A program made the position numbers and the translations under genes. The notes beneath the pieces were generated by a model. That model saw only the letters and a list, made by a program, of their open reading frames with translations, did not search any database and had not been told where the DNA came from. From a virus, in IMG/VR virus record IMGVR_UViG_3300020421_000088, positions 1 to 31,877 of that record: a stretch of DNA of 31,877 bases; one strand, written 5' to 3'. Positions 1 through 31,877 of this stretch are shown piece after piece. Positions within the stretch are counted from its first letter, which is position 1; each line of letters opens with the position of its first letter.

Positions 1-65
1 ACAACTGCTTGCGCAAACAATCCAGTTGAGAGCAATAATGATACAGCGAGATTACGATAGTTCAT
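1..65 (-). CDS. N-terminus of an exported protein (cut by window edge)
   Basis: Only the first 21 codons are visible; the 3' part lies outside the window. The ATG at 63-65 follows a strong ribosome binding site (AAGGAG, about 8 bases upstream). The peptide begins MNYRNLAVSLLLSTGLFAQA: a short polar/basic start, a hydrophobic core of roughly 12 residues, and an A-x-A-like end (F-A-Q-A). This is a typical Sec signal peptide, so the product is probably exported to the periplasm or envelope. It follows the ribonucleotide reductase gene by about 80 bases in the same direction. The function cannot be told from the visible part. A lysis or host-derived auxiliary protein is possible, but this is inference only. 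Confidence 0.6.
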   Translation of the reverse strand, partial: MNYRNLAVSLLLSTGLFAQAV

Positions 66-96
66 AATCTGTCTCCTTGCTTTTGATTAGTAAGTA

Positions 97-120
97 GGCA
101 CATTTTTCTACAGGTGTGCC
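97..120 (-). repeat. Inverted repeat after the reductase gene
   Basis: A perfect 6-bp inverted repeat (GGCACA / TGTGCC) with a 12-base loop lies between the reductase stop and the exported-protein gene. No T-run follows on the minus strand, so a rho-independent terminator is unlikely. It could be a weak hairpin separating the two genes in the transcript. Confidence 0.3.
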
Positions 121-146
121 GTCTGCCTGTCCGCTTTTTTTTGAAA

Positions 147-2120
147 TTAAATGATGCATGCATCACCATCACAAAACTTTTCAGCTTCTGAATCTTCACC
201 TTTCATTTTAGCAAACGATAAGTTCTTTAACTTTTTAGTCATCTTATTGTATGTTTTCTCATCAATTGCTTCATAAGGCATTTGCTTGTAAGCACCAGCA
301 TCAAATCTAGGCAAACAGCTTATTCCTTTTAGCTGATATTGGAAATAATTCAAACACTGCTCCAATTGTTCTGCTTCTGTCTTAGGATCAAATGTAACTG
401 TACAACTAACCTGATTGTCAGCCCAATGCCTTTGCATAAATGCTGCAAGACTAAATTGTTCCCATACAGTTAACTGATCTGCTGTTCTTATTCCATCACC
501 TACATCAATTGGAACTTCAATACAAACTGTAGAATCTTCTGAACCAAATGCAGGTTCAATTGTGTATCCTGCATCTTCTAATGGCTTTAATAATTCTGAC
601 TGGTTTGAAAGCCTCATTCTTCTTATGTAGAATCTAGACTCAGGATAATGAACTCCTGGTGTTGATCCTGCAAGCAATGATACTGTTCCACTCGGTTTTA
701 CAGAAGTTGTCTTTATTGATTTAGGGATAGCTAAAAAGTCTGAATATACATCATCTAATCTCTGTATTTCGTCATATCCGCTTTCTAACCATTCTCTTAA
801 TTCTCCAACTCCTCTATAGGTTAAGAATTGAGCAACACCGCTAACAGAGCATCCTATTCTTCTATTGCGAAGCATAACTCTGTTTGTTTCTGGCCAGTGT
901 GTCTTTCCTAAGGTAACTGTTTTTGCGTATAAGTACGCATATTTTAATGTCTTTTTATAGTCTTCTAATGATTCGTGTTTATATGGAAATGTCTCAACTA
1001 AGCAACATAGTTCATAAGATTCTAGAGTCTGTTCTAAGCAAGGATTTCCACCCATTGCTCTATGGTCTTTATTATCTTTTCCATTCTTCATTCTAGAATA
1101 TTCTCTCATGTTGTCTAACCAAGCAAATCCAGGTTCACCATTCTTAACAACCCTTTTACAAGCATCAGAATAATCCATTCCTAACTCTGCAAATATTGAG
1201 TTATTAGATGTCCACCCATATTGATCTCTGTGAGGGTTGACTTCATAATCTTTCAAATCCATATACTCGTCAGAATAAGGGTCACCAAATACAATTTCAG
1301 CTGTGCGACGTACGTTTCCTGCTACTACACACTTACCTATGAGATTCATTATATCTACAATTGTCGTAATTGTTATTGGTGCGCCAGTGTTTCCGTCTAA
1401 AACACCTCTAATAGTTTCATGAACTTCTTTAAGTGGTTCAGGTCCGCTTGATTGCCCACCAAAACCTTTAATTGGTACACCTGCTGGTCTTACTTTAGAG
1501 TAATCAAATTTAATTGCAGGTGTTCCGTGAAAATATGAATCGATTAATGCAGCAACTGATTCTACCCAACCTTCTCTTGTATCTGGTATTATAAATACTT
1601 CAGGATCTCTTTTCTTTGTTGGGCCTTTGACCATTATTTGCTCAGCACCTTTAGTATCAAAACCTACTCCTACACCTAGCATTGATGCATCCATTAAAAA
1701 AGTAAACGGCTTTGAGCCGTCATCTTTAATTGTTTCTGTTGATACAAATGCACAGTTATTTAGTGCTGCATATAAATTTCTTTCTTCCGTAATAGCTGTT
1801 CCCATAGCCCAAAGACCTCTACCCGGCGGTAGAAACTTCATATTAAAAATTCTATCGAACATTTCCTGTGCTGATTTTTGAGCACGCCACGGATTCCATC
1901 CTAATTGATGTGATTCTATCCAGTTCATTTGCATTGTATAAGTTCCCTCTACAACCCTTTGTACTGTTTCCCACCATTTCTCATTTTTACCATTTTCTTT
2001 TAACCTAGAGTAAGTTCTCATAAAAACTAATTCTCCTAGACCGTTAAAACCAAATGGGGCTTTTTTCCTCTTGTACTTGTCGATAAACGCTTGCGACAGC
2101 TTAAATTTGTGTGATTCCAT
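147..2120 (-). CDS. nrdJ: Adenosylcobalamin-dependent (class II) ribonucleoside-triphosphate reductase
   Basis: Reduces ribonucleotides to deoxyribonucleotides for phage DNA synthesis, using a thiyl radical generated with vitamin B12 coenzyme. At 657 aa it resembles the monomeric Lactobacillus-type enzyme, though somewhat shorter. The active-site motif NPCLE puts N359, C361 and E363 in the expected places. C372 lies 11 residues after C361 and C123 (NNCAFVS) is the expected redox partner. The C-terminus CDGDACII carries the shuttle cysteine pair C650/C655. All key residues are present, so it is probably active. The ATG follows a clear AAGGAG. It lies 59 bases downstream of the helicase gene in the replication block. 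T4 itself uses class I NrdAB, so this is a substitution relative to T4. I cannot judge substrate specificity (NTP or NDP) beyond family resemblance. Confidence 0.9.
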   Translation of the reverse strand: MESHKFKLSQAFIDKYKRKKAPFGFNGLGELVFMRTYSRLKENGKNEKWWETVQRVVEGTYTMQMNWIESHQLGWNPWRAQKSAQEMFDRIFNMKFLPPGRGLWAMGTAITEERNLYAALNNCAFVSTETIKDDGSKPFTFLMDASMLGVGVGFDTKGAEQIMVKGPTKKRDPEVFIIPDTREGWVESVAALIDSYFHGTPAIKFDYSKVRPAGVPIKGFGGQSSGPEPLKEVHETIRGVLDGNTGAPITITTIVDIMNLIGKCVVAGNVRRTAEIVFGDPYSDEYMDLKDYEVNPHRDQYGWTSNNSIFAELGMDYSDACKRVVKNGEPGFAWLDNMREYSRMKNGKDNKDHRAMGGNPCLEQTLESYELCCLVETFPYKHESLEDYKKTLKYAYLYAKTVTLGKTHWPETNRVMLRNRRIGCSVSGVAQFLTYRGVGELREWLESGYDEIQRLDDVYSDFLAIPKSIKTTSVKPSGTVSLLAGSTPGVHYPESRFYIRRMRLSNQSELLKPLEDAGYTIEPAFGSEDSTVCIEVPIDVGDGIRTADQLTVWEQFSLAAFMQRHWADNQVSCTVTFDPKTEAEQLEQCLNYFQYQLKGISCLPRFDAGAYKQMPYEAIDEKTYNKMTKKLKNLSFAKMKGEDSEAEKFCDGDACII

Positions 2121-2179
2121 TAAAACTTACTCCTTTAGTAACATGTTTATAATTTGCTATTCTAAATAAGAAGATATAA

Positions 2180-3601
2180 CTAATTTGTCTCAAAGTTTTT
2201 CCACTTTGTTTCATCTTTTTTATCCTCTCCACTTGTGCCCTTAAGATCTTCGTATTTTTTAGCAAGAAGTTTTCTTGTATACTCATTTCCGTTGTCTTGT
2301 TTTTTCATTTCAACTTGACCGTTTGAAGATGATGAATCGTATATGTCCATCTTACCGATTGATGTGTTCATTGTCAGCGGATATGTCATACCATCTGGAC
2401 CAAATCTATTTTTTATTACGTGAACACGACCTGTATTGGCAATTTTATCTTCTATCTTTCTAGAAAGTGACATAACAAAATCAGCTGTCATTATCTTAGA
2501 ATACGATTCTGCTATCTTTTCTGCTCCGATAACTTCATCTTCTAATGATGATCTGTTTGATTGTGATGCTGTCCAAACTGGTATTTGAAACTCTCCACTA
2601 AGGCCTCTTAAATCTTCATAAATATTTCCTAGCTGATGTCTTACAGCTGCATCTCTTGCAGAGCTTGTATCCCTTAATAAATCAGCATAGTCTACTAATA
2701 TTAAGTCAGGACTATTTCCCATAAGCTCTATTGTTTTTAGATGAGTGTGTATTGTTTGTACTGTAGCACCTCTTGTTGGAAAATATTTTATAATTAACTG
2801 TCCTTTACATAGGTTTTTAATTTTTTCTTTAACTAGTTCTTTGTCATCTTTAATATTCGCAACAGGTATTTCTGAGAATATTGTCGCAAATCTAAGGCCT
2901 ACATAAGCTTCATTTAATTCTAATGTGTAGTGTATTACGTTTTTTCCTGCCCTAAGTGCGTTAACAGCTAGTGCTTGTAAGAACCAACTCTTACCTATGC
3001 CAGAAGGAGCAACAACAACTCCTAGTTCTCCTCCTGCAAGACCACCATCCATAATACCATCGATAGGTTCCCATCCTGTTGGTGTTGTATTTCTATTAAT
3101 ATCTTCTAATATAGTGTCAAATTCCTCTACATAATTTAATCCTATATCTCTATGTGTTCCTGCTCTCATTGCATTATCAACAAGTCTTTTTATCTCATCA
3201 TACTGTCCTTCTTGCAGCAAATCAACTGATTTTACAATCGCTGCTTTAAGTGTCTGGTTTTTACAAAAAGTTATTGTTTCATTTTTTACAAAGTCTAAGT
3301 CAGGTGCTTCTAGATTTTTTGTAACTTCTCGAAGTTCATCTACTATTGAGTCTCTAAGTAGATCTGCATTTACTTCATTTAATTTTATTTTTAAAGTTTG
3401 TAGTGAAGGGGTCAGTTTGTATTCATAATAATAGTCTTTAATGGCTTTAACAAGCCACTGTTTTGCTTCTGTGTCTAATAATTCTGGCTGCAACATGTCA
3501 TATATTGTAACTGCAAACTGTTGATCTGCTAAAAGACTAGTAATTATTTTTGTCTGAAATACTGACCCGTACTTTGTTAGTGCATCATTTATTGGTGGCA
3601 T
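2180..3601 (-). CDS. 41: DnaB-like replicative DNA helicase (T4 gp41-like)
   Basis: A hexameric 5'-3' helicase that unwinds DNA ahead of the replication fork and normally works with primase. The protein is 473 aa. An N-terminal helical region (about residues 1-150) precedes a RecA-fold ATPase. Walker A is APSGIGKS at 198-205 and a Walker B-like segment LILVDYADLL lies near residue 300. The phrase PTGWEPIDGIMDGGLAGGEL ahead of Walker A is typical of DnaB/gp41 helicases. The C-terminus is charged and Lys-rich. The ATG sits inside the last codons of the RNase H gene (17-base overlap) with only a weak ribosome binding site, which suggests translational coupling. A separate loader (gp59) was not seen in the window. 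Confidence 0.9.
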   Translation of the reverse strand: MPPINDALTKYGSVFQTKIITSLLADQQFAVTIYDMLQPELLDTEAKQWLVKAIKDYYYEYKLTPSLQTLKIKLNEVNADLLRDSIVDELREVTKNLEAPDLDFVKNETITFCKNQTLKAAIVKSVDLLQEGQYDEIKRLVDNAMRAGTHRDIGLNYVEEFDTILEDINRNTTPTGWEPIDGIMDGGLAGGELGVVVAPSGIGKSWFLQALAVNALRAGKNVIHYTLELNEAYVGLRFATIFSEIPVANIKDDKELVKEKIKNLCKGQLIIKYFPTRGATVQTIHTHLKTIELMGNSPDLILVDYADLLRDTSSARDAAVRHQLGNIYEDLRGLSGEFQIPVWTASQSNRSSLEDEVIGAEKIAESYSKIMTADFVMSLSRKIEDKIANTGRVHVIKNRFGPDGMTYPLTMNTSIGKMDIYDSSSSNGQVEMKKQDNGNEYTRKLLAKKYEDLKGTSGEDKKDETKWKNFETN

Positions 3602-4601
3602 TTTGTAGTATTAATTCCAATTTGTTAAAACTGTCCTGCAACCAGACGTCAGGATTTCTGATTGCATGATCAATTGTATCTTCTAAAAACATTTTATGAA
3701 TCTTATATTTTACTAGTCTTCCAGAGCCATTGCTTACTTGATCAATTATTTGTAATTTTGCGTTTCCAGCAATGTCTACATCCTTAAGTTGCATTAAGTC
3801 GTAGTTTCTTTCAAGTAGATCTTTGTGTTCATCTAATTTTGTAACATTTAAAAATTCATCTATATTAACTATTTCTGTATCTGTCAAAAGTGGAAATTTT
3901 TTCCTAATTGTTTTCAGTCCTAGTCCTCTTACTCCTGGGATATTATCTGACTTATCCCCGTCTATAATTCTGTAGAATACAAAGTTCTCTGCTAATATTT
4001 CAAATTCTTCTTCAAGACGCTTTCTATCATATAAAACTTTTTTAGTAGGTGACCATACTGAAATTCTATCATTAACTATTTGATAGAAGTCTTTATCGGT
4101 CGACATTACTGTAATTTTAGATGTTCTTAAAACTTGATTTGCAATATAAGCTATTGTATCATCTGCTTCTATATTTTCAACTGTAATAAACGTAACGGGC
4201 AAGACATCAAGATATTCAATTAGCCGTGAGAATTGCATTCTCATATTTTCAGCTTCATTTACATCATTAACGCCTTCAATTCTATTTGGTCTTTTAAGTG
4301 GTTTTCTACCTGCCTTATAATCAGGATAGATTTTCTTTCTACGAGCAGATCCACCTTTACCATCAAATGCAATAATAACCCTGGTAGGTGATAACGTCCT
4401 GATTGCTAGAGCTATTGTCTGCAAGAATCCGACGATACCACCTATGTGTTGTCCATTTGCATTAGTTGCGGGTGAGACAGCCCACGTCCTGATAAAATTG
4501 TTTAAACCGTCAATTACCAGGACGTGATCATTAATGTCTCGTTCCTTGTTGGCTTCATTGCCTATCTGCTTCAGTATCTCACTATATCGCTTGTTAAGCA
4601 A
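3585..4601 (-). CDS. rnh: T4 RNase H-like 5'-3' flap exonuclease
   Basis: Removes RNA primers and 5' flaps during lagging-strand synthesis. The FEN/PIN-fold acidic residues are visible: D31 in VLVIDGLNNF, D80 in IIAFDGKGG, E145/D147/D148 in IEADDT, D169/D171 in STDKDF, and D214/D216/D219 in DGDKSDNIPG. The last set leads into a helix-hairpin-helix (GVRGLGLKTI). The basic arch follows at SARRKKIYPDYKAGR. Length is 338 aa, slightly longer than the roughly 305 aa of T4. No ATG lies before the first catalytic Asp, so I take the TTG at 4601, which overlaps the end of uvsX by 8 bases. A CTG nine codons later is an alternative. The gene sits between uvsX and the helicase. Confidence 0.88.
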   Translation of the reverse strand: MLNKRYSEILKQIGNEANKERDINDHVLVIDGLNNFIRTWAVSPATNANGQHIGGIVGFLQTIALAIRTLSPTRVIIAFDGKGGSARRKKIYPDYKAGRKPLKRPNRIEGVNDVNEAENMRMQFSRLIEYLDVLPVTFITVENIEADDTIAYIANQVLRTSKITVMSTDKDFYQIVNDRISVWSPTKKVLYDRKRLEEEFEILAENFVFYRIIDGDKSDNIPGVRGLGLKTIRKKFPLLTDTEIVNIDEFLNVTKLDEHKDLLERNYDLMQLKDVDIAGNAKLQIIDQVSNGSGRLVKYKIHKMFLEDTIDHAIRNPDVWLQDSFNKLELILQNATNK

Positions 4602-5700
4602 GATCGCCGTCCACTACTTCATCTGTAAATTCTACATCATCAATTCCTCGCTTGTCTTCATACTGGAGAATACTTTCATCACATATCTTTTCATAAAGAT
4701 ATTCTTTCAGTCCTTCATTCTCTGCAAGTTTATCAGCAAAGTCTTTTGATAAGAATTTAATTGGTTTGCCTTTGTAGTCGATAGTATACCAAGCGCCTGC
4801 TGTTTGTGCAATCTTAAGATTCTTTAATTGCGCAAGCCATCCGCCTTCATCGTCTATACCTCTATCAAAATACATCTCATAGTCTGATACTCTTAATGGA
4901 GGACCAATACGGTTTTTAACGATTTTAGCACGGCACTTATGTCCAATTACGTTGCCTTCCTTGTCTTTTATCATACCCATATTTGATAATCTAATACGTG
5001 TTGATGCATGAAAAGGTAGAGCCAATCCGCCACTTGTTGTATAAGGATCACCAAACATGACTCCCATCTTTTGACGTAACTGGTTAGTAAATACTAGTGT
5101 TATTTTATGACGACCAATCATCTGCGTAATCTTACGCATAGCCTTAGAAATAATGATAGCTTTTGAAGTAGCCCATCCGTCTTTATCATAATCAGACGAC
5201 ATCTCAACCTTAGTAGAAGCTGCTGCAAGACTATCAACAAGTATTGTTACATGTTTGTCTTTGTTAGTTTCTCTTACTTTGGTCACGATGTCTTCAATGC
5301 CTTGAAATATATCTTCAACAGTTTCCATGTGAAGATACAGGATATTCTGAGTATCAGCACCAATTGCATCTAAAAACTCCTTACTTACAGAAGTTTCTGT
5401 ATCAATATAGATTCCAATACCACCTTTTTTCTGTGTCTCGGCAAGAATATGTGCACCAAGCAGTGATTTTCCGGAAGCTTGTAAACCGTTAATTTCGGTT
5501 ATTCTTCCCACTGCTATTCCACCATTCGGTCTGTTTGATATTGCCAAGTCAAGTAAAGATGATCCTGTAGATATAAAGTCATTAATATCTGTTGGTGTGT
5601 CATCGGATCCATCCAAGAAGAAGGCAACTTTTTGCCCTTTGATCTTAGAGTTTAGACTATCTGCTAGCTCGCTAGCAAGGACATCTCGTCTCTCGCTCAT
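4594..5700 (-). CDS. uvsX: UvsX-like RecA-family recombinase
   Basis: Forms filaments on single-stranded DNA and drives strand exchange for recombination-dependent replication and repair. The protein is 368 aa. A RecA-fold core includes Walker A GLQASGKS at 72-79, followed by the family-typical acidic strand IYIDTETSVS and a Walker B-like VTILVDSLAAAS. A further conserved stretch is VFTNQLRQKMG...TSGGLALPFHAS. The C-terminal region is acidic (DVEFTDEVVDGDLA), which in this family modulates DNA binding. The ATG is preceded by AGGAG. It lies 15 bases downstream of gp32, its known functional partner in T4, and overlaps the RNase H gene. Confidence 0.92.
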   Translation of the reverse strand: MSERRDVLASELADSLNSKIKGQKVAFFLDGSDDTPTDINDFISTGSSLLDLAISNRPNGGIAVGRITEINGLQASGKSLLGAHILAETQKKGGIGIYIDTETSVSKEFLDAIGADTQNILYLHMETVEDIFQGIEDIVTKVRETNKDKHVTILVDSLAAASTKVEMSSDYDKDGWATSKAIIISKAMRKITQMIGRHKITLVFTNQLRQKMGVMFGDPYTTSGGLALPFHASTRIRLSNMGMIKDKEGNVIGHKCRAKIVKNRIGPPLRVSDYEMYFDRGIDDEGGWLAQLKNLKIAQTAGAWYTIDYKGKPIKFLSKDFADKLAENEGLKEYLYEKICDESILQYEDKRGIDDVEFTDEVVDGDLA

Positions 5701-5715
5701 TGCGTTCTCCTAAGT

Positions 5716-6468
5716 TTATGAATTAAATAGATCGTCAAATGCTGAAGAAACGTCCTCAGTTGCTGTAGCTGCTTTAGCTCCAGCTGCTGGATCATTAACC
5801 TCACTATCATCAACATCACCTTCTTGGCTTAACCAGCCTTCTAGTGCTTTTTGAAGATCATCATACTCTAATTCAGAATAGATGTCAGTGATTGGCTTCT
5901 GTGTTTCTTTAACAGTCTTCATAACGTCGGCATTCTCAGTGAGAGGCGTCTGATTAGGTTTAACCCTGATAGACGTCATCGGAAAAGCACGTCCTGTTTC
6001 TTCGCTGGTCTTAAACTCAACGACGATATCACGACCATTTACTGGATCGGTGATGTCACCATAGTCTGGATCTGCGATAACAGAAAGTAGTTCCTGATAT
6101 ACCATTTTACCAAAGCCCCAGAATTTTACGCCTTCGTTCTCTTCACCTCTTACGATGACGGGAGCGTAAGTACGCATCTTAGCTTCGATTTTTCTACCAA
6201 GCTTATAGTCTTCTTTATTACCAGAAGTCTTTAGCTTAGTAGCAAACTCCTCAATTGGGTCAGGACGTCCAAATGAAATTGGAGATAAGTAATTCTTATC
6301 GCCCATGTCATAATGGAAATACAGCTCAATGAAAGGATTGTCCTTATTAAACTTATAAGGCACAACTCTAATCTGTGTCTTACCTGGTGAAGGTTTCCAT
6401 AGATTTGAGGTTCTGTTATTGGTTGATTGTAGTTGTGATAACCTGGATTTTATTACGGATAAGTCCAT
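5716..6468 (-). CDS. 32: Single-stranded DNA-binding protein (gp32-like)
   Basis: Coats single-stranded DNA during replication and recombination. At 250 aa it is shorter than T4 gp32 (301 aa). An N-terminal basic stretch (IKSRLSQLQS) resembles the cooperativity region. The OB-fold core begins at NLWKPSPGKTQIRVVPY and includes IELYFHYDMG. A flexible acidic tail ends SSAFDDLFNS, the tip that in T4 recruits partner proteins. The protein contains no cysteine at all, so the zinc site of T4 gp32 is absent. The ATG follows AAGGAG by about 9 bases. It is the first gene after a terminator and likely the first of the replication transcript (gp32, uvsX, rnh, helicase, reductase). Confidence 0.9.
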   Translation of the reverse strand: MDLSVIKSRLSQLQSTNNRTSNLWKPSPGKTQIRVVPYKFNKDNPFIELYFHYDMGDKNYLSPISFGRPDPIEEFATKLKTSGNKEDYKLGRKIEAKMRTYAPVIVRGEENEGVKFWGFGKMVYQELLSVIADPDYGDITDPVNGRDIVVEFKTSEETGRAFPMTSIRVKPNQTPLTENADVMKTVKETQKPITDIYSELEYDDLQKALEGWLSQEGDVDDSEVNDPAAGAKAATATEDVSSAFDDLFNS

Positions 6469-6515
6469 GTGTCATTACTCCTTAGTTAAGTGTTCATTAT
6501 TCAATTAATACGCTT

Positions 6516-6523
6516 ATATTTAT
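6516..6523 (-). promoter_or_regulatory. Candidate promoter element upstream of gp32
   Basis: The minus strand reads AATAAATATAAGCG here, one mismatch from the T4 late -10 element TATAAATA. It lies about 50 bases upstream of the gp32 ATG and downstream of a terminator, the position expected for a promoter. The region is very AT-rich, so chance is a real alternative. Confidence 0.35.
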
Positions 6524-6566
6524 TGCGAAACATTTTTAAAATTAAATTTTTTATAACATTTTTAAA

Positions 6567-6637
6567 AAAATAAAGGCCACAGCTGTTTTTAAGCTTTTAA
6601 TATAGTGGAAACTAAAAATCGTTCGGGCCTTTATTTT
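6567..6637 (-). terminator. Long-loop terminator between cargo genes and gp32
   Basis: A perfect 12-bp inverted repeat (AAAATAAAGGCC / GGCCTTTATTTT) encloses a 47-base loop. On the minus strand the second arm runs into a T-run, as in a rho-independent terminator. It follows the 197-aa paralogue gene and precedes the gp32 promoter region. The loop holds an ACAGCTGT palindrome and a TAGT-GGAA-ACTA mini-hairpin, which is unusual for a simple terminator. The rest of the 6469-6707 gap is plain AT-rich sequence. Confidence 0.65.
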
Positions 6638-6707
6638 AATAGCATTTTTAATAAGCAATAATATATATACTGTTAAAGACCCAAAAATCAGTTTTTATAT
6701 ATATTTT

Positions 6708-7301
6708 TTACGGTTCTTCGTAGCCAAAATCTCCGCCTTCGTAGTTGGCTTCTTGATTTGGAGCAGGAAATGGCCAACCTCCCATTCCACCACCTGTAAT
6801 ATCAATTTTTCCAGTCTTATTGTCAATATGAATTTCTTTTTTTGCAGCTATATCTTGTACATCAACAAAATCATCCCACTTTGGTTCCCACCTTGATACA
6901 CCGCCTTTATTTGTCCAGTAGTGCATTCCGCTTCTACTTTCCCATCCTCTGAAAAGTGACTTCATCTCTTTTTCAATTTTAGCTACTTTTTTCAGATCTT
7001 CAGGTGTTATGCTGCTGCTACCTGCTGTAGGTATGCCGCCTGCTTTTTTAATTTTTGCTGAATATGCTTTTGCTATTTTCATTATTTCTGGAGCAATTGA
7101 TTTTCTTGTCCATACTTTTAACATATTATTCTTTTTTATCCAATCAACATCTATTTCATCAGGTTCAGCGTTAAATCTAATTTTTTTAGACATTGCTATT
7201 TGTTCTGGAGTTGCCTCTTCTTTTAAGACTTGTCTTTTAAAATAGCTCTCTTGAATCTTTTTAAAAGAACCTTTTTTAGGTTTCCAATCAAATTTTTTCA
7301 T
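6708..7301 (-). CDS. Putative packaged protein, paralogue A
   Basis: Unrecognised function, 197 aa, soluble and Lys/Gly-rich. It is a clear paralogue of the next gene upstream. The first 30 residues match at 25 positions, sharing PKKGSFKKIQE and QVLKEEA. The C-terminal region shares a GKI-(3)-GGGMGGW-x2-PA motif. Residues 26-28 (L-K-E) fit the (L/I)-x-E consensus cut by T4-type prohead proteases, so the basic N-terminus could be a removable capsid-targeting peptide. That is inference. The ATG follows CTGGAG. The end is acidic and aromatic (GDFGYEEP). It is the last gene before a terminator. Confidence 0.7.
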   Translation of the reverse strand: MKKFDWKPKKGSFKKIQESYFKRQVLKEEATPEQIAMSKKIRFNAEPDEIDVDWIKKNNMLKVWTRKSIAPEIMKIAKAYSAKIKKAGGIPTAGSSSITPEDLKKVAKIEKEMKSLFRGWESRSGMHYWTNKGGVSRWEPKWDDFVDVQDIAAKKEIHIDNKTGKIDITGGGMGGWPFPAPNQEANYEGGDFGYEEP

Positions 7302-7328
7302 TAAATTACTCCAGTTATTTTTTTTAAT

Positions 7329-7895
7329 TTATTGTATGTATCCTGAGTACAGTCCTTCTTCAGCTTCTTTTTCATTTGCAGCTGGACTTCCCCAGCCTCC
7401 CATGCCTCCGCCTGATACTTTTATCTTGCCGTCTTTTAAAGATACTTGTAAATCTTTTCTAGCAGCAGAATCAACAACTCCTATCCAGTCAGGAGAGTTG
7501 TCATAAATATTTATACCCTGAAGTTTGATAACGTCATCTAGAGGATCACCATACATCCATCCTTTTCCTTTGGAGACATGTTTTTTCATCATGTCTTCTA
7601 GTTGCTTCATCTTGCCTTTGTCATTGCCAACGCCGCCTAATTTCTTAATTGCTTTTGAAAACTCATTTGCTGTTTTCTTTGCTCTTGGATCGATACCTTT
7701 TCGGCTCCATACTTTTTCCATATTATTCTTTTTTATCCAAGCAGGATCTATATTATCAGCATTCCAAAAATTATATTTTTTTGCAAGTGCTTCTTGCTCT
7801 GGAGATGCTTCTTCTTTTAAGACTTGTTTCTTAAAATAGTTCTCCTGAATCTTTTTAAAAGATCCTTTTTTCGGTGGCCAGTTAAATTTTATCAT
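7329..7895 (-). CDS. Putative packaged protein, paralogue B
   Basis: Unrecognised function, 188 aa. Paralogous to the gene just downstream along most of its length: a shared basic N-terminus (PKKGSFKKIQENYF), a shared PAWIKKNNMEKVWSRK / DWIKKNNMLKVWTRK block at about 50-70, and the C-terminal SGGGMGGW motif. The middle differs. L26-K27-E28 again fits a prohead-protease-type site. The leader is also duplicated: both genes have AACTGGAGT just before the ATG. This suggests a tandem duplication that has since diverged. There are no membrane segments and no recognised catalytic motif. Confidence 0.7.
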   Translation of the reverse strand: MIKFNWPPKKGSFKKIQENYFKKQVLKEEASPEQEALAKKYNFWNADNIDPAWIKKNNMEKVWSRKGIDPRAKKTANEFSKAIKKLGGVGNDKGKMKQLEDMMKKHVSKGKGWMYGDPLDDVIKLQGINIYDNSPDWIGVVDSAARKDLQVSLKDGKIKVSGGGMGGWGSPAANEKEAEEGLYSGYIQ

Positions 7896-7918
7896 TAGTC
7901 AACTCCAGTTAATTTTAT

Positions 7919-7926
7919 ATAAATAT
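7919..7926 (-). promoter_or_regulatory. ATATTTAT element before paralogue B
   Basis: The minus strand carries ATATTTAT 23 bases upstream of the ATG, in a short intergenic gap. The same octamer, in one orientation or the other, occurs in five other gaps of the window. It is a candidate promoter or processing element. Confidence 0.25.
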
Positions 7927-8315
7927 TAAACGTTTATTATTTTGTACAGCTTAGTTCTTATTACATTCAATCCTGCATCATTTGTAAGCAGTAATGAATT
8001 CCTATAGCTTTCCCAGTTTAGTGAATAAGACTTATCCAATATACCGTTATTCTCTTTTCTTATTGCTTCATTTAAAGCATTAATCGTGTATAGTGTATTT
8101 GTCTCTTTCTTTCTGTGAATTGCCATAGTCTTATTGTTCTGTATAAAATCTTCTGTCTTTTCTACGTTATATGTACAGATTAGAGAATTGTTATCGTCCA
8201 TATTCTCAAAAACGTATATCTTGTTAAATACTATTTCAGACGCCATACTGATTAATTGTGTAGTGTCTTCAAAGTCTTGTTTTGTACAAAATGTACATAA
8301 TAATTGTGTTTTCAT
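7926..8315 (-). CDS. Hypothetical protein, 129 aa
   Basis: Not recognised with confidence. It starts MKTQLLCTFCTKQDFE, continues as a mixed alpha/beta soluble protein (EIVFNKIYVFENMDD, SLICTYNVEK) and ends TKLYKIINV. The overall look recalls a small conserved protein of T4-like marine phages, but I cannot name a function. No signal peptide, membrane helix or cleavage-type N-terminal tag is visible, unlike its neighbours. The ATG overlaps the Nudix stop codon (TAATG), so it is translationally coupled to it. Confidence 0.6.
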   Translation of the reverse strand: MKTQLLCTFCTKQDFEDTTQLISMASEIVFNKIYVFENMDDNNSLICTYNVEKTEDFIQNNKTMAIHRKKETNTLYTINALNEAIRKENNGILDKSYSLNWESYRNSLLLTNDAGLNVIRTKLYKIINV

Positions 8316-8719
8316 TAGATTAAATCCTTCAGTCGTGGATCTGTTCTGTCTGGTAGTTTATTAAACCACCGCACTTCTTCGTGCTCTAAACTTTTAGTTG
8401 GTAAAACAGCCATCTTCATTCTAGTTTCATAAATATAAAAGTTGCCACCTCTTGAATTTCTCTTTGTGGCTTTTAGTTCAACTGGGCTGTTTAAATGTGA
8501 TCCTTGTTTTTTGACAAAAATAGAAACTTCTTCTATCGTCTCCCTACATGCTGCATCGATTGGTTCTTCGCCTGGCTCCACTTTACCTTTTGGAATTCCC
8601 CACTCATACGCATCTGTTGCATCCTTAACCAATACAACACCTGCGATCGGATCTCTTAATATTATTCCAGCAGTATCCATAACTTTTTCTTCCATTAATA
8701 TATCCTTTAATTTTATCAC
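8315..8719 (-). CDS. Nudix hydrolase with a possible capsid-targeting N-terminus
   Basis: Nudix enzymes hydrolyse nucleoside diphosphates linked to another group (such as NTPs, nucleotide sugars, ADP-ribose compounds or RNA caps). The Nudix box spans residues 45-67 and reads GKVEPGEEPIDAACRETIEE at its core: G45, E51, R59-E60 and E63-E64 are in place, while the usual final Gly is replaced by Ser. The fold starts at DTAGIILRD. Before it is a 14-residue extension beginning MIKLKDILME, almost identical to the start of the upstream neighbour. L8-M9-E10 fits a prohead protease site. The start is GTG, overlapping the upstream stop (GTGA), with AGGAG seven bases before it. The substrate cannot be predicted. 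Length is 134 aa. Confidence 0.85.
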   Translation of the reverse strand: MIKLKDILMEEKVMDTAGIILRDPIAGVVLVKDATDAYEWGIPKGKVEPGEEPIDAACRETIEEVSIFVKKQGSHLNSPVELKATKRNSRGGNFYIYETRMKMAVLPTKSLEHEEVRWFNKLPDRTDPRLKDLI

Positions 8720-8970
8720 TTAAAGACTCCTGCGCCTTTTTTACCAGATGTCATAATAAAATTAGTAAACCAATTCTTCTCCTCGCCTACCCTTTTGACT
8801 GCCTTGTACAAACCGTCTTTACTAATCTTACTCTGCCTTGCGACATCATCTGATATTTCTTTTAATTTTTCTTGTGATACTCTTATCTCATTGCTAATGA
8901 TATAGTCCCAGACTCTTCCTGCAATGTTATCCCACTTTGCCTCTAACAATATGTCTTTTAGTTTTATCAT
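8716..8970 (-). CDS. Small protein sharing the Nudix protein's N-terminal tag
   Basis: 84 aa, function unknown. It begins MIKLKDILLEAK, differing from the Nudix neighbour at one position in the first ten residues. L8-L9-E10 followed by A11 is a good match to a T4-type prohead protease site. The rest is helical and basic (VSQEKLKEISDDVARQSK) and ends KKGAGVFK; a small DNA-binding fold is possible but unproven. The ATG overlaps the preceding stop (TAATG) and the end overlaps the Nudix start, so three genes are tightly coupled. Confidence 0.65.
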   Translation of the reverse strand: MIKLKDILLEAKWDNIAGRVWDYIISNEIRVSQEKLKEISDDVARQSKISKDGLYKAVKRVGEEKNWFTNFIMTSGKKGAGVFK

Positions 8971-10196
8971 TATTCTAATTCTTTAAATTTAATTCCATTT
9001 TGACTAATTACAGAATAGTTAAAATTCTTACCTTCAGCAGGAATAACTTTCATCTGGGGTGTTGACTTTCCTCTAAATATTACCCAGTATTTAGCTTGAC
9101 CGCCTCCTATTATTTCATCTATTGCTTTTTGTATGTCTTTATCAAATCCTTTTGGATCTCTTACATACTTTAATTTTTTAAGATAGTTAATAATTGTTGC
9201 TTGAGTTAGTGAACCTTTTGAAGACGAAAAGTCTATTTTTATACCTGACTTTATATCATTTGCGTTTATTGGCTCTATTTCATACGACATCGGCTTGACA
9301 CCTGGCCCTTGAAAAATTACCTGGTTTACAGAATTATCAGATTCACCAAGTAAGCTAGACATTATTGTATAAAACTCTCTTGTCACTCTTGTGTCTTCTT
9401 TGTTATATTCACCATTGACTATTTTTAATTTATTCTGTACCCTGTCTAGTAAGTAGTCTTTTAATTGAATTACTGGCGCAAATGCAGGAGATGATGCTGA
9501 CAGAACATCCCACGCACCATCTGCCTCCATCTTTTTTAGTGTTTCTATTGTTCTAAGTACTTCTTTCCAAAAATCAAACTTACTTACAGATGCCTCAACT
9601 CCTGCTCTTATTGCAGCACTATTATTTTTTGCTGTGTAGTCTTTTACTTCATAATTTGTGTCTGCTTTTATATCAAAGCTTGTATTGCCGCCTTGAATTT
9701 CGCCGCCGTCTATAACCCATGCTAAATAAATTTCTCCTTTACCAATTCCTTTTGCATCAATATCAAATATTTTTGTTTCTAATCCACTCTTAAGAGATAG
9801 GGGATTTGAAGCAAATTTTTTAATACTCTTTCCTTTGCTTCCTAGACCTGTATAGAATTCTTGAACTTCTTTTGATGATAGAGATCCTAGTACTTTAGTT
9901 GCTGCTGTTAGAGGAGCACCTGTTGGTAGCTTTGTAAAGAAAGACTCAAATTTTGCTTTTTCACTATCACTTCCGTTTTCTTCCCAAACTGATGCGTTCT
10001 TAAAGCTTGAGTAAGATTTTGCCTCACTTATAATTTGTTTATCAAATAATCCTTCTACAATATCTTCAGGAATATGTTTTTTTAGTTCTTCCTGCACCAT
10101 AAATACATGATATGCGTCATTTAAGTCGACCATACCGTTTGCTGTTTTTAGTGAGACCTTATCAACAGCATCACCTATAACTTTATTAATGTCCAT
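8970..10196 (-). CDS. 408-aa protein with possible PD-(D/E)XK nuclease core
   Basis: Not firmly recognised. The N-terminal 60 residues are helical (DAYHVFMVQEELKKHIPEDI) and end QIISE58-A, an I-x-E site like those cut by T4 prohead protease. At 150-200 the arrangement GKGE154, SFD175I and YE183VK185DY, followed by a helical basic stretch (SAAIRAGVEASVSKF), fits the acidic-acidic-ExK layout of PD-(D/E)XK nucleases. This is pattern reading, not a match to a named family. The remainder (200-408) has no motif I know. It overlaps the polymerase gene by 11 bases and has a good GGAGAG before the ATG. It lies in the putative cargo cluster. Alternatives include a structural or scaffold-associated protein. 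Confidence 0.6.
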   Translation of the reverse strand: MDINKVIGDAVDKVSLKTANGMVDLNDAYHVFMVQEELKKHIPEDIVEGLFDKQIISEAKSYSSFKNASVWEENGSDSEKAKFESFFTKLPTGAPLTAATKVLGSLSSKEVQEFYTGLGSKGKSIKKFASNPLSLKSGLETKIFDIDAKGIGKGEIYLAWVIDGGEIQGGNTSFDIKADTNYEVKDYTAKNNSAAIRAGVEASVSKFDFWKEVLRTIETLKKMEADGAWDVLSASSPAFAPVIQLKDYLLDRVQNKLKIVNGEYNKEDTRVTREFYTIMSSLLGESDNSVNQVIFQGPGVKPMSYEIEPINANDIKSGIKIDFSSSKGSLTQATIINYLKKLKYVRDPKGFDKDIQKAIDEIIGGGQAKYWVIFRGKSTPQMKVIPAEGKNFNYSVISQNGIKFKELE

Positions 10197-11487
10197 TTAT
10201 TCTCTCCGTTATATCTTGCATTTCCCCATAGTTTAAACCTGCCTTTATCTTAACAGGAAAGGAACCTGCATTTAATATTTTCTTTAACCGTAGTATCACT
10301 TCTAGTCCCTCTGTCCTATCTAGATCAAACAGAAAACTATCATACGTATATAATATCATGTTAGTGCTACGAGACTTTAAAAAATCTTGTATTTTCTTTA
10401 TAGTCTCTATATTCTGCTCCGTTTCATACGATTGAATAAAATAGTTCAATACTTTATTTTTATTTGCATCAGGAACATTACTTGACGCAAACTGTCGTCT
10501 ATAAATATGCGATTTAAAATGTTTATGCTTTTTAAAATAACCCCATAGTGCATCTGACATTTTATCAACTTTATAGAAAAACGGGTTCTCTTTTTCTGTT
10601 ACTTTGACATTACCATAAAGTATCTGCCATGATATTCTTTTTGCCTCATCATATGAAGACTTATAAATAGTATCTGCAAAGTGCTGATGAAGTGATGCAT
10701 CATCGGGCACATCGTATTTTAATATCTTTGCAAGTAGCCTTAGATGATATGCATCATAGTCAAATTCAACTAGCATTCCTGGATTATGCCTTGTCACTAT
10801 CTGATTTCTTGTATCATCGTTCTTATTTAGTGCACCTAGATTAATTCCTCTAAATGTATTAGAAGGTCTACCTGTTGTTGTGAGTATATTAAAATTTGAA
10901 TATGCATAACCATTCTTGAAAACTCTTTTGAAAGGACCCATTGTAATTTTAAGACCAGACTTTTCTAATCCTGCAAACGTTATTAGTGACTTATTATATT
11001 TTAAGTAGGGTTTTGTAATATTTTTAGGATCCTGTATAGTTGCTAATTTAGATTCTGAATACTGTATAACTTTTGTGATTGGTATCAGCTTGTTGATTCC
11101 TTGCTTTTTTGATGTTCCTAAGTGTTCAAAAACATGTGGAAGCACAGGCTTATCTACTTTTTCATTATTAAAGTAAGATAATAATTTTGCATCATAACAG
11201 TTTTTTAAACCTGTTAGGTGATAAAACTCTTTTGCATCATCTACAAAAAATCTTTTAATTTTTGATAATTCTGATAAATCTATTTCATTAGTTTTTGGCC
11301 AGCTTTCTGATTCTGTGTGGTCTAAAACGATGTTATAAACATCATCGTTATACTTTATTGTTATGATAATTGGATCACATTCTGCGGGGTGGTATCTAAA
11401 ATCGTCAGAAACTGCTGTTGCAAATACTGTCTTATTGCTTAGCTTACTAACCAGATCATTGTATTGTTGTCTGCTTTCTATAACCAA
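10186..11487 (-). CDS. Compact family-A (Pol I-like) DNA polymerase homologue
   Basis: 433 aa. The C-terminal half has the Pol I order: TTTGRPSN at 203-210, motif A EFDYDAYHLRLLA with catalytic D243, motif B EAKRISWQILYG with K283 and Y291, motif C LYTYDSFLFDL with D383, and a terminal PVKIKAGLNYGEM like the end of T7/Pol I enzymes. Both metal-binding aspartates remain. Other positions are changed: the motif A Glu is His, the first motif B Arg is Tyr, and the motif C H-D-E is Y-D-S. Residues 1-130 look like a reduced 3'-5' exonuclease-type domain with no clear D-x-E. No ATG is available, so TTG at 11487 with AAAGG upstream is chosen. It lies between a virion gene and the cargo genes, away from the replication block. 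It could be a repair enzyme or a non-polymerising derivative. Confidence 0.75.
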   Translation of the reverse strand: MVIESRQQYNDLVSKLSNKTVFATAVSDDFRYHPAECDPIIITIKYNDDVYNIVLDHTESESWPKTNEIDLSELSKIKRFFVDDAKEFYHLTGLKNCYDAKLLSYFNNEKVDKPVLPHVFEHLGTSKKQGINKLIPITKVIQYSESKLATIQDPKNITKPYLKYNKSLITFAGLEKSGLKITMGPFKRVFKNGYAYSNFNILTTTGRPSNTFRGINLGALNKNDDTRNQIVTRHNPGMLVEFDYDAYHLRLLAKILKYDVPDDASLHQHFADTIYKSSYDEAKRISWQILYGNVKVTEKENPFFYKVDKMSDALWGYFKKHKHFKSHIYRRQFASSNVPDANKNKVLNYFIQSYETEQNIETIKKIQDFLKSRSTNMILYTYDSFLFDLDRTEGLEVILRLKKILNAGSFPVKIKAGLNYGEMQDITERINGH

Positions 11488-11543
11488 TTTTATAACCTTT
11501 GTTTATATATATCATTTGTATTTGTGAAAATTTAAATATATTT

Positions 11544-12482
11544 CTAATACCCACCTGTGTCATTATTTGAGATTGTCATTGATCCTTGCTGTGCACCTGT
11601 AAGTGGGCTTTGCTGTGTGTTTATTTTTGGTGTTGCCGGCGCTGATTGTGATACATTTACACGAACTATTATTTCACTAGGATTTAACTGATGATTCACA
11701 CCTAAAACTCCAGGATTTATCATTGCTTCTCCGTTCTGATGTAGATGATACTTCCCTACATATTCTTCTCCACTCTGTTGAAAAATCCACTGTCCTGGCA
11801 ATGCGTCTAAATTAACCTGTGTTATGGGATTGTTTTGAATTTGTTCTGTGTTATTTTGCACAGCCATCTGTTGCATTACTGGCTCTTCTTCAGGTTCTTG
11901 AGCTTCTGTTATTGGTGCTGTTGGATTTGTATAGGTTGGATTTTGAAGTAATAGCTCTCCTAAGTTTCTGTCGTCTTCAAACTTTGACTGATGAAGATGA
12001 AGTGTAGGTATTACTTCTGATATTCCTGGTATCTTCTTTTCTGCAACTCTTAATTGTTTAGAATTGTGTATTTCTGCCTGCTCCTCTGATCCCCCTATTT
12101 GCCATTCTAGCTTGACAAATTTAAACAGATTAGTTCTTGTTGGCTTTTCGACTTCAATAATCTTTGGAATTTCTTCCATTTTATTTATTGCAAAATGTCT
12201 TGTCATAAATAAACTGTCAAACGGTAGATCTTTTTTTGTAGAATACTTTATTTTAGGATAATCATCTCTATTTTTTGTTGGCTTGAGAAGATAGTATACT
12301 TCTTTATTTAACTTCTTTAGTCTGTATATTACTTCATTTGTTGCTCTTAAAACGTAAGTAGTAGTTTTATCATCTTTATAATAAATCATGTACTCTTGAT
12401 CTCTTCTAATTTGTATTCCTTTGCTATCGTAAAATTCACCTATTTTAGTCTTTAAGGGGCCTTCTTGCATTTCAATAATCAT
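11544..12482 (-). CDS. Probable virion/baseplate protein, 312 aa
   Basis: Function not firmly known. Residues 1-130 form a mixed, charged domain (RDQEYMIYYKDDKTTTYVLRA). A Pro/Gln-rich low-complexity linker (about 175-225) follows. Next comes the motif GQWIFQQSG...YVGKYHLHQNGEAM at about 230-260, which resembles His-containing motifs I associate with structural proteins of marine T4-like phages. The end is Ser/Thr/Gln-rich (SPLTGAQQGSMTISNNDTGG). It overlaps the hub gene stop (TAATG) with AGGAG upstream, so it is the last gene of the tail operon and probably baseplate-associated. Confidence 0.6.
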   Translation of the reverse strand: MIIEMQEGPLKTKIGEFYDSKGIQIRRDQEYMIYYKDDKTTTYVLRATNEVIYRLKKLNKEVYYLLKPTKNRDDYPKIKYSTKKDLPFDSLFMTRHFAINKMEEIPKIIEVEKPTRTNLFKFVKLEWQIGGSEEQAEIHNSKQLRVAEKKIPGISEVIPTLHLHQSKFEDDRNLGELLLQNPTYTNPTAPITEAQEPEEEPVMQQMAVQNNTEQIQNNPITQVNLDALPGQWIFQQSGEEYVGKYHLHQNGEAMINPGVLGVNHQLNPSEIIVRVNVSQSAPATPKINTQQSPLTGAQQGSMTISNNDTGGY

Positions 12483-15400
12483 TAATAATCTCCTGATCCT
12501 CTTGGCCTACCTGGAAACCTTGTTGCTCTACCTAAAGTCTGTCTTTCTTCAAATACAGATCTGTTGACGTCTAATGTCTTGTCAGGATTCATAAAGTCAT
12601 CTAAGTTGTCATATTCAAATAGTGTTGTTCCTCCAATATTAAATGATGTATTACTGTCACCTATTCTGTGATAAGAGTCTGTATCAGCAGGGTCGAAATA
12701 AATTGTATCTTTTATCTGATCATCTGGCTCAAGTATTATAGTTTGTGCAGGTGGAGGATATGGATCATTTACAGGTGGTGGGCCAGGAGGTGCTCCTCCT
12801 CCAGCAGGTGGTGCTTTTGGCTCAGGTGCCTTGACAGGAGGTATATCAGGCTCTGCTTTAATAAAGTTACTTATCTTTTCTTTGTATACTTCTCTGACTA
12901 TATCTCTTGACTTTGATACTTCTTTTTCTTCATATAAGGCATCTTTTGATTTGTTTAGTGCTGCTGTTATTTGAGTGTCCCATCCGTCTGCACTTATTGT
13001 GTGTGTCAGTCCCATTACTGAAAAATACGTCTTTGGCATAATATCATTTGGCTTGACATATGCAGGTTTTCTAATTGAATAGTCTACTTGTCCATATACT
13101 TCTGGAAGATAAGACAGCCTAAACATATCACCCGGATAAATTCCTCCGCATCCTTCTATTGTCATGTCAACGTTTATTGGCATTGTCAACGGCCCTTGAT
13201 TATTTGCAGAAAATCTAGTGAGAGGTGACTCAGACAAGAACCACTTCATTGCTCTTTTAAACGAATCTATTAGCTCCCCTTTTGAATTATAAGGCTGCCT
13301 ATAAACTTTTTGACCTTTATCATTTATATCATATGCAAACAGTTTTGCAAGATCTTTAGCTGATGATTTTCCTGACTTTACATCTTCTAATGCTTTTGTT
13401 TCTAGCTTTACTCGAATTTCTTCGTGCTTTTTTCTAAATTGATCTAGAAATTTTGTTGTAGCAACATTTGATGATATTTTTTCTAATATTGGTGGTATTG
13501 TATGGCTCCATCTTTTTTCACCGCCGCCTCCTTTTGTAAGGCCATCTGGAGATAATAAAGGTGTAGACTGATCTGTATGTGCGAATTCAAATAGGTTGCC
13601 GTAATCAGGGTCTGGTGATGGGTCTGCATTAATTTGAAAGTGACCTATATTTGCTGGATCTGAGAAGAGGAGTCCTACTTGAATAAATTTATCTTCGTCG
13701 TTATCGTCTGTTCCGTCTTTAAAGTAAAGTTTTATCGCATCTTCATTTGAATTTTTTTCGCCTTCTTGTCTAGCACCTGAGAATCCTGCTGTTATTGCAA
13801 ATTTATCAGGTATTGTTGATTGAAGTGATATGTCTTTAATTAGTGAATTAAATCCAAAGTTATCAAAAACATAAGAATTCTTTGGGCTTGTGTCTTCATC
13901 ATCACCTGTTTCAGATCCTTCTGAAGATTGTTCTGCAACTACTCTAAATGTCGATATTGCGTCTGTTATGTTATCTGCTTTGTCAATAGTAAAATTCCAC
14001 AACTTTATATCACCATTAATAACGTCTGCTAGTTTAATCATAGAACTCTGTATTGTTGCTCCTGTTGTAGAAAATACAGACTTTATTTGGCTTAAGTTCA
14101 TATAGACATTTCTTAAATATCCTTCTGTCTTTTTATCATTTGTTGCAAATAAGTATCTATTTTCTTTTAGTACCTCAGTCTCTATTAATTCTGCCAATTG
14201 TCTGTATGGTGACTTTGTATCTGATTTTTCTCCTACTTTTGCAAAAAACGAAGAAGGAAACTGACCCGGTAAAATAAATTTTGAAGGATCATAAGTGTAA
14301 AGCTCAGGATCATTCTTTATCTTTACTGATCTTAAATTGCCGGCATTTGTAGTTGGAGTTTTGTCTAATGATCTAAAGTCTGCAAGTACTTTTCCGTCTG
14401 ACTTATCAGATCTTGTATAAAAAGATACGATGTTATCTTCAAACCATCCCCACCTAATCCAAATTTCACTAGAAAAGTCTCTTGCTCTTTTTAATACTGC
14501 TGTTTCTTCACCATCATTGTCTAATTCTCTCTCAAAAAGAACAGGTCTTTCTGATCCGTCTTTGCCTGTATCTCTTAATATTGCTAAAATATTAAAATCT
14601 GGAGATGCTACTACATTTACACCTGCAGGTAATTCTAAACTCTCATCTTTGCCATCTAGATTATCTTTAAAAAACTTTATTATTATCTCTAAGTCGAGTG
14701 ATGCTACCCTATCAGGCAGGCTGAGCTCTTTTGTAAACTTTCTTCCTACACCATACTGATCATTATTGTCACGATCTTTTGACATAATATCTTTTAATAA
14801 CTCATCTGCAAATTCTTCAAATGTAGGCTGTTTTACAGGAAATGTTTTTAACTCAGGAGGTGTCTGTTGTAATGCTGTTAGTGACTTATCAAATATATTT
14901 GACCCTCTCGATATCATCTCTGTCACACAGTCAAATCCGCCGTCTGGTCTTTGTGACCATGTAAATTTTGTAATTGGTCCTATTAATCCTGACCAGTCTC
15001 CAAAATATTCTATTTCTAGTTTATCCCACTGAGCCTCTACAGTTTTTTTCAATTGACCGTCTACAATCTCTAACGTATCTTTAAATAAGTCTTGGTTTAT
15101 TTTTACATGTTGACCTTCACCTAGCAAGAACTGAGGTACGTCTCCTGCTCTTCCTGCAGGTCTTTGTGACCTTACCCAGCCAAAGTCTAATATTATATTT
15201 TGACCTGATGACAGAAAAGAGCCTTTTTGATACATTTCTAACTGCTCTAATGTAAAGCACGACCAATTTATAGTTGCTTTTCTAACTGCTCCACCGTATC
15301 CTGTATATTCAACAGAGACATTATTTATTCCTGCAACTGGCTTTACACCAGGAACTGCAATTTGCTGTTGATGTGGGTGCTCATGTCCTTTTTCTGGCAC

Positions 15401-15739
15401 TGTATCATAAAATGCCTCTGAGGCACCTTTAACTCTACTGTCTAGAGATTGAAAGAAGTCTTCTCCGTCTGCACCAGGAGTTTCTCCTGTAATTCTTGCA
15501 TCATCTATATTAAACATTCCATAGATAATATTTGTCTTTCTTGTACCGGGAGAAATCATTCTTATATAACAATTTTTAGAAACTTGGCCTTCTCTTGTTA
15601 GTACAAAATCTTCGTTAGCTTGGGACTCTGCTAGTAGTGATGATCTTAATTCTTGACCTGCATATTCAGACATTGCTTTTACGCGTGCATCCAAACCTTG
15701 CTTAATATTCGGGTCTATGTTGTGTCTAAAACCTGCCAT
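12482..15739 (-). CDS. Baseplate hub-like protein, 1085 aa
   Basis: Large structural protein, probably the baseplate hub. Around residue 150, GYGGAVRKATINWSCFTLEQ recalls tail proteins that stack on the tube. Near 870-930, GGIYPGDMFRLSYLPEVYGQ and FSVMGLTHTISADGWDTQI match the style of gpD/gp27-like hub domains (a tube-like barrel ending with His-Thr-Ile-Ser and Gly-Trp). A Pro/Gly-rich linker at about 966-1000 (PEPKAPPAGGGAPPGPPPV) separates an acidic tail. It follows the LysM gene by two bases; the ribosome binding site is poor, so coupling is likely. The position after tape measure and LysM supports the hub assignment. The central 300-800 region is unrecognised. Confidence 0.65.
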   Translation of the reverse strand: MAGFRHNIDPNIKQGLDARVKAMSEYAGQELRSSLLAESQANEDFVLTREGQVSKNCYIRMISPGTRKTNIIYGMFNIDDARITGETPGADGEDFFQSLDSRVKGASEAFYDTVPEKGHEHPHQQQIAVPGVKPVAGINNVSVEYTGYGGAVRKATINWSCFTLEQLEMYQKGSFLSSGQNIILDFGWVRSQRPAGRAGDVPQFLLGEGQHVKINQDLFKDTLEIVDGQLKKTVEAQWDKLEIEYFGDWSGLIGPITKFTWSQRPDGGFDCVTEMISRGSNIFDKSLTALQQTPPELKTFPVKQPTFEEFADELLKDIMSKDRDNNDQYGVGRKFTKELSLPDRVASLDLEIIIKFFKDNLDGKDESLELPAGVNVVASPDFNILAILRDTGKDGSERPVLFERELDNDGEETAVLKRARDFSSEIWIRWGWFEDNIVSFYTRSDKSDGKVLADFRSLDKTPTTNAGNLRSVKIKNDPELYTYDPSKFILPGQFPSSFFAKVGEKSDTKSPYRQLAELIETEVLKENRYLFATNDKKTEGYLRNVYMNLSQIKSVFSTTGATIQSSMIKLADVINGDIKLWNFTIDKADNITDAISTFRVVAEQSSEGSETGDDEDTSPKNSYVFDNFGFNSLIKDISLQSTIPDKFAITAGFSGARQEGEKNSNEDAIKLYFKDGTDDNDEDKFIQVGLLFSDPANIGHFQINADPSPDPDYGNLFEFAHTDQSTPLLSPDGLTKGGGGEKRWSHTIPPILEKISSNVATTKFLDQFRKKHEEIRVKLETKALEDVKSGKSSAKDLAKLFAYDINDKGQKVYRQPYNSKGELIDSFKRAMKWFLSESPLTRFSANNQGPLTMPINVDMTIEGCGGIYPGDMFRLSYLPEVYGQVDYSIRKPAYVKPNDIMPKTYFSVMGLTHTISADGWDTQITAALNKSKDALYEEKEVSKSRDIVREVYKEKISNFIKAEPDIPPVKAPEPKAPPAGGGAPPGPPPVNDPYPPPAQTIILEPDDQIKDTIYFDPADTDSYHRIGDSNTSFNIGGTTLFEYDNLDDFMNPDKTLDVNRSVFEERQTLGRATRFPGRPRGSGDY

Positions 15740-15741
15740 TG

Positions 15742-16044
15742 CTATTTTAAGTTTTCAGAATTAAATGCTCTTAAAACTTCTCCTATATCTGTAGGTATTC
15801 TTAGTTGTGATGCTGGCTCTAATCCTATATCAGAAGGATTTAAGCCGTTTGCTTTGCTTATTATCCACCAGTAATTGACATCACCATAATATTTGTGTGC
15901 TAATAAATCTAGTCTTTCACCTTGAACAACATTGTGAAATATATCAGTGTCTCTCTCTGGAATTGCAGGATATAATGTTGGCTTAAAGTATCTATCTTTA
16001 TTGCTTGATATTTTTATTCTTGCATCTTTATATCTGTTAAACAT
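15742..16044 (-). CDS. LysM-domain baseplate protein (gpX/gp53-like)
   Basis: 100 aa. Residues about 37-86 form a LysM-type domain: FHNVVQGERLDLLAHKYYGD, then NYWWIISKANGL, then a leucine/proline end LEPASQLRIP. Small LysM proteins of this form occur in contractile baseplates (P2 gpX; the C-terminal part of T4 gp53), where they help attach the hub to the wedge or inner baseplate, rather than acting on the cell wall. It lies between the 810-aa baseplate protein and the hub, spaced 12 and 2 bases, matching that role. No signal peptide is present. Confidence 0.8.
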   Translation of the reverse strand: MFNRYKDARIKISSNKDRYFKPTLYPAIPERDTDIFHNVVQGERLDLLAHKYYGDVNYWWIISKANGLNPSDIGLEPASQLRIPTDIGEVLRAFNSENLK

Positions 16045-16056
16045 ACTGCTCTCTTA

Positions 16057-18489
16057 TTATGTTACTGACTCACGATCTAAAAACTCGCCTATTGGATTGC
16101 CTTTGTTTCTTAGTGCGCCTGCTGGTGCAAATGGTCCTGCTTCTTCATTTTTCAAGTCTGAATATGTCTGACCTGTTCCATCATTATTGAGCCATTTTAA
16201 ATTATAATGTGCTCCTCTATTTAGAGGTAAGTTATCACCAATATATTGAAAACCAACAGAGACATTAATTCTTTTTGTAAACATTAGACCTCTATCTGTT
16301 TCCCATGTGCTGTCTTGCGGAAATGTTACTGAGCACTCTGTCAAAAATCCCATTTGGTCATAAATAATATCACCTACTGTTAACCTTATCATTGGACCTG
16401 ACATCCTATAAAATGAGTCCAAATTTGGATAGCATAACCCTACAAGATAGTTTACTTTTTCTAGTAGTGCAGGAAATTCTTGTTTTGTCTTAGGATAAAC
16501 TACAAAGCTAAATGATAGTGATCTCTCTGTTCCTTGATAAGTGTATGAAGATACTGGCCTTCCTACAAAAGATGTAGGATTCCAAGTAGGCTGTATTGAG
16601 TCTTCAATATCACCATCAAAACTTGCCCTAAAAGGTATGTCAGTTTGGTTGTGTAGATCATGAAAATTTAATGGTATAAAATCATTTGATTTTAATCCAA
16701 TTGTTTGAGCACCGCCTTCATTGTCACGAACTCTCTTCATAACTTTTTGTGCGTTTACTTTATCAACGCCTTCATATAGTAATTTTTCTCCGTCATGATA
16801 AACAGGAGAATCACCAAAGACTCCTTTCTTAACATCTAAAAAGTCTGCTCTGAGTCCTTGTCTTCCTATTGCATAAACTTTATTTCTTCCTTCTAGCCTT
16901 GCACCTGATGTTGGTACTGCTGGAACATTTCCTCCTTCTGGAATATCATCTGCGTGGTCGAGCAAACCTATTCTTTCTAAGTTTATTTTTTGCTGCTTGT
17001 TATTAAGTTCTCCAGGTGTAAGTAGAGAATCTCCATATCTGTTCATTAAGTCCAGCTGATTATATCCTAGTGTCCTGTATCTATGTGCAAGCCCTTGTGA
17101 GTTCTCAGAATAATATTCATTTAGTGTTTGATCTCCTTTTATAGGTCTATCTACTACTAATGGTGTTCTCTCTTCTGGAAAATCACCTTGTTCACCATCA
17201 AAATTTTCAAATTTTTCTCTTATGTTTCCTAGTGCTGTTGGTCGTAATTTATCTTCTAGTACATCATATTGTAAATTTGTTGCTTTAAATTTAGAATCAA
17301 AATAAAATCCGACTGTTGGATCTCCTATCTCTACCTCTTCATTAAAAGCATCTCTAAAGTATTTTCTAGCACTATTAGAATGTGCTGCTGTAAGATCGCC
17401 TCCATTCCAGTAAGTATTTGCTGCTGTATAGGGTATTGAATTTACGACGTTTATAGAGGGAAGTATTGGGTTTAAGAAATCATTTGCAGCATTTTGAAAA
17501 TAAGCTGCTGCTTGAGCCCAAAAGCCTCCTTCTTCTGGTGCATCTTGATCAGTTAGTATAAAGTTCTTATATAGAAAAAGCATTTTTGAGTGTGTCTGTG
17601 GATCGAATTTACCAGCATCTCCACCATATAATCTCACAAAGTTCATGTCTGTAATAGTCTCTGTGCCAAATGTATTTAGATCTATTCTTGGTGTATTTTT
17701 TAAATAAGAAGGCTTTCCAAATATTGCACTTCCTATTGATATTCCTCTAACACCTGGATAGAATCCTGCTTGGAGACCGATTGGATCAAATGTACCGAAT
17801 TCTGCAGGAAGGCCTTCAAATTCATCTGCACTAGGATCAGCACCACCTTGCATTATGTGATATATTGCCTGCCTCTCAGTTCTTTTATTTATAAACCTTT
17901 CATACATATCACCTGAATTCTTTACTAATTCTAAGTGCCTATCAGCAGCTATGTCTGCATTGCTTCCGCCTCTTTGTAACTGAACAGTATAACCTATTAG
18001 AGGATTTTGACCTACTGGTCGAAATGGTGTATCTTCTGCAGATTCTTGTCCAAAGTAATAAGAGTTTGCAACACTATCATCAAGTCCAGGATAACCTTCT
18101 AATTGTGGTCTTCTCATATAACTAAAAAGATCTTGATTATCTACAGAGTCTGCCCATGTAGATACTAAAATGCTTTTTGACTTTAGATTATCTAATCCGC
18201 TAAATGAAATAGAGCCTTTTAAACCTGATATTGTCGCTTCACCACCTGCATGTGATATTGTATAGGACTGTGGAGTTGGTGGGTTTGTATCATCAAAAAC
18301 TGATGCTGCTGTGTTTACAGTTATCGGGTCTCCATCATTTAAAAATTGTTCTAAAATTTTATCTCTTGCACCAGTTACAGTTGTTCCGGAATGACCGTCA
18401 TCAAATGTTTGTGCGGTATCTGACTCTGCACCTATAGAATCATATCTAAAATTTCTTAATTTTGATGAATCAAAGTCTTTTAAACTCAT
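16057..18489 (-). CDS. Baseplate / tail-tube-proximal structural protein, 810 aa
   Basis: Virion protein with no named family that I can assign. The C-terminal domain (about 620-785) contains TWNPTSFVGRPVSSYTYQGT, RSLSFSFVVYPKTKQEF and FLTECSVTFPQDSTW. This layout (xPxSFxGR, then aromatic beta strands, a helix with YLVGLCYP, then more strands) is typical of proteins that cap or initiate the tail tube. The N-terminal 600 residues are Gly/Asn-rich and lack known motifs. The ATG follows GCGGAGC, two bases after the tape measure stop. Position (tape measure, this gene, LysM, hub) suggests a tube-initiator or baseplate role analogous to T4 gp48/gp54; this is inference. Confidence 0.6.
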   Translation of the reverse strand: MSLKDFDSSKLRNFRYDSIGAESDTAQTFDDGHSGTTVTGARDKILEQFLNDGDPITVNTAASVFDDTNPPTPQSYTISHAGGEATISGLKGSISFSGLDNLKSKSILVSTWADSVDNQDLFSYMRRPQLEGYPGLDDSVANSYYFGQESAEDTPFRPVGQNPLIGYTVQLQRGGSNADIAADRHLELVKNSGDMYERFINKRTERQAIYHIMQGGADPSADEFEGLPAEFGTFDPIGLQAGFYPGVRGISIGSAIFGKPSYLKNTPRIDLNTFGTETITDMNFVRLYGGDAGKFDPQTHSKMLFLYKNFILTDQDAPEEGGFWAQAAAYFQNAANDFLNPILPSINVVNSIPYTAANTYWNGGDLTAAHSNSARKYFRDAFNEEVEIGDPTVGFYFDSKFKATNLQYDVLEDKLRPTALGNIREKFENFDGEQGDFPEERTPLVVDRPIKGDQTLNEYYSENSQGLAHRYRTLGYNQLDLMNRYGDSLLTPGELNNKQQKINLERIGLLDHADDIPEGGNVPAVPTSGARLEGRNKVYAIGRQGLRADFLDVKKGVFGDSPVYHDGEKLLYEGVDKVNAQKVMKRVRDNEGGAQTIGLKSNDFIPLNFHDLHNQTDIPFRASFDGDIEDSIQPTWNPTSFVGRPVSSYTYQGTERSLSFSFVVYPKTKQEFPALLEKVNYLVGLCYPNLDSFYRMSGPMIRLTVGDIIYDQMGFLTECSVTFPQDSTWETDRGLMFTKRINVSVGFQYIGDNLPLNRGAHYNLKWLNNDGTGQTYSDLKNEEAGPFAPAGALRNKGNPIGEFLDRESVT

Positions 18490-18490
18490 A

Positions 18491-21061
18491 TTAAGCTCCG
18501 CTAGATCTACCTATATTGTTAACTGCTGCTGTTATTTCTTTGTTTGTTCTTATAATTTCTGACATTTGTGAATTAGAGTTATTTACGAGTGCCTGTAATA
18601 ATGCAACTTGCTTTGTTCCAGACTCACTCACTCCTCTATTACCTGCTAGTGAAGCAAACATAGCTGGATCTTTTACACCTGCTACTGTGTCGCCTCCTGA
18701 AAATCTTTGGATTCCCTCTCCTGGTCTCATTATAAAGTCTTGTGATACGCCTCCAGATACGTTTTGCTCTTCTTCATCAAACAATTTAAACCCAAGAAAG
18801 CCTGTTAACTTATTAATTTGTTCTTTTGCTGCTGCTATCATCTTACTAAAAACATTAGTGATACCTTCTATAACAGTATCTTTTACTTTAGTAAATGATT
18901 CTGTTACTGTAACTAGAATATCTCCTGCCTTCGCCTTAAGGTTTCTTGCACCTGTCATTGTGGAGTCTTTAACATTTGTAAAGAATCCTGATATTGAAGC
19001 TTTTATTTCTGTGATTTTTTCTCCCATCGCACCTGCAGTATTTGACATAAAGTCTCCTGCTCCAGCCAGAAATTTCTTTGCTCCTTCAAATGCAGCGGTA
19101 AGTCCTCTTGCAACTGCAGCACCAACTTGTGGAAATATTTTAGTAGTCAAAAGGCCTACTAGACTTCCTATTCCATATCCTATTGCAGCACCAATCGGAC
19201 CGCCAAATATTGTACCGATTCCTGCTCCTACTGCTCCGAGTCCTATGCTTGTACCAGCACTTTTCTTTTCATCACTACCACCAAAAACAAACCTAGCAAT
19301 ATCTATAAGTGGTGCTAAAAACATAGACATTTTACCGAGAAACGGTAAAAATTTTGAAAATAAACCACTCATTTTAGTAAAAGCCTTGCCAAGAAAACTA
19401 CTATTACCTAAGAATTTTTTCAAACCTTTTACACCGATTATTGTTCCTGCTACTGAAGCAATTCCTGCTGTAATAGTTCCCACCATACCAGCACTGATCT
19501 GGAAAAATATATCTTTTAATGTTTTATTTGCCTGCTTTTGAAGCTTTACACCCATGTCGACCTCTGCTTCTCCTTCTCCGCCTCTTCTAACCATTGCTGC
19601 TAAATCTTCTACACCAACTCCAATAGAATCAGCGAGTGCTTGTCTAGCAACTGCATTCATCTGATTAAATTCTTCTTCAGTTCCGATTTGTTTAACAATC
19701 TCTTTCATTGCACCTTCAATATCATTATTTAGTGCTAAGTTTCTAGCTCTATCAAGGTTTAAGTCCCTTCCAATAAGTACCGATGCTTCAAATTCACTTG
19801 CAATTGAAGATTCTAAATTTAGTAGGCTGTCTGCTATTTGTCCTGCTTTAGTTAAGTTAATTCCTAATTTTTGTGCTTGTATTGCAGCTCTTGCCATCCC
19901 CTCTGCTGTTCCATCAGAAAACTTTGCTAGCATCTCTGCATTTGTCGCCATGTCTTCTAATACTTGACCAGGTATAACCCCTGCCATTTCTGACATAGAT
20001 GCTAGTCCTAATTGCAATTGAGATGCTTGCTCTGCAGTTGCACCTGTAGTATTTTGAAATAATTCATTTACTGTTGCAAGTGATTGCTCAGATGCTCCTG
20101 TGTCCCTTGCGATAAATGCTATATTTTGTGATAAACTTTTAGATTTTCCTGACGCAGTATCTAAATTATTTGATGCAAGACCTAATGCAATATTTGCATC
20201 ACCTATATTATCATTTAGACCGATAAATGATAGACCTATATTTCTAAAAGTGAATATTTGTTGTCTTGCAACCCTATTAGTAACGCCTAAAGAGTCTTGA
20301 AATTTTTGAGCCTGCTCAGCAGCAGATTCTACAGCAGCTGCAACAGCTGCAGCAGCAGACGCTAATAAGTCTGCTTTTGTAAGGCTTATGTCAAATTTAT
20401 CTGCTAGTGTTGTTGCATGATGTGCAAAACCTTTACCTGCCTTAGCACTACCTTTCATGCTTTTGAATATTGCTCCTGAAGCATCTGCACCTTCAGAGAA
20501 TGCACCCTGAAATACGTCTTCTGCTGATTTTTCTAATTCTTTAATTTTGCTATTTAATGCTTCGGCTTGATCGTCGGATAAGTTCCTAAAACCTGCTCCT
20601 GCCTTAATAACTTCAGCTTGTAACTCTGCTATTTCACCTGTTAGTTGAGCTGCTTTATCCGCTCCCGCTTCAGTAGAGTCTGCAAATTCTGATGCTAATT
20701 GTCCTAAATCTTCAAAAACACCTTTTTTGACAGGATCTGCAAATGCTTTTCTTGTAGCCTTATCTACACCTTCAAGTGCTTTTTCTATCTTGTTTGTTAA
20801 CGACTGTCCATACTTTTTTGCTTCTTTTGTCGCATTCTTAAAATCTTTTCTTCTTCCGTCATTTGCTTTTTTATGAACTTTTGAGTAATCTTCTACTTGT
20901 TTACTTAAGTCTATATATGCTCTTTTTTCATCACCTGTAAGCTCTATCCCTTCTTTCTGATAGCGCAGTAATTTTTCCTCCATATCTTTTTGCTTTGATA
21001 GGAGTGAATTATACTCTCTCTGTATTTGAGCTCTTGTTTTAAGGTCTTTGTTTTGTGCCAT
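18491..21061 (-). CDS. Tail tape measure protein
   Basis: Sets tail length by spanning the tube lumen during assembly. The 856-aa protein has a charged coiled-coil N-terminus (residues 1-100, with IQREYNSLLSKQKDMEEKLL), long Ala-rich helices (231-250 DLLASAAAAVAAAVESAAEQ), and a hydrophobic Gly-rich centre at about 523-545, 571-593 and 604-640 (GAVGAGIGTIFGGPIGAAI). Such segments are characteristic of tape measure proteins and may insert into the membrane during injection. The C-terminus is soluble. Length is the largest of the helical tail proteins here. It lies directly after the chaperone gene and the 92-aa helical gene, the standard position. Confidence 0.88.
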   Translation of the reverse strand: MAQNKDLKTRAQIQREYNSLLSKQKDMEEKLLRYQKEGIELTGDEKRAYIDLSKQVEDYSKVHKKANDGRRKDFKNATKEAKKYGQSLTNKIEKALEGVDKATRKAFADPVKKGVFEDLGQLASEFADSTEAGADKAAQLTGEIAELQAEVIKAGAGFRNLSDDQAEALNSKIKELEKSAEDVFQGAFSEGADASGAIFKSMKGSAKAGKGFAHHATTLADKFDISLTKADLLASAAAAVAAAVESAAEQAQKFQDSLGVTNRVARQQIFTFRNIGLSFIGLNDNIGDANIALGLASNNLDTASGKSKSLSQNIAFIARDTGASEQSLATVNELFQNTTGATAEQASQLQLGLASMSEMAGVIPGQVLEDMATNAEMLAKFSDGTAEGMARAAIQAQKLGINLTKAGQIADSLLNLESSIASEFEASVLIGRDLNLDRARNLALNNDIEGAMKEIVKQIGTEEEFNQMNAVARQALADSIGVGVEDLAAMVRRGGEGEAEVDMGVKLQKQANKTLKDIFFQISAGMVGTITAGIASVAGTIIGVKGLKKFLGNSSFLGKAFTKMSGLFSKFLPFLGKMSMFLAPLIDIARFVFGGSDEKKSAGTSIGLGAVGAGIGTIFGGPIGAAIGYGIGSLVGLLTTKIFPQVGAAVARGLTAAFEGAKKFLAGAGDFMSNTAGAMGEKITEIKASISGFFTNVKDSTMTGARNLKAKAGDILVTVTESFTKVKDTVIEGITNVFSKMIAAAKEQINKLTGFLGFKLFDEEEQNVSGGVSQDFIMRPGEGIQRFSGGDTVAGVKDPAMFASLAGNRGVSESGTKQVALLQALVNNSNSQMSEIIRTNKEITAAVNNIGRSSGA

Positions 21062-21067
21062 AAGTTA

Positions 21068-21346
21068 TTATAAGCCGAGTCTTTTAGCCATTGCACTAGA
21101 CTTTTTTAATATTTTTTCTCTTCTTTCAGGATCCATATTTTTAAGCCTCTTTTCAAATGACTTAGCTAATTTCTTCTGTGCTTTTTCTAGATCACGTATT
21201 GCAGCGTCTGACTCAGTATCTGAACCAGATAACCCTAGTGCATTTTTTATTTTATCTGAATTTGATGAAACCGCTTTTGCTGCAACATATACAGCCATAT
21301 TTCTTGCAAAATTTGTTAGGAATGATTCGTCGATCTTTTTAGACAT
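21068..21346 (-). CDS. Small helical protein between chaperone and tape measure
   Basis: 92 aa, unrecognised. A start at the ATG 21346 (MSKKIDESF) is preferred over an upstream TTG because the TTG lies within the ribosome binding site GGAGG. The protein has a helical N-terminal region (LTNFARNMAVYVAAKAV), a short Ser/Asp-rich loop (GLSGSDTESD), then a strongly charged coiled coil (EKAQKKLAKSFEKRLKNMD) and a basic end. It ends 6 bases before the tape measure ATG. A role in tail assembly, perhaps binding the tape measure, is suggested only by position. Confidence 0.65.
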   Translation of the reverse strand: MSKKIDESFLTNFARNMAVYVAAKAVSSNSDKIKNALGLSGSDTESDAAIRDLEKAQKKLAKSFEKRLKNMDPERREKILKKSSAMAKRLGL

Positions 21347-21375
21347 AGTAGCCTCCAATTAATACTTTCTTAATG

Positions 21376-21383
21376 ATAAATAT
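21376..21383 (-). promoter_or_regulatory. ATATTTAT element before the 92-aa gene
   Basis: ATATTTAT on the minus strand, 29 bases upstream of the ATG 21346 and after the end of the frameshift extension. It is a candidate promoter or processing element shared with other gaps. Confidence 0.3.
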
Positions 21384-21402
21384 GATGAAAATATCTTTTA
21401 TG

Positions 21403-22352
21403 CTACTTCTTTCGTGACGCCTTATCTATCTTTTCTTGCTCTTTCTTTTTTTGTTCAGCTAACTTGTTCATGTAGAATTTACGAAGATAGATAGGCATAT
21501 CATATACATCACTAAAATTAAATCCTCCCTCTGAAAAGTATATTAGCTGAAATATGCCCTCATGTACTATGGGCCGGTATTCAGGGGTTACCGGGAGGGC
21601 CAGAAGAAATTTACTGCAATTGGTAGTTCAACGTCTGAGTTTTCACCACACGCATTGCAAGAGAACACTGTACCAAAGTCTATGTCTGGCTGTAATTCTG
21701 AATAATGTTCTCTATAAGCTCTAGAGTCCATAGCAAAAAATTCATTGTTTATAAAATTATTAATAAACTCTTTTCCTTCTTCACCATCAACAGAAACTAT
21801 CTGTTTTCTAAGTCTTGTAGTAACTTCAGACGTTCTACCACCCATAGCCTTTTTCATTCTTTCGACCTCTACAGTAGCGTCTTGCTCGTCCTGATGTGTC
21901 ATAAATTTAAATTCTATTTTTCTTCCAGAATTAGGTAGTTTAAATTCAAATCTATTTTTGCCTTTAAATTGTTCTTCATCAATAGGCTTATGCTCAAAAA
22001 GAGTCAAATCATATTCACAATCTTTCTCTACTGTCCCACAGTGAGGACATGTTGTATCTACTGCGTATGTCTTACCGTAACCCAGTATCCTTGCTGCTAA
22101 CATTACTGCATTTTTATCACCTATTAGTAGCTCATCTAGTCCTACTTTAGTTACTATTAGAGATTTTAACAGCTGGTCAATAACAACACCCTTCTTAATA
22201 AGGTTTTGAGAAGTCAATATGTCTTCTTCCTTTGCTGTCATATATTTCATTTCTATCGTCCCTTTAGACAACGGATGTCCTTCAGGATATAGAAGTCCCT
22301 TGCTGGGTAGGTCAACTACCTCAGTTGGGAACTTAGGTTGTTCTTTAGGCAT
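21403..22352 (-). CDS. Predicted -1 frameshift product of the tail assembly chaperone
   Basis: Predicted 316-aa product. The ribosome would read the chaperone gene through codon 249 (TTC, 21606-21608), slip back one base, and add 67 residues ending at the stop 21403-21405. The extension reads LLALPVTPEYRPIVHEGIFQ, then LIYFSEGGFNFSDVYDMPIY, then LRKFYMNKLAEQKKKEQEKI and a basic end. Phrases like GGF-(3)-DVY-x-MP-(2)-LR-x-FY are typical of the T part of phage tail assembly chaperones as I remember them. No start codon or ribosome binding site precedes the extension, so it cannot be translated on its own. Location directly upstream of the tape measure region matches the lambda G/GT arrangement. 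Frameshift efficiency is unknown. Confidence 0.75.
21574..21594 (-). promoter_or_regulatory. Stem-loop stimulating the -1 frameshift
   Basis: The perfect 6-bp stem CCGGTA / TACCGG with a 9-base loop starts 11 bases after the slippery site and contains the zero-frame stop. It is GC-rich in an otherwise AT-rich region, as expected for a frameshift-stimulating structure. Confidence 0.65.
21588..22352 (-). CDS. T4 gp26-like baseplate protein / tail assembly chaperone (zero-frame product)
   Basis: 254 aa. The N-terminal region FPTEVVDLPSKGLLYPEGHP and the following EMKYMTAKEEDILTSQ are typical of the T4 gp26-type baseplate protein family. Two CxxC pairs (C102/C105 in CPHC and C232/C235 in CNAC) could bind zinc. 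By position between tube and tape measure, and with an overlapping -1 extension, it also fits the tail assembly chaperone (G-like) that shields the tape measure during tube assembly. The two descriptions may refer to the same protein. The ATG follows AAGGAG. The zero frame ends FFWPSR at TAA 21588-21590. Confidence 0.82.
   Translation of the reverse strand: MPKEQPKFPTEVVDLPSKGLLYPEGHPLSKGTIEMKYMTAKEEDILTSQNLIKKGVVIDQLLKSLIVTKVGLDELLIGDKNAVMLAARILGYGKTYAVDTTCPHCGTVEKDCEYDLTLFEHKPIDEEQFKGKNRFEFKLPNSGRKIEFKFMTHQDEQDATVEVERMKKAMGGRTSEVTTRLRKQIVSVDGEEGKEFINNFINNEFFAMDSRAYREHYSELQPDIDFGTVFSCNACGENSDVELPIAVNFFWPSR
21606..21612 (-). promoter_or_regulatory. Slippery heptamer A_AAT_TTC (programmed -1 frameshift)
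   Basis: On the minus strand, in the zero frame, the codons GTA AAT TTC contain the heptamer A-AAT-TTC. This fits the X-XXY-YYZ rule in the correct phase for a -1 slip: AAT and TTC re-pair as AAA and TTT. It lies five codons before the zero-frame stop and is followed by the stem at 21574-21594. Confidence 0.75.
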
Positions 22353-22384
22353 TATAACTCCTTTTTCTATTTTTTAACTACAAC

Positions 22385-22392
22385 TATTTATC
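22385..22392 (-). promoter_or_regulatory. T4-late-like GATAAATA before the chaperone gene
   Basis: The minus strand reads GATAAATA (one mismatch from T4 late TATAAATA) about 30 bases upstream of the chaperone ATG, in the 90-base gap after the tube gene. It is a candidate late promoter. Confidence 0.35.
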
Positions 22393-22442
22393 ACATCAAC
22401 ACAGAATGCCACATTCATTAACTGATGTCTGATATAGTGTCC

Positions 22443-22931
22443 TTAGAACTGTAATACTGCGTAATCGTATCTAAGAGTACAAGTGATTTCTACTGGATCA
22501 CTTGTAGCCCAGTCTAAATCTCCAAAAGAAGCAGACTGGATATAAGCACCAACAAGTTGCCATTCTTCAATGACGTCACCTACTGGTCCTAGTAAATTAA
22601 AAGTAACGTTTTTCTTATAAAAATCTGAGTATCCATCACGGCCTGTTACTGACTCGTGAGATAAACGAACCCATTCCATAACAGCCTGTGAAGCTGAAGG
22701 AACGATTGGATCGTACATTGTTATATCAAGTGTTTGCCATTCCCCTTTACCCTTAACATAGCGCTTTACGTTTATGTGATCAAGTGCAACTTCTTCAAAC
22801 TCGATACTTGGACGACTGGCAGCCTTGATAGTGTAAGCAGGAATGCCCTCTATATACATAATGAACCGGTTCTGAACTTTCGGTTCGAATTGTGTGAACA
22901 TTATATCGTTCGGATCAATCAATTGTGGCAT
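22443..22931 (-). CDS. 19: Tail tube protein (gp19-like)
   Basis: Forms the inner tube of the contractile tail through which DNA passes. The 162-aa length equals that usual for T4 gp19-type proteins (163 aa). Visible family features are an N-terminal NRFIMYIEGIPAYTIKAASR, the central LDHINVKRYVKGKGEWQTLD with ITMYDPI, and a beta-rich C-terminus IEEWQLVGAYIQSASFGDLD followed by VEITCTLRYDYAVL. It is preceded by AGGAG and separated from the sheath gene by a terminator and a possible promoter, so tube can be made at a different level from sheath. Confidence 0.93.
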   Translation of the reverse strand: MPQLIDPNDIMFTQFEPKVQNRFIMYIEGIPAYTIKAASRPSIEFEEVALDHINVKRYVKGKGEWQTLDITMYDPIVPSASQAVMEWVRLSHESVTGRDGYSDFYKKNVTFNLLGPVGDVIEEWQLVGAYIQSASFGDLDWATSDPVEITCTLRYDYAVLQF

Positions 22932-22963
22932 TCTATTTCTCCTGTGTTACAATTTTATCGATA

Positions 22964-22971
22964 ATAAATAT
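22964..22971 (-). promoter_or_regulatory. ATATTTAT element before the tube gene
   Basis: ATATTTAT on the minus strand, 34 bases upstream of the tube ATG and immediately after the sheath terminator. Position favours a promoter. The flanking bases (TTTAATG before, ATAAAA after) are similar to those upstream of the sheath gene. Confidence 0.4.
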
Positions 22972-23001
22972 CATTAAAGCAAGAAATAAACATAAAAACA
23001 A

Positions 23002-23030
23002 AAAAGCCCGAAGTATTATTTCGGGCTTTT
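23002..23030 (-). terminator. Rho-independent terminator after sheath gene
   Basis: A perfect 11-bp stem (AAAAGCCCGAA / TTCGGGCTTTT) with a 7-base loop, followed on the minus strand by a T-rich run. It lies about 20 bases after the sheath stop and before the tube gene. The symmetric A/T tracts could make it bidirectional. Confidence 0.9.
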
Positions 23031-23048
23031 AAGTTAATTAGGTGTCTC

Positions 23049-25412
23049 TTAGCTTGGGAAGCTAGCACCTGTAGGTTGTACGATAAAGTCCAATACAATA
23101 AACTCAACTGAACGTGCAGGTTGTAGGAATATCTGTCCTACTAACTGATTACGATCAATTACGTCTGGAGTATTGTTAGTATCATCCATAACAACTCTGA
23201 AAGCTGTCAGACCTTGATTAGATTGTACAGACTCTAAGTAAGGATTAACAATGTTCAGGAACCTGTTCCTAGTAGCAACTGTATTGTTTTCAAACAATAA
23301 GTAGCGTGAAGAACTTGCAACGAACTTCTTAACCCTGATAAGTAGTCTTCTTACATTGATCCTATCAAGTGCTGAAGGTTTAGCTTGTAATGTTTTCTGT
23401 CCGAAAACAACTACACCTTGACCTGGGAATGAAGCAATAGGATTAATCCTGTCTTCATATAACAAGTCTCTTTCAGCATGTGTTAGACGTGTTTTAGCCT
23501 CTAATACGTTAGCTAAGCCACCACGATTTAGACCTGCTGGTGCAAACCATTCGTGTGCTACTCTATCGTTTTGTGCTATTACACCTGGAATTACAACTGA
23601 AGGTGGTACCCAAGTTGGTAGATTAACGCTATCATCAAGAACCTTCACCCAAGGATAATAAGCAGCTGCGTAGTTTGTGTCAATAGACGATACTGCGCTA
23701 GTTGCTGCTGATATTCCATCATTCCATTGTGCAGGATCAAAAATATAGAAAGCATCGCCTCTATCTTTTACCATATCCATTGCATGATTGATTGGGTTAG
23801 GATGCAAGTTGTAAATAAGACCAGGAGTAGCTAACAAGTTAATGTCAAATTCATCCTGATTACTTACTGCGTTAATTGCCCTCTTATAAGCAACTGATCC
23901 ACTAGAAGCTGCGTTTGCGCAGTCAAATCCTTGTTGGTTTGTTGCTATTATATCACCAGCTGTCTTCTTCTTAATAGCAGGATTAGCACCGTCGAATCCA
24001 CCTTGTAGAGGAACTACGAATTTGTGCTGTGCTACGTTTGAAGTACCCAGTGTTATAAACTCAGACGCATCTGAAAATGTTGATGATCCACCAAAATCTC
24101 CTGATGATGCAGATGGGTGCCCTTTGAAGTCATTAAGACTCATAGTCACGTTAGCACCTGCTACTGCTCCTACTGGAAGCGGTGACAAGTATTCTCTATT
24201 GATCTTCTTTGAGAAGTCAAAACCGTGAAATGATGAGAAGTCTTTTTCACCTGTTGATGCATTTGATTGTACTGATACAAAAGATGCAGTTGCAACTGGT
24301 GATGCTCCAGCAGCGCCTATATTAACTGTAGGTACTGGCTGTAAGACTTTCCCGTGACCAAAAGGAACTAACGCTGCAGGTGCACCGTTCTTGATAATAT
24401 CATAATTTGATACGTAAATATACTTAGACATATTTGGCCAGTCACCATTATAGGTTAACTTACCGTCTGAATCTATTGTGACATATCTATCACCAATTTT
24501 TCTAGCAAAATAGTTTGCTGAAGTTGGGTCTAAATTAAGATTATCAAACTGTTCTACAACAACATCATCAGATTCTTTATAAGAGTTTTGGTCTATTTCT
24601 CTAACCTGTAAAGAAAAAGATCCGAAATCTGATCCTGCTATTGATCCTGCTTGTTTTACATTAGCTATAGCTATCTTGAATTTACCGTGTGTGTCAACTT
24701 CACCGTGTGATCTTAAATTAACTTTAAAAAGATTTGTAGTTGCATTATTGATCTTTTGTGATGTGATAAACGGTGTTACAGCATTCTGGTAGTCTTGCTT
24801 TAAATTAACAGCATTCAATGATCCTGTTACATTTGTAGCACCTGCCATTGCTGTTACTGGCTGAAATAACTTATATAGGTAAAATGGTGAGTCCTGACCT
24901 TGTGCCTTTGTTGACATTGGGTTAGCACTAAATACATCTCCTATGTAAGTTGCTGATGTAGAGTCTAGTGATGCTGTAAACTGGTATGATCCTGTACCAA
25001 TATTAAAAGAGCTAACAGATCCAGTAATGCTAGTCCCATTTAATTCCGCGTCTGGATTTAAATTACTAGGAGCTAATACTGCCACCTGAGTTGCGTCTGC
25101 TGATGATGATACTAGTGCACCGATACTAAGCATATTGGCTGAATAACCGCCAATACCTAAAACTCTAACAATCGTAACAGAGCCAGCACTGCGTAAGTAC
25201 TCGCGTACTGTAAATGGGACGTATAAATCTTGATCTAGACCTCCAAACATTTCCGCGAATTCATTGAAATTACGTACAATTGTAGGAACAAAAGCAGGAC
25301 CTTTTTTAGTAGGTCCGACGATTGCTGCGCCAATTTCAGCGATTCCTTGCGGAAGGAAGGAGAGATCTTTTTCACGAGTAAATACTCCCGGTGAGACAAT
25401 TCTCTCTGCCAT
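23049..25412 (-). CDS. 18: Contractile tail sheath protein (gp18-like)
   Basis: Forms the contractile sheath around the tube. The 787-aa length is larger than T4 gp18 (659 aa). The N-terminus RIVSPGVFTREKDLSFLPQG and IGAAIVGPTKKGPAFVPTIV are sheath hallmarks. The C-terminal domain has WFAPAGLNRGGLANVLEAKT, the ERDLLYEDRINPIASFPGQG strand, VVFGQKTLQAKPSALDRINV and RRLLIRVKKFVASSSRYLLF, ending in a beta strand (FIVLDFIVQPTGASF). The middle (about 130-480) carries extra Ser/Gly-rich beta domains, probably exposed on the tail surface. AATCGGAG precedes the ATG. It ends at a strong terminator. Confidence 0.95.
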   Translation of the reverse strand: MAERIVSPGVFTREKDLSFLPQGIAEIGAAIVGPTKKGPAFVPTIVRNFNEFAEMFGGLDQDLYVPFTVREYLRSAGSVTIVRVLGIGGYSANMLSIGALVSSSADATQVAVLAPSNLNPDAELNGTSITGSVSSFNIGTGSYQFTASLDSTSATYIGDVFSANPMSTKAQGQDSPFYLYKLFQPVTAMAGATNVTGSLNAVNLKQDYQNAVTPFITSQKINNATTNLFKVNLRSHGEVDTHGKFKIAIANVKQAGSIAGSDFGSFSLQVREIDQNSYKESDDVVVEQFDNLNLDPTSANYFARKIGDRYVTIDSDGKLTYNGDWPNMSKYIYVSNYDIIKNGAPAALVPFGHGKVLQPVPTVNIGAAGASPVATASFVSVQSNASTGEKDFSSFHGFDFSKKINREYLSPLPVGAVAGANVTMSLNDFKGHPSASSGDFGGSSTFSDASEFITLGTSNVAQHKFVVPLQGGFDGANPAIKKKTAGDIIATNQQGFDCANAASSGSVAYKRAINAVSNQDEFDINLLATPGLIYNLHPNPINHAMDMVKDRGDAFYIFDPAQWNDGISAATSAVSSIDTNYAAAYYPWVKVLDDSVNLPTWVPPSVVIPGVIAQNDRVAHEWFAPAGLNRGGLANVLEAKTRLTHAERDLLYEDRINPIASFPGQGVVVFGQKTLQAKPSALDRINVRRLLIRVKKFVASSSRYLLFENNTVATRNRFLNIVNPYLESVQSNQGLTAFRVVMDDTNNTPDVIDRNQLVGQIFLQPARSVEFIVLDFIVQPTGASFPS

Positions 25413-25462
25413 TATGGTTCTCCGATTATTTTGTGTTCATGAACAAAAACTTTTATTCAGGA

Positions 25463-25470
25463 ATAAATAT
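25463..25470 (-). promoter_or_regulatory. ATATTTAT element before the sheath gene
   Basis: ATATTTAT on the minus strand about 50 bases upstream of the sheath ATG, in the 87-base gap after the coiled-coil gene. The surrounding TTTAATG...AATAAAA layout is shared with the gap before the tube gene. Confidence 0.35.
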
Positions 25471-25499
25471 ACATTAAACCATTGAAAATGCAGTTGTTT

Positions 25500-25802
25500 T
25501 TATTTGTCGTCTTTTGGAGCTTCTTTTTGCTTTGGAGCAGGTGTAAATATACCAGTCTTTGGATCTAATTGACCTTGACCATACTTTTCATTAAAAGTCT
25601 GTGCTAGCTGCTGCTCTGATTCTTGTAAGTTGCTTAACTCATCTAATAGTGATTCTTCTAAAGTCTCAAGCTGCTCAGCTGCTTTTTCATGCTGTATCTG
25701 CTGCATCTTTAAATTACCCATTCTCATCTGTATATTTTGATAAGATTCTTGTACGTCCTGTAGACTCTTAAGTTCATCATCTGTGAATTTTACTTCTGAC
25801 AT
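25500..25802 (-). CDS. Small coiled-coil protein upstream of sheath
   Basis: 100 aa, unrecognised. The start is the ATG at 25802 (MSEVKFTDDE), chosen because TGAGGA lies just before it. An upstream in-frame ATG nine codons earlier has no ribosome binding site of its own. Residues 8-70 are a Gln/Glu-rich coiled coil (QQIQHEKAAEQLETLEESLL), followed by YGQGQLDPKTGIF and a Lys/Pro-rich tail ending KDDK. It could be a small assembly factor or chaperone for the neighbouring sheath or fibre proteins, by position only. Confidence 0.65.
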   Translation of the reverse strand: MSEVKFTDDELKSLQDVQESYQNIQMRMGNLKMQQIQHEKAAEQLETLEESLLDELSNLQESEQQLAQTFNEKYGQGQLDPKTGIFTPAPKQKEAPKDDK

Positions 25803-25871
25803 TTTATTTTCCTCATAATTAATTTTCATAACCAGTTATATATATTATCTTAAATTTTCAAAATTAAATTT

Positions 25872-26171
25872 TTATTCATTGTCATTAAAAATGGAATCTT
25901 CAGACCACCAGTCACTACTGCTAGAAAAGATACCTAATATCTCTGATTGTGTATACTCTTTAGACTTTGTTGTCAAATTACTTACTGAACTTGGCATGCT
26001 TCCTTCATATTTTACGTATGTATAAGATCCTGAGACATCAGTATTGAATTCTTGCCCTGAAGAAGTTACTTCTCTATATCCAGGAAATTTATGTAGCGCA
26101 GTAACCTGTGTTACATCTAGGCTGCCTGTCTCTGCTGTACTAAAAATTACCCATTTATGATTGGTGTACAT
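25872..26171 (-). CDS. Small unknown protein, Ser-rich
   Basis: 99 aa, unrecognised. The start is set at ATG 26171 (MYTNHKWVIF) because GGAG lies 7 bases upstream; an ATG six codons earlier lacks one. It overlaps the end of the preceding gene by 17 bases in another frame. The sequence is Ser/Thr-rich with aromatic strands (SYTYVKYEGSM) and an acidic end (SSSDWWSEDSIFNDNE). No catalytic motif, signal peptide or membrane helix is visible. Its position between fibre and sheath genes suggests a minor virion component. Confidence 0.55.
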   Translation of the reverse strand: MYTNHKWVIFSTAETGSLDVTQVTALHKFPGYREVTSSGQEFNTDVSGSYTYVKYEGSMPSSVSNLTTKSKEYTQSEILGIFSSSSDWWSEDSIFNDNE

Positions 26172-26451
26172 AAAATGGCTCCAATGCATATTTATCCTGA
26201 CCTGTATTTGTTCCGTCCCACCAACACTTACATACTGGACAAAAAGATCCTGTTACTAGTGAGCCTGATTCATCTTCACTAGAGTCTAAATTATTTTCCT
26301 CTACATCTACAAGTACTGATCCTGAATCATGTGATTCTAATGATATTATTTTATAGCTGTCATTATCACACACATATGCTGAGCTTGATAGTTCTGTCCC
26401 ATCATTACATTCTTCAGGATATGATTTGTGTGTTAATCTTGGTACATACAT
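26155..26451 (-). CDS. Small unknown acidic protein with a Cys cluster
   Basis: 98 aa, unrecognised. AGGAG lies before the ATG. The middle is very acidic (DVEENNLDSSEDESGS). A C-P-V-C-K-C-W-W stretch near residue 70, and single Cys residues near 15 and 28, might bind a metal or form disulphides. It ends PFYVHQS, overlapping the next gene. Together with the next gene it could be read as one frameshifted protein, but each has its own start signal. Position suggests a small fibre-associated protein. Confidence 0.55.
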   Translation of the reverse strand: MYVPRLTHKSYPEECNDGTELSSSAYVCDNDSYKIISLESHDSGSVLVDVEENNLDSSEDESGSLVTGSFCPVCKCWWDGTNTGQDKYALEPFYVHQS

Positions 26452-26461
26452 ATTTTTTCTC

Positions 26462-27250
26462 CTATAACACTCTTATACCAACGTTTAGTGCTCCTATCTG
26501 TGCTCCGTAGTTATACCACTGAAATCTCATTGAATCTGAAGTAGCTGTAAATGAGTTATGTCTTATAAATGATGCTTTAATTTGATTACTTGCGTAGCCA
26601 CTGCTAGATGCTTCATAATAGACGTAGCCAGTCGCGCTTACTCCTGTTCCGCTTGAACCAGTCCCTCCGGAAGACTTACGTACCCACTTTCCATACTGTG
26701 ATGTACTCGTCTGAAAATTGAGGCTAAATGTAAGACCTGAAACTTTATAGCTTCCGCTGTCCATTTGATAACGGTATCTGTCACTAGAAACACTTCGAGG
26801 ATTATTACTAGCCTGTCTCCAATTACTATAATATTGATTTGGATTAAGCAAATTAGATCCATCAGTTCCTGTTAGGTCGTATCTATAGAGCTGCGGATCT
26901 CCTCGCCAACCTTGATAATGGATTTGGGTCGTATACATAAAATATATTTCTACTGTTTCACCTACTATTGATCCATTTGCGTAATCCGAACTAGAAAAGT
27001 CTACATCGTATGTTTTTAGAGATGTTCCACCATCACTAGTAAACAATGAATTTGATGCGTCCCAAGTTGTTGGATAATAACCAGCAGAGGCTGTGCTTCC
27101 GCCGCCTCCGCCGCCATCGTCACCTCCGCCTCCACTATCAGGCACATCGACACCTAAGACATTTGATATTGTATCTGAATCATAAGTTACTGTTCCAACT
27201 TTTGAAATGTCTGCAGTTGCAACAGTTCCTATTTTTGAAATGTCTGGCAT
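26462..27250 (-). CDS. Fibre-like protein with poly-Gly linker
   Basis: 262 aa. It begins with a short repeated motif (DISKIGTVATADISKVGTV) followed by a Gly/Asp linker (SGGGGDDGGGGGGS at about 39-52). The remaining 200 residues are Tyr/Ser/Gly-rich beta sequence (TTQIHYQGWRGDPQLYRYDL) typical of a receptor-binding or fibre tip domain. No enzyme motif is visible. It starts 2 bases after the long fibre gene, with little ribosome binding site, so it is probably translated together with it. It could be a tip attached to that fibre; this is inference. Confidence 0.6.
   Translation of the reverse strand: MPDISKIGTVATADISKVGTVTYDSDTISNVLGVDVPDSGGGGDDGGGGGGSTASAGYYPTTWDASNSLFTSDGGTSLKTYDVDFSSSDYANGSIVGETVEIYFMYTTQIHYQGWRGDPQLYRYDLTGTDGSNLLNPNQYYSNWRQASNNPRSVSSDRYRYQMDSGSYKVSGLTFSLNFQTSTSQYGKWVRKSSGGTGSSGTGVSATGYVYYEASSSGYASNQIKASFIRHNSFTATSDSMRFQWYNYGAQIGALNVGIRVL
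27098..27140. repeat. GC-rich tract encoding poly-Gly linker
   Basis: A run of CCG/CCT/CCA triplets on the plus strand encodes the Gly/Asp linker of the 262-aa protein. Similar tracts occur three times in the adjacent fibre gene. Confidence 0.7.
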
Positions 27251-27251
27251 A

Positions 27252-30200
27252 TTATGATAGAGTAACTGATGTTCTATCTGGATTAAAATAAATTAAGCAA
27301 TCATTGTATGGCGCATGTCCGCCAGTATTGTTTTGTGCATTTTTCTGTATAACATTTCCGACAATTCTTACAAAGTGACCAGATGTTGCAGTTGGTGTAA
27401 TATCATATCCACCTAATTTTGTTCCTGATACATAGACCTCTGCTCCAATTTCTGGTGCATCTTCCATCATCTTATCCTCAAGCCTTATTACACCCTCAAT
27501 TAACATTCCAACTTCATAAGACTTTCCTGTTCCACATGCAATTGCCATTATATTTGTTGATCCAGAATTAGCTGTTGATGCTATTGCACCATACCAATGT
27601 CCTTCTTCTGCGGTACTAGCATCTTGCCTCAAGACATATAATTTTCCTCTTTCGACATCAGAGGTACCTACTTTTAAAACTTTTCCGCTAAATGCATGCG
27701 CTTCTGGAGAAGCACTAGAAGTTCCATAACTACTACTAGTTGATGATTCCCAACCAGAGTTATCGTATGGTCCTAATGAGTAAACAGTATTGAAAGGTGA
27801 TAATGAAGGAAATCCACTTTGTGTAACTGCATTTCTCTCTTCTTGAGGTGCAGATGTTCCAATTACAGTTAGTGGAACACCGTCTCCTAATTCCACAGAG
27901 TTTCTTGCTGTTACTTTCAATGGGCCTGTACCTATCGGAGATCCTACTGCAAACTGATCTGGCATTTGCTTTGTGCTTTGGCTAACTTCTGAGCTTTGTA
28001 GCTTAGTCTGATTGGGCTGGTCAACAGTAAAAACTCCTTCACCTGCTATAAGAATAGATCCTGTGCCTAACATTCTTACAGTTGGATCTGCAGTTGTCTT
28101 TTCAGTTGATGACCCCATACTTGATGAGAAATGTGCAAAACCTTCTCTATCAATTGTTGCAGTTGGTCCTGCTACTCCTAGCTTATATGTTCCATCATTA
28201 TAAGCTTCAAAAAGTGGCAATCCAAATTTTGTCGCAACAGAAAAGAAAGATGATGTTACTTCCCTTGATCCTTCAGCTCCTTGATATGGTCCATCTCCCC
28301 AGTCATCAGATACTGAAAACATTTCTACAGAGCTTTTATTTTGTGCAAGAATTAGAGAACCTGTTCCATGTAATTTTAATGTTGCTTTGCTTAGAGTTGT
28401 TAGCGAATCTAAACTGCCAGTTTCAGAACCGATACCATAAGTACTTTGACTAATAAAAAAATTACCTTCTCTATCTAGGATTCTCTTATCTTCTTGCCCC
28501 ATAGTAAAAGTACTGTCATTATGTACAGAGAACATCTGAAGTCCGAATGGTGATACTGCGGTAAATGCAGTGGAAGAAGTAAACTCTGTAACTTCTGTTC
28601 CTAAGACATCTGTAGATCCTACACTAAATTGACCTGATCTCGCATCTTCTGATACTACATTGAATACTTGTCCTATTCCTGATACTTTTAAACTAGCATC
28701 TCCGTCCTGACTAGCTGTGTAAACTGATTCAGGATGTGTAGCTCCTGAGATATGCATTGTCATATTTCTTTTTAAAAAGAATTCTTGAGTTGTCTTGGGA
28801 AGAGGCCATTCTAAAGTACTGTCTTCGTAAAATGTAAATATTGGCAGACCAAACGTACTGTTCATTGATATAATAGCACTAGCAGTCATAAATGTAACTG
28901 GTGACCAACTACCTGTTTCTATTCCTGTAGCATTGTACGAATACTTGTTATCAACAGAAAACATTTGACCCTGTGTTCCTAGTATGCTCATAACAGATCC
29001 GGATCCATGAACTTCTAATGTCGCTATGTTACCAGAAACAGGTACAGCAGATGTGCTTATAAATAGAGCTGGGTTCCTAGGGCTTGATCCTGTTAGTTCT
29101 AGTGATGCATTTGCATATTTTATATCGCCTGCAGCTGTCCAAATACTACTTCCACCTCCTCCGCCGCCTCCGCTGGCATCGTCCCAAACTACTTTAGATC
29201 CATCCCACTTTAAAAATTGTCCTGATGAGGGAGAGTCTTGACCTATTTTTGTAACTTCTCCTGAGCCATCTATTGTTATTGCAGCTGTTCCGCCTGCCTC
29301 TGTTATACTACCACCGTCATCTAATATTATATTGCCTGCTACTGATAGATTATTTGCTCCAGGATCTGCAGAACTTCCTACTCTTACACCACCAACAAAA
29401 ACACCGTAATCTTCAACGTAAAGCCTACCGTCACCAGGGTCTGATGATGTTGTACCAACTCTTAATGCATCAATCCTAGCATAGTCGTTGACAAATAAAT
29501 CTCCGCCTACAGTTAAATTACTTCCGTCAAATGTTAAATCAGAGTCTCCTTCAATTGTTGTTGAATTTGTCCATATCGCAACCTGATTATTTGAAGGTGT
29601 GCCTGTATTTGATACATTTCCACCTCCTCCGCCGCCTCCGCCGCCGGATCCTAGACTTGAGCTGACATCTGTTCCGTTTACTAATATCATTCCAAATGAT
29701 GCTGTGGAATTATTTGATCCTGATATTTCTACACCACCATTTGAGCTTCCTGTTATAATTAAGGGTTGTGCAAATGATCCTAGTGTAACTTTATTATCTG
29801 AAAATGCCTCTATTACAGGCGTTCCCGAAATTGTGTTAACACTAAATAAAGATCCACTTAACTCGTCTGTCACAGCAAATAGTTGACCTTGTGTTCCTTT
29901 TACTTCTAAAACTTTAGATCCAGATCCCTCTACTAAAAATGTATTTACAGATGAACTCATACTTCCACTTAAATGCAGTGCAGGAAACCCTAACCCAGAA
30001 GTAGAACCGGTTATCATTAGATTGCCAGTTGTCGCCTGTATTGATCCTGTTGCAGCAAATATACCTGAGCCTCCGCCGCCACCTCCTCCTGCAGCAGCGA
30101 ATGTAATCGAATCACCACCAGCATTTGTAGTGAGTGTCATATTTGATCCAGCAACAAGTGTTAATGTGTCTGTTGTTGTATCTGCTACTACATCACTTTG

Positions 30201-30395
30201 TCCTGAAACAGATATTGTCTTAAATGAATATTCATTAGTTTCTCCACCACCTGCAGATCCTACTCTTGAAGCAATTGAAGATGAAAAGTTTGTTCTTAGC
30301 TCTTCAGTTCCAATAATTACTGCATTACTTGCTGATACATCTACTGATGCAATTTCTCTACTAGCTGTAATATCTGTTGTTGTTATAATCGGCAT
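27252..30395 (-). CDS. Long tail fibre protein, 1047 aa
   Basis: Structural fibre. The N-terminus (MPIITTTDITASREIASVDV) shares ITTTDITAS-type simplicity with other marine phage fibres, as I recall them. The body is made of repeated Ser/Gly/Thr beta modules: GTQGQLFAVTDELSGSLFSV recurs as GTQGQMFSVDNK, and GSGS-(3)-V/L-G repeats occur at many points. Three poly-Gly linkers lie at about residues 103-109, 250-258 and 408-414. The C-terminal 150 residues (RGKLYVLRQDASTAEEGHWY, then VYVSGTKLGGYDITPTATSG) form a different domain, likely the tip or an oligomerisation unit. AGGA precedes the ATG. There is no enzymatic motif. Confidence 0.8.
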   Translation of the reverse strand: MPIITTTDITASREIASVDVSASNAVIIGTEELRTNFSSSIASRVGSAGGGETNEYSFKTISVSGQSDVVADTTTDTLTLVAGSNMTLTTNAGGDSITFAAAGGGGGGGSGIFAATGSIQATTGNLMITGSTSGLGFPALHLSGSMSSSVNTFLVEGSGSKVLEVKGTQGQLFAVTDELSGSLFSVNTISGTPVIEAFSDNKVTLGSFAQPLIITGSSNGGVEISGSNNSTASFGMILVNGTDVSSSLGSGGGGGGGGGNVSNTGTPSNNQVAIWTNSTTIEGDSDLTFDGSNLTVGGDLFVNDYARIDALRVGTTSSDPGDGRLYVEDYGVFVGGVRVGSSADPGANNLSVAGNIILDDGGSITEAGGTAAITIDGSGEVTKIGQDSPSSGQFLKWDGSKVVWDDASGGGGGGGSSIWTAAGDIKYANASLELTGSSPRNPALFISTSAVPVSGNIATLEVHGSGSVMSILGTQGQMFSVDNKYSYNATGIETGSWSPVTFMTASAIISMNSTFGLPIFTFYEDSTLEWPLPKTTQEFFLKRNMTMHISGATHPESVYTASQDGDASLKVSGIGQVFNVVSEDARSGQFSVGSTDVLGTEVTEFTSSTAFTAVSPFGLQMFSVHNDSTFTMGQEDKRILDREGNFFISQSTYGIGSETGSLDSLTTLSKATLKLHGTGSLILAQNKSSVEMFSVSDDWGDGPYQGAEGSREVTSSFFSVATKFGLPLFEAYNDGTYKLGVAGPTATIDREGFAHFSSSMGSSTEKTTADPTVRMLGTGSILIAGEGVFTVDQPNQTKLQSSEVSQSTKQMPDQFAVGSPIGTGPLKVTARNSVELGDGVPLTVIGTSAPQEERNAVTQSGFPSLSPFNTVYSLGPYDNSGWESSTSSSYGTSSASPEAHAFSGKVLKVGTSDVERGKLYVLRQDASTAEEGHWYGAIASTANSGSTNIMAIACGTGKSYEVGMLIEGVIRLEDKMMEDAPEIGAEVYVSGTKLGGYDITPTATSGHFVRIVGNVIQKNAQNNTGGHAPYNDCLIYFNPDRTSVTLS
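29151..29175. repeat. Poly-Gly-encoding tract (fibre linker 3)
   Basis: A CCT/CCG triplet run encoding ASGGGGGGGSS in the fibre, directly followed by a new SIWTAAGDI beta module. Confidence 0.65.
29620..29646. repeat. Poly-Gly-encoding tract (fibre linker 2)
   Basis: A CCT/CCG triplet run encoding nine consecutive glycines, the longest of the tracts, followed by NVSNTGTPSNNQVAIW. Confidence 0.65.
30069..30092. repeat. Poly-Gly-encoding tract (fibre linker 1)
   Basis: A CCG/CCT triplet run encoding seven glycines before SGIFAATGSIQ, the start of a beta module resembling the one after linker 3. Confidence 0.65.
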
Positions 30396-30413
30396 TTAAA
30401 TTTCCTATATTCT

Positions 30414-30421
30414 ATAAATAT
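30414..30421 (-). promoter_or_regulatory. ATATTTAT element before the fibre gene
   Basis: ATATTTAT on the minus strand, 18 bases before the fibre ATG, in a 30-base gap. It overlaps no coding sequence. Candidate promoter or processing site. Confidence 0.3.
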
Positions 30422-30425
30422 CATT

Positions 30426-31217
30426 CTATACGATATTGAATCTCGCTCGTTGTGCATCAAAATTTTGTTTTATCTCTGCTGCTGTTAGTGATTTATTGTA
30501 TACTCTAGCTATTGCTATTCTTCCGTTTAAATTATAGCCTGAATTTTGATAGTTTCCGTGTGAAAGATTACCTATTCTAAAAGTAGCTGTCTCATTGTTG
30601 TGACCACCTAATATTGTAGAAAGTGAGCCATTTGAAGTTTGCTCGTCTGATGCCAGCACATTGTTTACATAAATATACATGCCATTTGTCTCATCTACTG
30701 TTAGTACTACATGCTGATAATTTCCTTGAGTTGTATTTACTGGTGTATGCAAATTAGTTCCTGGATAATAAACTCTATTATTCCCTGATGTTATTCTTAC
30801 AGTTCCACCAAATCTGTCATTACTAGTGCCGCCGATATTTATATTGTACTCATCAGTGTTACTTTGAAATGACCCCATTCCCATAACACAGCATGCGCTG
30901 TTCTGAGTGTGAGCATCAATTACTACCTCAAATGAAAACTGCTGTGCTGTGTTTATTGCATCGTCATTTAAACCACTTAGAGAACTATCATTACCAAAAT
31001 CTACATAATCGTTTGATCCATCAAAGTCTATATAGTGATTTCCATTTTGTTGTGTCCACCCATGTGAAGGACCATTTGTTAGAGTTCCGTGATTTTGATA
31101 CGGTGATAGGTCATACCAAGTTGTTCCTGATCTGGGGTAGCTATTTATATCACTGGCGTCTAGATTTAGAACTAACCTATCTGATGCTACAATATCTGGT
31201 CCTGCTGATGATCCCAT
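30426..31217 (-). CDS. LamG/concanavalin-like adhesin, 263 aa
   Basis: Probably a carbohydrate-binding tail adhesin. The start is ATG 31217 (MGSSAGPDIVASDRLVLNLD); an in-frame TTG 11 codons upstream lies inside the previous gene. LamG/ConA-like jelly-roll features are visible: LVLNLDASDINSY, SGTTWYDLSPYQNHGTL, IDFDGSNDYVDFGNDSSL, FSFEVVIDAHTQ, and VYNKSLTAAEIKQNFDAQR at the end. The D-G-S-x-D-Y segment and the terminal Q-N-F-D-A-Q-R are shared with the next gene upstream, so the two are tandem paralogues. No signal peptide is needed, as it is assembled on the virion. Confidence 0.75.
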   Translation of the reverse strand: MGSSAGPDIVASDRLVLNLDASDINSYPRSGTTWYDLSPYQNHGTLTNGPSHGWTQQNGNHYIDFDGSNDYVDFGNDSSLSGLNDDAINTAQQFSFEVVIDAHTQNSACCVMGMGSFQSNTDEYNINIGGTSNDRFGGTVRITSGNNRVYYPGTNLHTPVNTTQGNYQHVVLTVDETNGMYIYVNNVLASDEQTSNGSLSTILGGHNNETATFRIGNLSHGNYQNSGYNLNGRIAIARVYNKSLTAAEIKQNFDAQRARFNIV

Positions 31218-31218
31218 T

Positions 31219-31877
31219 CTATATTCCGTACCTGTTTCTTTGTGCGTCAAAATTTTGTTTTATATCATCTCCTGAAAGAGTATTTTCATAAAATTTAACA
31301 GAAGCTATATTACCTTTATAATAGCCTGTATTAAAATTTGATCTTCCTATCCAAACTTCTTGCTGATAATACTGTACAGTATTCCAACCTCCAAACGGTG
31401 TATTTGGAAAGGCCTCAGATTGTAAAATGACACCATCTTGATAAAGTTTACCTGTCTTTTTTGTTTGTCCGGAGGTGCTGTCTTTCATTGTAAAAACCAA
31501 TTGTGTCCATTTGTTTGGTGTGTAGGATACTTCGTCCCAAACAGTACCGGATGAATCCCAAGATCCATTATTATTAGATCCAAAGTATAATGTGTCATCA
31601 TCAGTTACTGTTCTGAAGTGCTGTGAGTAGTATGGAGAATTATGTGATATGTAATCATAACTCCACAGAACTTCATAAGTTCCATTTGGCACTACATAAC
31701 ACCAAAATTCAATCGTAAACTCCTGTACAGCGAAATTAGCTCTTCCGTCAGTCGTAACTTGAAAGTAATCATTTCCGCCGTCTAGAGTAAAGTAACCTGC
31801 TGCATTATATGTTGCACCACTTATTGTGGTATCGTTATTTCCGCACAAATCATACCAAGTAGTTCCACTACCAGGAT
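31219..31877 (-). CDS. LamG-like adhesin, 5' end outside window
   Basis: The reading frame is open to the window edge, so the true start lies beyond 31877. The visible part starts PGSGTTWYDLCGNNDTTISG, matching the SGTTWYDL segment in the paralogue, and continues with LDGGNDYFQV, FTIEFWCYVVPNGTYEVLWS and the terminal GDDIKQNFDAQRNRYGI. These are LamG/ConA-like jelly-roll signatures. Its stop (31219-31221) is followed one base later by the ATG of its paralogue, so the pair is translationally coupled. Likely an adhesin or fibre-associated binding protein. Confidence 0.7.
   Translation of the reverse strand, partial: PGSGTTWYDLCGNNDTTISGATYNAAGYFTLDGGNDYFQVTTDGRANFAVQEFTIEFWCYVVPNGTYEVLWSYDYISHNSPYYSQHFRTVTDDDTLYFGSNNNGSWDSSGTVWDEVSYTPNKWTQLVFTMKDSTSGQTKKTGKLYQDGVILQSEAFPNTPFGGWNTVQYYQQEVWIGRSNFNTGYYKGNIASVKFYENTLSGDDIKQNFDAQRNRYGI

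Follow-up and report, generated by a model that had tools for sequence, protein, structure and literature searches.

Proteins that are injected together with phage DNA act prior to the expression of any phage gene, and this is a known route past restriction; to our knowledge, few injected phage proteins are known, and their bodies do not reveal them. In phage T4, the internal proteins IPI-III and Alt have a ten-residue leader, with hydrophobic residues at positions 4, 7 and 8 and Glu at position 10, joined to unrelated bodies (PMC9026906, PMC3012670, PMC12373910), and their genes are variable and clustered. The first 10 residues of IPIII are enough for packaging (PMC9026906, a review; see also PMC3012670). 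In mapping experiments, residues 4 and 7 were mainly responsible for targeting and residues 8 and 10 for processing, and T4 gp21 cuts after L/I-x-E; when the leader has Asp at position 10, processing is inhibited and targeting is not (PMC9026906). The ejection proteins of the giant phages phiKZ and SPN3US have long N-terminal propeptides, which are cut after Glu by a gp21 relative and are thought to target proteins to the head (PMC5694885). The MuF-fused, portal-fused and polyvalent packaged effectors include ADP-ribosyltransferases (ARTs), Nudix proteins and 2H phosphoesterases that are predicted to be packaged and injected, and packaging of ARTs and Nudix proteins of myoviruses has already been predicted by genome analysis (PMC9503650).

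The locus described here lies in a 31.9-kb fragment of viral DNA, the whole of which was analysed and is called the window. The system found in it seems to work like the T4 internal proteins, and we regard it as a large, apparently undescribed extension of that system and not as a separate type. Its novelty lies in the leader sequence, in the co-occurrence of several leader types within a cluster, in how large the body repertoire is, and in the reach to T4-like phages far from T4. We assign a probability of about 0.8 to the reading that five window genes carry capsid-targeting propeptides on modular, virion-packaged and probably injected proteins, where packaging, cleavage and injection are predictions from sequence. 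Each of the five genes would encode phage head cargo with an N-terminal propeptide of one of three types; the propeptide would bind the prohead core, and the protein would thereby be enclosed while the shell forms. A gp21-type prohead protease would cut after the Glu of (L/I)-x-E and free the mature protein inside the capsid, and the mature protein would then probably be injected along with the DNA. The features of the locus are listed below.

8970..10196, minus strand: 408-aa protein with leader 3 (ORF; five-member family alignment).
10023..10196, minus strand: leader 3 of this protein, residues 1-58, MDINKV...QIISE, predicted cut before A59.
8716..8970, minus strand: 84-aa protein with tag 1 (ORF; homologues keep the tag).
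8941..8970, minus strand: tag 1 of the 84-aa protein, MIKLKDILLE, predicted cut before A11.
8315..8719, minus strand: Nudix hydrolase with tag 1, GTG start (Pfam NUDIX 7.7e-14).
8690..8719, minus strand: tag 1 of the Nudix gene, (M)IKLKDILME, predicted cut before E11.
7926..8315, minus strand: 129-aa core gene without a leader, inside the cluster (orthologue at the same place in relatives).
7329..7895, minus strand: 188-aa protein with leader 2 (nine-member family; AlphaFold model).
7812..7895, minus strand: leader 2 of the 188-aa protein, residues 1-28, MIKFNWPPKKGSFKKIQENYFKKQVLKE, predicted cut before E29.
6708..7301, minus strand: 197-aa protein with leader 2, a paralogue of the 188-aa protein (the two are 48% identical).
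7218..7301, minus strand: leader 2 of the 197-aa protein, residues 1-28, ending QVLKE, predicted cut before E29.

The initial annotation had drawn attention to an early (L/I)-x-E site in five of six consecutive genes. All five sites are real and lie where claimed, on the minus strand, the Glu being residue 28 in QVLKE|EA of both the 188- and 197-aa paralogues and residue 58 in QIISE|A of the 408-aa protein; the sixth gene (7926-8315) has no leader. The number of such sites is weak evidence alone because a bare [LI]xE is common: in gene-body stretches the chance of at least one is 0.41 for 60 residues, 0.23 for 30 and 0.09 for 12, and five of six genes corresponds to a binomial p of ~0.05 at best, where two of the five are paralogues. 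We therefore rejected the count by itself as evidence. The other element of the annotation, a near-identical tag on unrelated bodies, was confirmed for the 84-aa protein and the Nudix hydrolase, whose bodies fall into separate clusters; this sharing is far beyond chance, and it is the shared leaders, rather than the [LI]xE count, that carry the argument.

Tag 1 (MIKLKDILxE) is the same ten-residue start on dozens of unrelated proteins of T4-like phages that are mostly known from environmental sequence. The degenerate pattern MIKLKDIL[FLIMV]E was found in at least 119 stretches of viral contigs, and the tagged proteins of these contigs, clustered together with looser tag starts taken from whole contigs, group into at least 59 clusters whose bodies have no similarity to one another that is detectable at E 1e-3. 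The same pattern gave one match, in a frame 12 codons long, in 257 Gb of bacterial and archaeal genomes, and the string MIKLKDIL was in no paper found by a literature search whose scope left out most subscription journals and preprints. When homologues were aligned, as the initial annotation had proposed, the tag was conserved in those of the 84-aa protein, and Glu 10 was kept in those of the Nudix hydrolase, with residues 6-9 variable. A distant Nudix relative (L256), on a 169-kb contig without a Peptidase_S77 match, has no tag; its similarity was 39% over half of the query, and it was not counted. Such shared starts might be a mere by-product of gene 5' ends being copied, or of translation initiation being under selection, with no function for the peptide, and gene arrays with 4-base overlaps make local copying of starts possible. 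However, the DNA of 100 tags came in 61 different versions that vary in their Leu, Ile, Lys and Asp codons, so that selection acts on the peptide, and the amino-acid constraint reaches residue 10 and ends there. The by-product explanation is already disfavoured, and we hold it to be extremely improbable. Tag 1 appears to be a protein-level module, confined to phages in these searches.

The position of the site is informative in the 1336 genes of related contigs, where [LI]xE ended at residue 10 in 70 genes, compared with 16.5 +/- 3.9 per position elsewhere. These 70 genes were picked by [LI]xE at residue 10 only and had I2 in 46/70, K3 in 44/70, L4 in 47/70, I or L at position 7 in 51/70 and L8 in 61/70; the positional counts refer to genes, some of them orthologous, and not to independent events. 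Control sets with [LI]xE at residues 12 and 17 had no enrichment of I, K and L at positions 2-4. Because the scan pattern had forced a hydrophobic residue at position 9 and Glu at position 10, both were retested unforced. Among the MIKL starts of the window and 12 related contigs, Glu was at position 10 in 42 of 50 and Leu or Ile at position 8 in 45 of 50, and a wider set of MIKLxx[ILVM][LIVMF] starts had Glu at position 10 in 157 of 179 and Asp there in none. A preference for Ala, Gly or Ser right after the Glu was sought in both MIKL sets and was not present as a rule, residue 11 being nearly free.

We used the T4 proteins themselves as a control. IPII and IPIII start with MKTYQEFIAE|A and the vertex protein gp24 with MAKINELLRE|S, and their hydrophobic residues at positions 4, 7 and 8 and Glu at position 10 give the register of MIKLKDILxE. 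In tag 1, L4, I/L7, L/I8 and E10 are conserved and positions 5 and 9 vary; in this comparison, the conserved positions are those functionally mapped in T4. This agreement in length and mapped positions supports the capsid-cargo reading with which the analysis began, and, as the match to the T4 capsid-loading tag holds position for position, tag 1 is probably the mark of a large set of injected proteins that can be swapped. The sequences themselves differ (MKTYQEFIAE in T4, MIKLKDILxE here), and the T4 examples have Ala or Ser after the Glu whereas tag 1 has no preference there. The tagged genes are variable and clustered as in T4, but the tagged lineage has, unlike T4, more than one leader type in a single cluster, at least 59 body clusters with many enzymes among them, and hosts for the system that are phages distant from T4. 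Packaging and injection have been shown for T4; for the tagged lineage we infer them from sequence.

A leader of this kind might also target its protein into the prohead and be left uncut, be cut only in some cases, or be cut elsewhere. Targeting and processing are separable in T4, where Asp at position 10 blocks only cutting (PMC9026906), and the residue following the Glu is unconstrained in tagged starts, both of which fit such a possibility. We consider it unlikely, since Glu 10 is conserved well beyond the need of targeting positions 4 and 7, with no Asp in the 179 starts, and since leaders 2 and 3 have other sequences and yet the same (L/I)-x-E ending.

Leader 2, M.KF.W.PKKGSFKKIQE...QVLKE|EA, is conserved in a nine-member family. 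It is found also on an unrelated body, where it ends with ILTE|G (L114), and in L239 and L261 LLVE|Y is followed by a different stretch, after which the homologous body continues. The AlphaFold model of the 188-aa protein (mean pLDDT 76) has a confident domain from about residue 31, where the confidence rises from ~55 to 89, just past the predicted cut; a fold search of this model against the PDB gave no match. Leader 3 has 52-58 residues and occurs on two unrelated body families, including bodies of 670-730 aa. Between the window and one relative (L001) it is identical at 57/58 residues while the bodies are identical at 195/344, and between the window and another (L029) it is identical at 26/52 while the bodies have no meaningful similarity. 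The boundary of leader 3 has [IL]xE in 14 of 15 members, as read by eye, the exception being L275. For the 408-aa protein that carries this leader in the window, Pfam gave no family above the cut-off, and its AlphaFold model was too poor in quality for use. Leaders 2 and 3 are comparable to the propeptides of phiKZ and SPN3US in being longer; those propeptides often exceed 100 residues. The cleavage motif of SPN3US is A-x-E and the predicted one of the window leaders L/I-x-E; an A-x-E or S-x-E ending as in the giant phages did not describe the leaders, which end with (L/I)-x-E in nearly all cases. As judged from these sequences, the case for capsid targeting is strong for tag 1 and good, with fewer sequences, for leaders 2 and 3.

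The bodies of tagged proteins are diverse. Pfam searches of the tagged clusters found phage lysozyme, RimK ATP-grasp, poly(A) polymerase head with HD, Zeta_toxin, NUDIX, cell-wall hydrolase, ADP-ribosyltransferase exoenzyme, 2H, Acb1 (anti-CBASS) and alpha/beta hydrolase domains, among others; a tagged Acb1-like protein is encoded at L039:8704-9255. In a few cases, the CCA-adding-like enzyme among them, the tagged body has no obvious role as an injected effector. Similar enzymes occur among the MuF, portal and polyvalent effectors, whose packaging was inferred from fusion to a structural domain or from gene neighbourhood, whereas here it is predicted from a short removable leader; Pfam found no head structural domain in the window proteins. 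We think it more probable than not that the lineage runs a general modular protein delivery, in which several interchangeable leaders, with the boundary at the protease site, are attached to effectors drawn from a very large and open set. If so, the injected proteins of uncultured phages could be listed from their sequences, and the list would take in families not generally known as virion-borne, namely Acb1-like anti-CBASS proteins, Zeta_toxin-like kinases, ATP-grasp ligases and CCA-adding-like enzymes. The short, specific and apparently phage-confined leader gives a direct sequence test for candidates in metagenomes, predicts virion delivery of relatives of ADP-ribosyltransferases, Nudix hydrolases and an anti-CBASS nuclease, and points to a natural tag with which proteins might be loaded into heads of phages remote from T4.

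The window cluster sits between polA and ssb. In two relatives (G010 and G029) the ssb-polA slot holds other genes with tag 1, so the slot is a variable island, and, as bodies are exchanged while leaders stay, the polA-ssb locus would serve as an island where injected proteins for host takeover and counter-defence are swapped, here the Nudix hydrolase and four others. Tagged genes are often arrayed with 4-base overlaps. The T4 late promoter TATAAATA was not enriched upstream of tagged genes, a result that is uninformative. The neighbouring replication genes polA and ssb, and the resemblance of some tagged bodies to ordinary metabolic enzymes, would also suit a leader that docks its protein to an intracellular partner, such as the replication complex, RNA polymerase or the membrane, so that tagged proteins are never in the virion. 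Tagged genes of other genomes, however, lie also far from replication genes, and one (in G014) is located between the prohead protease and the scaffold; further, the register, down to the protease site, is that of the T4 capsid-targeting sequence, and a docking motif would have no need of the terminal Glu. We judge docking to be slightly less probable still than a packaged protein whose leader is not cut at the Glu.

The capsid-targeting reading assumes a gp21-type protease, for which the initial annotation had advised a search of the genome; such a protease is present in large related genomes. Neither a prohead protease nor head genes are present in the window, which is a fragment, and the two nearest long relatives (G001 and G002), also fragments, have no prohead protease and no recognisable head genes; a tblastn search of the phage collection for a tape-measure protein gave no match. 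The window gene order is shared with seven tagged relatives (G008, G009, G010, G014, G017, G019 and G029), and in these a gp21-type protease is near terminase-, portal-, scaffold- and gp23-like genes. All nine tagged contigs of at least 137 kb have a gp21-type (Peptidase_S77) protease, as does one further tagged contig of 169 kb; when contigs were picked by tail sheath regardless of the tag, 8 of 18 had it, the other ten being 7-40 kb long. Since almost every large T4-like genome has a gp21-type protease, finding it together with the tag contributes little by itself.

Like T4, relatives in the tagged lineage have a gp21-type protease and, putatively, a gp22-like scaffold; in the relatives, the scaffold-like gene between the protease and gp23 was assigned from position and composition, and the first residues of its product are L-L-K-E-A, or nearly so, in most of them. 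Close to the position of the T4 cleavage site FLTE|A, eleven aligned gp23 homologues have a conserved Glu with V, I or L at P3, and, because several have Val at P3, the site looks looser than L/I-x-E; the protease specificity thus appears to be kept in relatives, in a slightly looser form. Tags of this kind are present also in cultivated phages, MIKLKSLLQE|I (gene 60276-60926) and MIKLMSLVTE|T (gene 62056-62718) in Microcystis phage Mel-JY01 (PP395634) and MIKLIDLLTE|S (gene 24569-24994) in Flavobacterium phage vB_FspM_immuto (NC_055915), each of which phages has an annotated prohead protease.

Among the proteins of related viral contigs that begin with tag 1 (the ten-residue start MIKLKDILxE, read as a capsid-targeting propeptide), the following were registered:

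L039:8704-9255, tagged 2H-phosphoesterase-like protein
L047:887-1882, the same gene as G014 13870-14868, tagged protein with ADP-ribosyltransferase-like sequence

One tagged member matched the anti-CBASS family Acb1 in Pfam (2.7e-4), and this member is most likely the 2H-phosphoesterase-like protein. The ADP-ribosyltransferase-like gene has the prohead protease on one side and the scaffold on the other, and its homologue in another relative (G029 88847-90037) does not carry the tag and has a different N-terminus. A run of adjacent genes, each starting with tag 1 and differing in body, was found at 8609-13164 of relative G009 (L174); most neighbours there overlap by 4 bases, and one of the bodies is HAD-phosphatase-like.

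We also observed that, in four relatives (G017, G008, G012 and G016), the major capsid protein sequence following the predicted cleavage Glu recurs in another gene of the same genome, located upstream of its prohead protease, as exemplified by G017:

69461-70399, gene with the capsid-like repeat, upstream of the prohead protease
64265-65986, capsid gene

Both contain GGGVSNGATFTPGTGEQ, which in the capsid protein comes after the predicted cleavage Glu, and the repeat and its capsid counterpart co-vary from genome to genome; the N-terminus of the mature capsid may be mimicked by a protein of the core.

Inserted genes adjoin the leader-2 gene (in the window, a 28-residue leader ending QVLKE) in two relatives, at L029 6401-7294 and L259 29-688; judged by eye, one is epimerase-like and one methyltransferase-like, which is a further sign that the slot between ssb and polA is variable. 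Other genes of the window are as follows:

10186-11487, protein of 433 aa that resembles a short family A DNA polymerase (the Pfam match is weak), kept at the same location in relatives
30426-31250 and 31219-31848, two adjacent genes at the fragment's tail-fibre end that, by eye, resemble LamG/concanavalin-type domain proteins
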